Assembly: GCF_016900375.1 (NCBI RefSeq)
Contig: NZ_JACJKB010000015.1
Span: 1 to 59,298, forward strand
Length of the DNA stretch: 59,298 nucleotides
Direction of reading: 5' to 3'
Origin: Collinsella tanakaei
GTDB lineage: Bacteria > Actinomycetota > Coriobacteriia > Coriobacteriales > Coriobacteriaceae
The translations under genes were made by a program, and so were the position numbers. The notes under the pieces are model-generated. The model did no database searches and was not told where the DNA came from. It saw only the letters and a program-made list of their open reading frames with translations. Below are positions 1 to 59,298 of this stretch, piece by piece. Every line of letters begins with the position of its first letter. The stretch's first letter is position 1.

Positions 1-104
1 CGTTAGGCCGAACGGGATGGTCGGCGTGCCCGCGCTCAAAGCCGAAAGTTTTTCGTGCTCATTCCCGAAAGTTCGCCACGCTCAAACCCGCAACACGGAG
101 GCTA

Positions 105-407
105 TCAAACACAGTCGCGCCGGTCGGTCTTCCTGCCGCGGTCGGCGGCGGGCCTCTGCATCTTGGAGACGGCGCCCACGACGCAGTCCAGGCCGAGCGC
201 GTTGAGCGCCCGGCAGAGGTGGAAGCCGGTGACCCCGGACTCGTAGACCGCCCTGGGCGACTGGAACCCGAGCGCCCACTCGGCGACCGCGGCCGGGTCG
301 TAGCCGAACGAGGCGCGCTCGCACTCACCAGTCATGGGGTTCAGGGCGAAGGCCTTGATGCTGCGGGCGTGGACGTCGAGGCCGATGGCTGTGACATAAT
401 CGGACAT
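105..407 (-). pseudogene. IS110-family transposase, N-terminal remnant
   Basis: The 100-residue frame has the N-terminal DEDD-type RuvC-like half of IS110 transposases: GLDVH with the first Asp near the start, the YESGVTGF block with the Glu, and KTDRRD carrying the last acidic pair. The start at 407 has a good GGAGG site. The frame stops at once after DRRD, where intact members continue for about 200-300 more residues with a second catalytic Ser domain. No continuation is visible in the next 100 bases. It is therefore a truncated, probably inactive copy. The window edge prevents a check of what lies further downstream. Confidence 0.8.
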
Positions 408-611
408 GGAGCCCTCCTCCGTCGCATGTGGCGCGCGGCCACGGTTGGTGGTACGACCATTGTCGCCCGACCCACGGAGCCGCGACAGGGGGAGGGCCCA
501 ATGTTCAGCTCATATCGTCTTGTGCCCCTCCCCGCCGGATGCAGCCCGGCTCCGGACCGCGCCGGCGGCGCCTGGCGAAAAGTACGACAGTGGGGGCACG
601 TCCTAACTGTC

Positions 612-637
612 ATAAAAGGGGTCCCGAGGGACCCCTT
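612..637 (-). terminator. Rho-independent terminator after the lipoprotein gene
   Basis: A GGGGTCC/GGACCCC stem with a tiny loop is followed on the minus strand by a short T-run (TTTTA). It lies about 30 bases past the stop of the 665-1153 gene. Confidence 0.75.
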
Positions 638-664
638 CGTCGTGCGCAATACTTTTGGGATAGG

Positions 665-1153
665 CTATTTGATTTCGACCTCGATCTCCTTTGAGGTTGC
701 ACCTTCGAGACCGATGACCTCACCCGTGAACTTACCCGACGCATCGACGCCGATGCGCGCGATGCGCGTATTACCGGCCTCGAGCTCGATAGTCTCCTCG
801 CAGGAACCCGAACCCTCGAACAGCGTCTCCACGTCGCCTTCGGGCGTGATGGACACGAGCTTGAAGTCGCCGTCCTCGATCTCGGCATCGCAGTTGAGCG
901 TCACGCTGCCACCCGCCTCAGAATCAAAGTTCCACACGACGTACTTGCCCGTGAAGCCCTGGAAGCTCTGGCTCGTCGTTTCGCCGCCGCCCTGATCGCC
1001 GGTAAACGCCTCGTGGGTGTAGTTTGAAGTCTGCTCAGCGATGAGCTCGTCGTTGTCCCAATACTCGGCGTACTCGGAATTCGCAGCACCGCCGCATCCG
1101 GCAAGCGCCAAAGCAACCAAACCCGTGCAGATAACCGGAATGAACTTCTTCAT
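665..1153 (-). CDS. Small secreted lipoprotein of unknown function
   Basis: The protein is 162 residues long. The start at 1153 is chosen because MKKF opens a classical lipoprotein signal peptide: a Lys pair, a hydrophobic run, and the lipobox LALAGC near residue 20, so Cys would be lipidated. An AGGAGT-like ribosome site (CGGAGTC) lies just upstream. The longer frame up to 1273 would place about 40 extra residues before the signal and is unlikely. The mature part is acidic and Gly/Thr-rich and looks like a beta-sandwich, with repeated short hydrophobic strands and two Cys that could form a disulfide. I do not recognise a family. It is monocistronic with its own terminator. Confidence 0.8.
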   Translation of the reverse strand: MKKFIPVICTGLVALALAGCGGAANSEYAEYWDNDELIAEQTSNYTHEAFTGDQGGGETTSQSFQGFTGKYVVWNFDSEAGGSVTLNCDAEIEDGDFKLVSITPEGDVETLFEGSGSCEETIELEAGNTRIARIGVDASGKFTGEVIGLEGATSKEIEVEIK

Positions 1154-1339
1154 GTCGACTCCGTTCCGATTATGCGATGGATTATTCCGCCGCGACACCA
1201 TAGTAGCGGCAAACAAAGGCCGAACTTCCGCAAGAGGCGCCATCGGGCATCTGACGGCACGAACGAGCGTCACGCGCCCCTATCGCAACCGCTTACCGAG
1301 CGGATGGGACATACCGCGGAATTGTCGCGCGCAATCGAT

Positions 1340-2086
1340 CTACGCCGCTGCAACCGGAGCCTGAAGCAGCTTGATCAGCCGCACGAGCGTGCCTTGCGCA
1401 TCCGTGCGCCGACGGACCTCGACGCTATCCACCAGCATGCGCATGAGCCTGATGCCGCGCCCGCGCTCCTCGGACTCGTCGGGCTCCTCATCCGGCGCGA
1501 TCTCGTAGCCGCAGCCGTTGTCGCGCACCTCCACCACCACGCGGTCGGGGTACGCGATGACCATCATCATGCAGCCCACCGCCCCGTTCGCATGGTCGTA
1601 AGCATTCGACAGCGCCTCGCCGGCAGCGAGCGCCATGTCGAAGCGGTCGCTGTCGCTCATAGGCAGCGTCGACACCATGTCCGCGATGCGGTGGCGGTAG
1701 TACCCCAGGTGCTCGATGCCCTGGCGCACCGAAAAGCTCTTGCTCCACAGGGGCATCGCCCCGGGCTTGAGCACCGGCACGGGAGGACGGGTGGCGGCGG
1801 TCACGTGGAGCACCTCGAGCAGGCGCGCGATCTGCAGTGTGCGCGTCACATCGGCAGACGTGTTGACCAGCGAGAGCAGGCCGCCGTTCTGGCTCAGATG
1901 GCGGGCACGCGATATCAGGCACGCAAGTCCCGAGGAATCGATGAACGTCACGTGCTGACAGTTCACCATCACGCGATACACACCCGACGCGACCAGGTTG
2001 TCAATCTGGTCGCGCAGCTCGCCCACCGTCGAGATATCGATGTCGTGGGCCGGGGAGATCACCGCTATGTCGTTCCACTCGTTCAT
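1340..2086 (-). CDS. STAS domain fused to RsbW/SpoIIAB-like kinase domain
   Basis: The 248-residue protein joins two modules usually found on separate proteins. Residues 1-105 are a STAS (anti-sigma antagonist) domain with the phospho-acceptor motif FIDSSGL (Ser51/52). Residues 115-245 are a GHKL ATPase of the RsbW/SpoIIAB type: N-box EALSNAYDHA, G1 box RDNGCGY and a GRGIRLMRML G2 region. In the usual scheme the kinase phosphorylates the STAS protein and a PP2C phosphatase reverses this, so the kinase can bind or release a target such as a sigma factor. The phosphatase gene lies directly upstream (87-base gap), so the pair probably forms one switch. No sigma factor is visible nearby. A start at 2158 is possible but lacks support. 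Confidence 0.8.
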   Translation of the reverse strand: MNEWNDIAVISPAHDIDISTVGELRDQIDNLVASGVYRVMVNCQHVTFIDSSGLACLISRARHLSQNGGLLSLVNTSADVTRTLQIARLLEVLHVTAATRPPVPVLKPGAMPLWSKSFSVRQGIEHLGYYRHRIADMVSTLPMSDSDRFDMALAAGEALSNAYDHANGAVGCMMMVIAYPDRVVVEVRDNGCGYEIAPDEEPDESEERGRGIRLMRMLVDSVEVRRRTDAQGTLVRLIKLLQAPVAAA

Positions 2087-2173
2087 ACGCTCATGGTTCC
2101 CTGTCCGCGCCGCTCTATTCACACGCCCCGTTGCCCGCCGGCGCATGCGCCGCCTCACCGGCGACCGGCAGCC

Positions 2174-4531
2174 TCATCGCGCCTCGCCCGCCCTGTCGAA
2201 GCGCAGGGCGACCAAGGCGATATCGTCGTCGAGCGCCGATCCGCTGAAGGTGTCGAGTGCCGAGAGCACTGAATCGCACAGCCCCTCGACGCCCTTTGAC
2301 GAAGCCTGGAGCAGCACGTCGAACAGGCGGCGCTCGCCGAAGAACTCGCGACCGGCATTGCGCGCCTCCACGGCGCCGTCGGTGTACATGAACAGGATGT
2401 CGCCCTCGCTGAACGCGAAGCTTCCCCCTTCGTACGCCATCGTCTCGAACGCGCCCACCACGCCCGACTGCACCGTGAGCAGCTCGATCTCTGCAGGAGC
2501 CCCCTCTTCGGCATCTCCCCGACCTGCTCGCGCAGGGTGAATGAGCGCCGTCGGGGGATGGCCCGCCGAGCAGTATTCCGCCGTGCCCGTGCGCAGGTCG
2601 ATCTTCGCCACGAACATGGTGGCGAACGTCTCGACACGCGAGAAGCTCATGAGCATGCTGTTGAGGGAGCGCACCATGGCGGCCGGCGCCGCGCCTTCCC
2701 AAGCGTAGGCCGTGAGCGCCGTCTTGACGAGGGCCGACATCGAGGCGGCCTCGACGCCCTTGCCCGACACGTCGCCCAAGATCATGACCGCACGATCGTC
2801 GGGCAGGCGAATGAGCGTGTAGAAGTCTCCTCCCACGAGCGCCTGGCGCGTCGCCGAGGAGTAGAGCGAGTCGGTCGTGATGCCCGGGACGCTTCCCAGG
2901 TCGTTGCGCAGGCCGATCTGCAGCGTCTGGGCGATGCGCCGCTCGGAGCTCGCCTTGCGCATGCCGCGCATCATGATCTCGAAGTCGTGTGCAAGACGCA
3001 CGAGATAGTCGTACTCGATATCATCGATGGGCTCCTGCGTGCTATCGCGCAGCAGCAGCACCATGCGCGGAATCTGGTCCGCGGTGTCCGTCGCATCGGC
3101 CGCCTCGCCCTCGCCGTCCTCGGCGCCCGGCATGCTCTTGCGCATGTCGAAGAACACGCCCTGGCTGGGCATACCGCGCGAGGCGAGCCACTCCCCCGCC
3201 CATGTCGTCTGGTCCACGCGCACGAGACGCACGGTCGTCAAGTCGTCCGGAGAGCACGACCACGCGCTCTGCCCGTGCGCGAACTGCATGGCAGCCATCG
3301 GATCCACACGGGCCGCGGGAGCGGTTGTCGAGAAGAACATGTCCTCGATAGATCCGGGCAGGCACACCCGGCTGCCGCCCTCGAAGTCGATGACGTAGCA
3401 GCCGCGGTCGGGGTCGTGCAGCACGGCGCAGGTGCGACATTGCAGCATGCGGTGCGCCTCGTTGGACACGGCCCGCCAAACCGCCCCATGGTCGTCGGTC
3501 TGGCCGTACATGAACTCGCGCATGCGGTTGAGCGACCGAGTGAGCTCCTCGGTGCGCTGCGCGCGCAGGCTGCTTACCAGGCTCACCAGCTCGATCGACA
3601 GGTAGTCGCAGATCACCTCGAGCACGCGGGCGTCGAGCGGCCGGGGTCGGCGTGGACGCTTCCAGCCAAGCTCGAGGATGCCCAGCACCTGCGTGCCGAA
3701 GAACACCGGAACGGCGATGAGCGTACGGTAGGGCGGCACGTTCTCCACGCGCAGGCGCGTGCTCACGTGCGTATCGATATCAAAGAAGACGCTCGATTCG
3801 ATGCCCTTCCCATAGGCCGCCGGCACAATCGTCAGGCTGCACGAGCGCTGCTCGCGCAAAACGTAGGTCGGGATGCCCGAGCCGTACGGGATGAACTCGG
3901 GCACGTAATCGCGCGCAAGCCCGTAGCTGATGCCGCGGAGCTTGAAGCCGCCGCTTTCAGAGAAGTAGATCGACGAGCCGTCGGCGTCGAGCGCCTCCAC
4001 GATCTTGTTCAGCACAGCGTCGAGCAGCGAGGGCAGGTCCTTCGACCCCGCAGCGGTCATGATGACCGAGAGCGTGCCCGACAGGCGGCGGTTCACCGCC
4101 TGGAGCTCCGAGAAGAGCCGCCGCGTCTGGCGGTCGCGAGCGTGTTGCTCCTCGAGGCTGTTGATGACCACGAGCATGCGGTCCGCGGTTCCCCGCTCGT
4201 CGTCCATAGACAGCGTACGGGGCGACACCCGCTGAGCGCGCACGCGAACCGGGATGAACGAGCCGTCGGGCAGCTTGAGCTGACAGACGCTATCCGTACC
4301 GTCGAGCCCGAAGGGAGGCAGATGGTCCCCGGAGCGCTCGAAGCGCTCGCTGTAGACGAGGTCCTTGATGTCGGCGCCCACGATATCCTCGCGCGACGCG
4401 GCGGCGAGCGCGATCAGCTGATGATTGACGTGCAGCACCGTGCCGTCGATATCGCACAGGGCGACCGCGTCGCTCGTAAGCTCGACGAGACGTGCCAGCT
4501 CGGCAAATCGCTCGCTTGCCATGGATTCCAT
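2174..4531 (-). CDS. PAS-GAF sensor PP2C (SpoIIE-type) serine phosphatase
   Basis: The protein is 785 residues long and cytosolic with no membrane segment. The order is PAS (about 15-110, with DGTVLHVNHQLIAL), a short coiled linker, GAF (about 165-330), a second poorly conserved sensor region (about 350-545), and a SpoIIE-type PP2C domain (about 560-785) with the metal-binding blocks GGDFYTL, LGDVSGKG, CSAGHPP and MYTDGAVEA all intact. The start at 4531 has GGAGGTG at ideal spacing; longer upstream frames run into the tRNA region. It likely dephosphorylates the STAS domain encoded just downstream on the same strand, so that an unknown small ligand or redox signal sets the switch. The regulated output is not in the window. 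Confidence 0.85.
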   Translation of the reverse strand: MESMASERFAELARLVELTSDAVALCDIDGTVLHVNHQLIALAAASREDIVGADIKDLVYSERFERSGDHLPPFGLDGTDSVCQLKLPDGSFIPVRVRAQRVSPRTLSMDDERGTADRMLVVINSLEEQHARDRQTRRLFSELQAVNRRLSGTLSVIMTAAGSKDLPSLLDAVLNKIVEALDADGSSIYFSESGGFKLRGISYGLARDYVPEFIPYGSGIPTYVLREQRSCSLTIVPAAYGKGIESSVFFDIDTHVSTRLRVENVPPYRTLIAVPVFFGTQVLGILELGWKRPRRPRPLDARVLEVICDYLSIELVSLVSSLRAQRTEELTRSLNRMREFMYGQTDDHGAVWRAVSNEAHRMLQCRTCAVLHDPDRGCYVIDFEGGSRVCLPGSIEDMFFSTTAPAARVDPMAAMQFAHGQSAWSCSPDDLTTVRLVRVDQTTWAGEWLASRGMPSQGVFFDMRKSMPGAEDGEGEAADATDTADQIPRMVLLLRDSTQEPIDDIEYDYLVRLAHDFEIMMRGMRKASSERRIAQTLQIGLRNDLGSVPGITTDSLYSSATRQALVGGDFYTLIRLPDDRAVMILGDVSGKGVEAASMSALVKTALTAYAWEGAAPAAMVRSLNSMLMSFSRVETFATMFVAKIDLRTGTAEYCSAGHPPTALIHPARAGRGDAEEGAPAEIELLTVQSGVVGAFETMAYEGGSFAFSEGDILFMYTDGAVEARNAGREFFGERRLFDVLLQASSKGVEGLCDSVLSALDTFSGSALDDDIALVALRFDRAGEAR

Positions 4532-4776
4532 CGCAGCACCTCCGTAGCCGTCGCCCGGACCTCGTGTCTGGCATCGTCTGAAGTATATCCAACTTGTACG
4601 CGCTCGGCGAAGCGGCAACCGCGCGCAAAAACCGACGGCGCCGTCATCGCTCGGGAATTGTGCCCGCGGGTTTTGACCACTGGGGCTCCCTCGCGTGGAC
4701 CAAACCCACGGATACAACAAGGAGCCATCGAGGGGCGTGCCGTATCGAAGATATTCGCCGCAGCCCCAATAGGTAT

Positions 4777-4801
4777 GAAAAAAGCCTCCCGATTGGGAGG
4801 C
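4777..4801 (-). terminator. Terminator after tRNA-Leu
   Basis: The GCCTCCC/GGGAGGC stem with a GATT loop is followed on the minus strand by TTTTTT. It lies 13 bases past the tRNA 3' end. Confidence 0.85.
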
Positions 4802-4813
4802 CCTTGGTTCCGA

Positions 4814-4903
4814 TGGTGTCGGAGGCGGGACTTGAACCCGCAAGTCCGAGAAATGGACACTAGCACCTCAAGCTAGCGCGTCTGCCAATTCCGCCACTCC
4901 GAC
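4814..4903 (-). tRNA. tRNA-Leu (anticodon GAG)
   Basis: The class II tRNA is about 90 bases with an encoded CCA. The acceptor stem is GTCGGAG/CTCCGAC. The anticodon stem CTAGC/GCTAG encloses the loop TTGAGGT, giving anticodon GAG, which reads CUC and CUU. The T arm holds GGTTCAAGTCC and a long variable arm is present, as expected for Leu. It is a stand-alone gene with its own terminator. Confidence 0.97.
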
Positions 4904-5040
4904 TTGCCTTTCAGCGAGAAAGATATTAACCCAGGCCGACCTCTCGATGCAAGCACTTTTTTCAAAAACTTTTGGACAGGTGCAGGAGTATCGCATTTTC
5001 CCTGCTCAGGGAGGGCGCAGCTCGCAAACCTCCGCCATGC

Positions 5041-6735
5041 CTACGCAAGCTCCGCCTCATAGAAGTGCGCGTAGCCCAACGGATCGATCAGCAGCTTTGC
5101 GATCCTCCGCGTGCCGACGACGGCATGGGCCCCGAAGATATACGGGATCACCGGCATGTCCGCCGCGATGATGCCCTCCGCGGTGCGCAGGCGCTCCAGC
5201 CGCTCGGCGTTGCTCGCAATGGAGCGCGCCTCGTCGATCAGCTCGTCCACGCGCTCGTTGGCATACCGCGCGTAGTTATGCCCCCCGATCGACGAGGAGT
5301 GGAACAGCGGGAACAGCACGTTGTCCATAACGGGGACATCGGGCTCCCAATCGATGCGCGCCAGCTCGAAGGTGCCCGCCTGCAAACGGTCGTACAGGTC
5401 CTCGAAGACCACCTCCTCGAGCTCGCAGGAGATGCCCACGCCCTCAAGGTCGGAGGCGATCTCCTCCATCGCCTTCTGGTGCCCGCTGTCCGAGCTGTAC
5501 AGCAGCGTGAGGGAGATATCGCGCTCCCCTCCCGCCTGCTTGGGATACGCAGCGTCGAGCAGCTGGTTGGCGTTCGTCAGATTATGAGCCGCGGCCGACC
5601 ACCCCTCTTCGCGATATCCCGGCACATCGGGCGGCACGATGCCGTACGCGGGCATCCGCACGTCGCGAAAGACGCGCTTCGACAGCCCGTCGCGATCGAT
5701 CGCCATCGAGATCGCGCGGCGGACATCAGGGTTATCGAGCGGGCCGACCTCCGTGTTGCACACCAGATACGAAACGATGGGCTCGGTGCCCAGCACCGTA
5801 TGGCGATTGATGCCCAGCTGCAGGCGCTCGTCGTCGCTCGACTTCCAACTTGCCGCATTCGTGTCGACGTTCTCGATCGGGCAGGCGGACACCGTCAGGT
5901 CGCCCGACTCAAACGCACGGAACGAGTCGGTCACGCTCTCCTGAAACCTCATGCGCACGCGACCGACCGTCGCCGGCGTGGGGGCGTAGTCCTCGAAGCG
6001 GATGAGGTCCAAGGTGTCCTTATCCGGCGAGAGCGCGCCGTCGACCATGAACGGGCCGTTGCCCACGGGATACAGGCCGAACGTCTCGGAATCGTCCTCG
6101 GCCTGAGCGGGCACAGGGGAAAGACGCGGGTCGGCAACGACGCACGGGAAGTCCGCATACGGAGCGGAAAGCTGGACCACGAGCGTGTGCTCGTCGGGGC
6201 AGCTCACGCCTGAAAGGCTGGCTGCAGAGCCATCTCGCACCGCCTCGTAACCCTCCACGAGCGCCAGCAGATGCTCGCGGGACGGAACACTCCATACGCT
6301 CGCCGCCCCGCTGTCGGGGCTCACCAAGCGGTCCCATGCCCGCTTGAAATCGATGGCGCGCACCGGCTGGCCGTCGTGGAACGTCGCCTCCTTGAGGGTG
6401 AAGGTGAAGGTCCGCTGGTCTTCAGACACCAGATAGCTTTCGGCGGCAAGGCAGGTGAGCGCACCGGTCTCGAAATCAAAACGCGTAAGCGCATCGAACA
6501 CCTGGAACACAATCTGCGCGGCGGCGGGGTCGGACGCGCCATACGGATCGAGGCATACGGGGCGCTCGATTCCTACATCGACCGTCGTGGCATCGAGCGG
6601 ATCTTGACCCAAGGCCTCAGAGCCCTCCGGAGCGGCCGCATCCATCGAGCAGCCCGCCAAGACGAGCGACCCGAGCGACGCCGCCGAGGCGCACACGAAC
6701 GACCTTCTATCGAGCAGACGAGCATCCAGAGCCAT
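5041..6735 (-). CDS. Second peptide ABC transporter binding protein (OppA paralogue)
   Basis: The 564-residue SBP_bac_5 family lipoprotein has a twin-arginine-like start (LLDRRSFV) and lipobox LVLAGC near residue 28, which suggests Tat export and lipid anchoring. The fold markers CLDPYG near the mature start, YADFP and PVGNGPF are shared with the OppA encoded at 11234-12922, so the two are paralogues. The start at 6735 is chosen for the AGAGGG site; 6750 is an in-frame alternative. It follows oppF by 224 bases but is cut off from it by a strong terminator, so it may be expressed alone and give the OppBCDF pump a second specificity. This last point is inference. Confidence 0.85.
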   Translation of the reverse strand: MALDARLLDRRSFVCASAASLGSLVLAGCSMDAAAPEGSEALGQDPLDATTVDVGIERPVCLDPYGASDPAAAQIVFQVFDALTRFDFETGALTCLAAESYLVSEDQRTFTFTLKEATFHDGQPVRAIDFKRAWDRLVSPDSGAASVWSVPSREHLLALVEGYEAVRDGSAASLSGVSCPDEHTLVVQLSAPYADFPCVVADPRLSPVPAQAEDDSETFGLYPVGNGPFMVDGALSPDKDTLDLIRFEDYAPTPATVGRVRMRFQESVTDSFRAFESGDLTVSACPIENVDTNAASWKSSDDERLQLGINRHTVLGTEPIVSYLVCNTEVGPLDNPDVRRAISMAIDRDGLSKRVFRDVRMPAYGIVPPDVPGYREEGWSAAAHNLTNANQLLDAAYPKQAGGERDISLTLLYSSDSGHQKAMEEIASDLEGVGISCELEEVVFEDLYDRLQAGTFELARIDWEPDVPVMDNVLFPLFHSSSIGGHNYARYANERVDELIDEARSIASNAERLERLRTAEGIIAADMPVIPYIFGAHAVVGTRRIAKLLIDPLGYAHFYEAELA

Positions 6736-6885
6736 AGCGAACCCTCTCATAAGCCTCAGACGATTCCAGGGGCCGTGCAGGCCCCGCAAACGGGAAGAAT
6801 GCGCACCCCTGATATCCGCCCATCATTGTCCCGCATGCGCACGCATCCAGACACCAGAACATCGAGGCACTGCTTTTCCATATAG

Positions 6886-6922
6886 GAAAAAAGAAGGGAC
6901 CGTCCCGAAAAGGACGGTCCCT
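6886..6922 (-). terminator. Strong terminator after oppF
   Basis: The 11-bp stem AGGGACCGTCC/GGACGGTCCCT with a six-base loop is followed on the minus strand by TTCTTTTTTC. It ends the oppBCDF transcript. Confidence 0.9.
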
Positions 6923-6959
6923 GAAACGCATATGCTGCGCAAGAGTTTAACGCAGAGGC

Positions 6960-7988
6960 CTAGAGCTCGATGGAAGTCTCCCTGATGGGGAACTTCTCCG
7001 CGAAGTGGCAGGCGCAGAAGTGACCGGGAGCGACTTCCTTGAAGTCGGGCTGCTGAGAGCCGCAGATCTCCTTGGCGATCGGGCAGCGCGTATGGAAGCG
7101 GCAGCCGCTCGGCGGGTCGATCGGCGAAGGCGGATCGCCGGCGAGGATGATGCGGGCACGCGTCTTCTGCACGTCCGGATCGGGCACCGGCACAGCCGAG
7201 AGCAGCGACTGGGTGTAGGGGTGGTGCGGCTCGGTGTAGAGCGTCTTCCAGTCGGAGAGCTCGACCATCTTGCCGAGGTACATGACGGCCACGCGGTCGG
7301 AGATGTGCTGCACGACGGAAAGGTCGTGCGCGATGAACAGGTAGGCGGTGCCGTACTTGTCCTGAAGGTCCTTCAGCAGGTTCAGAACCTGAGCCTGAAT
7401 GGACACGTCGAGGGCCGAGACGGGCTCGTCGCAGATGATCAGCTTCGGTTTCAACGCGAAGGCGCGGGCGATGCCGATACGCTGGCGCTGACCGCCGGAG
7501 AACTCGTGCGGGTAGCGGTTGATGTGCTCCGGGTTCAGGCCAACGACATCGAGCAGCTCGCGCACGGTCTTCATGCGCTCTTCCTTCGTGCCCACGTTGT
7601 GGATGGTCATCGGCTCGGAGATGATCTCGCCGATGGTCATACGCGGGTTCAGACTCGCATAAGGGTCCTGGAAGATGAACTGCATCTCGCGGCGCAGGTC
7701 CTTGAGCTCATGCTTGCTCATCTTCGAGACGTCCTTGCCCTCGAAGAAGACCTTGCCCGCGGTGGGGTTCGTCAGGCGCATGATGGTGCGACCGGTCGTG
7801 GACTTGCCGCAGCCAGACTCGCCCACGAGACCGAAGGTCTCGCCGGCGTGGATCTCGAACGAGACGTCGTTCACGGCGGAGACGACGCGCTTGGAGAAAC
7901 GGCCCGCGAGCATGCCCGCCTCGGCCGGGAACTCCTTGGTCAGGTGCTCAACCTTGAGCAGGGGCGCACCGGTGGTGTTGGAGGCCAT
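6960..7988 (-). CDS. oppF: Oligopeptide ABC transporter ATP-binding protein OppF
   Basis: The 342-residue cytosolic ATPase has Walker [10 protein letters not shown], signature FSGGQRQR, Walker [12 protein letters not shown] and the H-loop IAHDLS. The C-terminal oligo_HPY extension keeps four cysteines (GCRF, RCP, EIC, CACH), a pattern linked in this family to an Fe-S cluster. The ATG at 7988 directly abuts the TAA of oppD with GGAGGTGAGG in the oppD tail, so translation is coupled. It pairs with OppD to power import through OppB/OppC. Confidence 0.93.
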
Positions 7989-9116
7989 TTACGCCTCACC
8001 TCCCGTGGGCTTGGTTTCGATCGTGTCGGGCGTGCCCGTGGCGATGTTGCCGCGAGAGCGCGACGTATCGGGCGCGAACTTGAGGAACTCGGGGTCGTCG
8101 GCAAAGTGGCAAGCCGAATAGTGCCCGGTCTCGGTGGTCATGTGCACCGGCTCCTTCTCGTGGCAGATGTCCACGGCATACGGGCAGCGCGGGGCGAAGG
8201 GGCAGCCGGCGGGCAGGTTCACGAGCGACGGCGGGTTGCCGTGAATCGGCGTGAGCGGCTTCTTCTCGTCGATCGCCTGCTCTGGGATGGAGCGGATGAG
8301 GCCCCAGGTATACGGATGACGGCTGTCGTAGAAGATCTCGTCGGCGGTGCCGAACTCGACCGGGCGGCCGGCGTACATGACCATGATCTTGTCGGCCATA
8401 TCGGCGACGACGCCCAGGTCGTGGGTGATCATGATGATGGCGTTGCCGTTCTTCTCCTGCATCTCCTGCATGAGCTCGATGATCTGAGCCTGGATAGTCA
8501 CGTCGAGAGCCGTGGTGGGCTCGTCGGCGATGAGGATGTCCGGGTCGCAGGCGAGCGCCATGGCGATCATAGCGCGCTGACGCATGCCACCGGAGAACTG
8601 ATGCGGATACTCGTTCACGCGCTTCTCGGGATTGGGGATGCCAACCAAGCGAAGCAGCTCGACGGCGCGGTCAAGCGCCTCCTTCTTAGAGTAGCCGCGA
8701 TGCAGGCGCAGGCCCTCGCCCACCTGACGACCGATCTTGTAGACCGGGTTCAGGGAGGTCATGGGATCCTGGAAGATCATCGCGATGTCGTTGCCGCGGA
8801 TGTGCTGCATCTGCTCCTCGGTCATATCGAGCAGCGACTCGCCACGGTAGTAGACGTGGCCGCCCTCGATCTTGCCCGGGGGCATGTCGATGAGGCCCAT
8901 GATGGTCATCGCGGTCACGGACTTGCCGGAACCGGACTCGCCCACCACGCCGAGGGTCTCGCCGCGGTCGAGCGTGTAGGACACGCCGTTCACCGCGTGG
9001 ACGATGCCGTCCTCGGTATGGAAGAACATCTTGAGATTATCGACCTCGAGCAGATGGCGGCCCTCAGGAATGGGCTTTTCCTTGAGGTCGGTGTGGTTCG
9101 TAGTCTTCTTCGCCAT
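7989..9116 (-). CDS. oppD: Oligopeptide ABC transporter ATP-binding protein OppD
   Basis: The 375-residue ATPase has Walker [10 protein letters not shown], signature FSGGMRQR, Walker [12 protein letters not shown] and H-loop ITHDLG. The oligo_HPY tail has four conserved cysteines (GCPF, RCPY, ICHE, ACHF), the likely Fe-S ligands. Its ATG overlaps the oppC stop by one base (TAATG). It is a normal member of the opp operon; the last 30 residues are a low-complexity tail rich in Gly and Thr. Confidence 0.93.
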
Positions 9117-10072
9117 TATGCATCCTTCATCTTGACATCGAGCGCGTCGCGCAGGCCGTCACCCAGCAGCGTGAACGCAAGCACCGTCGAAAGAATCGCC
9201 AGACCGGGCATGATCATGAGCCACGGGGCGGTCATGAGGTACGCCTGGCCGTCCTGGATCATGATGCCCCAGGAGGGGTTGGGCGGCTGGACGCCCATGC
9301 CGAGGAACGAGATGGAGGCCTCGGTCAGGATGGCGGAGCCGATGTTCATCGTGGCGTAGACGACGATGGAGGCAACGGAGTTCGGGAAGATGTGGCGGGC
9401 GATGATGCGCGCGTCGGAGGCGCCCATGGCGCGGGCGGCGTCCACGTAGTCGCTCTCCTTGACGGAGAGGATGGCGGAGCGGAACACGCGGGCGATCGAC
9501 GGCCAGCCGAGGATACCGATTGCCACGAACACGTTCGTGATGCTCTGGCCCAGCGCCGCGATGAGGCACAGGACGAACAGGACGTACGGGAACGCGAGGA
9601 AGATGTCGGCAGCACGCATGATGATGGTGTCGAAGATGCCGCCGTAGTAGGCCGCAAGCGCGCCCATGATCAGGCCGATGACGGTCGAGATCGCGGTGGC
9701 GAGCAGGCCGATGGTCAGCGAGATGCGGGCGCCGTAGATGACGCGCACGAGGATGTCGCGGCCCGTGACGTCCGTGCCGAACGGGTGCTCGAGCGACGGG
9801 GGCAGCAGCGACGAGGTGGCCATGGCGGTCGTGTCGGCAGCCGTCGGGGAGCCGAGCCACTGCTGGGCCCACAGGTCGGCCGTGATGGCGACGAGCGCCA
9901 CGAACACGATCCAGATGGCGGCGATGATGGCCAGCTTGTTCTGGCGCAGACGCTTCCAGGCGTCACCCCACAGGGTACGCGACGCGGCGCCGGACACGGC
10001 GGCGTCGGTCTTGGGCGCCTCGGCGACGGCAGCAGCCGCACCGGCACCCTGAGTGGAAAACGGGTACTTCAT
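9116..10072 (-). CDS. oppC: Oligopeptide ABC transporter permease OppC
   Basis: The protein has 318 residues and six predicted membrane helices. A cytosolic N-terminal stretch of about 45 residues rich in Ala precedes the first helix. The BPD_transp_1 domain has the EAA-type loop around AARAMGASDARIIARHI, where the ATPase docks. TAAGGAGG lies upstream of the 10072 start. It forms the membrane pore together with OppB. Confidence 0.92.
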   Translation of the reverse strand: MKYPFSTQGAGAAAAVAEAPKTDAAVSGAASRTLWGDAWKRLRQNKLAIIAAIWIVFVALVAITADLWAQQWLGSPTAADTTAMATSSLLPPSLEHPFGTDVTGRDILVRVIYGARISLTIGLLATAISTVIGLIMGALAAYYGGIFDTIIMRAADIFLAFPYVLFVLCLIAALGQSITNVFVAIGILGWPSIARVFRSAILSVKESDYVDAARAMGASDARIIARHIFPNSVASIVVYATMNIGSAILTEASISFLGMGVQPPNPSWGIMIQDGQAYLMTAPWLMIMPGLAILSTVLAFTLLGDGLRDALDVKMKDA

Positions 10073-10083
10073 GTTGCGCCTCC

Positions 10084-11118
10084 TTATTTCTCGCTCTTGC
10101 TGCCAAGCCTGATGCGAGGATCAAGGAAGGCGTAGCTGATATCGACAAGCAGGTTGATCACCATGACGACGACGATGATAATCGTGACGCCGCCCATGAC
10201 GAGCGGCCAGTCGCGCGACGAGATGGCGCGGTAGATCTCGGAGCCGACACCGGGCCAGTTGAAGACGGTCTCGGTGAGGATGGCGCCGGCCATCATGGCA
10301 CCGAAGTCGATGCCGATGTAGGTGACAACCGGGATGAGCGCGTTCTTGAGCGCATGGTGGATGATGATGGAGCGACGGGACAGGCCCTTGGCCTTGGCCG
10401 TGCGGATGTAGTCCTGGTTCAGGACGTCAAGCAGCTGCGAGCGCATGATGCGCGCGGTGTAGGCGGTGGACACGGCTGCGAGCGTGAACGCCGGGAGGAT
10501 GTAGTGCATCCAGTCCTGGTAGGGAGAGTTGGGACCGCCGGCACCGGAGATGGGCATCGAGAACGCCCCGCCGGTCAGGTCCTTGATCCAGATGCCGAAT
10601 ATCAGCTGCAAGATCATGCCGAGCCAGAACGCCGGGACCGCAACGAGGACCGAGGTGACGAGCGTCACCATGATGTCCCAGAACGAGTAGCGCTTGACTG
10701 CGGAGATGAGGCCCGCGCCGATACCCATGATCGCCTCGAGGCAGATGGCGCATGCCGCGAGCTGGATGGTATAGGGGTACTTCTCGGCGAAGATGTCGGT
10801 CACCGGGCGCTTCTTGGAATACGAGGTGCCGAGGTCGCCATGGAACAGGTCGTCCATGTAGCGGGCGTACTGCTCCCAGATGGGAACGGGAATGGTCTCG
10901 CCGTTCTCATCGTAGATGGGCTGCCCCTTCTCGTTGCCGTAGATCATGTTGTTCTCGACCTCGAGCTGAAGGCGCGTCTGCTCGGGCACGGAGCGCCCGC
11001 CGGTGATCATCGAAATAGGATCGCCGGGAACGATTGCCTTCATGGCGAACAGAATGATCGTTACGCCGATGAAGACAGGGATGAATTGAAGCACGCGCTT
11101 CAATATGTATTTCCCCAT
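10084..11118 (-). CDS. oppB: Oligopeptide ABC transporter permease OppB
   Basis: The protein has 344 residues and six predicted helices; it begins MGKYILKRVLQFIPVF, typical for OppB. Between helices 1 and 2 there is a long extracellular loop of about 70 residues with charged repeats. The coupling loop is around YIRTAKAKGLSRR. The start at 11118 has GGGGAGAG upstream. The gene follows the hairpin after oppA, so it is probably transcribed at a lower level than oppA. Confidence 0.92.
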   Translation of the reverse strand: MGKYILKRVLQFIPVFIGVTIILFAMKAIVPGDPISMITGGRSVPEQTRLQLEVENNMIYGNEKGQPIYDENGETIPVPIWEQYARYMDDLFHGDLGTSYSKKRPVTDIFAEKYPYTIQLAACAICLEAIMGIGAGLISAVKRYSFWDIMVTLVTSVLVAVPAFWLGMILQLIFGIWIKDLTGGAFSMPISGAGGPNSPYQDWMHYILPAFTLAAVSTAYTARIMRSQLLDVLNQDYIRTAKAKGLSRRSIIIHHALKNALIPVVTYIGIDFGAMMAGAILTETVFNWPGVGSEIYRAISSRDWPLVMGGVTIIIVVVMVINLLVDISYAFLDPRIRLGSKSEK

Positions 11119-11144
11119 GATTCTCTCCCCTATTGGTTGGACAC

Positions 11145-11181
11145 AAAAAAGGGGCGCCTGCCCCGGAAGGACAGGCGCCCC
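11145..11181 (-). terminator. Attenuator-like terminator between oppA and oppB
   Basis: The stem GGGGCGCCTG/CAGGCGCCCC is followed on the minus strand by TTTTTT. It sits inside an operon, just after oppA, so it probably lets only part of the transcripts run into oppBCDF, which would keep the binding protein in excess. Confidence 0.8.
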
Positions 11182-11233
11182 ACACAGACATAGCCGCTAG
11201 TGTAGCACTAATCTGCGGTCTTCACCGAATATC

Positions 11234-12922
11234 TTAGGCCTCGACGAGCTGAGCCTTGGAGAGGTCAGCCTTCTTCTGCGGGTCGAGGTACAGGGTGGCG
11301 ACGTTGGCACCACCGACAGCGGTGTGGGTGTAGAACATCAGCGGGATGACCGGCATGTCCTGACCGATGGTCTTGTTGACCTCCTGCAGGGCAGCCTTGC
11401 GCTCGGCGTCATCGACGGTGGAGCGGGCAGCCATGAGGGCCTCGTCGACCGCGGTGTTGCTGTAGCCGGCGCGGTTGTCGCCATTGCCGGTGTAGAACAG
11501 CGGGTACAGGAAGTTGTCCATGATCGGGTAGTCGGCAACCCAGCCCAGACGGCCGAACTGGTAGTCGAGCTTCTGGTAGCGATCGAGGACGGTAGCCCAG
11601 TCGGGGGTGTCGGCGACGCAGGTGATGCCCACGGCGGCGAGGTCGGAGATGATGGAGTCCATAACCTCCTTGTGGCCACCATCCTGGTTGGAGGTGATGG
11701 TCAGCTCGAGACCGCGGTTGCCGTCGGCGTCAGCGGGATAGTACTCGTCGAGGATGGCCTTGGCGGCGTCGACATCGTACTTGGAGAACTCCCACGCGCC
11801 CTCCTCGTAACCGTCGATTCCGGGCGGGACGATGTTGTCGGCCGGGGTGCGCGAACCGTGGAACAGGGTGTCGCAGATGGCCTGACGGTTGATCGCCATG
11901 GAGACGGCGTGACGCAGGTTGATGTCGGTGAACGGACCGTCAACAACGTTGCAGGTCAGGTAGTAGGTGGAGGGCTCGGTGCCGTTGAGGAACTGGTGGC
12001 CCGGGGTGATGGTGTAGCCATCCTCAGAGGTGCCGTACTCCTCGGCAGCGGTGGCGAGGGAGGCCACGGGGACGTCGGAGACGTCGAGGTTGCCGGCCTG
12101 GAACTCCTTGTAGGCGGTCTCCACGTCCTTCTGGATCATGAAGTTGACGCCGTCGAGGATGGCCTTGTCGCCATAGTAGTCATCGAAGCGCACGATGTTG
12201 ATGTACTGGCCGTCGACCCACTCGCCGTCCATCTTGAACGGACCGTTGCCCACGGGAGCCAGGCCGAACTCGGTCTGGGACATCTCCTTGGCGCAATCGG
12301 GGATAGGCGCCAGAGCGGGGTGGGAAGCGACATAGGGGAAGTCAGCGTAGCTGTAGGAGAGCTTGACGACGAGGGTGGAGTCGTCGGGGCAGGTGATGCC
12401 CGTCATCTCCTCGGCCTCACCGGCGGCGAGGGCGTCGTAGCCCTCGATCATGGCCAGGTGGTAACCGATGACCGAGGGGCTCTCGGTGTTGGTGTTGGGG
12501 TTGACGATGCGCTCCCAGCCGTACTTCCAGTTGGCAGCCTTGACGTCGGTGCCGTCGTGGAACTTAGCGGCCTTCAGGTGGAAGGTGAACTCGGTGGCGT
12601 CGTCGTTGACGTCGTAGCTCTCGCAAGCGAGGCACTCGAGCTTGCCCTCCTCGAAGTTGTACTGGGTCAGCGAGTCGAACAGCTGGAAGCCGACCTGCGT
12701 GCCCTGATCCTCCTGCAGGTTGAACGGTTCGATGCACACCGGGTTGTTGATGTAGTAACGAAGCGTGCCGCCGGAAGCGGAGCCACCAGCAGAAGCGCTA
12801 CCGGCAGCGGTGTCGGTGCCACCCTTCTGGCCGCAGCCAGCGAGAGCAGCGAGGACGCCCGTAGCCAGAGCACCGCCGACGAAGGCGCGACGGCCAACCG
12901 GCTTGTTCAGGAATTCAGCCAT
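11234..12922 (-). CDS. oppA: Oligopeptide-binding lipoprotein OppA
   Basis: The 562-residue SBP_bac_5 protein begins with a twin-arginine-like motif (VGRRAFVGG) and lipobox AALAGC, followed by a Gly/Ser/Ala linker of about 20 residues, as in a surface lipoprotein. The start at 12922 has AAGGAGG at five bases; the longer frame to 12970 is not needed. Family blocks FHDGTDVKA, YADFPYV and PVGNGPF are clear. It captures peptides outside the membrane for OppBCDF, encoded immediately downstream. Confidence 0.92.
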   Translation of the reverse strand: MAEFLNKPVGRRAFVGGALATGVLAALAGCGQKGGTDTAAGSASAGGSASGGTLRYYINNPVCIEPFNLQEDQGTQVGFQLFDSLTQYNFEEGKLECLACESYDVNDDATEFTFHLKAAKFHDGTDVKAANWKYGWERIVNPNTNTESPSVIGYHLAMIEGYDALAAGEAEEMTGITCPDDSTLVVKLSYSYADFPYVASHPALAPIPDCAKEMSQTEFGLAPVGNGPFKMDGEWVDGQYINIVRFDDYYGDKAILDGVNFMIQKDVETAYKEFQAGNLDVSDVPVASLATAAEEYGTSEDGYTITPGHQFLNGTEPSTYYLTCNVVDGPFTDINLRHAVSMAINRQAICDTLFHGSRTPADNIVPPGIDGYEEGAWEFSKYDVDAAKAILDEYYPADADGNRGLELTITSNQDGGHKEVMDSIISDLAAVGITCVADTPDWATVLDRYQKLDYQFGRLGWVADYPIMDNFLYPLFYTGNGDNRAGYSNTAVDEALMAARSTVDDAERKAALQEVNKTIGQDMPVIPLMFYTHTAVGGANVATLYLDPQKKADLSKAQLVEA

Positions 12923-13055
12923 TCCATCCTCCTTAATACAGAACCTGTGCGAGCCGAGCGGCTCGCCCACGTGACGAGGCGCGATCTGAAGTCCAGGCTG
13001 ACTGACCTCGATCGTCGCGACGTTGCGTACTACCTTAACCTAACTTGAGCGCGCT

Positions 13056-13089
13056 AAAGCGCTCTATTTTGAGTAAAGAGCGCTTTTTT
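13056..13089 (+). terminator. Plus-strand terminator without a plus-strand gene
   Basis: A perfect 10-bp stem AAAGCGCTCT/AGAGCGCTTT is followed on the plus strand by TTTTTT. On the minus strand there is no T-run after the stem. It lies in the oppA leader. It could stop antisense transcripts or end a small RNA. The upstream arm can also pair with GAGCGC at 13047-13052, so two exclusive folds are possible. Confidence 0.6.
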
Positions 13090-13251
13090 CTTTATCTGAT
13101 GAAAGCGATTCCACGGTAATTATTCCGGTCCCATGCATAACCGCTGCGTAATTGCGCCGTTCTTTGATGCGTTAGAATTCCTGACGCGGCGCCGTTTCCG
13201 ACCGATTTAAAACAGAAACTGTACGGATTGTTTACACTCACGCAACAATTC

Positions 13252-13282
13252 CGACAAGATGGTGCCAGGTCCAAACTTGTCG
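13252..13282 (+). repeat. 31-bp palindrome A1 (RAYT-associated REP-like)
   Basis: Arms CGACAAG and CTTGTCG enclose a 17-base core containing GGTGCCAGGTCC. It is one of four related palindromes around the transposase gene at 13701-14462; A1 and A2 share one orientation. Confidence 0.8.
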
Positions 13283-13286
13283 CTTC

Positions 13287-13316
13287 ACAAAACAGGGGCC
13301 GCTGTGGCGACCCCTG
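13287..13316 (-). terminator. Terminator after secG
   Basis: The stem CAGGGG/CCCCTG with an imperfect inner part is followed on the minus strand by TTTTG. It begins about 30 bases past the secG stop. Confidence 0.6.
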
Positions 13317-13348
13317 ACAAAAACGCTTGGTTTTGCAGCGTTGTCCGC

Positions 13349-13603
13349 TTAGATGCCCACGATGCCCTGCGGGAAGAAGAACATGGCGAGCACGACGCAG
13401 ACGGCGAACACGATGGCGACGACGACGGTCAGCTTGTCGAGGTTCTGCTCCATGATGCCGGTGGCGGCAGAAGCGTTATAGAGCGAGCTGGCGATCATGT
13501 CGGAGACGCCGGTGCCCTTGCCGGAGTGCATGAGGACGAGCGCAACAAGCGCGATGGTGGACAGCGCCCACACGATGAAGAGGATAATCTGGAACGGACC
13601 CAT
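13349..13603 (-). CDS. secG: Preprotein translocase subunit SecG
   Basis: The 84-residue protein has two membrane helices (about 3-24 and 52-74) joined by the conserved loop HSGKGTGVSD...YNASAATGIMEQNLDK, the usual SecG length and layout. The start MGPFQII at 13603 has AAAGGAG nine bases upstream; the longer frame to 13687 has no support. SecG assists the SecYE channel. It lies downstream of gpmI in the same orientation, as in many Gram-positive glycolytic clusters, but here the transposase gene is wedged between. Confidence 0.92.
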   Translation of the reverse strand: MGPFQIILFIVWALSTIALVALVLMHSGKGTGVSDMIASSLYNASAATGIMEQNLDKLTVVVAIVFAVCVVLAMFFFPQGIVGI

Positions 13604-13681
13604 AGGATGAGACTCCTTTGTTGTACGTACGAACAGGCAATATGGTACCACACCGCAGGCCGACCCACCCAATCGCCACAC

Positions 13682-13712
13682 CGACAAGATGGGGCCAGAT
13701 TCATTCTTGTCG
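13682..13712 (+). repeat. 31-bp palindrome A2, overlapping the end of the RAYT gene
   Basis: Arms CGACAAG/CTTGTCG enclose a core with ATGGGGCCAG. The transposase stop codon (13701-13703) lies inside it, so the element and gene end are physically joined. Confidence 0.8.
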
Positions 13713-14462
13713 CTTCGACAGGGCGCGCCTGATGGACGAGACGCCTATCCCCGTAAGCATCTCGATCTGCCTCCACGACAATCCGATTGCCCGCAGCTTT
13801 GCAAGCGCCTCCACGCGCTCCTCCTGAGGCATCGATTTGATTTCCAGCGGCGAGATTTCTCCAAGGGCATCCTTAGCCGCCTTCCGGACATCCCTATCGG
13901 AAATCCGTCTCCCTGTTCGGAGGTAATTCACGGCATGCGCCCCGCTGCGACTGAATTCCAGAAAGCCTTCCACGCCCCCAAGCATCTCAAGCAAGACGGA
14001 CACATCCGAAATGGCAAACGGGCTGTTGCCGACATATTCCCCGAAGCTGTTCCACTCGTATTCATCAGCAGCGGCAATTCCCGCGCGCACGGGATTATCG
14101 TGGACATATCGCGCTGTTTGCAGCAGCTGCTCCTCCGACGTTATGGCAACGCTGTGGAACCTTCCTTGATAGACCGACCCCACATGGCCGGTCTTTGCAT
14201 TGAAATGCCGCGCGTAGGCACCCGCGAAGTCGTGAACCATATCGCTCAGCTTCGCCTGGGGATCATCGATCACAACGTGAACATGGTTGCTCATCAGGCA
14301 CCACACGATAATGCGCCCGCCTGCGCTGCGAACGGACTCCGCCATCAGATGAAGATACTTCCTCCGATCCGCATCGTCCTCGAACAGGATCTGCCGTCCG
14401 TTTCCCCGCAGCGTCACGTGGTAGTAGCCTGTGGGAGAAATCTCGCGCTGAACCCTCGACAT
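13701..14462 (-). CDS. REP-associated tyrosine transposase (RAYT, Y1/HUH family)
   Basis: The 253-residue protein opens with SPTGYYHVTLRGN, then has the metal-binding HUH motif in NHVHVVIDD and the catalytic Tyr in RYVHDNPVRAG, the standard Y1_Tnp arrangement. A C-terminal helix-turn-helix (SWRQIEMLTGIGVSSIRRAL) is a common RAYT addition. These enzymes nick single-stranded hairpins and are tied to REP palindromes rather than carried on classical insertion sequences. Two 31-bp palindromes in one orientation lie at or beyond its 3' end and two in the opposite orientation lie upstream. All catalytic residues are present. The gene is less GC-rich than its neighbours, which suggests acquisition. 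Confidence 0.9.
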   Translation of the reverse strand: MSRVQREISPTGYYHVTLRGNGRQILFEDDADRRKYLHLMAESVRSAGGRIIVWCLMSNHVHVVIDDPQAKLSDMVHDFAGAYARHFNAKTGHVGSVYQGRFHSVAITSEEQLLQTARYVHDNPVRAGIAAADEYEWNSFGEYVGNSPFAISDVSVLLEMLGGVEGFLEFSRSGAHAVNYLRTGRRISDRDVRKAAKDALGEISPLEIKSMPQEERVEALAKLRAIGLSWRQIEMLTGIGVSSIRRALSKRQE

Positions 14463-14478
14463 ATCCGGTACCTCCCAA

Positions 14479-14509
14479 TGACAAGAATGGACGTGGCGCC
14501 ATCTTGTCG
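14479..14509 (-). repeat. 31-bp palindrome A3 (RAYT-associated)
   Basis: It has the same length and layout as A1/A2 but in inverse orientation: GACAAG arm, core ACGTGGCGCCAT, CTTGTCG arm. It lies 17 bases upstream of the transposase start. Confidence 0.8.
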
Positions 14510-14572
14510 TACCCAGAATATCCGCAGGTGAAGTGGCGTTTTTATGTGTTGGGTTCAGGTAAGGATCGCGAT

Positions 14573-14603
14573 AGACAAGATTGTACCTGGCCCCATCTTG
14601 TCG
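14573..14603 (-). repeat. 31-bp palindrome A4 (RAYT-associated)
   Basis: Inverse orientation with GACAAG and CTTGTCG arms and core CCTGGCCCCAT. On the minus strand it contains TACAAT, a possible -10 box for the transposase gene. It abuts the gpmI terminator. Confidence 0.8.
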
Positions 14604-14640
14604 AAAAAAGAAGCCCCGACCCGAAATGGGCCGGGGCTTT
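14604..14640 (-). terminator. Terminator after gpmI
   Basis: The stem AAGCCCCG/CGGGGCTT is followed on the minus strand by TTCTTTTTTCG. It closes the glycolytic operon. Confidence 0.88.
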
Positions 14641-14669
14641 GCAAACCCGAAGGGGCTATGCGGTGAGGA

Positions 14670-16226
14670 TTACTCCTCGACAGCCAGCACGCGGCCGGTC
14701 ATCTCGGCGGAGGGCTCGAGGCCCGCCAGCGTGAGCATCGTCGGGGCGATGTCGGACAGGCGACCGTCCTCGATGCCGGTGAGCTTGGCTACAGGATCGA
14801 CCACGATGAACGGAACGCGGTTCGTCGTGTGGGCCGTGAACGGGTGCTTATCACCCTCGGCGTCGACGTCGAACATGTGGTCCGCGTTGCCGTGATCGGC
14901 GGTGATCAGCGCGAAGCCGCCCTTGGCGAGAATCGCCGGGATCACCTTGGACAGACCGTCGTCAACAGCCTCGACGGCCTTCACGGCCGCGTCGAACACG
15001 CCGGTGTGGCCGACCATGTCGCAGTTGGCGTAGTTGACGATGTAGAAGTCAGCGCGGTCCTCGTTGATGGCCTCGACGAGCTTCTCGGTAACCTCGGGCT
15101 CGCTCATCTCGGGCTGCAGGTCGTAGGTGGCAACCTTCGGCGAGGGCACGAGCACGCGCTCCTCCCCCTCCTTGGGCTCCTCCACGCCGCCATTCAGGAA
15201 GAACGTCACGTGGGCGTACTTCTCCGTCTCGGCGGTGTGCAGCTGCTTGAGACCGTTCTGGGCGATGACGTCGGCAAGCACGTTCTGCGGGAACGTCTTG
15301 GGGAAGGCCACCTCGACGTTGGTGAACGTGTCGTCGTACTCGGTCATGGACACGAAGTGCGAGAGCTTCGGGGCGACCTTGCGCTCGAAGCCGTCGAAAT
15401 CGTCCTCGGTGAAGGCGCGGGTCATCTCGCGCGCACGGTCGGGACGGAAGTTGAAGAACACCATCGCGTCGCCGTCATGCACGCCCTCGTTGTGGCAGGC
15501 GAACGGCTCGACGAACTCGTCGCCGCGCTCATCCTTCTCGTAGTAGGCCTTGACGCCCTCGACGGGGTCGCACTCGGTCTCGGAGGGAAGGGTAATCACG
15601 TCGTAGGCGCGCTCGACGCGCTCCCAACGGTTGTCGCGGTCCATGGCCCAGTAGCGGCCGGAGACCGTGGCGATGCGGGCGTTGACGCCGGCAAAGGTCG
15701 ACAGCGCCTCGAGGTTCTCCTTCAGGGTCTGGATGTAGCCGGCACCGGAGTGAGGGTCGACATCGCGACCGTCCATGAAGCAGTGGAAACGGATGCGCTT
15801 GACGCCGTGGATGGCGGCGATGGCGGCGAGGTTCTCGCCATGGCGCTGCATGGAGTGCACGCCGCCCGGGGACACGAGGCCCAGCAGGTGCAGGGTGCGG
15901 CCGTTCTTGGCCACATCGTCCATGGCGCGCGCAAGCGTCTCGTTCTCCTGGATGGAGCCGTCCTTGATGGAGTTGTTAATACGGGAGAGCTCCTGGAACA
16001 CGATGCGGCCGGCACCGATGTTCAGATGGCCCACCTCGGAGTTACCCATCTGGCCGTCGGGCAGGCCCACGTCCTCGCCGGAAGCGCCCAGCGTGGTGTG
16101 GGGATACTGCTCGTACAGGCTGTCGAGGAACGGCGTGTTGGCAGCGGCAACGGCGTTATCGGCACCCTCGGGCGCCAGGCCGCAGCCGTCCATGATGACC
16201 AGAAGTGCAGGAAGATGCTTGGTCAC
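14670..16226 (-). CDS. gpmI: 2,3-bisphosphoglycerate-independent phosphoglycerate mutase
   Basis: The 518-residue protein is of full family length. It has the alkaline-phosphatase fold markers VIMDGCGL at the N-terminus and DGQMGNSEVGHLNIGAG with the phospho-acceptor Ser, and the C-terminal metal site ITADHGNADHM. It interconverts 3- and 2-phosphoglycerate with Mn2+. The gene follows tpiA after three bases, so it is the last gene of a gapA-pgk-tpiA-gpmI operon. Confidence 0.96.
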   Translation of the reverse strand: MTKHLPALLVIMDGCGLAPEGADNAVAAANTPFLDSLYEQYPHTTLGASGEDVGLPDGQMGNSEVGHLNIGAGRIVFQELSRINNSIKDGSIQENETLARAMDDVAKNGRTLHLLGLVSPGGVHSMQRHGENLAAIAAIHGVKRIRFHCFMDGRDVDPHSGAGYIQTLKENLEALSTFAGVNARIATVSGRYWAMDRDNRWERVERAYDVITLPSETECDPVEGVKAYYEKDERGDEFVEPFACHNEGVHDGDAMVFFNFRPDRAREMTRAFTEDDFDGFERKVAPKLSHFVSMTEYDDTFTNVEVAFPKTFPQNVLADVIAQNGLKQLHTAETEKYAHVTFFLNGGVEEPKEGEERVLVPSPKVATYDLQPEMSEPEVTEKLVEAINEDRADFYIVNYANCDMVGHTGVFDAAVKAVEAVDDGLSKVIPAILAKGGFALITADHGNADHMFDVDAEGDKHPFTAHTTNRVPFIVVDPVAKLTGIEDGRLSDIAPTMLTLAGLEPSAEMTGRVLAVEE

Positions 16227-16229
16227 TGT

Positions 16230-16983
16230 CTACTCCCCCGCCTTCTCGACCATGGCCGCGAAGCTCTCGGCGACCAGGGAGGCGCCGCCCACGAGCGCAC
16301 CGTCGACATCCTCCTTCTCGAGGAAGCCAGCGATGTTCTCGGGCTTGGCGGAGCCGCCGTACAGAACGCGGATGCCCGCAGCGGTCTCCTCTCCGAAGAT
16401 CTCGACGAGCGTGGCGCGGATGGCGCCGCAGACCTCCTGGGCGTCATCGGCCGTGGCGGTCTTGCCGGTGCCGATGGCCCAGATGGGCTCGTAGGCGATC
16501 ACGTACTTGGACGGATCGGAGATCTCGAGGCCCTCAGTGTCCTTCTTGATCTGGTCGACGACGAACTCGACATGCTTGCCGGCCTCGCGAACCTCAAGGG
16601 ACTCGCCGCAGCAGCTGATGGGCACGATGCCCGCAGCCATGAGCGCCTTGGCCTTCTTGTTGATGTCCTCGTCGGTCTCGTGGAAGTAATCGCGACGCTC
16701 GGAGTGACCGATGATGCAGTACTCGGCGTTCACGGACTTCAGCATGGCGCAGGAGGTCTCGCCGGTGTAGGCGCCCTTCTCCTCCCAGTACACGTTCTGG
16801 CCGCCCAGCTTGATGCTGGAGCCCTCGAGCTTATGCGAGGTGCAGGCCAGATCGATGGTCGGCGGGCAGACGACGACCTCGACGCCATTGACGGGAACCT
16901 TCTCGACGAGACCCTCGGCCAGCTCCTTGGCGGCGGGGACGTCGTTGTTCATCTTCCAGTTGCCTGCGATCAGGCGAACGCGG

Positions 16984-16994
<11 letters not shown>
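16230..16994 (-). CDS. tpiA: Triosephosphate isomerase
   Basis: The 254-residue TIM barrel has GNWKMN (catalytic Lys), IIGHSERR (catalytic His) and AYEPIWAIGTGKTA (catalytic Glu, loop 6). It interconverts dihydroxyacetone phosphate and glyceraldehyde-3-phosphate. Its start overlaps the pgk end by 11 bases, showing translational coupling. Confidence 0.97.
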
Positions 16995-18177
<1,183 letters not shown>

Positions 18178-18224
18178 GTGCATCTACCTTTCGTAACGCT
18201 TGCGCCACGAGGGCGCAATGAAAA

Positions 18225-18267
18225 CGAGGGCGCGACCCTGGGGCATATGCCTTGAGGCCGCGCCCTC
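18225..18267 (-). terminator. Hairpin between gapA and pgk, possible attenuator
   Basis: A long stem GAGGGCGCG/CGCGCCCTC is followed on the minus strand by GTTTTCATT, a weak U-tract. It lies inside the glycolytic operon, so partial termination would keep gapA expression above the rest. Confidence 0.55.
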
Positions 18268-18306
18268 TCACATCAAGACGCTAAAAGCTCGATCCCGAGG
18301 ATGGGA

Positions 18307-19332
18307 CTAGCCGATGAACTTCTCGAAGTACTTGATGGTACGGACCATCTGAGAGGTGTAGGAGTTCTCGTTGTCGTACCAAGAGGTGACCTGAACGAGG
18401 GTCTGGCCGTTGCCAAGGTCGGCGCACATGGTCTGGGTGGCGTCGAAGATGGAGCCGTGGGTCTCGCCGATGATGTCGGTGGAGACGATGTCGTCCTCGT
18501 TGTAGGCGAAGGTCTCGGAGATGGTGGCGGCGTAGGCCTTCATGGCGGCGTTGACCTCGTCGGCGGTGACGGTCTTGTCAACGACGGCGTAGAGGTTGGT
18601 CAGCGAGCCGGTCGGGGTCGGGACGCGCTGGGCGGCACCGATGAGCTTGCCGTTGAGCTCGGGGAGAACCAGGCCGATGGCCTTGGCGGCACCCGTGCTG
18701 TTGGGGACGATGTTGACGGCGCAGGCGCGGCTGCGGCGCTTGTTGCCCTTGCGCTGCGGGCCGTCGAGCGGCATCTGGTCGCCGGTCCAGGCGTGGATGG
18801 TGGTCATGATGCCGGACACGATGGGAGCGAAGTCGTTCAGACCCTTGGCCATCGGGGCGAGGCAGTTGGTGGTGCAGGAGGCGGCGGAGATGATGTCGTC
18901 CTCAGCGGTCAGCTGCTCGTGGTTGACGTTGTAAACGATGGTGGGCAGGTCGTTGCCAGCGGGAGCGGAGATGACGACCTTCTTGGCACCAGCGTTGATG
19001 TGGGCCTGAGCCTTCTCCTTGGAGGTGTAGAAGCCGGTGCACTCGAGCACGACGTCGACACCGAGCTCGCCCCACGGGAGGTTGTTGGCGTCGGCCTCCT
19101 TGTAGATGGTGATCTCCTTGCCGTCAACGGTGATGGAGTTCTCACCAGCGACGACCTCGTGGTCACGAGAGTAGTTGCCCTGCGTGGAGTCGTACTTCAG
19201 GAGGTACGCGAGCATATCGGGGGAGGTGAGGTCGTTGATAGCGACGATCTCGGAACCCTCGTGGCCGAACATCTGGCGGAACGCGAGACGACCGATGCGG
19301 CCAAAGCCGTTAATCGCAACCTTTACTGCCAT
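18307..19332 (-). CDS. gapA: Glyceraldehyde-3-phosphate dehydrogenase
   Basis: The 341-residue protein has [12 protein letters not shown] (NAD-binding start), the catalytic [13 protein letters not shown] with its Cys, and the conserved [13 protein letters not shown] near the C-terminus. The start has AAAGGAG at good spacing. It catalyses phosphorylating oxidation of glyceraldehyde-3-phosphate and heads the glycolytic gene set. It is separated from whiA by 178 bases that should hold its promoter; I see no strong -35/-10 pair there, only TAATAT near 19405. Confidence 0.96.
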
Positions 19333-19479
19333 GCTTGTCTCCTTTCGCGAGGCCCCCGCAGGTTCCCTTGCCTGCCGCTGAGGCCTACAAACAAACCTCT
19401 TGTAATATTACCGGTTTTCCGCCTTTAATTTCACGACAATGCACTCATATTTGAGATTTTTGCCCTCTTGATTCGTTTC

Positions 19480-19497
19480 AAAACCCCAGCGTAGGGG
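19480..19497 (-). terminator. Probable terminator after whiA
   Basis: A CCCC/GGGG stem (extended imperfectly by TTCAAA/TTTGAA-like flanks) is followed on the minus strand by TTTT. It lies 13 bases after the whiA stop. Confidence 0.45.
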
Positions 19498-19510
19498 CCT
19501 TTGAATCGTT

Positions 19511-20449
19511 TCAATCGTTCAATTTCGCAGCTTCCACGAGCTTTTCCAAACGAAGCACGCGGTGGTACAGCGCCGATTTGCTCAGCGGTGGATCCGCCAC
19601 CTCTCCGAGGTCCCTGAGCGACAGATCGGGATAGGCGCGGCGCAGCTCGCAAAACGAGCTGAGAGCCTCGGGGATATGGTCGATCAGGCCCAGCCGCTCC
19701 ACCTCGTCGATGAGCTCGAGCTGCTTCTGGGCGGCACCCGCGCTGCGCCCCTGGTTGGCAAGCTCCGCGTTTACGCGCCGGTTCACCTCGTTTTTGACCG
19801 ATTTGACCGCACGGGCCTCCTCGATCTCCGCAACGGAGCGCTTGGCGCCCACGAGCCGCAGAAGGCGCAGGATGTCGTCGGCGCTCTTGACGTAGACGGC
19901 GAACGCTCCGCGCCGGCGGTTCACGCGCGCCCTCACACCCACCTGACCGATCAGGTCGGCAAGGCCCTGCGCGAGGTCCTCCCCCTGCACGGTGATCTCC
20001 AGATGGAAATCCCCGCGCGGGTCGGCAACGAACCCGCCGGCGATGAGCGCTCCGCGGATATAGGCGAGCCGACAGCAATCGCGCGCCACCACGTGATGGG
20101 GCACGCCGCGGACAAGCGCCCCGCTGCGGTCGAGGATGCCCAGCAAAACGAGGGCCTTCTCCAGGTCGGGTTGGTCGGGCAGGGCGATCAGGTAGTTGCG
20201 AACGCGGTGCAGCACGCTGCGCCGGACGGTGAACTCCGTCTTGAGCTTGAGGATCTGGTGCGTGAGGCCGATCATAGTGCGCGCGACGGCGCCGGTCTCG
20301 GTTGCCACCTGCAGGCGGTAATGGCCCCTACCGGCAAGGCTCAGGGTGCCGCAGACGCGGGTCAGCGCGGCGAGCGTCGCCAGGTTGCAGTACTCGCACG
20401 TAGGCGCACAGCGTGCAAGCTCATCGCGGACCTCCGCGGTAAACGACAT
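19511..20449 (-). CDS. whiA: DNA-binding regulator WhiA
   Basis: The 312-residue protein has the LAGLIDADG-like N-terminal half with paired blocks (CRLAYIRGALIAGGFVADP is typical) and a C-terminal helix-turn-helix region ending LSKSALYHRVLRLEKL. WhiA acts with WhiB in sporulating actinobacteria; in non-sporulating species its role in growth or division is less clear. It lies downstream of rapZ with a 60-base gap. The yvcK/glmR gene commonly found between them is absent. Confidence 0.93.
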   Translation of the reverse strand: MSFTAEVRDELARCAPTCEYCNLATLAALTRVCGTLSLAGRGHYRLQVATETGAVARTMIGLTHQILKLKTEFTVRRSVLHRVRNYLIALPDQPDLEKALVLLGILDRSGALVRGVPHHVVARDCCRLAYIRGALIAGGFVADPRGDFHLEITVQGEDLAQGLADLIGQVGVRARVNRRRGAFAVYVKSADDILRLLRLVGAKRSVAEIEEARAVKSVKNEVNRRVNAELANQGRSAGAAQKQLELIDEVERLGLIDHIPEALSSFCELRRAYPDLSLRDLGEVADPPLSKSALYHRVLRLEKLVEAAKLND

Positions 20450-20509
20450 GGCGGCTCACTTCCCTTGATGGCTCGCGTCAAACAGTGCAGATGCGGTTGC
20501 GATACCGCG

Positions 20510-21451
20510 CTAGTGGGCGTCGCCCTCGGCCGTGAGGTTCGCGCGATGCAGGTCGCGATGCGAGATGCTCACGTGGTAGTGCTGGCGCTCTAGGTAGCGC
20601 GCCGTCGCCTCGGCGATGGCCACGCTGCGGTGCTGGCCACCCGTGCACCCGATGGCAATCGAGAGCTGCGGCTTTCCCTCGGCAACATAGCCGGGCATCA
20701 CCGCGTCGAGCAGACGGTACCATGCGTCCAAGAACTCCTTGGTCTTGGGATGATCGAGCACGAAGGTCGAAACCTTCTCGTCGAGACCGGTGAGCTTGCG
20801 CATCTCGGGGTCGTAGAAGGGGTTCGGCAGGAAGCGCACGTCGATCATGAGGTCGGCCTCGACCGGCATGCCGTGCTTGAAGCCGAATGAGAACACCTGG
20901 ACATCCATGAGCTGCTGGTCGGTGAGCTCCGAGAACGCATAGCGCAGGCGGTTGCGCAGCGCGCTCGTGCGCAGGCGGCTTGTATCGATAATCATATCCG
21001 CGCGGTCGCGGATGCTCGCGAGCTGCACGCGCTCGCGCTGGATGGCATCGGCAGTGGTCTCCCCCGCCATGGCAAGCGGATGGCGCCGCCTGTTCTCGTT
21101 GTAACGGCGAATGAGAACCTCATCCGACGCCTCGAGAAAGACGATCTTGCAGCTCATCTCGTGATTGAGCAGGTCCTGGATGGCGTCGAGCAGCTCGTCG
21201 AACAGGCCCTGGCTGCGCAGGTCGCACGTCACGGCAAGATGGCGGCCAATTCCCGCGTTGATGCCCACGAGCTCGGCGAGCTGCAAGATCAGGCGCGGCG
21301 GCAGATTGTCGATGCAGAAGTAGCCCATATCCTCGAACACGTGCATGGCCTGGGTGCGGCCGGAGCCGCTCATACCCGTGATGACGACGATGTCGGGCAC
21401 GCGGTCGGCGAGCTCGGCTGCGGTTATGGTGCTGTCTTCGTTCGCGGGCAT
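20510..21451 (-). CDS. rapZ: RapZ/YvcJ family nucleotide-binding protein
   Basis: The 313-residue protein has a P-loop-like GMSGSGRTQA (Arg in place of the Walker Lys, which is common in the actinobacterial branch), CIDNLPP, and the C-terminal blocks DVRFLPNP and GCTGGQHRSV. In E. coli RapZ controls GlmS levels through small RNAs; in Gram-positives the binding of nucleotides or amino-sugar precursors is less well defined. A short acidic N-terminal tail of about 18 residues precedes the P-loop. Confidence 0.93.
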   Translation of the reverse strand: MPANEDSTITAAELADRVPDIVVITGMSGSGRTQAMHVFEDMGYFCIDNLPPRLILQLAELVGINAGIGRHLAVTCDLRSQGLFDELLDAIQDLLNHEMSCKIVFLEASDEVLIRRYNENRRRHPLAMAGETTADAIQRERVQLASIRDRADMIIDTSRLRTSALRNRLRYAFSELTDQQLMDVQVFSFGFKHGMPVEADLMIDVRFLPNPFYDPEMRKLTGLDEKVSTFVLDHPKTKEFLDAWYRLLDAVMPGYVAEGKPQLSIAIGCTGGQHRSVAIAEATARYLERQHYHVSISHRDLHRANLTAEGDAH

Positions 21452-21559
21452 GCGGATCCCCTCTCTGCAGCGTCTTGGCTACGCAACCCAGTATACCCGC
21501 GCGCCCGGACATCTCCGCCTCCAAACCGATGGCGAACACACGCGCCGCAACCGGTTCAC

Positions 21560-21595
21560 AAGAAGAAGGGCCCGCCCCCGGAGAGGACGGACCCT
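21560..21595 (-). terminator. Probable terminator after nanE
   Basis: An imperfect stem AGGGTCCGTCC/GGGCGGGCCCT with G-U pairs is followed on the minus strand by TTCTTCTTG. It lies about 30 bases past the nanE stop. Confidence 0.55.
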
Positions 21596-21623
21596 GCTGC
21601 AACGTTTGCCCAAACGTGATAAC

Positions 21624-22310
21624 TTAGGCCTCGAGCTCAGCCTTGAACCAGCTCGTGAGGCTCGTGGGATGCGTGATGGCAGTTCCCACGACGACCGCCC
21701 AGGCGCCGGCATCGATAGCGGCGCGGGCCTCGGCGGGCGTGTGCACACGGCCCTCGCAGACCACGGGGAAGCCGGGGAACTCCTCGGCCGCCTGGCGCAG
21801 CAGCGGCAGGTCAGGGCCATCGGCCATCGTGCAGTCGATGGCGGCCACGCCGTGGCTGAGCGTCGTGGAAACGATGTCGAAACCGAGGTCGACCGCACGG
21901 CGGATATCGTCGATGGTCATGCAGTCGGCCATGGTGAGCACGCCCTCCGCCTTCAGCGGCTTGAGCGTATCGGCAACCGTCTTGCCGTCGGGACGCGGAC
22001 GGTCGGTGGCGTCGATGGCCACGATATCGGCACCGGCGGACACGCAGGCGCGCGCATGGCGAAGCGTCGGGGTGATGTAGACGCCCTCATGGCCGTCCTT
22101 CCACAGGCCGATGACAGGGATCTCGCAGCGCCCCTTGATGGCGGCGATGTCGGAGAGACCCTGGCAGCGGATGGCGGCGGCGCCACCGAGCTCGCAGGCG
22201 CGAGACATCTGGGCCATCGTCTCGGGATGGCGCAGCGGCTCGCCGGGATACGCCTGCACGCTCACGATGAGCTTGCCCTTAAGCGATTGGATCAACGGAT
22301 CGATAGCCAT
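21624..22310 (-). CDS. nanE: N-acetylmannosamine-6-phosphate 2-epimerase
   Basis: The 228-residue TIM barrel starts with KGKLIVSVQAYPGEPLR and has AIRCQG, the barrel strand DIVAIDAT and the phosphate site VVVGTAITHP, all typical of NanE. It converts ManNAc-6-P to GlcNAc-6-P in sialic acid breakdown. GGAGG lies five bases before the start. Two large covarying hairpin elements lie between it and the upstream kinase gene, so it may be uncoupled from or regulated apart from that gene. Confidence 0.93.
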   Translation of the reverse strand: MAIDPLIQSLKGKLIVSVQAYPGEPLRHPETMAQMSRACELGGAAAIRCQGLSDIAAIKGRCEIPVIGLWKDGHEGVYITPTLRHARACVSAGADIVAIDATDRPRPDGKTVADTLKPLKAEGVLTMADCMTIDDIRRAVDLGFDIVSTTLSHGVAAIDCTMADGPDLPLLRQAAEEFPGFPVVCEGRVHTPAEARAAIDAGAWAVVVGTAITHPTSLTSWFKAELEA

Positions 22311-22408
22311 ATCGTCCTCCTAGCAAACAAGAAATCATGAAGTCGAGGAAACCGAATTCGACGAATCCAACAAAGACGACGTCTTCCCCGGAAGCTCAAC
22401 GACGGAGA

Positions 22409-22510
22409 CGGCTTTTCCAGGTGCCCGAGATTCGCCTGAAAGAGGAGGGCGCACGCCTAGCGTGCGGCGCCCGACGATTGAAGGCGAAGGTCGGGTGCCT
22501 GGGAAAGCCG
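22409..22510 (+). repeat. Structured hairpin element, copy 1
   Basis: Imperfect 29-base arms (22409-22437 and 22482-22510) enclose conserved 9-base internal loops GAAAGAGGA and GACGATTGA and an inner stem-loop. The repeat unit spacing to copy 2 is 129 bases. In plus-strand RNA, three of the imperfect positions become G-U pairs; in minus-strand RNA they would be mismatches. It may be a structured RNA or a mobile hairpin. See the findings for the covariation. Confidence 0.85.
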
Positions 22511-22537
22511 CAGGGATCGAAAGGCCTACAACGGAGA

Positions 22538-22638
22538 CGGCTTTTCCAGGTGCCGCAGATTGCCCTGAAAGAGGAGGGCATAGGCCTTCGCGCCATGCCC
22601 GACGATTGAAGGGCAAGGTGCGGTGCCTGGGAAAGCCG
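22538..22638 (+). repeat. Structured hairpin element, copy 2
   Basis: It has the same design as copy 1: 29-base arms at 22538-22566 and 22610-22638, identical internal loops GAAAGAGGA and GACGATTGA, and a different inner stem (GGGCAT/ATGCCC). Both copies are followed by AGGGATC. All four arm differences from copy 1 are compensated on the other arm. Confidence 0.85.
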
Positions 22639-22644
22639 AAGGGA

Positions 22645-23601
22645 TCAGTCAACCTCAATATAAGCGGAGCGCATAAAGTGCTCCGCCGCGCCGATGAGCG
22701 GCGCGTCGCCGCCCAGCTCACCGCCGATGATCGGGGTCTTCGCCACGGGAGGCATCGCCTGCTCGGCAAAGGCCGCGGCCACGGCATCCGACCAGTCGGG
22801 GCCGCACTGGGCCACCGAGCCGGACAGGATCACGCAGGCGGGGTCGAGCATGTTGCACATGCTGCCCATGACCTCGCCGAGCGCGCGGCCGGCGCGCTCC
22901 TCGGCGCCCTTGGCCGCCTCGTCGCCCGCAGCCGCGCGGCGATCGATCTCGGCGCCATCCATCGGCTTGCCGTCGTAGGTCTCGTCTCCCCCGCGGCGGA
23001 TGTACTCGCGGATGATGCCCGGGCCAGCGCCGATCGGCTCGAGATGGGCCGTCGCGCCGCAGGAGCAGGGCACGCCGACAGCCGCCGGGCAGCAGACATG
23101 GCCGATGTGGCCCGCCTCGTCGTGAGCGCCGAGCATGATGTGCCCGTGCTCGACGAATGCTCCGCCGATACCGGTGCCGACAGCCACCACCAGGCAGCTC
23201 GAGGCATCGCGGCCGCCGCCCCAACGCGCCTCGCCCAGCGCATGGGCGTGCACGTCGTTCAGGACGCGGCACGGAAGCCCGCAGGCAGCCGTGACCTCGG
23301 CGGCAAGATGTGTGCCGCCCCAGCCAGGCATGAGCTCGTTGGCAAAGGTGATGTCACCCGTGCGGGGATCGACCACACCTGCGGAGGAGATGCCCACGCC
23401 GACCGGCGCCTCATCGGCGCGCTCGATGGCCGCGCGCACGGCGGCGATCACGCGCGAGAGCACGTGCTCGCCGCCCTGGGCGGCCTCGGTGGGCATCTTC
23501 TCGACCTTGTCTGCGCGCGGAGCGCCATCGCCCAAGGTCACGATTCCACAGGCGATCTTGGTTCCCCCGATATCGACGGCAACGATAGTCGTGCGCTCCA
23601 T
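22645..23601 (-). CDS. nanK: ROK-family sugar kinase, probable N-acetylmannosamine kinase
   Basis: The 318-residue protein has the ROK ATP site DIGGTKIACGIV, GVGISSAGVV and the catalytic region with ND and GTGIGGAFVEHG. The ROK zinc motif is unusual: after GHIGH comes CSCGATAHLE, where the family normally has CxCGxxGCxE, so His stands where the last Cys is expected. Context (nanE, nanA-like, Sat-like importer) favours ManNAc kinase over glucokinase; sequence alone cannot decide. Start 23601 is chosen for AAGGAG; a GTG at 23616 is the alternative. Confidence 0.75.
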   Translation of the reverse strand: MERTTIVAVDIGGTKIACGIVTLGDGAPRADKVEKMPTEAAQGGEHVLSRVIAAVRAAIERADEAPVGVGISSAGVVDPRTGDITFANELMPGWGGTHLAAEVTAACGLPCRVLNDVHAHALGEARWGGGRDASSCLVVAVGTGIGGAFVEHGHIMLGAHDEAGHIGHVCCPAAVGVPCSCGATAHLEPIGAGPGIIREYIRRGGDETYDGKPMDGAEIDRRAAAGDEAAKGAEERAGRALGEVMGSMCNMLDPACVILSGSVAQCGPDWSDAVAAAFAEQAMPPVAKTPIIGGELGGDAPLIGAAEHFMRSAYIEVD

Positions 23602-23631
23602 GGCAGACTCCTTCACTCGAATTTAGAACTC

Positions 23632-24558
23632 TTACGCATCCAGCAGGCCGTTGTCGACCAGCACCTTGCGGATGGCCTCGACGTTATCGCCCTTCAGACG
23701 ATGGACCGGGCGCGGCATCTGGTTGGTCTCGAAGACGCCGAGCAGCTGCAGGGCGGTCTTGAAGGCGCCGACGCCGGCACCGAAGCCCTGGACGCCCGTG
23801 GTCACCGCGGTGATCTCCATGATGCGGGCAAGACGATCCTGCTCTGCCTTGACGGTGGTCCAGTCGCCCTCCTGCGCAGCCTTCCACTGGCGCACGTAGC
23901 CCCAGGGCTCGACGTTGGCGAGGCCGGGCACGGAGCCATCGGCACCGGAGAGGTAGGCGCCGTCGACGACGACCTCGTGACCGGTCAGGATCGACATCGG
24001 GTGGCCGGCGTCCTCGTTCTTGAGCACGAGGTAGCGGAACGAGATGTCGTCGCCCGAGGAATCCTTCACGCCGGCAAGGACGCCGTCCTTGCCCAGGCGA
24101 ACGAGCATGTCGGTGTTGAGCTTGTTGTGGACGCAGACCGGGATGTCATAGGCGAACAGCGGCAGGTCGAGCGCGTCGTGCAGGCAGCGGAAACTCCACT
24201 CGATCTCGTCGATGCCCTGCAGCGCGTAGAACGGGCAGGTGGCGACGAGCGCGTCGACGCCCATCTGCTGGGCGCGCTTGCCGTGCTCGATCATGCGCTC
24301 GGTCTCGGTGTCGATGATGCCGGCGAGCACGGGCACGCGGCCGTCGACGAACTTGACGGTGTTCTCGATGACGGCGGCACGGCGGGCGTCGGTGGAGAAC
24401 ACGACCTCGCTCGAGGAGCCGAGGATGAACAGGCCGTCAACACCAGCGTCGATCATGCGGTTGATGCTGCGCTCCATCGACACGAGGTCGAGTGTACGGT
24501 CCTGCTTCAGCGGGACGACGACGGGCGGGATGACACCGGTGAATTTCTTATCAGCCAC
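23632..24558 (-). CDS. nanA: DapA-family aldolase, probable N-acetylneuraminate lyase
   Basis: The 308-residue TIM barrel of the DHDPS/NAL family has GSSSEVVF, CPFYALQG (Tyr), YDIPVCVH and the Schiff-base Lys in GVKDSSGDD. The YDIP block and the neighbours (NanE, ROK kinase, sialic acid type importer) favour cleavage of sialic acid to ManNAc and pyruvate over lysine biosynthesis. The start is GTG at 24558 (VADKKF) with AAGGAG upstream; no ATG fits. ACCACATCACCAC just upstream resembles half of the palindrome found before the importer operon, a possible shared operator. Confidence 0.75.
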   Translation of the reverse strand: MADKKFTGVIPPVVVPLKQDRTLDLVSMERSINRMIDAGVDGLFILGSSSEVVFSTDARRAAVIENTVKFVDGRVPVLAGIIDTETERMIEHGKRAQQMGVDALVATCPFYALQGIDEIEWSFRCLHDALDLPLFAYDIPVCVHNKLNTDMLVRLGKDGVLAGVKDSSGDDISFRYLVLKNEDAGHPMSILTGHEVVVDGAYLSGADGSVPGLANVEPWGYVRQWKAAQEGDWTTVKAEQDRLARIMEITAVTTGVQGFGAGVGAFKTALQLLGVFETNQMPRPVHRLKGDNVEAIRKVLVDNGLLDA

Positions 24559-24747
24559 TTGTGGTAACACTCCTTCAAATAGTGGTGATGTGGTCGGGGC
24601 GTCGGCACCCCGAACCCTATGGCGATTGCCCCTGTGGGCGCACCCATGGTAGCGCGCCGCCACGACGGCGGTGCGCACGCGCGCAGCTCCATAACCTTAA
24701 CGTCTGGCGGCTGTCGACAAGGGATGCGCGAGAGCAGGGGCGCTCTC

Positions 24748-24780
24748 AAAAGGCGCGTCCGAGAAACCTCGGACGCGCCT
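24748..24780 (-). terminator. Terminator after the importer operon
   Basis: A 13-bp stem AGGCGCGTCCGAG/CTCGGACGCGCCT is followed on the minus strand by TTTTGAG. It separates the importer genes from the lyase gene. Confidence 0.8.
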
Positions 24781-24797
24781 GTGGAAACTCTGTCGCG

Positions 24798-25610
24798 TTA
24801 CTGCCCGAGCTTCGGGTGGAGCAGCGACGGCGCGGCGGCTAGGAGCATCTTGGTGTAGGCGTCCTGCGGGTCCTCGAAGACCTGCTTGGCGGGGCCCTGC
24901 TCCATGATCTGACCGTGGTTCATGACGATGATGCGGTCGGAGATGTAGCGCTCCGTCTGGATATCGTGGCTGATGAAGACCATCGCCAGGCCGAGATCCT
25001 TCTTGAGGTCCGTGAGCAGGTTCAGAATCTGCGCGCGGACGGAGACGTCGAGCGCCGAGGTAGGCTCGTCGGCGATGATGACATCGGGCTTCAGCGAGAG
25101 CGCACGCGCGATGGCGACGCGCTGGCGCTGGCCGCCGGAGAGCTGGCCGGGCAGCGCGTACATCGCCGAGGACGGAAGGCCGACGATGCCGAGAAGCTCG
25201 CGGACGCGGTCCTCGCGCTCCTCCTCGCTGCCGACCTTGTGCACGATCAGCGGATCGAGCAGCTGGTCGTGAACGGACATGCGCGGATTCAGAGCCGTCG
25301 CGGGGTTCTGGAAGACCACGGAGACGACACGGCCGATCTTCTTGCGCAGGTCGGCGGTGCGCTTGGTCACGTCCTCGCCCTTGAAGTACACGTGGCCGTC
25401 GGTCGGCGACTGCAGGCCGCACATGACGTTTGCCGTCGTGGACTTGCCGCAGCCGGACTCGCCCACGATACCGATGGTCTCGCCGGGCATCAGCTTGAGC
25501 GTCAGACCGTTCACGGCGTGCACGAGGTTGGGATGGAACAGCGAACCGGTGCGCGACTTGAACGTAACCGAGATGTTGTCAAGGAAGATGATGGGTGTCT
25601 GCTCGGCCAT
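24798..25610 (-). CDS. Sat-like ABC transporter ATPase (second ATPase)
   Basis: The 270-residue ATPase is of peptide/nickel type with Walker [11 protein letters not shown], signature LSGGQRQR and Walker B IIADEPTSALD. It stops soon after the ATPase core and lacks the oligo_HPY tail seen in OppD/OppF. The ATG directly follows the TAG of the fusion gene with GAGGTGAGG upstream. It is the fourth gene of the importer operon. Together with the fused ATPase it would make the nucleotide-binding dimer. Confidence 0.85.
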   Translation of the reverse strand: MAEQTPIIFLDNISVTFKSRTGSLFHPNLVHAVNGLTLKLMPGETIGIVGESGCGKSTTANVMCGLQSPTDGHVYFKGEDVTKRTADLRKKIGRVVSVVFQNPATALNPRMSVHDQLLDPLIVHKVGSEEEREDRVRELLGIVGLPSSAMYALPGQLSGGQRQRVAIARALSLKPDVIIADEPTSALDVSVRAQILNLLTDLKKDLGLAMVFISHDIQTERYISDRIIVMNHGQIMEQGPAKQVFEDPQDAYTKMLLAAAPSLLHPKLGQ

Positions 25611-27632
25611 CTACCTCACCTCCAGTCGAGAAACGAGGCCGCACTTTGCCAGCTCCGCATCCGGGATCTCGGAGACGAAGTGGTGATCGGCGCCGGGGAC
25701 GGGCTTCAGGATGGGATGGACGTCGAGGCCAACCGTAGGATGGCTCGAGCGCGGCGCGAAGCGGTCGCCCTTGGGGAAGTCCGCCGGGCTCGGGACCGAG
25801 CCGGGAACCTGGTGCAGGCGGCTGCCGTCGTGCGCCTCGATGGAGAGCACGGCGCCGAGCAGGCCCTGAGTGTACTCGTGAATCGGGTTGGTGAGCAGTT
25901 CCTTGGTGGGAGCGGACTCGACAACCTGACCGGCATACATGACGGTGATCTCGGAGGCGACCTCGGCGACGAGCGCCAGGTCGTGCGACACGAAGATCAT
26001 CGCGAAGCCGAGCTTCTTCTGCAGGTCGTTCAGAAGCTTGATGACCTGCTTCTGGACGGTCACGTCAAGAGCCGTGGTGGGCTCGTCGCAGATCACGAGC
26101 GACGGGTCGCGGGTAAGGGCCATAGCGATGATGACGCGCTGGCACTGACCGCCGGACAGCTCGTGCGGATAGCTCTCGAGCGTACGCTTGGGATCGAGGC
26201 CCACGAGCTCGAGCAGCTCCTCGGCGCTGCGGGTGCCGCCGCGGCTGGTGAGCTGCTTCATCTGCGCGGAGATGAGCATCGAGGGGTTGAGCGACGACAG
26301 AGAGTCCTGATAGACCATCGCGAGCTCGTGGCCGAGCAGCTTGCGGTGCTCTTCCTTCGAGAGCTTGAGCAGGTCCTGGCCCTTGTAGAGGATCTCGCCG
26401 GAGATGCGGGCGGAATCGGGCAGCAGGTTCATGATGGTCTTGGTGGTGATGGACTTGCCGCAGCCGGACTCGCCCACGAGCGCCATGCACTGGCCGGGGC
26501 GCACGTCGAACGAGACGTTGTCGACGACGTGGACGTCGCCGTGGCGCGGGAAGCCGATGGAGAGGTTCTTGACCTGAAGGATCGGCTTGACGTCGTAATC
26601 GGGCACGCGGCGGTCGGTACGCGCGAGCTCGACCTCGCGCAGGGCGCCGAGGCGACGGGCCAGGGAGTCAGCCTGCTCCTTGTAGGCGCGGACGGGGTCG
26701 GCGACGAGCAGGTCGGCCTCGCGACGGCTCTCGGAGTTCTCGTTGGAGACGGGAGCGGACGGGGCGGCGGCCATGGCGTCGGTAAGGCCCTCGGACAGGA
26801 TGTTCAGCGCAAGGCAGGTGATCATGATCGCGATGCCCGGGAACAGCGCCTGCCACCAACGGCCGGCAAGCACGCCGGCGCGGGCGTCGGCGAGGATGTT
26901 GCCCCACGTGGCGGTCGGCTCGGTGATGCCGGCGCCGATGAAGGTGAGGGAGGCCTCGAAGATGATGGCGTCGGCGACGAGCGTCACGGTGAACACCATG
27001 ATGGGCGCGATGCAGTTGCGCAGCACGTGCTTCATGAGGATCCACGGAGCCTGGGCACCGGAGACGATGACCGCGCGGACGTAGTCCTCACCGTACTCGG
27101 ACACGATGTTGGCGCGCACGATACGGGCGATCTGCGGCGTGTACATGAAGCCGATGGAGAAGATGATGGCGGGCACGGAGTTGCCCAGGATCAGCACGAG
27201 GACCGCGGCGAGGGCGATGCCCGGGATGGACATGATGACGTCCAGCACGCGCATGATGACCTCGGAGATCCACTTGCGGGACACGGCGGCAAGAGCACCG
27301 ATGACCGAGCCGAAGATCAGGGCGAACAGGGTTGCGCCGAAGCCGATGACCAGCGAGTACTGGCCGCCGTAGAGCATACGCGACAGGATGTCGCGGCCCT
27401 TGTCGTCGGTGCCGAACAGGAAGTCACCGCTGGGCGCCTGGCGCGCGGTGAAGATCTCCGTCGGGCTGTGGGGAGCGATGAGCGGAGCCAGCACGGCCAG
27501 CAGCGCGACGACCAGAAGCAGGACGAGCGAGATCTTGCTCGACATGCTCATCTTCTTGAGGCCGCCAAGCTTCAGGCCCTTGGCGGCAGCCTGCTCAAGC
27601 TTGGCAGTCTGCCCTTCACGAATCTTAGCCAT
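25611..27632 (-). CDS. Sat-like ABC transporter fused permease-ATPase
   Basis: The 673-residue fusion has an OppC/DppC-type permease (about 1-300; six helices; coupling loop around YVRAVIVSGAQAPW), a charged linker (about 300-345), then an OppD/DppD-type ATPase (about 350-600; [29 protein letters not shown]). The C-terminal tail lacks the four cysteines usual in OppD: the GC-RC pattern reads KGDRFAPRSSH. There is no frameshift and the frame runs straight through. Such permease-ATPase fusions occur in SatABCD-type sialic acid importers and in some actinobacterial peptide systems. The start is three bases after the upstream stop. Confidence 0.88.
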   Translation of the reverse strand: MAKIREGQTAKLEQAAAKGLKLGGLKKMSMSSKISLVLLLVVALLAVLAPLIAPHSPTEIFTARQAPSGDFLFGTDDKGRDILSRMLYGGQYSLVIGFGATLFALIFGSVIGALAAVSRKWISEVIMRVLDVIMSIPGIALAAVLVLILGNSVPAIIFSIGFMYTPQIARIVRANIVSEYGEDYVRAVIVSGAQAPWILMKHVLRNCIAPIMVFTVTLVADAIIFEASLTFIGAGITEPTATWGNILADARAGVLAGRWWQALFPGIAIMITCLALNILSEGLTDAMAAAPSAPVSNENSESRREADLLVADPVRAYKEQADSLARRLGALREVELARTDRRVPDYDVKPILQVKNLSIGFPRHGDVHVVDNVSFDVRPGQCMALVGESGCGKSITTKTIMNLLPDSARISGEILYKGQDLLKLSKEEHRKLLGHELAMVYQDSLSSLNPSMLISAQMKQLTSRGGTRSAEELLELVGLDPKRTLESYPHELSGGQCQRVIIAMALTRDPSLVICDEPTTALDVTVQKQVIKLLNDLQKKLGFAMIFVSHDLALVAEVASEITVMYAGQVVESAPTKELLTNPIHEYTQGLLGAVLSIEAHDGSRLHQVPGSVPSPADFPKGDRFAPRSSHPTVGLDVHPILKPVPGADHHFVSEIPDAELAKCGLVSRLEVR

Positions 27633-27635
27633 GGC

Positions 27636-28595
27636 CTACACCGTCCTAATACGCGGGTTGATGAGCAGGTAGAGCATATCAACCACGATGTTGATGATGA
27701 CGAACGCGAGAGCGACCACGACGACGACGCCCTGGACGAGGTTGACCTCGTTGCCCTGGATGCCGTTCAGGATGGCCGTGCCCATGCCGGGGAGGTTGAA
27801 GATGACCTCGATGACGACGGCGCCGCCCATGAGGTAACCGATCTTCAGGCCGAGCGTGGTGACGGGCGTGATCAGGGCGTTGCGCAGCACGTTCTTGGCG
27901 ATGACGACGTTCTCGGGGATGCCGCTGCCGCGAGCCGTCTGCACGTAGTCCTTATCGAGCTCCTCGACCATGGCGGTACGCACGATACGCGTCATCTGGC
28001 CGGTCAGCGGGAAGGCGAGCGCCACGGCGGGCATGAACATACGGGCCATGTAGCCAGCCGGATTGGTGAAGAAGTTGGGCAGCGGACCGGAGGCGGGCAG
28101 CACGCCCAGATACGAGGAGAACACGAGGATGAGCAGGACCGCCAGCCAGAACGACGGGGTGGCGATGCCCGCGATGGATATGACGCGGATCAGCTGATCC
28201 GGCCACCTATCGCGGTACAGGGCTGCGATCACGCCGAGGATGAACGACACGATGGCGCCCAGGATGAGGCCGATGAACGTGAGCTGCATCGTGACGGGCA
28301 GCGCCTTGGCGATGCGCTCGGCGACCGGCGTCTGCGAGGCGCCGTAGGTGCCCAGGTCGCCCTGGACGAGGCCGGCGATGTAGTTGACGTAGCGGACGGG
28401 CGTCGGGTCGTTCAGACCGTGCTCCTCCATGTACTGCTCGATGGCTTCCTGCGAAGCGCCCTCGCCCAGCGCGTTGCGCGCGGGGACGCTCGGGTCGGTG
28501 AACGACATGAGGAAGAACACGAGCAGGGTCACGCCCAGCGCCATGATGGGCAGCGCGATGACGCGCCTGCCGACAAGGCGAAGAAGATTATTCAT
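27636..28595 (-). CDS. Sat-like ABC transporter permease
   Basis: The 319-residue OppB/DppB-type permease has six predicted helices, starting MNNLLRLVGRRVIALP. The coupling loop is near YVQTARGSGIPENVV. Start 28595 has GGGAGAGGGA; the longer frame to 28637 would begin inside the hairpin that follows the binding-protein gene. It forms the channel with the permease half of the downstream fusion. Confidence 0.88.
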   Translation of the reverse strand: MNNLLRLVGRRVIALPIMALGVTLLVFFLMSFTDPSVPARNALGEGASQEAIEQYMEEHGLNDPTPVRYVNYIAGLVQGDLGTYGASQTPVAERIAKALPVTMQLTFIGLILGAIVSFILGVIAALYRDRWPDQLIRVISIAGIATPSFWLAVLLILVFSSYLGVLPASGPLPNFFTNPAGYMARMFMPAVALAFPLTGQMTRIVRTAMVEELDKDYVQTARGSGIPENVVIAKNVLRNALITPVTTLGLKIGYLMGGAVVIEVIFNLPGMGTAILNGIQGNEVNLVQGVVVVVALAFVIINIVVDMLYLLINPRIRTV

Positions 28596-28624
28596 TCCCT
28601 CTCCCTTCTTGTGCCTTGAGCGAA

Positions 28625-28656
28625 GGGGCCCGACCACGCGAGCGTGTTCGGGCCCC
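28625..28656 (-). terminator. Hairpin between binding-protein and permease genes
   Basis: A GGGGCCCGA-rich stem pairs with TTCGGGCCCC around a CACGC/GCGTG inner stem. The U-tract on the minus strand is weak (TTCGCTC), so it may stabilise the upstream mRNA or attenuate rather than terminate. It mirrors the hairpin after oppA. Confidence 0.55.
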
Positions 28657-28717
28657 GCACGTGACGATTAACGTAGTGAGAACCGAGCTGTCATAAGGGT
28701 TCTCAGGCAACCGGGTC

Positions 28718-30334
28718 TTAGGCGGTGACGGTCGCGCAATCGATGAACGACATACCGGTCGTGCCGATGCCGGCGAAGCCGGTGATCGAGACGCCCTCGC
28801 CGTTGGGGGTGTCGCCCCAGTAGCCGGTAGCGGTCTGGACCTGGAGGACCGGATACAGGACGCACTGCTCGGCGATGAAGTCGAAGCACTGGTTCCAGGT
28901 CTCCTGCTGCTCGTCACCCTCCTGGGTAAGAGCCTTGTTCATGAGCTCGGTGAGCTGAGCCCACTCAGCGGAGTCGGACCAGCGGGCACGGGACTGCATC
29001 CACACGTTGTCGCCGTACCACCAGTTCATGAGCAGGTCGGGGTCGGCGCCGAAGCAGGACGGGTCACCGGGGGCCAGCAGCAGGTCGTACTCGCCGCCGC
29101 CGTCGATGTAGGTGTAGGTGTTGGCAGAGGTCTGCTCGTTGATGGTGACGGTGAAGCCGAGGGCGTCGAGGTCCTCCTTGACCTGGGTGGCCATAGCGGT
29201 GACCTGCTCGTTGTCGGTGACGCAGAGCTCGATCTCGCCGGGGGTCACGCCGGCCTCCTCGAGCAGGCTCTTGGCCTTGTCGGCGTCGTACTCGTAGACG
29301 ACGGAGGCCTCATGGTAGTTGGGGAAGTTCTCCGGCAGGTAGCAGGTCGGCTTGGCGGCGAGGCCGGCGAACGCGTTCGTGATCATCTGATCGTAGTTGA
29401 GCGCGTACATGACGGCCTGGCGGGCCTTGGCGTTGTCCCACGGAGCCTTCTTGGTGTTGAACATCATGAAGCGGGTGCCGAAGCCCTGGACGGTGTCGAC
29501 GTTGCAGCCGGAGGCCTCGAGCTGCTCGATGGCGTCAGCGGTGGCCATCTCCATGACGAGCGTGGTGCCCTCCTGCTGAGCGGTGATACGGGCGGTGGCG
29601 TCGACGAGGATGTCGTAGTGGATCTTCTCGTCCTTGGCGGGGTGATCGCCGTTGTACTCGGGGTTCGGGACCATCTCGACGACGTCGTCGGAGATCGTCT
29701 CGTACATCCACGGACCGGAGCCGATGGGCTTGGCGGTCATATCCTCGGTGGTGGAGGAGGCGGGAACCACGCGGATGATGGCCAGGCGCTCCTTGAGCAG
29801 CGAGAAGTTCGGGATGGTGGTCTTGACGGTGACGGTGGTGTCGTCCTTCTTCTCGATGGACGCGATGGGGGTCAGCATCGGGATGTAGATGTTGCCCTCG
29901 GCGGTGCAGCGGGCGAAGGACTCGATGATGTCCTCAGGCGTGACGGGGTTGCCATCGGAGAAGGCGGCACCCTCGCGCAGCGTGATGTCGTAGGTGGTGT
30001 CGTCGACCTGGGTCGGATCGCCGGTGGCCAGCTCCGGGAAGGTGCTGTAGTCATGGTAGTCGATGCCGTAGAGGCCCTCGACGACATGCCAGTTGGTGCC
30101 CAGCGAGAGAGCGGAGGACGTGCTGGAGGGGTCATAGTTCTGCGTCGCGTAAGCGGAACCGGCGGTGATGGTGCCGCCACCCTCGGTGCCGCCGGAGGCG
30201 GCGGTGCCGGAACCAGCCGCGGTGTCGTCGCCACCGCCGCCGCAGCCGGCCAGGCCGAGGCCCGCAACCGTCGCGGTAGCCCCGGTGACTCCCAGGAACG
30301 CGCGGCGCGACAGGCTCTTGTTCTTGATATCCAT
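28718..30334 (-). CDS. Sat-like ABC transporter binding lipoprotein
   Basis: The 538-residue SBP_bac_5 protein starts MDIKNKSLSRRAFLG, a good twin-arginine motif, with lipobox GLAGC and a Gly/Ala/Thr linker, so it is probably a Tat-exported surface lipoprotein. It has 1) the SBP_5 N-terminal block TYDITLREGAAFSDG and 2) a C-terminal closure. Start 30334 has GGAG at five bases. Because it heads an operon next to nanA/nanK/nanE-type genes, sialic acid is the likely ligand, as in SatA; peptides cannot be excluded from sequence. Confidence 0.82.
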   Translation of the reverse strand: MDIKNKSLSRRAFLGVTGATATVAGLGLAGCGGGGDDTAAGSGTAASGGTEGGGTITAGSAYATQNYDPSSTSSALSLGTNWHVVEGLYGIDYHDYSTFPELATGDPTQVDDTTYDITLREGAAFSDGNPVTPEDIIESFARCTAEGNIYIPMLTPIASIEKKDDTTVTVKTTIPNFSLLKERLAIIRVVPASSTTEDMTAKPIGSGPWMYETISDDVVEMVPNPEYNGDHPAKDEKIHYDILVDATARITAQQEGTTLVMEMATADAIEQLEASGCNVDTVQGFGTRFMMFNTKKAPWDNAKARQAVMYALNYDQMITNAFAGLAAKPTCYLPENFPNYHEASVVYEYDADKAKSLLEEAGVTPGEIELCVTDNEQVTAMATQVKEDLDALGFTVTINEQTSANTYTYIDGGGEYDLLLAPGDPSCFGADPDLLMNWWYGDNVWMQSRARWSDSAEWAQLTELMNKALTQEGDEQQETWNQCFDFIAEQCVLYPVLQVQTATGYWGDTPNGEGVSITGFAGIGTTGMSFIDCATVTA

Positions 30335-30413
30335 GAGCACTCCAATCATTGTGCCCGCGCTACCGTCTCGCGACAGCAGCGCGCTTATACTAGACGCATT
30401 TCACGATAACGTG

Positions 30414-30424
30414 GAAACCGTTTC
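30414..30424. promoter_or_regulatory. LacI-type inverted repeat upstream of importer operon
   Basis: GAAACCGTTTC is an inverted repeat around a central base, the core form of many LacI-family operators. It lies about 80 bases before the start, just upstream of a possible -10. The regulator is not in the window. Confidence 0.4.
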
Positions 30425-30510
30425 GCAACATCCACGCGGCGGCGAACGGCCAAAGCGACGCGCAGCCGGTTTTTTCGACCGTTTACGTTTTTCTTGACCT
30501 TTGCTTAATT

Positions 30511-30525
30511 TGGTGGTAACCACCA
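30511..30525. promoter_or_regulatory. Palindromic operator candidate for importer operon
   Basis: TGGTGGTAACCACCA is a perfect dyad around a three-base centre. It resembles GntR/FadR-type operators (TGGT...ACCA), the family of NanR. A partial copy (TGGTCCATACCA) lies 45 bases away. Confidence 0.45.
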
Positions 30526-30717
30526 TACCAGTTAGGACCATGCCGTCTACGCTGCGCCGTTTCGCCCTGTGGTCCATACCATCCCAACAAGCCACCCCCT
30601 CATTCAGCAGGCGCGAAACCGTTCGTCATGAACCCATGGTAGCCATGTGGCGTATGGGCAAAATGGATTCGCTTGTCCGTTTTGTCTTTTTTTATGATAT
30701 GGAAATCTGTGCGACAT

Positions 30718-30787
30718 GAAGCGGCGGGTCGAACATGGCCCGTCGCTTCATCTGTTCGCTTGAAATGTCGCTTCGGTCTGAAGCGAC
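30718..30787 (-). terminator. Two hairpins downstream of uvrC, possible terminator
   Basis: GTCGCTTC/GAAGCGAC (30767-30787) lies at once after the uvrC stop, and GAAGCGGCGGG/CCCGTCGCTTC (30718-30749) follows. Only short T-rich stretches come after each on the minus strand, so termination is uncertain. Confidence 0.5.
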
Positions 30788-30788
30788 C

Positions 30789-32810
30789 CTACTCTTCCGG
30801 CACGGGGTTCTGCCGCTCGGCCTCCCAGGCGCGCAGCGTGTCGTAAACCGCCTGCGCCACCTGCTCGGGCACGCCCTTGACCTCGGCGATCTCCTCCGCG
30901 CTCGCGGCGCGCAGCCGCTTCATCGAGCCGAAGTGCCTCATGATCGCCCGCTTGCGCGTGGGGCCCACGCCCTCGACCTCGTCGAGCACGGACACCGTCA
31001 TGGCCTTGTCGCGCAGCTCGCGATGGAAGGTGATGGCAAAGCGGTGCGACTCGTCGCGCACCTGCTTGATAAGGTAGAGCGACGCAGAGCCGTTCGGCAG
31101 CACGACCGGTGTGTCGTCCCAGGGGACGAACACCTCCTCGTCGGCCTTCGCGAGGCCGCATACCGGGATGTCGAGGCCGAGCTGCTCAAGCTGGTTCATG
31201 GCCGCCGTCAGCTGCGGCTTGCCGCCATCGACCACGAGCAGGTCCGGGCGGCTTCCGAAGCGCTCGTCGGCCATGCGCTCCGGCGCGTAGCGACGCCCGA
31301 GCACCTCGGACATCGACAGGAAGTCATTCGCCTCGGTAAGCGGCGTCTTGATCTTGAACCGGCGGTACTGGCTCTTGTCGGGCTTTCCGTTCGTGAACAC
31401 CACCATCGAGGCGACCGTGAAGCGGCCGTGGATGGTCGAGATGTCGAAGCACTCGATGCGCATCGGAGGCGCATCGAGCGCAAGGGCGCTCTCGAGCTGC
31501 AGCAGCGCCTGGTTCGTGCGGTCGTCGGCGTAGCCGGTGCGCATCATGTAGCGCATGAGCGAATGGCGCGCGTTGCGCTCGCACGTCTCGAGCAGATGGC
31601 GCTTCTCGCCGCGCTGAGGACGGTGCAGCATGCACTTTCGCCCGCGCTTCTCGGTAAGCCACGCCCCGATGAGCTCGGCATCCTCGAGGTCGACCGCAAC
31701 GTCCACCTCGGCGGGGATGTCGGCAGTCTCGTCGTAATAGCGCTTGACGAAGCCGCCGACGAGCTCCTCCTCCGAAACGTCGAGACCCTTATCCAAGATG
31801 AAATCGCAGGTGCGGACCGTCCTGCCCTCGCGCACCACGAACACGCAGGCGCCCGCGATGGTCTCCTCGCGGTAGAAGCCGATGAGGTCGATGTCCACGC
31901 TCGTGGGGAACACGACCTGCTGGCGGTCGTCGAGCCCGTTGATGACCTCGAGGCGGCGCTTGATGCGCCCGGCTCGCTCGAAGTCGAGGTCGGCGGCGGC
32001 CTCCGCCATCTCGTCGGTGAGCTCCCCCACCAGCTCGCGGCGCTGACCGGAAAGGAAGCGCTCCACCCGGCGCACGTTCACGGCGTACTTCTCGGGCGAG
32101 ACCATGCCGGCGCACACGCCCGGGCCGCGGCCGACATGGTAGTCGAAGCACGGCCGGCCCTTCTGCGCGCACACGAGGCCGATGATATCGGCGTCGTCGG
32201 GGCGCTTTGCCAGAAGGCGGCGGACGCGCTTCCACTCCGCGCAGGTGGCCGAGCAGATCGGCGTCACCTTGCGCAGGGTGTCGATGGTCTCGCGCGCGGC
32301 GCGCGCATCGGTATAGGGACCGAAGTAGCGCGTGCCCGGCTTGTGCTTCTCGCGGGTGTACTTGATGGCGGGAAACAAGTCGCCATGCGTGACGGCGATA
32401 TAGGGATAGCTCTTATCGTCCTTGTAGTCGACGTTGAAATACGGGTGGTACTGCCCGATGAGGTTGCGCTCGAGCACGAGCGCCTCGTGCTCGTTGTCGA
32501 CCACGATGTAGTCGAAGCTCGCCACGATCTGCATCATGAGCGGGATCTTCTCGCGGTCGTCGGTGAGCTGCACGTACTGCTTCATGCGGGCGCGCAGGTT
32601 CTTCGCCTTGCCCACGTAGATGACCTCGCCGGCGGCATCCTTCCACAGATAGCATCCCGGGCTGGTGGGCACCTGGGAAACCTGCTCGGCGATCGAGGGG
32701 GCGCGCCCCTCCCCCTCCTCGGACACATGGCGTGCCGCGGCGCGCGTGTCGAGCGGCGACACGGGAACGCTCGAGCCGGGAAGGCCCGCATGCGACAGCG
32801 GACGCGGCAT
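30789..32810 (-). CDS. uvrC: Excinuclease ABC subunit C
   Basis: The 673-residue protein has a GIY-YIG nuclease domain (about 35-110; GCYLWKDAAGEVIYVGKAKNL begins it), a Cys-rich linker, a UVR motif (LDFERAGRIKRRLEVI), an RNase H-like UvrC homology domain (ECFDISTIHG, DLLVVDGGKPQ) and C-terminal HhH repeats (VEGVGPTRKRAIMRHFGSM). It makes both incisions in nucleotide excision repair. The GIY-YIG domain is preceded by about 35 extra residues of low complexity. The start at 32810 overlaps no gene and follows the upstream stop by one base, but it has no clear ribosome site, so the true start could be internal. Confidence 0.93.
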   Translation of the reverse strand: MPRPLSHAGLPGSSVPVSPLDTRAAARHVSEEGEGRAPSIAEQVSQVPTSPGCYLWKDAAGEVIYVGKAKNLRARMKQYVQLTDDREKIPLMMQIVASFDYIVVDNEHEALVLERNLIGQYHPYFNVDYKDDKSYPYIAVTHGDLFPAIKYTREKHKPGTRYFGPYTDARAARETIDTLRKVTPICSATCAEWKRVRRLLAKRPDDADIIGLVCAQKGRPCFDYHVGRGPGVCAGMVSPEKYAVNVRRVERFLSGQRRELVGELTDEMAEAAADLDFERAGRIKRRLEVINGLDDRQQVVFPTSVDIDLIGFYREETIAGACVFVVREGRTVRTCDFILDKGLDVSEEELVGGFVKRYYDETADIPAEVDVAVDLEDAELIGAWLTEKRGRKCMLHRPQRGEKRHLLETCERNARHSLMRYMMRTGYADDRTNQALLQLESALALDAPPMRIECFDISTIHGRFTVASMVVFTNGKPDKSQYRRFKIKTPLTEANDFLSMSEVLGRRYAPERMADERFGSRPDLLVVDGGKPQLTAAMNQLEQLGLDIPVCGLAKADEEVFVPWDDTPVVLPNGSASLYLIKQVRDESHRFAITFHRELRDKAMTVSVLDEVEGVGPTRKRAIMRHFGSMKRLRAASAEEIAEVKGVPEQVAQAVYDTLRAWEAERQNPVPEE

Positions 32811-32811
32811 G

Positions 32812-34092
32812 TTAGTGCGTGTCCGCGCGGCGCACGTCGCCCACGTAGCGCTTGAACTTCTCGATCTGGTTGTACAGGCGCACGGCGGCCCAGAAGCGAT
32901 GGGCAAGCGTGTCGGCCGACGAGCCGAACGGCGAGCCGCTGCGGTGGCTGCGGTAGTATCCCAGCACGCGCTCGCGCAGGGCGGCGTCGGGCACGCTGCG
33001 CTCGATCACGCGGCGCGGAACGAGCGTGAACAGGCGGTCGGCATAGGCCTCCTGATAGGGAATCTCGCGGTGCAGCACGAACTGGTCGACTATGAGGGCG
33101 GCGAAGTTCACGCCGCCGAGCGCCATGTAGTAGGTGTTGGCACCCGGACGGGCATTCACCTCGAAAAACTTGTACTTCCCGTCGCGCTCATCGTACTTGG
33201 CGTCGAAGTTGGCGAAGCCCACGTAGCCGGTATGCTCGCAGAAGCGCTTGGCATCCTCGACCACCTGGTCGTGGCGCTCCAGCAGGATCGTCACCGGGTT
33301 GCCGATGCGCGCAGGCGAGTGATCCTGCAGGACCACCGTGCCGCCCGACACCGCGCGCACGCGGCCCCGGTCATCGGAAAACGTGGTGAGCGAGCAGATC
33401 GCGGCATCGTCGCCGGGGATGAAATCCTGCACGACGAGCTCGCGGTCGTAGCCGGCATCGCGCAGCAGGTTGAAGACGCGCGTGAGCTCGGCGGGCTCGT
33501 GCACCTCGTAGATCTTCTCCTTGCCGGGGAAGTCCATGAGGTCGTAGCGAGCCGAGTTCGACGGCTTGGCGATCACCGGGTACGTAAACGAATCGGCGTC
33601 GATCTCGATGCTCGGATCGGAGCAGTCGAACGTGCGCGTAGCGGGGTACGGGATGCCCAGCTGATCGCAGATGGCGTAGAAGCGCCCCTTCTGCGTGATC
33701 TCGTCGAACAGCTCGAAGTCGTTGTACGGCACGACGAACCAGCGCGAGAGCTCCTCCTTGTTCTTGGAGATGATGCGCACATGCCAGTCGGCGCTGCCCA
33801 GCAGCACGGCGACCTTGCCCGCTGCCACGAGCTCTGCGCCCAGGCGGCGCAGCAGGGCCACGATGGCCTCCTCGCCCTCGCCCATGGCGGCGTCGATGCG
33901 GTAGTCGGTGAAGCGGCTCGCAGACGTCACGCGGACGTCCACGGAGGAGTACACGACCGTACGGATGCCGTAGGCCTCATAGAAGCAGCGGCCATAGGAG
34001 TACGCAAGGATCTCGCCGCCCAGCACCACGGGCACCAGACGGTCGGCGATCTCGCTTTCGGTGATGGCGGGGACCTCGGAGACGACGCTCAC
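32812..34092 (-). CDS. ATP-grasp ligase, possibly D-aspartate ligase-like
   Basis: The 426-residue ATP-grasp protein starts with GTG at 34092 two bases after the previous stop, with GGAGG upstream; the longer frame is a shadow of the upstream gene. Its N-terminus (VPVVLGGEILAYSYGR) has the layout of ATP-grasp carboxylate-amine ligases of the D-Asp ligase type. Central ATP-grasp blocks are YPVIAKPSNSARY, VVQDFIPG and the metal-binding FFEVNARPGANTYYM. The D-Asp ligase of E. faecium has a similar length and adds D-Asp to the peptidoglycan stem. The next genes are a Fem-like transferase, a DegT aminotransferase and MurJ, which suits a role on lipid II. The substrate is inferred. Confidence 0.7.
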   Translation of the reverse strand: MSVVSEVPAITESEIADRLVPVVLGGEILAYSYGRCFYEAYGIRTVVYSSVDVRVTSASRFTDYRIDAAMGEGEEAIVALLRRLGAELVAAGKVAVLLGSADWHVRIISKNKEELSRWFVVPYNDFELFDEITQKGRFYAICDQLGIPYPATRTFDCSDPSIEIDADSFTYPVIAKPSNSARYDLMDFPGKEKIYEVHEPAELTRVFNLLRDAGYDRELVVQDFIPGDDAAICSLTTFSDDRGRVRAVSGGTVVLQDHSPARIGNPVTILLERHDQVVEDAKRFCEHTGYVGFANFDAKYDERDGKYKFFEVNARPGANTYYMALGGVNFAALIVDQFVLHREIPYQEAYADRLFTLVPRRVIERSVPDAALRERVLGYYRSHRSGSPFGSSADTLAHRFWAAVRLYNQIEKFKRYVGDVRRADTH

Positions 34093-34094
34093 GG

Positions 34095-35108
34095 CTAGTC
34101 CTCCTTCCGGCTGCGCAGACGGGAGCGCAGGCTCTTCGCCTTCACGAGGGCACCGTAGAACGCGCCCTTGATGGGAACATCGCGATCGGGGGCGATGGTG
34201 ACCACGCCCTCCTTGGCGAACTTCGTCTTGAACTCGTTGAGGTTCATGGTCTCGGGCGCGAACTCGCTGCCGATGCCCATGAGGTCGTACTCGGTGCAGC
34301 CGAGCTCGGCGACGTGCTGGCACTCGAAGAACATGAGCGCATCGGCCACGCGTAGGCGGCCGGTCCCCTGGGCGGTCGCGGCGTAGTAGCGCGTCGCGCG
34401 CGTCCCCGAGATGGTGACGAGCGACCAGGCGACGAGCACACCCTCGTTGCGCGCAGCGTACACGCGGCAGTGCTCCGGGCCCAGGATGCTCACCATGCTC
34501 TGGAAATCGGACATCGGCGCGGGCGTGAAGCCGTCACGAGCACCGGTCTCGCACATGATGGTGTAGTACTCCTCGAACGAAGCGGCGGCGCGCTCCGTCT
34601 CGTCGGCCATCTCGCAGGGGCACTCGCGCAGGGCCTTGCGCACATCGCGGCGGCCGCGCGGCTTCATCCGCGAGAGGATGGCGTCGTCGCCGCCGGTGAC
34701 GTCGATGATGACGGTGGTATCGTAAGGCAGCGTCGACAGGCAGGGGCGCGTCGCGGAAAGCTCGTGCTTCACCGCGAGGCGCATGAACACCTGGCGCTTA
34801 TCGCGGCCGCGCACGAACGAGACGAGGGCCTCCATGGCCTTTGCCTCCTGCTCGGCGGTGGGTTCGCTCGCCCACACGGGAGCATGGTGCGCGCGCAGAT
34901 AGCGGTAGCCATGGGTCTCGTACTGGACGAACGAGACGAAGGCGAGCGCCTCGTCCCCCTCGCTCACCACAGCGTATCCCCACGGGGAGCGCCCGGGGAT
35001 CGTGGCCTCGAGCTCCTGCCACACCGGCAGCTGCTCGATAGGCACCGGGACGTCGAGTCCGGCTATACCCAGCTCGTATTCCTTGCGCGAGAGCTCATGA
35101 ACCTGCAT
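34095..35108 (-). CDS. FemAB/FemX-like aminoacyltransferase (GNAT fold)
   Basis: The 337-residue protein resembles FemABX peptidyltransferases: two GNAT-like halves, with a KPRGRRDVRKAL helix block in the middle and the C-terminal FemAB pattern YDLMGIGSEF and NEFKTKFA near the end. Fem proteins use aminoacyl-tRNA to add amino acids to lipid II side chains. The family's long coiled-coil arm is not evident. It is translated just before the ATP-grasp gene, so the two products may work on the same precursor. Which residue it adds is unknown. Confidence 0.75.
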   Translation of the reverse strand: MQVHELSRKEYELGIAGLDVPVPIEQLPVWQELEATIPGRSPWGYAVVSEGDEALAFVSFVQYETHGYRYLRAHHAPVWASEPTAEQEAKAMEALVSFVRGRDKRQVFMRLAVKHELSATRPCLSTLPYDTTVIIDVTGGDDAILSRMKPRGRRDVRKALRECPCEMADETERAAASFEEYYTIMCETGARDGFTPAPMSDFQSMVSILGPEHCRVYAARNEGVLVAWSLVTISGTRATRYYAATAQGTGRLRVADALMFFECQHVAELGCTEYDLMGIGSEFAPETMNLNEFKTKFAKEGVVTIAPDRDVPIKGAFYGALVKAKSLRSRLRSRKED

Positions 35109-35198
35109 CGCGTCGTGCTCCGTCTTCTATCGTCGAGTCGTTACCAGCAGATTATGGTATCGCAGCGGACGCGGCCTCATCGACGCTCCACGTCCATT

Positions 35199-36383
35199 CT
35201 ATGAAGAGACCACGCTCCGCACGATATCGGCCACGGCGCGCGCGGCCTCGGCGCCCTGGTCGGTGGGAAGCGTCGCCACCGTCTCGACGATGCGCATGCA
35301 CGACGGGATGCCGCTCTTGTCGGCGGGAACGCGGTAGGCGGCCTCGTCCAGCACGCCCGGACCCAGGTAGGGGCGGTACCACGTGGAGGTGTAGTAGCCG
35401 GCAACGCAGGCCTGCTCGGTGATGCGGTCGGCCGTCGCGCGATCGCGCACGAGGATGGGGAACTTGAGCAGCGGTTGAGCCGGGTCGGCGCACGCGCTCG
35501 AGAACAGCTCGACGCCGGGCACGTCGGCCAAGGCCTCGGCGTAGGCCGCCGTCGCCTCGGTGCGCAGGCGCATGTCGCCGTCGAGCTCGGAAAAGGCGTC
35601 GATGACGCGGGAGCACATCTCGGCGCTCGGGCGCATCGGCTCGCGCGACACCTTGCCGCGCCGCTCGTCGTCGGACACCGCGGGCTCGAACAGGCCCACC
35701 GCGGTCAGGCCGCGGCGCAGGGCACGCGCGCAGGCAAGCGGCAGGTGGTTGTACACGCGGTTCCAGAATACGAAGGTGCGCGTGAGCGAGGTCAGGTGCG
35801 CTCCCGCGACGGGCAGCGTCGCCAAGCGCTCACGGATGCGCGCCGTGACAGCGGAAAACGGAGAGGCCGGGTTGACCCAGATCGCGCCGCCGAACTGCGT
35901 GTGGAGCATCTTCTCGACACCGAACGAATGGACGGAGATGTCGGCGACGGGCCTGCCGCCCGCGTCGCACGCCATGCGTGCCAGGCCGTGGGCGCAGTCC
36001 TCGATCACGCAGGCCCCCGCCTCATGCGCGATGCGCACGAGCAGCGCGCTGTCGCGCTCGTCGATGATGCCGTAGGTGTGCTGGAGCATCACGACGCGGG
36101 CGTCCGCGGGCAGGCGCAGCTTCTCGGGGCAGATGGACGCCGCGCAGCGCGAGACCTCCGCATAGACCGGCGTGAGGCCGGCGGCGATGATGGGGTCGAC
36201 GGCGGTGCAGCAGGTGAGCAGCTGCGTCACCGCGCTGCCCTCCCCCAGCCCAGCGCGAATCTCCTCGCAGGCGACCAGCATGCCGTGGCGCGCCTTGTAC
36301 GTCAAAAACCAGTCGGCGGGATCGGTTCCCGTGCGCTGCGCCATGATGGTGGCGATGCGCTCCTCCTCGGGCGTGCGATTCAT
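35199..36383 (-). CDS. DegT/DnrJ/EryC1/StrS-family PLP aminotransferase
   Basis: The 394-residue aminotransferase of fold type I has IEDCAHGL (Asp129 for the PLP ring nitrogen) and SFGVEKMLHTQFGG with the PLP-binding Lys158. GGAGG precedes the start at 36383. The family usually aminates nucleotide-activated keto sugars, so it could act on a wall or lipid-linked sugar; the typical partner dehydratase is not in the window. Sequences near LTCCTAVDPIIAAGLTP are typical of the substrate-binding part. Confidence 0.82.
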   Translation of the reverse strand: MNRTPEEERIATIMAQRTGTDPADWFLTYKARHGMLVACEEIRAGLGEGSAVTQLLTCCTAVDPIIAAGLTPVYAEVSRCAASICPEKLRLPADARVVMLQHTYGIIDERDSALLVRIAHEAGACVIEDCAHGLARMACDAGGRPVADISVHSFGVEKMLHTQFGGAIWVNPASPFSAVTARIRERLATLPVAGAHLTSLTRTFVFWNRVYNHLPLACARALRRGLTAVGLFEPAVSDDERRGKVSREPMRPSAEMCSRVIDAFSELDGDMRLRTEATAAYAEALADVPGVELFSSACADPAQPLLKFPILVRDRATADRITEQACVAGYYTSTWYRPYLGPGVLDEAAYRVPADKSGIPSCMRIVETVATLPTDQGAEAARAVADIVRSVVSS

Positions 36384-36426
36384 ATGTCTGCCTCCTTCAG
36401 GTCAGAACGGGCACTGCGCGCTCGCG

Positions 36427-38496
36427 CTAGCGGCGCGTGAAGCGCGCGACCATCGAGCTGATGAACGACACCTCGGGGAGCTTCATCTTGATGGCGACCC
36501 CGAACGTCACGATGAGTGCCGGGATGCCGCCCGCCATCGCGTACAGCAGGGAGCGGACCATGCCGCCGCCGGCAAGCGGGCCGAACGCCGCCTGCAGGCC
36601 GGTCAGGATGAGCCAGCCCACCCCGGCGCCCGCGGCGCCGAGCGCAAGCGCGCGCACGCCGGCCACCGCCATGGAGGTAAACCCGATGTGCCCGAGCTCA
36701 TGGCGCAAAAACAGCAGGGTCACGAGGTCGATCGACACGAAGAAGAACGTCGAGCTGAAGCCGACCACGTTGAAGCCGAACACGGGCGTGAACACGAGGC
36801 AGATGATGATCTGGATCGCACCGGCGATGCACTCCGCCACCGCGAAGAGCTTCATCTTGCGCAGCGACGAGCAGGCCTTCTGCAGGTAGGTGCACACGCC
36901 GTAGCCCGGAAGCGAGATGGACAGCCACACGATGTACGTTGCGAGGATGTCGACGTCCCCGGCCGACATCTGACCGCCCTTGAGCATATTCGCCAGGCAG
37001 GGCGAGAAGACCATCAGGTACAGCGCGAAGGGCACGAGCAGAAAGAGGATCTGCCCCGACCCGCGCGAAAGGCCGCCCACGAATTCCTTGAAGCGGCCAC
37101 CCGCCACGAACGACGAGAGCTCGGTGAACATGGCCGTCGTGATGGGGATGGCGAACACCGAATACGGCAGGATGTACCAGATACGCGCGTAGTAGGTGAT
37201 GGAGGCGCCGCTCGGGTTGACCGAGAGGGCGCACGAGCTCTGGACCGACGTCGTGGCGAACGAGACGATCGTCACGACGAGGGTGGGGATGCCGATCGAA
37301 AGCGTCTCGCGGATGAGCGGATCGTGGATATCGATACGCGGCGTCAGGTGCACGCCGTGCCGCTTGAGCGCCGGCACCTGCATGAGCACCTGCACGAGCA
37401 CGCCGAGCGGATTGGAGATGGCGAGCACGAGGATGCCCGCCGTGGGGTTGGTGTCGGCGAGCATGCCGTACAGGAAGAACGCCGCCGTGATGACGATGTT
37501 GTTGGCGATGGGCGCCGCCGTCGACCAGAAGTAGTCGCGCTCGGCGTTGAGGATACTCGAGATGACCGACGACAGGGCGTACAGCACGACCTCGATCGCG
37601 AAGAAACGGAAGAAGTAGGTGGCGAGGTCGAAATCGAACTCCGACGACGCGTTGAACGCCTGGGTCCAGATGATCTGGCCCGCGAAGATGAAGGATATGA
37701 CCGAAAGCGCGCCCATGAGCAGCGTGACGAGCGAAAGCAGGTTCGACGCGTAGGCGCAGGCGCCCACGCGGCCCGCCTTCTTCTTCGTGGACACGTACAC
37801 CGGCAGAAACGCGGTGACGAGCATGCCGCCCATCACGAGCTCGTACAGGGCATTGGGCAGGTTGTTGGCGACGGTGAACGCGCTCGCCACGAGCGTGGTG
37901 CCCATGCCGTAGGCCTGCGCCCACGTGCGGAAGAAGCCGGTGATGCGGCTCACGATGACAAGACCACTCATGAGGGCGGCGGAGCGCCCCACGTCGGCCT
38001 CGCTCGCCTCGTCCTCATCGTCGGCAGGAACGGCCTTAGGCTCGGAAGCACCGGCCCCCTTCGCCTGCGGGGGCAGCTCGGTCTCGATGGCCTCGGGCGA
38101 CGACCCGGCGAAGACGTCGGCATCCCAGCCGTCGGTCGACTGGGCGTCAGCGAGCGCGAACTGGGCCGTCTCGTCGGGACGGACGGAGTTGTAGCCGGCA
38201 GCTGCTGGCGACGCGTACTGCTCGGCTGCCATGAGGGCCGCCGTCTCCTCGTCGGTGGGAAGTGGCGATGCCACGAAGTCGGCTTCGTCCAGCGTCGCTA
38301 TCCTGCCAGGATCGATTCCGGCAGACAGCAGGAACGCCGTGGTCTCATCGGGGGCGGCGCGATGTCCGTCGGAGATGGCGGCGGGCACGCGCTCCCCCGC
38401 CTCTCCGACACGCTCAGGCGCCTGCTGCTCAGCAGGTACTTCCTGCTGCTTGAAGTGCGCGCCGCGCGGACGGCGTTCGTACTCCTCGTCGCTCAT
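36427..38496 (-). CDS. murJ: Lipid II flippase MurJ with N-terminal tail
   Basis: The 689-residue protein has a cytosolic N-terminal region of about 155 residues, then a MurJ/MviN core of 14 predicted helices starting at SAALMSGLVIVSRITGFFRTWAQ (Arg in the first helices as in MurJ). The core carries typical flippase charges and the family pattern YDPLIRETL-like IDIHDPLIRETLSIGIPTL. The tail holds three repeats of a P-D-E-T-like unit (PDETTAFLL, TDEETAALM, PDETAQFAL). Start 38496 is chosen; a longer frame runs to 38571. It exports lipid II and lies upstream of the DegT, Fem and ATP-grasp genes, so the four probably work together. Confidence 0.9.
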   Translation of the reverse strand: MSDEEYERRPRGAHFKQQEVPAEQQAPERVGEAGERVPAAISDGHRAAPDETTAFLLSAGIDPGRIATLDEADFVASPLPTDEETAALMAAEQYASPAAAGYNSVRPDETAQFALADAQSTDGWDADVFAGSSPEAIETELPPQAKGAGASEPKAVPADDEDEASEADVGRSAALMSGLVIVSRITGFFRTWAQAYGMGTTLVASAFTVANNLPNALYELVMGGMLVTAFLPVYVSTKKKAGRVGACAYASNLLSLVTLLMGALSVISFIFAGQIIWTQAFNASSEFDFDLATYFFRFFAIEVVLYALSSVISSILNAERDYFWSTAAPIANNIVITAAFFLYGMLADTNPTAGILVLAISNPLGVLVQVLMQVPALKRHGVHLTPRIDIHDPLIRETLSIGIPTLVVTIVSFATTSVQSSCALSVNPSGASITYYARIWYILPYSVFAIPITTAMFTELSSFVAGGRFKEFVGGLSRGSGQILFLLVPFALYLMVFSPCLANMLKGGQMSAGDVDILATYIVWLSISLPGYGVCTYLQKACSSLRKMKLFAVAECIAGAIQIIICLVFTPVFGFNVVGFSSTFFFVSIDLVTLLFLRHELGHIGFTSMAVAGVRALALGAAGAGVGWLILTGLQAAFGPLAGGGMVRSLLYAMAGGIPALIVTFGVAIKMKLPEVSFISSMVARFTRR

Positions 38497-38503
38497 TCGT
38501 TCT

Positions 38504-39001
38504 TTACGCCCTTTCTGCACAGATGGAGGCGACCGTCGCGCCCGTATGCGCGATGAGGTCGTCTGGGGCAAGCTTCAATTGTATGCCGCGCTTGCCCCCC
38601 GAGATGAAAATCTGCTCATAGCGCATGCAACGACCATCGATGAGCGTCGGGAAGCGCTTCTTCATCCCGACCGGCGAGCAGCCGCCGCGCACATAGCCCG
38701 TCGTGGGGAGCAGGTCCCGTACGTGCATCATCGCCAACGACTTACAGCCCGCGGCGCGGGCTGCCGCCTTGAGATCGAGCTCCTCCGCAACGGGGATGCA
38801 GCACACGACGTGGCTGCCGTCGGGCGCCTGCGTCACCAGCGTCTTGAAGCCCTGACCGGGATCCTCCCCCAGCTGCTCGGACACATGGATGCCCGACAGG
38901 TCGCTTTCGTCGACCTCGTAGGTCAGGACCTCGAACGAAACGCCCGCGCGCTCGAGCTCGCGCATGGCATTCGTCTTCTGCACCTTCTCCTTGCGGGCCA
39001 T
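38504..39001 (-). CDS. ybaK: YbaK/EbsC-type Cys-tRNA(Pro) deacylase
   Basis: The 165-residue protein is a single YbaK domain: KTNAMRELERAGVSFE, FKTLVTQ, CCIPVAEELDLKAAARAAG, GYVRGGCSPVGMKK and the C-terminal KRGIQLKLAPDDL are the classic blocks. It clears mischarged Cys-tRNA(Pro). GGGAGG lies upstream. It precedes murJ by eight bases and probably shares its transcript, but a functional link is not evident. Confidence 0.93.
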   Translation of the reverse strand: MARKEKVQKTNAMRELERAGVSFEVLTYEVDESDLSGIHVSEQLGEDPGQGFKTLVTQAPDGSHVVCCIPVAEELDLKAAARAAGCKSLAMMHVRDLLPTTGYVRGGCSPVGMKKRFPTLIDGRCMRYEQIFISGGKRGIQLKLAPDDLIAHTGATVASICAERA

Positions 39002-39025
39002 GGCTATCCTCCCTGCATAGCATAC

Positions 39026-39052
39026 GGCCCCGGAGCGTTACGCTCCGGGGCC
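39026..39052 (-). terminator. Hairpin after the NlpC/P60 gene
   Basis: A perfect GGCCCCGGAGCG/CGCTCCGGGGCC stem with loop TTA lies between the NlpC gene and ybaK. There is no T-run on the minus strand (GTATGC follows), so read-through into ybaK-murJ is likely. Confidence 0.6.
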
Positions 39053-39080
39053 GCTGAAATCACTTCCGCACGTCGACGGA

Positions 39081-40373
39081 CTAGACGATCGGGCCACCGC
39101 CGATGAAGCCGCCGATGTAGTCGAGCGTACGGTAACCGACGCCCGAACCCGGGATGGAGTCGATCATCTCTCCACCGCCGATGTAGATGCCCACGTGGCC
39201 GCACCAACGGCCACCGGTGGCGAAGAACACCAGGTCGCCGTACTGCAGCTGGCTCACATCGGTCGTGATATAGGCGACCTTGCCGTAGAGCGACTCGGGG
39301 CTGTTGGACCAGGGGCCGAGACCGAGCGCGTAGTCGATCAGGCCGGAGCACGTGAACCAAGAGGTGCTGGTCGAGCCGGTCCAGTTGTAGCCGGTGTAGG
39401 AATAGCCGGAGCCGATCACCGACTGGGCGCGGGCGACCAGGTTGCTGGCGCTCGACGTCGGGCCGCTCGGGGTGATGCTGCCGCCGGAACCGGAGCCGGA
39501 ATCGGAATCGTCCTCGTAGTCGTCCTCATAGCTGTCGTCGTAGTCGCTGCCGGAGTCGGAAGACGGCTCGTCGGCCTCGTCGGAGCCGGTGCTGGTGTCC
39601 TCGGCGGGCGCCTGCTCGTCGGTCGACTCGGAACCGCCGTTCTCGGTGGTCGTCTCGCCCTGCTCGCCCTGCTGCTCCTGCTCGGCCTGGGCGGCCTGCT
39701 GGGCAGCGAGCTCGGCGGCGCGGGCCTCGGCGGCTGCGCGGGCAGCCTCCTCCTCGGCGGCGATCTGCGCCTTCAGCTCATCGGAGAGCTGGTCGTAGTA
39801 GCTTTGGGCCTCGTTCGCGGCTGCCATGGCGGCCTCGGTCTTGACCTGCTGGTCGGCGACGAGCTGCTCCTGCTGGGTCTTCTGCTCCTCGAGGGCCTTG
39901 CGGTTCTCCTCGAGCGACTCCTTGAGCTCACGGGCGTTCGTGATGACGCTCTGCTTGTGCTGAGCGGCCTTATCGGCGTAGTGCAGGTTCGAGATGAGGT
40001 TGGTGAAGCTGCCGGAGTTGAGCAGCACCGAGACGATACTCGCGCTGCCGCCCGACTTGTACTGGGAGCTCACCAGATCGCCCAGCTCCTCCTGGTAGGC
40101 GGCGAGCTGGACCTCCTCCTCGGCGATCTGAGCCGTGGTCTGCTCGATCTGGGCGTTGGTGTCGTTCAGGTTGGAGGTGACGGTGGCGAGGTCGTTGCCG
40201 GCCTGCTCAGCCTGGGAATACAGGGAGTACAGCTGCTCCGACACGCTGTCGAGCTGCTGCTGGAGCTCGGCCGAGGTCTCTGCCAGGGCCGGCGCGGGGC
40301 AGAGGCCCGCGGTGAGCGCGAGGCCGAGTCCCAACGTGGGGATGGCGAAGAGGCTACGTTTGAAGTGCGCCAT
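39081..40373 (-). CDS. Secreted NlpC/P60 peptidoglycan endopeptidase with coiled coil
   Basis: The 430-residue protein has a Sec signal peptide (cut near ALA-ET, residue 31), a long coiled-coil half (about 33-230, with AEEEAARAAAEARAAEL heptads), an acidic Ser/Asp/Glu/Gly linker (about 230-305), and a C-terminal NlpC/P60 domain. The catalytic Cys is in FTCSGLIDYALGLG and the His in WCGHVGIYIGG. The layout matches actinobacterial cell-separation hydrolases of RipA/PcsB type. The coiled coil may keep it inactive or bind FtsEX. Start 40373 has AGGAGA at eight bases. Confidence 0.92.
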   Translation of the reverse strand: MAHFKRSLFAIPTLGLGLALTAGLCPAPALAETSAELQQQLDSVSEQLYSLYSQAEQAGNDLATVTSNLNDTNAQIEQTTAQIAEEEVQLAAYQEELGDLVSSQYKSGGSASIVSVLLNSGSFTNLISNLHYADKAAQHKQSVITNARELKESLEENRKALEEQKTQQEQLVADQQVKTEAAMAAANEAQSYYDQLSDELKAQIAAEEEAARAAAEARAAELAAQQAAQAEQEQQGEQGETTTENGGSESTDEQAPAEDTSTGSDEADEPSSDSGSDYDDSYEDDYEDDSDSGSGSGGSITPSGPTSSASNLVARAQSVIGSGYSYTGYNWTGSTSTSWFTCSGLIDYALGLGPWSNSPESLYGKVAYITTDVSQLQYGDLVFFATGGRWCGHVGIYIGGGEMIDSIPGSGVGYRTLDYIGGFIGGGPIV

Positions 40374-40460
40374 AGATTACATCTCCTAACGGTGCGCGCC
40401 GCGAGGCGGAGCGCTCGTATCGGTCTTCGTCCCGCTCTGCGGGAGATCAAAGGTAGAGCC

Positions 40461-40490
40461 ATTCTAACAGCCCGCGTCGTTCGAACCCAA
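40461..40490 (-). promoter_or_regulatory. Candidate promoter of the NlpC/P60 gene
   Basis: On the minus strand TTGGGT and TAGAAT are 18 bases apart, and TGT before the -10 gives an extended-10 form. The leader would be about 80 bases. Confidence 0.5.
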
Positions 40491-40514
40491 CCGATTCATC
40501 CCCCCTCCATAGGT

Positions 40515-40540
40515 CTTTAAGCTTCAACCTGAGCTTAAAG
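40515..40540. promoter_or_regulatory. Inverted repeat upstream of NlpC promoter
   Basis: CTTTAAGCT and AGCTTAAAG are separated by eight bases. This perfect dyad lies 25 bases upstream of the -35, in a place suited to a regulator. Confidence 0.4.
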
Positions 40541-40732
40541 GGAGGCGATCTCATGTTGTCTGTGCCGCATGTTACCTGCGGGTTTAGTCCTCTTCGGACA
40601 TTGCGGACACCCTGTTCGCATGCTTCTTCCCGCTTCGCGGAAACCGACCGCAACGGTCGTCGAGAGGTATGGATTTGCTCACGAGCGGCTTACCCGACGG
40701 TGTCCGTCTTGTCGAATTCGAACGTGCTTTTC

Positions 40733-40769
40733 CAAAATACGGGGCCGCCCGAAGAGGACGGTCCCGTAT
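40733..40769 (-). terminator. Terminator after uvrA
   Basis: The stem ATACGGG/CCCGTAT with a GGCC-rich imperfect middle and TCTTC loop is followed on the minus strand by ATTTTGG. Confidence 0.75.
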
Positions 40770-40798
40770 CGGTAGCAAACATATGTCGAGGGGATGCG

Positions 40799-43675
<2,877 letters not shown>

Positions 43676-43849
43676 GGGTGCCCTTTCGGTTATGCCAGCG
43701 GTATGCATGCTGTCGACCAAGTCTAACCCCAAACAGAACGGACACGTGTTCGTCTGCAAGCGCGCCACGGGATATCCAATCCTTGTTCGATATGTGCCGC
43801 ATTTGACTGCGCAGGTGGGTCGTGGGATTCTTTATTTATCTGTAAACGT

Positions 43850-46000
43850 ATGGTAAAGAGCCCCATGACCGAAATCCTTCCCCTGACATTCGCCATCATC
43901 CCCCTTGCCGCGGCGATCGCCCTCGTCGTGTTCACCATCGCGATGATCGTCCACACGCGCCGCGAGGGGCGCCGCGTCACGCCGGGCGCCATCCTGTGGC
44001 CCGTGCCCTTCATCGCGATGCTCGCGGGCATGGCGTGGATGTGCTCCGCGGAGATGTGCATCTTCGAGCCGACCCTGCTCGTCATCTTCTCGCTGGCGGT
44101 CGAGGCGCTCGGCGCGCTCACGCTCGCGCGCACCTATATCGTGACGTGGCTCGACCAGCTCGACCCGGCCAGCGGCCGGGTGATGCGCCCCGTCCGCGAC
44201 GTCGGCATCCTCGCCGCCGCCTCCGTGCTGTCGGTCTGGTCGCTCGAGCGCGCCTGGAACGCCTCGTACGCGAGCATCCCCATCCTCTACTTCGGCACGG
44301 CGGTCTTCCTCGTATTCGCCGTCATGCTCGCCCTGTACTTCTTCGGCCAGCGCTCCGGCGTGCTCCCGGCGCTGGTCGTCCTCACCTGCTGCGGGTTCGG
44401 CGTCGCCCAGTACTTCATCGAGCAGTTCAAGTCCGCCGCCATCCTGCCGAGCGACCTGCTCGCCCTCGAGACCGCGGCCGCCGTGAGCGGCGGGTACACC
44501 TACCAGATCGACGCTGCGGTCACGGAATCGATCATCGCCGCCTGCGTGGCGCTCGCCCTGCTCTCCTTCGTGTGGCCCGGCCGCCCGCGCGATGCGCGGC
44601 GCGGGGCCATCGGCGTGGCCGCCAACCTCTGCTGCGGAGGCGCCATCGTCGTCGCGCTCGCATCGGCCTACAACGGCGTGCGCATCGAGGAGGCGCTCGA
44701 GTTCACCTACGACCGCTGGTGGCCCATCTCCACCTACCAGGCGACCGGCTTCATCCCCTCGTTCATCGCCGTGGCTCAGGACCTCCCCATCCCCGAGCCC
44801 GAGGACTACAGCGACGAGGCGGCAACCGACTCCCAGGCCGAACTCGTCGCCCAGTACGACGCGACCCTGGCCACCTCTCCCGAGCGCGTTGCCGCCGAGC
44901 AGCAGTTCGCCGAGGTCCAGCCCACCGTTATCGCCATCATGAACGAGAGCTTCTCCGACCTCTCCGTGTACGAGGGGCTGCGCAACGCCGGCTACAACGG
45001 CCCGTCGTTCTACAACTCGCTGGGCGATACCCTGCAGCGCGGCACGCTCATGGTGTCGACCAACGGCGGCGGCACCGCCAACACGGAGTTCGAGTTCCTC
45101 ACGGACAACTCGATCGCCTTCGTCGGCAACGGCAAGTACCCCTATCAGCTCTATAACTTCTCCGATGTGGACAGCCTGCCCAAGCAGCTCGCCGCCGCCG
45201 GCTACCGCGCGCGGGCCATCCACCCCATGCCGCCCAACAACTGGAACCGCTCGCTCGTTTACCGTCAGCTCGGCTTCGAGGACTTCATCTCGAAGGATGA
45301 GTTCGCAGATGCGCCCCGCTACCACTCCGGCGCGACCGACCGCGCGACCTACGAGAAGGTTCTCGAGCTTCTGGCTGAGGACGGCAACCCGCAGTTCGTC
45401 TTCGACGTCACCATGCAGAACCATAGCGGCTACGACGCCGGCTCCGTTCCCGAGGGCGACATGACGTCCTACGCTCCTGAAGGCGTCGGCGACCAGACGC
45501 TGCTCAGCCAGCTCAACACCTATCTCGCCTGCATCGAGGCGTCCGACAGCGACCTCTCGTGGTTCATCGAGCAGCTGCGCGGTCTCGACCGCCCCATCGT
45601 CCTCGTGTTCTTCGGCGACCACCAGCCCAATTTCACGACGGCCCTGAACGATACGCTCCATCCGGGCGAGGACACCCTCACCCACCAGTGGCGCCTGTTC
45701 GAATCGACCTATTTCGTCTGGGCGAACTACGACGTCGCCGGCAACGACCAGGTGAGCCTGCAGGCCGAGCTCAGCGCCAACGAGCTCGCGGCGCAGATGA
45801 TGTACCTGATCGGCGCTCCGCTGAGCGACTACCAGAAGGCGCTGCTTGCCAGCCGCTCGCAGATCACGTCCATCAGCGCAAACGGCTACCGCGGCGCCGA
45901 CGGCCTGTGCTACGAGCTGGAGGCGAACAGCCCCTACGCCTCGCTCGTCGACGACCTGCGCAGCATCCAGTACCTGAACTTCGCCCGCAACATCCGCTAG
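43850..46000 (+). CDS. LTA synthase-like membrane sulfatase/phosphoglycerol transferase
   Basis: The 716-residue protein has five to seven N-terminal membrane helices (about 1-275), a linker, and an extracellular alkaline-phosphatase-fold domain (about 310-650). Catalytic markers of the LtaS family are IMNESFSDL (metal Glu), [11 protein letters not shown] (nucleophilic Thr), MQNHSGY and FFGDHQP (metal Asp/His). It probably transfers glycerol phosphate or a related group to wall glycolipids or glycans. No other teichoic acid genes adjoin. ATG at 43850 has no ribosome site; 43865 (MTEIL) is a plausible alternative. It converges with the siroheme gene with nine bases between. Confidence 0.85.
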
Positions 46001-46009
46001 GCGCGAATC

Positions 46010-47284
46010 CTACAGGAGCTCACGGCGGATCGCGGCAGCCGCCCGGGCAACAAGCGCATGCCCCGCCGCGTCGCCCGCGCGCGACGCCACGCCGGCAACG
46101 AGCTGCTCGCCCTCGCAGAGCGCGGGGAAGAAAAAGGTGCATTCCTGCGGGGCATCCGCCACCGACACCGGGATACGAAGCCTTCGGCAGCGCTCGGCGA
46201 CCATATGGTTGACCGCACGGTTATCCGTCGCGGCCACCACAAGGGCGCACCCCGCCTCGTCACCGGCAGCGTAGGCGCGCCGGCACACCGTGATTCCCTC
46301 GCCTTCGAGGTCTTCGGCCTGCGGATCGATAACGGACACCATCGCATCGAAGCGCGCGAGGGCGCGGGCGCGGCGCTCCCCCACCTTGCCGCAGCCCACC
46401 ACGAGGCATCGCGCTCCCGAAAGGTCGACGAACAGCGGGAACCGCGCGTGCTCGTTCCGCGTCATCGGCAAGGCGGGCACGCCGCACTCGACGACCTGCG
46501 CATTCTCGAGATGCGAGGCGGCGAGCCGCTGCACCTCGGGCCACGCACCGAGCCCCATGGCAACCGTGCGGACGGCGTATCCCGCCGCCTCGAACCTGCT
46601 GCGCCAGCTCGCGCTCCCAACGCCTAGGATATCGCGCTCGGCATGGCCGGCAGAGGCGATCATGAGCGGTGCGAGCAGAAGCTCGCACCCGGCCTTCGAG
46701 TGCGCCTCGACAACGCGGATCACCTTGTCGAACGGCGGCTCTCCACGCAGCAGCCCGATGTGGATATCGGAGCGTCCGAGCGCATCGAGCGCACCCTGCA
46801 GAGCCAGGTAGGCGAGCTGCCCCACCCCGGAAGCTCCGTGGCCCACCAGCACGATTGGACAGCCGGGCTCAAGGGGCAGGTGCGCGTCGATGGCCCGGGC
46901 GAGCACGTGGGCATCGGACGCCGACGACAGGAGGGGCGCCGAAAGCCGCACGGTATCGAACAGGGGCGCCTTCGCCGTCACGGCTCTCCGAAGCCCAGCG
47001 TAGGCGGTGCCATCCACGAGATGCGTCGAGACGACCGTAACGTCGCGGACTCCCGCGTCCCACAGCTCCTCGAGGGCAGAGGCGGGATCGAGCACGCATT
47101 CCCCGCGCTCGGCAAGCGCACTTCGGGCGCGTGCGCTCGTATAGGCCTCGCGCACCGGGGCGCCGGCGTTGCCGGCATCGGCGCGAAACGCCGAGACGAC
47201 GGCCGATACCAAGGGCTCCACGAAGCATCGACGCGCCTCGTCGCGCGATGTCCCGTATGCTGTGACCAGCAATCCTCGCATCAT
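46010..47284 (-). CDS. CbiK-type chelatase fused to precorrin-2 dehydrogenase (siroheme synthesis)
   Basis: The 424-residue fusion has an N-terminal CbiK-like sirohydrochlorin chelatase (about 1-265; LLVTAYGTS, catalytic His in STHLVDG and in MIASAGHAERD) and a C-terminal CysG-N/Met8 dehydrogenase (about 275-424; Rossmann motif VVGCGKVGERRARAL). It would oxidise precorrin-2 to sirohydrochlorin and insert Fe (or Co). The uroporphyrinogen methyltransferase needed before these steps is not present here. Its neighbour at 48162-50738 has a siroheme site, a likely consumer of the product. Start 47284 (MM) is chosen; 47281 is equivalent. Confidence 0.88.
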   Translation of the reverse strand: MMRGLLVTAYGTSRDEARRCFVEPLVSAVVSAFRADAGNAGAPVREAYTSARARSALAERGECVLDPASALEELWDAGVRDVTVVSTHLVDGTAYAGLRRAVTAKAPLFDTVRLSAPLLSSASDAHVLARAIDAHLPLEPGCPIVLVGHGASGVGQLAYLALQGALDALGRSDIHIGLLRGEPPFDKVIRVVEAHSKAGCELLLAPLMIASAGHAERDILGVGSASWRSRFEAAGYAVRTVAMGLGAWPEVQRLAASHLENAQVVECGVPALPMTRNEHARFPLFVDLSGARCLVVGCGKVGERRARALARFDAMVSVIDPQAEDLEGEGITVCRRAYAAGDEAGCALVVAATDNRAVNHMVAERCRRLRIPVSVADAPQECTFFFPALCEGEQLVAGVASRAGDAAGHALVARAAAAIRRELL

Positions 47285-47483
47285 CCGCCCGTGCCCTTCA
47301 CTCCGCAATCTCCGCACAACCGTTGCCCTTATGATACCGTCGCCGCGCTGCGGGCAGGCATCGGGCGTGCAGCCGGGACGCCGGCTCATTTCGGGCCGAT
47401 TGCCGCCGATCCCCGCCCGCGCGCACGGGGACGAGTCGGCGTAAACTGCATCTCGTTACCCGAAGACAGCAGAGGAGATACCC

Positions 47484-48023
47484 ATGGAGCAGCGCAACAA
47501 TCTGCCAACGTTCGGCGCGGCATCCTTCGAGGCGGTCGCCACACCCGAGCAGGTGCAGCAGCTTGCAGAGCTTGCCGGCGCGATCTGGCGCGAATACTGG
47601 CCGGCGACGATCGGCGCGGCGCAGACCGAGTACATGATCGAGCACTTCCAGAGCCTGCCCGCCATCGAGCGCGACATGGCCGAGCACGGCTACGAATACT
47701 GGTTCGTGCGCGCCGCGGACGACGGGCGCATCGTGGGTTATACGGGCGGCCATGTGGAGCCCGAGACGAACCGGTTCTTCGTGAGCAAGATCTACCTGCT
47801 GGCATCGGAGCGCGGCAAGCACTTCGCCAGCGCCGTCATCGCGTTTTACGAGGACCTCTGCCGCACGCGCGGCCTTCGCGCCATGTACCTCACGGTCAAC
47901 AAGCACAACGAGCTCGGCATCCGCGCCTATGTCGCCAAGGGCTTCGAGACCATCGACGCCGTCGAGACGGACATCGGCAGCGGATTCATCATGGACGACT
48001 ACATCATGGAGAAGGCCGTCTAA
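47484..48023 (+). CDS. GNAT-family N-acetyltransferase
   Basis: The 179-residue single-domain GNAT has the acetyl-CoA loop YLLASERGKHFASAV and the C-terminal NKHNELGIRAYVAKGF typical of the fold. GAGGAG lies before the ATG. The substrate is unknown. It sits between the divergent siroheme gene and the sulfur reductase gene on the same strand as the latter; a link to cysteine or thiol metabolism is only possible. Confidence 0.85.
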   Translation: MEQRNNLPTFGAASFEAVATPEQVQQLAELAGAIWREYWPATIGAAQTEYMIEHFQSLPAIERDMAEHGYEYWFVRAADDGRIVGYTGGHVEPETNRFFVSKIYLLASERGKHFASAVIAFYEDLCRTRGLRAMYLTVNKHNELGIRAYVAKGFETIDAVETDIGSGFIMDDYIMEKAV

Positions 48024-48161
48024 GGCCGCCCGCCCCGCCTGCGCTTCCCCGCCGCACGCTCCCCACCTCGAGGCGGGGATATGCTCTCTGAAAGGCCTAT
48101 CATGGATGCATACGCCCGCACAGGACGCGACCGCGTCCCATGCAAGAGAGGGGATATGCGC

Positions 48162-50738
48162 ATGAAGTACCTTATCGTCGGAGGCGTCGCCGCCGGCACC
48201 AAGGCGGCAGCGAAGATCAAGCGCTGCGACCGCACTGCAGACGTGCTGGTGATCTCGAAGAGCCACGACATCTCGTATGCCGGCTGCGGCCTTCCCTATT
48301 ACGTGGGTGGCGATATCGAGACCCGCGAGGAGCTCATCGTCAACACCCCCGCGGCCTACGCCGGCCTCACCGGCGTCGAGGTCCAAACCGGGCAGGAGGC
48401 AATCGCGCTCGACGCCGCGGCGAAGACCGTGACCGTCCGCTCCGAAGACGGCTCCGAGCGCGCCGAGACCTACGACAAGCTCGTCATCGCCACGGGGGCG
48501 TCGCCCTTCGTGCCGAACGTGGAGGGCATCGACCTTCCCGGCGTCTTCTGCCTGCGCACGCCGGATGACGCCACCGCCATCCGCTCCTACCAGAAGGATG
48601 CCTCCTGCCGCCGCGCCGTCGTCTGCGGCGCGGGCTTCATCGGCCTCGAGGTCGCCGAGAACCTGCTCGCCCAGGGCCTGCAGGTCACCGTCATCGACGC
48701 CATGCCCCAGATCCTGCCCGGCGTCTTCGACCCCGAGATGGCCGACTTCGCGCGCCGCCAGCTCAAGGCCGCCGGCATGCGCGTGCTCACCGGCACCTCG
48801 TTGACGGGCATCGCTGGCACCGAGCGCGCCGAGGGCGTGCAGACGGCGACCGGAACCATCCCCGCCGACATCGTCGTGGTCGCCATCGGCATCCAGCCCA
48901 ACACGGCTTGGCTCGAGGGCTCGGGCATCGCCCTGACGAAGGGCACTATCGACACCGATGAGTTCTGCGCCACGAATCTCGCAGACGTCTACGCCGCCGG
49001 CGACTGCGCCATGGTCCGCAACGCCATCACCGGCAAGCCGGCCTGGAGCCCCATGGGCTCGACGGCGAACATCGCCGGCCGCGCGCTCGCCCGCACCCTC
49101 ACCGGAACGCCCACCGCGTACCCGGGCGTCCTCGGCACCGGCGTGGTGCGCCTGCTGCCCACGCTGAACGGCGGCCGCACCGGTCTCACCGAGGCTGCAG
49201 CCCGTGCGGAGGGCCTCGACCCCGCGTCCATCGTCGCCGTCCTCGACGACAAGGCGCATTACTACCCCGGCTCGTCGAGCTTCTTCATCAAGCTCATCGC
49301 CGACCGCGCCAGCCACCGCCTGCTGGGCGTCCAGGTGCTCGGAGCGGGTGCCGTGGACAAGGTTGTTGACGTTATCGTCGAGGCGCTCTACAGCAAGCTT
49401 AAGGTCGAGGACCTCGACCTCATGGACTTCGCCTACGCGCCGCCGTTCTCGACGGCGATCCACCCGGTCGTGACGGCCGCCTACATCCTCGAGAACAAGC
49501 TCGCGGGTGCCCTCGAGACCTTCACGCCCGCCCAGTACGCCGCCGGCGAGGCGAAGGACTACACCGTCATCGATGCCCTACCCGCCCCCACCATCCCCGG
49601 CGCCGAATGGGTCGACCTCGCGAAGGTCGTAGGCGAGCTCCCCGGCCACGCCAAGGATGAGAAGCTCCTGCTTGTGTGCGCCAAGGGCAAGCGCGGCTAC
49701 TTCATGCAGAACCGCCTGAAGGCCGCCGGCTACACCAACACGCGCGTGCTCGAGGGCGGCATGACCTTCAACGAGGTCAAGGTGCCGCGTCCGGCGGGCA
49801 AAAAGCTGCCAGCCGCCGAGATCAAGCGCCTGAAGGGCCTGGGGTGCCTTCAGGACAAGCGCTGCGACGACGTGTTCAACATCCGCGTCATCACCCGCAA
49901 CGGCAAGCTGACGAGCGCCGAGCAGAAGACCGTGGCCGACGCCGCCGAGCGGTTCGGCTCCGGTGAGGTCACCATGACCACGCGCCTGACGCTCGAGATT
50001 CAGGGCGTGAAGTACGACAACATCGACGCGTGCATCGCCTTCCTGCAGGACGCGGGCCTCGACGCCGGCGGCACCGGCTCCAAGGTGCGCCCCGTGGTGA
50101 GCTGCAAGGGCACCACCTGCCAGTACGGCCTCATCGACACCTTCGGCCTCTCCGAGAAGCTGCACCAGCGCTTCTACGTGGGCTACCACGGCGTCGAGCT
50201 GCCGCACAAGTTCAAGATCGCCGTCGGCGGCTGCCCCAACATGTGCGTCAAGCCCGACCTCAACGACCTGGGCATCGTGGGCCAGCGCGTGCCGCAGATC
50301 GATCTCGACAAGTGCCGCGCCTGCAAGGTCTGCCAGGTCGTGAAGGCCTGCCCCATGGGCGACGCGCAGGTGGGCCCGGACGGCAAGATCACCATCGCCG
50401 AGGAGCTCTGCAACCACTGCGGCCGCTGCATCGGCTCCTGCCCATTCGATGCGGTGAGCGAGAGCCTTGTGGGCTACAAGGTCTACATCGGCGGGCGCTG
50501 GGGCAAGAAGACCGCCCACGGCCAGGCACTGGACAAGATCTTCACCACCGAGGACGAGGTCATGGACGTCGTCGAGCGCGCCATCCTGTTCTTCCGCGAC
50601 GAGGGTATCTCCGGTGAGCGCTTCGCCGACACCCTGGCGCGCCTGGGATTCGACTACGTGCAGGACAAGCTGCTCTCGGCCCCCATCGACAAGGAGGCCA
50701 TCCTCAACAAGAACGTGGTGGGCGGCGCCACCTGCTAG
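48162..50738 (+). CDS. CoA-disulfide reductase / rhodanese / sulfite reductase / ferredoxin fusion
   Basis: The 858-residue protein has four parts. (1) A FAD/NADH CoA-disulfide reductase-like part (about 1-445): GGVAAGTKAAAK at the FAD site, the redox Cys42 in YAGCGLPYY, and YAAGDCAMV. (2) A rhodanese-like domain (about 455-545) with Cys506 in VCAKGKRGY. (3) A siroheme nitrite/sulfite reductase half (about 560-730) with the Fe4S4-siroheme ligands Cys648 and Cys654 (CKGTTC) and Cys691 and Cys695 (CPNMC). (4) Two 4Fe-4S ferredoxin motifs (about 715-775; CRACKVC...CP and CNHCGRCIGSCP). Electrons could pass from NADH via FAD, clusters and siroheme to sulfite, or to a sulfur atom held on the rhodanese Cys. 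All key residues are present. The start at 48162 suits the GAGGGG site; 48156 is an alternative. Confidence 0.9.
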   Translation: MKYLIVGGVAAGTKAAAKIKRCDRTADVLVISKSHDISYAGCGLPYYVGGDIETREELIVNTPAAYAGLTGVEVQTGQEAIALDAAAKTVTVRSEDGSERAETYDKLVIATGASPFVPNVEGIDLPGVFCLRTPDDATAIRSYQKDASCRRAVVCGAGFIGLEVAENLLAQGLQVTVIDAMPQILPGVFDPEMADFARRQLKAAGMRVLTGTSLTGIAGTERAEGVQTATGTIPADIVVVAIGIQPNTAWLEGSGIALTKGTIDTDEFCATNLADVYAAGDCAMVRNAITGKPAWSPMGSTANIAGRALARTLTGTPTAYPGVLGTGVVRLLPTLNGGRTGLTEAAARAEGLDPASIVAVLDDKAHYYPGSSSFFIKLIADRASHRLLGVQVLGAGAVDKVVDVIVEALYSKLKVEDLDLMDFAYAPPFSTAIHPVVTAAYILENKLAGALETFTPAQYAAGEAKDYTVIDALPAPTIPGAEWVDLAKVVGELPGHAKDEKLLLVCAKGKRGYFMQNRLKAAGYTNTRVLEGGMTFNEVKVPRPAGKKLPAAEIKRLKGLGCLQDKRCDDVFNIRVITRNGKLTSAEQKTVADAAERFGSGEVTMTTRLTLEIQGVKYDNIDACIAFLQDAGLDAGGTGSKVRPVVSCKGTTCQYGLIDTFGLSEKLHQRFYVGYHGVELPHKFKIAVGGCPNMCVKPDLNDLGIVGQRVPQIDLDKCRACKVCQVVKACPMGDAQVGPDGKITIAEELCNHCGRCIGSCPFDAVSESLVGYKVYIGGRWGKKTAHGQALDKIFTTEDEVMDVVERAILFFRDEGISGERFADTLARLGFDYVQDKLLSAPIDKEAILNKNVVGGATC

Positions 50739-50769
50739 TACAAGAACCGACGCCGCAGCGCATGCGCCC

Positions 50770-50804
50770 GATGAAAGTTTGGGGCCTGTCCCCGAACTTT
50801 CATC
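50770..50804. repeat. Palindrome B1 (31-bp core) upstream of mrp
   Basis: TGAAAGTT/AACTTTCA arms (50772-50802, extended by two bases on each side) enclose TGGGGCCTGTCCCCG. It has the same 31-bp length and related core (TGGGG...CC) as the RAYT palindromes and a near copy at 59149-59179. It lies nine bases before a TACAAT -10. Confidence 0.8.
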
Positions 50805-50811
50805 AGATGGG

Positions 50812-50817
50812 TACAAT
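50812..50817 (+). promoter_or_regulatory. -10 box TACAAT of the mrp operon
   Basis: GGGTACAAT follows the palindrome by nine bases and ends six bases before a GTG codon, so transcription would start at or beside that codon. No -35 hexamer fits; the palindrome occupies that position. The arrangement at coaE is nearly identical. Confidence 0.55.
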
Positions 50818-50823
50818 GAAGCC

Positions 50824-50910
50824 GTGTCAACCATCGATGCCCAGCCGCGGCGCCCGTCGCGCATGCCGCTGGGCGCAAATCCCGAAAGGACTTCCCATGG
50901 CCTCTTGTGA
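50824..50910 (+). CDS. Possible 28-residue leader peptide (leaderless GTG)
   Basis: A GTG six bases after TACAAT opens a 28-codon frame (VSTIDAQPRRPSRMPLGANP and on) that ends at TGA 50908-50910, overlapping the mrp start in another frame. If transcription begins at the GTG, it would be translated without a ribosome site and could couple to mrp. There is no other support for it. Confidence 0.35.
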   Translation: MSTIDAQPRRPSRMPLGANPERTSHGLL

Positions 50911-51742
50911 ACACGCACAGGCCGCCGGCGGCCAGACCGCCCCGATGCAGTTCGAGGAGAACAACCTTTCCGAGGTCAAGCGCGTCATCGCCGTGCTTTC
51001 CGGCAAGGGCGGCGTCGGCAAGTCGCTCGTCACCGGCTCGCTCGCCGTTGAGCTCGCCCGCGGCGGCGCGAAGGTCGGCATCCTGGATGCCGACATCACC
51101 GGCCCCTCCATCCCCCGCATGTTCGGCATGGGCGACCGCCGCGCGCACGGGTTGGGCAAGCTGCTGCTCCCCGAGATCTCCGCGACCGGCATCAAGGTGA
51201 TGTCGTCCAACCTGCTGCTGCAAAACGAGACTGACCCTGTGCTCTGGCGCGGCCCGGTCATCGCCGGCGCCATCAAGCAGTTCTGGAGCGATACATCTTG
51301 GGGCCCGCTCGACTATCTGCTCGTCGACATGCCCCCGGGCACCGGCGACGTCGCGCTCACCGTGTTCCAATCGCTGCCGGTCGATGGCATCGTCGTCGTC
51401 ACGAGCCCACAGGACCTGGTGTCGATGATCGTCGCCAAGGCCGTGAACATGGCCGACAAGATGAACGTACCCATCCTCGGCATCGTCGAGAACATGAGCT
51501 ACGTGCAGTGCCCCGACTGCGGTCGCTCCATCGAGATCTTCGGCGCGAGCAAGCTCGACCAGGTCGCCGAGACCTATCACCTGAACGTCCTCGACCGCTT
51601 GCCCATCGACCCGGCGCTCGCCGCCGCCTGCGATGCCGGCACGATCGAGACGGAGCTTCAGGCAGGCACCCTGCCCCTGGCTCTCGCAGCCGCTAAGGCC
51701 GTCGAGCCTCATGAGGGCGACGATGCCGAGGACCAGGCGTAA
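50897..51742 (+). CDS. Mrp/NBP35-type Fe-S cluster carrier ATPase
   Basis: The 281-residue P-loop protein has the deviant Walker A GKGGVGKS, switch motif DADITGPSIP and Walker B LLVDMPPGTGD, plus the CPDC pair (YVQCPDCG) that holds the cluster between subunits. A Cys also lies near the N-terminus. It loads Fe-S clusters onto target proteins. The start at 50897 has AAAGGA at six bases; the longer frame from 50762 would translate the palindrome and is rejected. It follows the multi-cluster sulfur reductase gene, a possible client. Confidence 0.9.
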   Translation: MASCEHAQAAGGQTAPMQFEENNLSEVKRVIAVLSGKGGVGKSLVTGSLAVELARGGAKVGILDADITGPSIPRMFGMGDRRAHGLGKLLLPEISATGIKVMSSNLLLQNETDPVLWRGPVIAGAIKQFWSDTSWGPLDYLLVDMPPGTGDVALTVFQSLPVDGIVVVTSPQDLVSMIVAKAVNMADKMNVPILGIVENMSYVQCPDCGRSIEIFGASKLDQVAETYHLNVLDRLPIDPALAAACDAGTIETELQAGTLPLALAAAKAVEPHEGDDAEDQA

Positions 51743-53044
51743 GTGACCAGTCGCCCCACATACGACGTAGCGATCATCGGCGGCGGCGCCTCAGGGCTCG
51801 CCGCCGCCGTTTCTGCAGCGCGCACGGGAAGAAGCGTCGTCATCATCGAGCGCGACGTCGAGATCGGCCTGCCCATCCTGGCGACCGGAAACGGGCGCTG
51901 CAACCTGTCCAATACGGACCTCGACCCCGCGCGCTACCGCCATCCCGACATCGTGCGCGCCGTCATGGGTGAGCATCCGGAAGCGGAGCTCGCAGCGTTT
52001 TTCGATTCGCTCGGCCTTATGACCTGCGAGATCGACGGGCGCCTGTACCCTTACAGCAAGCGCGCCGACTCCGTGCGCGAGGTCCTGCTCATAGCGGCGC
52101 TTCGCGCCGGCGCCCAAACACTTACCTGCGCCGAGGTCGAGCGCGCGACGTACGATGCCGGCGAGGGCATCTGGCATCTTGAGGTCTCAAAACCTGCCAA
52201 GCCCCTACCGATGCCGAAAAAGCCCCACGATTTCAAGGCGCTCATCCGCGCACAGCGCAAAGAGCTTCGCCGTGCGGAACGCGTAAGCGAGACCCTCTCG
52301 GCCCGCCGCGTCGTCATCGCCTGCGGCGGCGCGTCGGAGCGCATGGCCGTGCTGTTCCACCTGCCGCATATCCCCGAGAAGCCCGTGCTGTGCCCTGTGG
52401 CCTGTCAGCCCCCAGACGACCGCCACGTTCCCTTGCGCCCCTTCGCGCTCGAGCAGCTCGACGGCTTGCGCGTCGACTGCCGGCTTTCCCTTATTCGCAA
52501 CGGTGCGACCATGTGGAGCGAGGACGGCGAGGTCCTCTTCCGCTCGTATGGCATCTCGGGCATCGTCGTGTTCGACCTCTCGCGGCGCTGCTCCGCCGGC
52601 GATATCGTGGAGGTCGATCTGTTCCCCGCCTATGGCGAAGATGAGCTCACCGAGCTTTTCGAGGCGCGCGCCGCCGTCTTCGGCAATCCCGCGCGGATGG
52701 CCGGCACCTGGTTTTGCGGGGTGCTCGACAGCAGCCTTGACGCGCATATCGCCACCCTCGCCGAACCGATCGGCCACACCTGCGGCACGTACGCGCATCT
52801 CGCCAAGCACCTCGCCTTCGAAGTGAGCGGCACCACCGAGCACGCAAGCGCGCAGGTGCGCCGCGGCGGCATCCCCTTTGACGCCGTCGAGCTGCCCTCG
52901 CTCGCGATCAAGCCCGACATCGCACCCGCGCTCTCCATCTGCGGGGAGGCGCTCGATATGGACGCCGACTGCGGCGGATTCAACCTTGCCTGGGCATGGC
53001 TCTCGGGCATCAGGGCGGCAACCTTGGGAAGCACCACGCACTGA
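51743..53044 (+). CDS. HI0933/BaiN-family flavoprotein
   Basis: The 433-residue FAD protein has GGGASGLAAAVSAARTG at the N-terminus, GNGRCNLSN, and the C-terminal NLAWAWLSGIRAA that closes the FAD site. The family (BaiN-like) reduces unsaturated steroid or other substrates with NAD(P)H in some species, but most members are uncharacterised. A GTG start at 51743 directly follows the mrp stop TAA, so it is co-translated. All FAD motifs are intact. Confidence 0.85.
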   Translation: MTSRPTYDVAIIGGGASGLAAAVSAARTGRSVVIIERDVEIGLPILATGNGRCNLSNTDLDPARYRHPDIVRAVMGEHPEAELAAFFDSLGLMTCEIDGRLYPYSKRADSVREVLLIAALRAGAQTLTCAEVERATYDAGEGIWHLEVSKPAKPLPMPKKPHDFKALIRAQRKELRRAERVSETLSARRVVIACGGASERMAVLFHLPHIPEKPVLCPVACQPPDDRHVPLRPFALEQLDGLRVDCRLSLIRNGATMWSEDGEVLFRSYGISGIVVFDLSRRCSAGDIVEVDLFPAYGEDELTELFEARAAVFGNPARMAGTWFCGVLDSSLDAHIATLAEPIGHTCGTYAHLAKHLAFEVSGTTEHASAQVRRGGIPFDAVELPSLAIKPDIAPALSICGEALDMDADCGGFNLAWAWLSGIRAATLGSTTH

Positions 53045-53054
53045 AAGGCCCATC

Positions 53055-54716
53055 ATGCTCGAGATCAGCCAGATTCCCGTCACGCTCGACAACGGAGCCA
53101 CCGAAGAGGGATGCCTAGATGCCTGCCGCCAGGCGGCGCGACGCGTGCTCGGATGCAAGCCCTCCGACATCGCGCACATCGAGCTCCATCGCAAATCGGT
53201 CGATGCGCGGAAGAAGCGCGACGTGCACTTCGTTCTGAGCGCACGTCTCCGGCTCCGCAGCGAGCAGGCCGAGCGCACGGCCCTTGCCCGCGTCCCATCG
53301 CGCGACGCCGCGCACGTTCGCCCGGTCGACGACGAACCGACGAGCTTCCCGGCACCCCTGCACGCCTCGCTGCGCCCCGCCAAGCGGCCGGTCGTGGTCG
53401 GTGCGGGCTGCGCCGGCCTGTTCTGTGCGCTCACGTTGGCGGAAGCGGGCCTGGCGCCCCTCCTTATCGAACGCGGAGACGACGCAGCCACGCGCACCGA
53501 GACGATTGAGCGCTTCTGCCGAACCCGCATACTCGACCCGGAGAGCAATATCCAGTTCGGGCTTGGCGGCGCGGGCACCTTTTCCGACGGTAAGCTCAAT
53601 ACCGGAACGAAAAATCCCGCGCATCGGCTCATCCTGAAGACGATGGTCGACGCTGGCGCCCCGCGCGACATCCTCTGGGATGCAAAGCCGCACGTCGGCT
53701 CCGACATCCTTCCCACCGTTGTCACCCACATCGTGCGCCGCATCGAGCAGCTTGGCGGCGAGGTCCGCTTCGGCTGCAAGCTCGTGGATATCGAGCGATC
53801 CGATCAGGGATCGCCCGTCGCCATTCATGTCGAGCGACGCAGCCAAGGAGCCCACGCGTCGTCAGAGCGCATCCCCGTCACCCATCTTGTGCTCGCCTGC
53901 GGCCATTCGGCTCGCGACGTTTTCCGCCTTCTCTGCGATCGCGGCTTCTCCGTCGAACGCAAGACCTTCGCCATGGGCGTGCGCATCGAGCACCTGCAGG
54001 CAGATATCGATCGTGCGCAATACGGATCTGCCGCCGGGCATCCTGCGCTCGGCGCCGCCCCGTACAAGCTCGTCACCCATCTGCCGAACGGCCGCAACGT
54101 CTTCACCTTCTGCATGTGCCCCGGCGGCGAGGTCGTGGCCGCGGCAAGCGAAGAAGGCGGCGTGGTCGTCAACGGGGCGAGCCTCTATGCGCGCGCCGGC
54201 CGAAACGCCAACGCCGCCCTGCTGGTCAACGTGAACCCCGACGACCTGCTAGGCGCCGATCCGCTTGCCGGCATCGACCTCCAACGGCGTTGCGAGCAAC
54301 GCGCATTCGAGCTCGGTGGCGGTAACTACCGCGCGCCCGCTCAGCTCGTGGGAGATTTCCTCTCCGGCCGCCCCAGCACCGCCGGGGGCCGCATCGAGCC
54401 CACCTATCCCCTTGGAGTCACCTGGACCGCTCTCGACCAGGCGCTGCCCTCCCATATCATCGAAACGCTCCGCGCCGGCATCCCCGCTCTCGGTCGCAAG
54501 CTGCGCGGCTACGACGACCCGGAGGCGGTCCTCACCGGCGTGGAATCGCGCTCGAGCTCGCCCGTTACCGTCGTGCGCGACCGCTCCTGCACCGCGCTCG
54601 GCGCGCCGGGTCTCTTCCCCTGCGGCGAGGGTGCGGGATACGCCGGTGGCATCATGAGCGCGGCGACCGATGGCATCCGCTGCGCCCAGGCGCTCATCGA
54701 CAGCCTTTCAAGCTAA
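53055..54716 (+). CDS. FAD-dependent dehydrogenase (COG2509-type)
   Basis: The 553-residue protein has an N-terminal region of about 110 residues with a ferredoxin-like pattern (ARKKRDVHFVLSARL), then the FAD site VVVGAGCAGLFCALTLAEAG, then GLGGAGTFSDGKLNTGTKN and the C-terminal GEGAGYAGGIMSAATDG. It is a recognised family of FAD-dependent oxidoreductases with no assigned reaction. The gene follows the previous one by ten bases with AAAGG upstream. Its second half also has GVRIEHLQ, typical of this group. Confidence 0.85.
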   Translation: MLEISQIPVTLDNGATEEGCLDACRQAARRVLGCKPSDIAHIELHRKSVDARKKRDVHFVLSARLRLRSEQAERTALARVPSRDAAHVRPVDDEPTSFPAPLHASLRPAKRPVVVGAGCAGLFCALTLAEAGLAPLLIERGDDAATRTETIERFCRTRILDPESNIQFGLGGAGTFSDGKLNTGTKNPAHRLILKTMVDAGAPRDILWDAKPHVGSDILPTVVTHIVRRIEQLGGEVRFGCKLVDIERSDQGSPVAIHVERRSQGAHASSERIPVTHLVLACGHSARDVFRLLCDRGFSVERKTFAMGVRIEHLQADIDRAQYGSAAGHPALGAAPYKLVTHLPNGRNVFTFCMCPGGEVVAAASEEGGVVVNGASLYARAGRNANAALLVNVNPDDLLGADPLAGIDLQRRCEQRAFELGGGNYRAPAQLVGDFLSGRPSTAGGRIEPTYPLGVTWTALDQALPSHIIETLRAGIPALGRKLRGYDDPEAVLTGVESRSSSPVTVVRDRSCTALGAPGLFPCGEGAGYAGGIMSAATDGIRCAQALIDSLSS

Positions 54717-54764
54717 CCTGGGTCGATGCCGGGAACAGTCCTTCCGGCGTGGCAGATCGACAAG

Positions 54765-54790
54765 AAAAAAGGCGGGACCGAAGTCCCGCC
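54765..54790 (-). terminator. Terminator after the unknown membrane protein gene
   Basis: The stem GGCGGGAC/GTCCCGCC with a CGAA loop is followed on the minus strand by TTTTTTC. It lies in the convergent gap with the flavoprotein gene. Confidence 0.85.
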
Positions 54791-54821
54791 TCGACATGCA
54801 AGCCAAAACGCCTTGTTGCCG

Positions 54822-55490
54822 CTATGCGACGGCAGCGCCCTTATCCTTCTTGCGCAACGCGCGGATAGGCGCCCAGATGGACTCGTCGATGGAGCCGACA
54901 CCATGAAGCGCCACGGCACCATACACGAAGCCCCATGCGGCGATGAAGAGCGTGAGCGACGTCAGACCCTGCGCGGCGCCCTCGCCTGCGAAGTTCATGA
55001 TGTTGATGAACGACACGATCCACGTGGCGGCGGCGACGCACAGCTCCACGAACCAGTGGCCCGCGTCGACGCGATCCATGTGCAGCGCGATGAACATCAC
55101 GAAGAACGCGAGGAAGATACCCACGAACGCCCAGGTCTGCGAATACACGCTGATGTCGTAGGGGAAGAACAGCTCCCAGAAGCCGAAGACGAACATGAAG
55201 AGACTCATGAGCACCTCGACCCACGAAAGCACCCATCCGCTGCGAGACACGAACGACGCGATGCCCGTCAGGACACCGAGGACGATCGCGCACCACGGGA
55301 GCATCGAGAGGATGCCCGCCAGGCCGTCATGCGGCGTGATCATGAACATGCCCAGACCGCCCCACGAAGGCGTCACGTAGTTGTACGCGGCCATGCCGAA
55401 GCAGAACACGGCCATGATGACCAGGTTCCACTTCACCAGCAGCAGCTGCTCCTTCAGGCAATCGAGCTTTGCACGCGTCTGCTTTCTCAT
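54822..55490 (-). CDS. Membrane protein of unknown function, six helices
   Basis: The 222-residue protein has a short cationic N-terminus (MRKQTRAKLDCLKEQ), six predicted hydrophobic segments (about 19-38, 57-78, 85-112, 116-136, 149-170, 177-196) and a charged C-terminal tail ending KKDKGAAVA. Trp and Phe are abundant in the helices. I recognise no family. GGGGGAG precedes the start. It is monocistronic, between a flavoprotein operon and uvrB. Confidence 0.75.
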   Translation of the reverse strand: MRKQTRAKLDCLKEQLLLVKWNLVIMAVFCFGMAAYNYVTPSWGGLGMFMITPHDGLAGILSMLPWCAIVLGVLTGIASFVSRSGWVLSWVEVLMSLFMFVFGFWELFFPYDISVYSQTWAFVGIFLAFFVMFIALHMDRVDAGHWFVELCVAAATWIVSFINIMNFAGEGAAQGLTSLTLFIAAWGFVYGAVALHGVGSIDESIWAPIRALRKKDKGAAVA

Positions 55491-55633
55491 TGCTCCCCCT
55501 TAGCCGACACGAATCTATCGGGCAGATTCCATCGAAGTGAAATCCATACCATGCCGCAGTGATTATAGCACCGCATTCGCCCTTGAACGACCAGCTGACT
55601 CAGGGAAGCTTCTGCCGCGTAGGCGAGCGCGCA

Positions 55634-57880
55634 TCAGTGCTTGAAACGCGCCCCCTGGCGCTTGCGGCCGCCACCGAATTTCGAGCCGCGCCGCGCATCC
55701 TTACGCAGGCGCTCGATGACCTCCTGCTCGGTTCCGCCTTCCACGATCGCCTTGAGGTGAACGAGCGCATCGCGCAGGCGAGCAGCCTCCTCGAAGTCCA
55801 TGGCCTCCGACGCGCTGCGCATGTCCTCCTCCATCGTGGCGATGATGCGCGCGACCTCCTCGGAAGGCAGCGATGCCAGCTCCGCAGCAAGGCGCTCTCC
55901 CGTGCTTTCTTCCTCGGCGGCTTCGGCTCCGGCCGCCTCGCTTCCTGCCGGCGTGAAGAACGCGCCATGGCCGAGCGAGTCGCCGCGGCTGCGATCCTTC
56001 TTCCCCACCGTCTCCGTCGCCTCGGCGATAAAGCTCGAGATGTCGTTGATCGCCTTGCGCACGGTCTTCGGCTCGATGCCGTGCTCCTCGTTGTAGGCCA
56101 TCTGGATACCGCGGCGGCGGTTCGTCTCGTCGATCGCCTCGCGCATGGAGTCGGTGATGGTGTCGGCGTACATGATGACCTCGCCGTCGGCGTTACGCGC
56201 CGCACGGCCGATCGTCTGGATGAGGGAGCGCCTGTTGCGCAGGAAGCCCTCCTTGTCGGCGTCGAGGATCGCGACGAGCGAGACCTCGGGCAGATCCAGG
56301 CCCTCGCGCAGCAGGTTGATGCCCACCAGCACGTCGATCTTGCCCTGGCGCAGATCGCGCAGGATCTCGACGCGGTCGAGGGTAGCCGTGTCGGAATGCA
56401 TGTAGTTGACCTTGATGCCTGCGTCGAGCAGGTGGTCCGTCAGGTCCTCCGCCATACGCTTCGTGAGCGTCGTCACGAGCACGCGTTCCTTGCGCGCCGT
56501 GCGCACGCGGATCTCGTCCAGCAGGTCGTCGATCTGCCCGCGAACCGGACGCACGTCGATCTTGGGATCGAGCAGGCCCGTGGGACGGATGATCTGCTCG
56601 ACGTTGTTCTGGCTCACGCGAAGCTCGTAATCGCCCGGCGTCGCGCTCACGTAGATGAACTGGGGAATGCGGGCCTCGAACTCATCGAAACGCAGCGGAC
56701 GGTTGTCGAGCGCCGAGGGCAGGCGGAAACCGTGCTCCACAAGCGTCACCTTGCGCGAGCGGTCGCCCTCGTGCATGCCGCGGATCTGAGGGACCGTGAC
56801 ATGGCTCTCGTCGATGATGCAGAGCATGTCTTTCGGGAAGTAGTCGATAAGCGTGAACGGGGGTTCTCCGGGCTTTCTGCCATCCAGATGGCGCGAATAG
56901 TTCTCGATGCCCGTGCAGAAGCCCATCGTCTCGAGCATCTCGAGGTCGTAATCGGTGCGCTGCTGCAGACGCTGCGCCTCGAGCAGCTTGTCCTCGGCCT
57001 TGAGCTCGGCCACGCGCTGCTCGCATTCCTCCTCGATGGTCTTGAGCGCCTGCGTCACCTTCGGCTTCTCGGTCACGTAATGGGACGCCGGCCACACGGG
57101 GATGGCATCGTACTCGCGGAGCAGCTCGCCCGTCACCTCGTCGATCTCGGCGATGAGCTCGACCTCGTCGCCGAAGAACTCGAAGCGAAGCGGATGCTCG
57201 GCATAGGGAGGATAGACATCCACCACGTCGCCGCGCACACGGAAGGTGCCGCGTGCAAGATCGTAGTCGTTGCGGTCGTACTGGATGTCGATGAGCGCAT
57301 GGATGAAGTCGTCGCGCTCGAGCGGGACCGTCTTATCGACATTCGGGGCAAGGCCGGCGTAATCCTCGGGGCTGCCGATGCCGTAGATGCACGACACCGA
57401 GGCAACGACGATCACGTCGCGGCGCGAGAGCAGCGATGCGGTCGCCTGATGGCGCAGCATCTCGACTTCCTCATTGATGGAGGAGTCCTTCTCGATATAG
57501 GTGTCGCTCGCCGGCACATAGGCTTCGGGCTGATAGTAGTCGTAGTACGAAACGAAGTACACGACGGCATTATGGGGAAAGAACTCCTTGAGCTCGCTGG
57601 CGAGCTGGGCAGCGAGCGTCTTGTTAGGAGCCATGACGAGCGTCGGCTTGCCGAGCGCCTCGATGGTCTTAGCCATCGTGAACGTCTTTCCCGAACCCGT
57701 GACGCCCAGAAGGACCTGATAACGGTCCCCTGCCTCGATGCCGTGCACAAGGGACTCGATAGCCTGCGGCTGATCGCCCGAAGGCTCATACGGCGCCACG
57801 ACCTCGAATGCGGCGTCTTCACCGGCCACGCCGAACCGCTTGAGCTCGCCTCCGACGCGCTCGACCTCGAAATCAGCCAT
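55634..57880 (-). CDS. uvrB: Excinuclease ABC subunit B
   Basis: The 748-residue helicase-like protein has Walker A GVTGSGKT, the beta-hairpin block [23 protein letters not shown], the second helicase half with [15 protein letters not shown] and TIGRAARN, and a C-terminal UVR motif ([16 protein letters not shown]). It is longer than the usual 660-700 residues because of an Ala/Glu-rich insert (about 620-675) before the UVR motif. GGAGG lies five bases before 57880. It verifies damage after UvrA. Confidence 0.96.
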
Positions 57881-57912
57881 GGCAACCTCCATCACGTACG
57901 AACGTTGCGGAT

Positions 57913-58497
57913 TTACATGAAGCTATCTGGATAAAGCTCCCGATATCGCTCATGAGCCGTCTTGACGCGAACAAGATAGGACTGGGTCTCGGGGAACGTA
58001 ATCGAATCCGCGAGGTCCTGCCCGCCATCTGTCCACGAATCGACATTGCCCATGCCGGCGTTATAGGCGGCGATCGCATGATCGGTCGCGCCGTTGAAAT
58101 ACGAGATCAGATACGAAAGATACGCGCAGCCGATCCTGATATTCGTAGAAGGATCGTACAGGTTATCGGGATCCACCTCGTCAGAAGAGACATAGCCCTT
58201 GTGAACCATATCCCACGCGGTATCGGGCATGAGCTGCATAAGGCCGCAAGCCCCGCTGTCTGAGTGCGCAGAGGGATCGAAGCCGGACTCGGTCTCGATG
58301 ACCGCCGCCACGAGATATGGATCGAGCCCGAACTCGGTTGCGGAGGACAAGATGTCCTCCTCATAGCGAAGCGGATAGAACAGCTGGAAGAGCTGAGCGG
58401 GCGCATAGGCATATGCCCACGAAGCGCAACCGAACAGCAGGACCAGCGCAACGGGAATCACCCGATACCACGCAAGAAGACGTGGGCGTCGAGTCAT
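57913..58497 (-). CDS. Lytic transglycosylase (SLT domain)
   Basis: The 194-residue protein has an N-terminal hydrophobic segment (about 12-30, signal or anchor), then an SLT domain with the catalytic Glu in [22 protein letters not shown] and AYNAGMGNV, the standard motifs. It cleaves peptidoglycan glycan strands outside the membrane. Its ATG overlaps the coaE stop (ATGA), so the pair is coupled. GGAGGT lies upstream. Confidence 0.93.
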
Positions 58498-59126
58498 GAG
58501 AGTACCTCCGAAGATGTCAGAAGACCATGGCTTTCGAGCCATCGATCAAGAGAGCTAAAAAGACTATCATCTCCGGCAGTATTGTCAATAACGACATCAG
58601 CAAGAGCGCATAGTTCAGATTCAGAAGGCTGGCATAGCGCGCGCTCGTCAAAGGCTGCGGGGTCCATTCCGCGCGCCACAGCACGCTCACGCCGAACGTC
58701 TATCGGCGCGCTGATGGCAAGAATCTCATCGGCAAGTCCGAACGCATCGGTAAAAGCAGCCGCGACGGAAACCTCCACGACCGTGAGCTCCGGATCAGGT
58801 ACCGTGACGGTGCAGCACAAGGGCGGAAGCAATCGAAACGCAAGCTGCTCGATAAGCACGGGGTGGACGATCGCGTTGAGATCATCGGCATCCTGCGGGG
58901 TAGCAAACGCCTGGCGCGCCAAGGCATGCGAGTCGATTCCCCCGTCAGGATTGAGAATCTCGAATCCGAATCGATCGGCGAGCTCCATCACAAGAGTTGA
59001 GCCAGGAACATAGAGCTCCTTGGCGAACTCATCCAAATCGATTCGAATTGCCCCGCGCCGTTCGAGATACTTCGTGGCACACGATTTTCCCGACGCGATA
59101 TTTCCAATAACAAATGCAGTAAACAT
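58494..59126 (-). CDS. coaE: Dephospho-CoA kinase
   Basis: The 210-residue P-loop kinase has GNIASGKS at the N-terminus, RIDLDEFAKELY (Asp for catalysis) and NAIVHPVLIE. It makes CoA from dephospho-CoA. The start MFTAF at 59126 lies seven bases after a TACAAT box, so it is predicted to be leaderless; no ribosome site is present. The longer frame to 59252 would translate a palindrome and the rRNA terminator and is rejected. Confidence 0.9.
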   Translation of the reverse strand: MFTAFVIGNIASGKSCATKYLERRGAIRIDLDEFAKELYVPGSTLVMELADRFGFEILNPDGGIDSHALARQAFATPQDADDLNAIVHPVLIEQLAFRLLPPLCCTVTVPDPELTVVEVSVAAAFTDAFGLADEILAISAPIDVRRERAVARGMDPAAFDERALCQPSESELCALADVVIDNTAGDDSLFSSLDRWLESHGLLTSSEVLS

Positions 59127-59133
59127 AGGCGCT

Positions 59134-59139
59134 ATTGTA
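59134..59139 (-). promoter_or_regulatory. -10 box TACAAT of coaE
   Basis: On the minus strand GGGTACAAT lies nine bases after palindrome B2 and seven bases before the coaE ATG. This gives a leaderless or near-leaderless mRNA. The spacing copies that at mrp. Confidence 0.6.
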
Positions 59140-59148
59140 CCCGCAGAA

Positions 59149-59179
59149 TGAAAGTTTGGGGACAGGTCCCGAACTTTCA
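59149..59179. repeat. Palindrome B2 (31 bp) upstream of coaE
   Basis: TGAAAGTT/AACTTTCA arms enclose TGGGGACAGGTCCCG. It matches B1 in length and arms; its core (TGGGGACAGGTCC) matches RAYT palindrome A1 (TGGTGCCAGGTCC). Confidence 0.8.
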
Positions 59180-59198
59180 CGCGGCCGAAAAGGGGAAA

Positions 59199-59228
59199 GG
59201 GCCCCGGGGGATCGCTCCCCCGGGGCCC
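59199..59228 (-). terminator. rRNA operon terminator
   Basis: A 12-bp stem GGGCCCCGGGGG/CCCCCGGGGCCC with a six-base loop follows the 5S rRNA end; TTTCCCCTTTT comes next on the minus strand. Confidence 0.88.
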
Positions 59229-59253
59229 TCCCCGCGATGAAACGCCGTCCACC

Positions 59254-59298
59254 GGTCAGCGGCGCCCTGCTCTCCCACGGGCTTCCCCCGCAGTACCA
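59254..59298 (-). rRNA. rrf: 5S rRNA, 3' part only
   Basis: The minus strand reads TGGTACTGCGG...GGGAAGCCC...GGGAGAGCAGGGCGCCGC, the conserved 3' third of 5S rRNA. The gene is cut by the window edge, so the rest of the rRNA operon lies beyond. Confidence 0.9.

Follow-up and report, generated by a model that had tools for sequence, protein, structure and literature searches.

A dispersed hairpin repeat of conserved shape and variable stem sequence, mostly located behind stop codons in Coriobacteriia

The attC sites of integrons are long imperfect hairpins behind stop codons, in which the shape is kept, the sequence varies, and the folding strand is antisense to the gene; their consensus boxes R'' and R' are RYYYAAC and GTTRRRY. 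For insertion sequences of the IS200/IS605 type, the active strands show a preference for the lagging-strand template. One account describes REPs as dispersed palindromes that mostly separate genes of co-directional or convergent orientation and sit beside the 3' end of the upstream one, to which they sometimes supply the stop codon (PMC3733652). Collinsella-1 (RF01700), an RNA class of Rfam, is listed for Actinobacteria and the human gut (PMC2864571). Among the titles and abstract openings listed from the open-licence literature, no paper on the hairpin repeat reported here was found.

The window analyzed here is a stretch of 59,298 nucleotides from Collinsella tanakaei (contig NZ_JACJKB010000015.1). 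Two tandem hairpins were located between two sialic-acid genes (Table 1). For the kinase, the best NCBIfam model was ROK glucokinase, and models of N-acetylmannosamine kinase matched as well, all below their cut-offs. The element overlaps the last codons of the kinase gene, and its minus strand is the mRNA sense; the nanE-type gene comes next beyond the element and has the same orientation as the kinase gene. The stop codon of the kinase belongs to a unit end that is common to the window and another locus.

Table 1. Positions of the two hairpins, their unit, and the neighboring genes in the window.
Feature	Position	Strand	Remarks
Hairpin copy 1 (HP1, CGAGA type)	22409..22510	+	GA strand is the plus strand; 102 bases
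Hairpin copy 2 (HP1, GCAGA type)	22538..22638	+	Architecture as in copy 1, inner-stem sequence different; 101 bases
Two-copy unit	22399..22655	+	Near-identical to the unit of contig C55 (ungapped comparison)
Conserved 5' flank of the hairpin, CAACGGAGA	22529..22537	+	Common to many of the 24 aligned copies (alignment A1)
Unit end, GGGATCAGTCAACCT	22641..22655	+	Includes, in complement, the stop codon of the kinase (22645-22647)
ROK-family kinase gene (nanK-type by context)	22645..23616	-	Stop inside the unit end
nanE-type gene, putative N-acetylmannosamine-6-phosphate 2-epimerase	21624..22310	-	NF002231 above its cut-off

Copy 1 is composed of a 20-bp outer stem, a 2x2 GA/GG mismatch, a 7-bp stem, a GA/GA mismatch segment, and a 6+3-bp inner stem. 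As stated in the original prediction, comparison of the 29-base left arms, CGGCTTTTCCAGGTGCCCGAGATTCGCCT and CGGCTTTTCCAGGTGCCGCAGATTGCCCT, shows four differences between the copies, at positions 18, 19, 25, and 26; the same four partners are changed in the right arm, restoring the pairing. The inner stem differs in sequence under the same architecture, and at positions 8, 14, and 15 both copies have G-T pairs on the plus strand and A-C pairs on the minus strand. The 9-base segments GAAAGAGGA and GACGATTGA were indeed identical in both copies, but the internal loop formed by them is not simply open, as it contains paired steps: in the plus-strand fold, GA-AA-GA-G-GA stands opposite GA-C-GA-TT-GA, giving three GA/GA mismatch steps spaced by two and one Watson-Crick pairs. 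The 2x2 mismatch at arm positions 21-22 (GA opposite GG) is an addition to that description. In other copies of the same genome, the middle of the segment is replaced by AAGCC/GGCTT.

Fold z-scores of the two copies were -8.6 and -9.3 for the plus strand and -7.4 and -7.0 for the minus strand, and 0 of 200 shuffles folded as well in each case. A repeat finder listed no inverted repeat at the two hairpins, since its minimum of 9 exactly complementary bases exceeds the longest exact run of copy 1, which is 7. As for an intrinsic terminator, in which a T run follows the hairpin on the transcribed strand, no terminator-like site was detected on either strand of 22250-22750 in a scan limited to loops of 3-8 bases (a weak test, 0.6 being expected by chance), and no T run was seen by eye after the window hairpins.

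In this genome, 27 matches were obtained by blastn, and a covariance model built from 24 of its copies gave 36 matches, seven of which are opposite-strand images of stronger ones, leaving 29 places. Two of these, lying where contigs C14 and C20 end, share an overlap of 96 identical bases and probably represent a single copy, and the copy number is 28-29. The model matched 39 of the 43 genomes of the genus. In the class, matches were found in 104 of 296 sampled genomes and 30 of 125 genera (E <= 0.001), a count that may err both ways: a few genomes have only one weak match, and inspection by eye showed the element at rplX-rplE in G068, which had been scored as empty. Other genomes scored as empty include G022, G024, G026, and G042. 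A stringent pattern of the second subfamily, searched in contigs of 84,980 species, found 116 stretches, and 80 of 80 among the matches listed were Coriobacteriia by name. On these sequence searches, the repeat appears so far only in Coriobacteriia.

The unit measures ~125 bp in the window subfamily and ~170 bp in the other subfamily, which carries a second small hairpin, HP2. A second bacterial family, referred to as f3, whose named relatives include Gordonibacter, Eggerthella, Slackia, and Adlercreutzia, showed the same architecture with largely different sequence. In mRNA sense, the f3 unit consists of the stop codon, HP2, the linker YCGACGCTGCG, HP1, CTCGCTGAC, and a short tail. The HP2-bearing form was also present in some copies of the window's genome (L051, L054), the window copies being of the form without HP2. 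The idea that HP2 serves these genomes as a general terminator was rejected, the pattern having occurred once in forty 20-kb stretches plus the window, beside an element linker. A third small hairpin, different in sequence and similar in position, was observed downstream of the f3 unit in mRNA sense (L256, L260).

The copies keep their shape and not their sequence. In the alignment of 24 copies, 92.5% of the cells were paired, and two-sided changes were found in 25 of 39 pairs; on four of five measures, none of 500 shuffles showed covariation as high, on the remaining one (further pair types) 16 of them did, and pairing fell to 37-43% when the partners were slid. In f3, 25 of 35 consensus pairs had two-sided changes among 42 copies. 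While the stems vary, the 2x2 mismatch was purine-only in 24/24 (alignment A1) and 36/42 (alignment A4) copies, and the G.A segments persist among the copies of this genome. The hairpins had been proposed to be a selected structure, for which a model search of Coriobacteriia should return many matches. The two-family covariance-model analysis agrees with this proposal: matches were many, further covariation and similar internal segments were seen, and homologues that keep the arms were found to keep the pairing as well.

Matched arms might also come about without selection, through hairpin-templated quasi-palindrome correction combined with the exchange of whole inner modules between copies. 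The two-copy unit of contig C55 (copies at 74,709-74,826 and 74,838-74,954) is relevant here, since it and the 257-bp unit of the window differ in blocks (TTCGCCT/AGGCGAA vs TTGGGGT/ACCCCAA) and are otherwise near-identical, several of the internal differences being C-G to G-C changes with a match in the opposite arm; tandem copies, which occur at several loci, would likewise suit such a process. Correction would, however, erase mismatches, and the persistence of the purine 2x2 mismatch and of the G.A segments therefore counts against it, as do the compensatory changes between orthologous copies at the purC site, although some A-C cells occur there too. We regard this explanation as very unlikely.

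Placement was determined for 114 elements of five genomes, each tandem copy being counted, using a simple codon-usage gene caller (with a Collinsella codon model also for f3); 27 of 29 places in G000, the genome of the window, 27 of 28 matches in G037, 20 of 20 in G002, and 20 of 26 in each of G105 and G123 were placed. An upstream gene was assigned to 111 elements; 105 of these genes run in the same direction as the TC strand and 6 run against it. A co-directional stop codon lay within -15 to +60 bases of the element in 80 of 114, and the distances fall into two clusters per group, 17-18 and 31-37 for f3, -11 to 14 and 33-38 for the window's genus; many of the elements outside this range were second tandem copies or further off. 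Overlap with a called gene by more than 50 bases was found for seven of the 114, six in the TC direction and one antisense (L203), the last being counted among the 105 through a more distant gene. The TC strand is the mRNA sense, the GA strand is antisense, and the copies are located mostly just 3' of stop codons. The upstream genes were ordinary chromosomal ones: a scan of ten included purC, rpoZ, rplX, thiD, and a moaB-like gene, and a set of sixty covered diverse families; for these sixty, no transposase was present among 25 of 91 Pfam families. Enrichment of TAG stop codons was considered and rejected (46/80 at elements; in 20-kb samples from four genomes, 42-51% of genes).

This placement is also what would be expected if the TC strand were transcribed as a 3' untranslated or intercistronic mRNA element, acting in message protection, readthrough attenuation, or unequal operon expression, as proposed for REPs. 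Besides the co-directional upstream genes, the next gene ran in the same direction in 86 of 113 cases, even at rplX-rplE, and some sites are conserved between genera. The transcribed strand, on the other hand, carries pyrimidine-pyrimidine and A.C mismatches, the tolerance of wobble pairs in f3 is on the other strand, and the element is gained and lost between close relatives. An mRNA element is a possible but unlikely reading.

Regarding the strand that folds, the GA (plus) strand keeps tandem U.G/G.U and G.A pairs, whereas the other strand would have A.C and pyrimidine mismatches. The wobble cells of f3 comprised 127 GU vs 14 AC in all and 70 vs 14 outside the wobble-consensus pairs, and the 24 copies of this genome had 20 GU vs 17 AC when the conserved tandem wobble was left out, counts in which rows are related and cells are not independent events. 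Judged by these alignments, the GA strand seems favored, clearly in f3 (70 vs 14) and weakly in this genome (20 vs 17), where the preference comes only through the fixed wobble pairs.

The original prediction had suggested a plus-strand RNA as the folded molecule. Its preference for the plus strand finds clear support in f3 and weak support in this genome, and RNA is one candidate form of the folded strand. G-U rather than A-C cells in f3 and the conservation of the tandem U.G/G.U and G.A segments would suit a structured GA-strand RNA antisense to the host gene, but single-stranded DNA would accommodate G.T and G.A pairs too. Further, both neighboring genes usually run opposite to a GA transcript, which would therefore usually need its own promoter, and a sigma-70-type consensus scan of 22250-22750, a weak test with a chance expectation of 0.1, gave no site on either strand; the conserved 5' flank is short as well, ~12-25 bases by eye. 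Such an RNA is, in our judgment, decidedly unlikely.

Near-identical copies were found at unlinked sites. In G123, copies at 1.284 and 1.831 Mb, 547 kb apart, have the same HP1 sequence and differ across the ~170-bp unit by a single mismatch in HP2 and another close to the 3' end, their flanks are unrelated, and no target-site duplication was seen by eye in this pair, the one inspected. The similarity between the window and C55 units likewise stops abruptly on both sides. Presence and absence also vary between relatives. The nan site is filled in G000 and in G029, where both copies are present and the inner stem of the second differs in sequence yet still pairs, and by eye no element is present in the orthologous spacers of G016, G038, and G017. 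At rplX-rplE, the element was seen by eye in 3 of 23 readable loci (G123, G303, G068), and HP1 was absent from the close relatives G302 (99% identical in the query), G176, and G109; G176 has kept HP2 and part of the linker there. These observations support the earlier suggestion of a mobile hairpin. Gene conversion of entire units among resident copies could produce the same appearance as copying, and sites common to different genera (rplX, and purC, which is shared by G105, G109, and G123 of two genera) fit slow turnover or function better than active spread.

At the rplX-rplE site, a conserved segment, GGGACGCAGGGTCGGAAATCCTGCGTTTAATTCATCGAAAGG, was additionally observed before rplE in many of the loci shown (L267, L271, L272, and others). 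It is possibly a ribosomal-protein leader RNA; no Rfam match was obtained for L272, L267, and L281.

The presumed dispersing enzyme is not in general a Y1 transposase, because Y1_Tnp, present in this genome, was lacking in half (5 of 10) of the other element-bearing genomes examined and no element was found in 21 loci around Y1_Tnp genes (~1.5 kb on each side); RAYT mobilization as a general requirement was ruled out on the same grounds. The possibility that the hairpin is only the end of a known IS had also been raised, and none was identified in a test against Y1 transposases only. A phage origin was rejected, as no phage match was obtained; two viral contigs that fit a short pattern contain no model match, and a second pattern found none. 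A plasmid origin was rejected too, the one 'plasmid' match being an 899,693-bp record of Collinsella aerofaciens.

The window itself contains a Y1 (RAYT-type) transposase gene at 13701-14462 on the minus strand, matching the NCBIfam model of the REP-associated tyrosine transposase with 76.1 bits (cut-off 80) and flanked by GACAAG...CTTGTC palindromes near 13253, 13683, 14480, and 14574. It is apparently an ordinary RAYT/REP set without association to the hairpin family. Other short palindromes, of the GACAAG...CTTGTC and CATGACAGTTAGGACGG types, adjoin several hairpin elements of genome G000 (L004, L007, L018, L019, L021, L025).

Orientation on the replichores was determined in ten genomes, three with rounded lengths, taking the best DnaA match as the origin and the opposite point as the terminus; the DnaA match was below the family cut-off in G037, G002, G001, and G023, but the GC skew reverses close to this match in G037 and some 0.1-0.2 Mb beyond it in G002. 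From origin to terminus, the GA strand lay on the leading-strand template in 175 of 196 copies, counted among the matches listed (215 matches tallied; 2 opposite-strand images dropped), and in 60 of 60 in G105, G123, and G161 together. A polar chromosome or replication signal, for which one orientation is required on each replichore, would produce this pattern. In samples of four genomes, however, 67-72% of genes and 75-82% of the co-directional pairs with room for an element were on the leading strand, and the excess over 78% was moderate when copies were treated as independent (p = 6e-5 overall; 5e-7 for 60/60). Moreover, among the five exceptions examined, three of the four in G002 follow a lagging-strand gene and not the replichore, and the remaining one in G002 and the one in G037 break both the gene and the replichore rules. 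Orientation follows the replichore largely because such genes are leading-strand; gene direction seems to be the main rule, and the polar signal is most improbable.

Taken as a whole, the element may be a REP-like, structure-selected, dispersing extragenic hairpin repeat whose folded GA strand, antisense to the gene, is recognized, a reading to which we give an even chance. The unit would spread by being copied whole, and we infer that the copying is enzymatic and that the folded GA strand is the recognized form, most simply as single-stranded DNA handled by some enzyme. The element would then stay behind genes, often between genes resembling one operon, because a hairpin there may be tolerated or mildly useful. 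Its replichore polarity would follow mainly from gene orientation and would perhaps be sharpened by the loss of copies whose more stable strand is on the lagging-strand template. The weak GU/AC asymmetry in the set of this genome speaks against this reading. A narrower version, in which a non-Y1 enzyme recognizes the GA strand as single-stranded DNA on the leading-strand template, antisense to the gene, by its tandem sheared G.A pairs and copies the element behind stops independently of stem sequence, is tentative and on balance unlikely.

The repeat reaches some thirty copies per genome, is strongly structured and free in stem sequence, and lies behind genes as central as purC, rpoZ, and rplX; its hosts are human gut bacteria. 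With one shape, many sequences per genome, and a near-strict orientation, it provides a natural series for asking whether a bacterial repeat can be recognized by shape alone. It further allows one to ask which enzyme disperses such repeats without RAYT and whether extragenic hairpins tune expression inside operons.

Membership in a known RNA class, also considered in the original prediction, was not supported. Scans with Rfam 15 gave no family for the repeat: neither the window, nor the region of the element, nor any of the 20 plus 3 homologous loci had a match within an element at gathering score. Collinsella-1, named there for comparison, differs from the element, as it was absent from the window above the cut-off, from the element region at E <= 10, and from the 20 homologous loci at E <= 0.5. 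Weak matches to MIR949, mir-8286, mir-23, P33, RFPL3-AS1_2, and mir-3140 were far below gathering scores, and a Ref55 match above its score in L068 (1250-1303) was outside the element (1501-1617).

The element hairpins resemble attC sites in that they are long, imperfect, and behind stop codons, keep their shape, and have an antisense GA strand. Unlike attC sites, they are dispersed rather than arranged in cassette arrays, and R''/R' boxes were found at the ends of 0 of 114 elements, so an attC assignment was rejected. Likeness to MITEs and PATEs of the IS200/IS605 type consists in small non-coding units that occupy unlinked places, end sharply in the two pairs inspected, and fold strand-specifically in f3. 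They differ in that the folding strand of the element is on the leading-strand template, opposite to the IS200/IS605 preference. A search for Y1_Tnp located no parent transposase for the element.

Finally, the element shares with the hairpins of REPs (GTAG and CGTC repeats), BIMEs, and REPINs, as described in PMC3733652, a dispersed, extragenic position near gene 3' ends. In contrast to REPs, its unit is ~100-170 bases rather than 20-40, and its stems are hypervariable with covariation, the mismatch segments being kept and one orientation relative to the gene being held; in the genomes tested it is without Y1/RAYT association. The unpaired GTAG/CGTC tag at the palindrome end of REPs was not seen by eye directly at the ends of the window hairpins, and in f3 a CGTC occurs within the linker, at a distance of some bases from the hairpin. 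The element is accordingly filed as a variant of the extragenic palindromic repeats and not as a REP.
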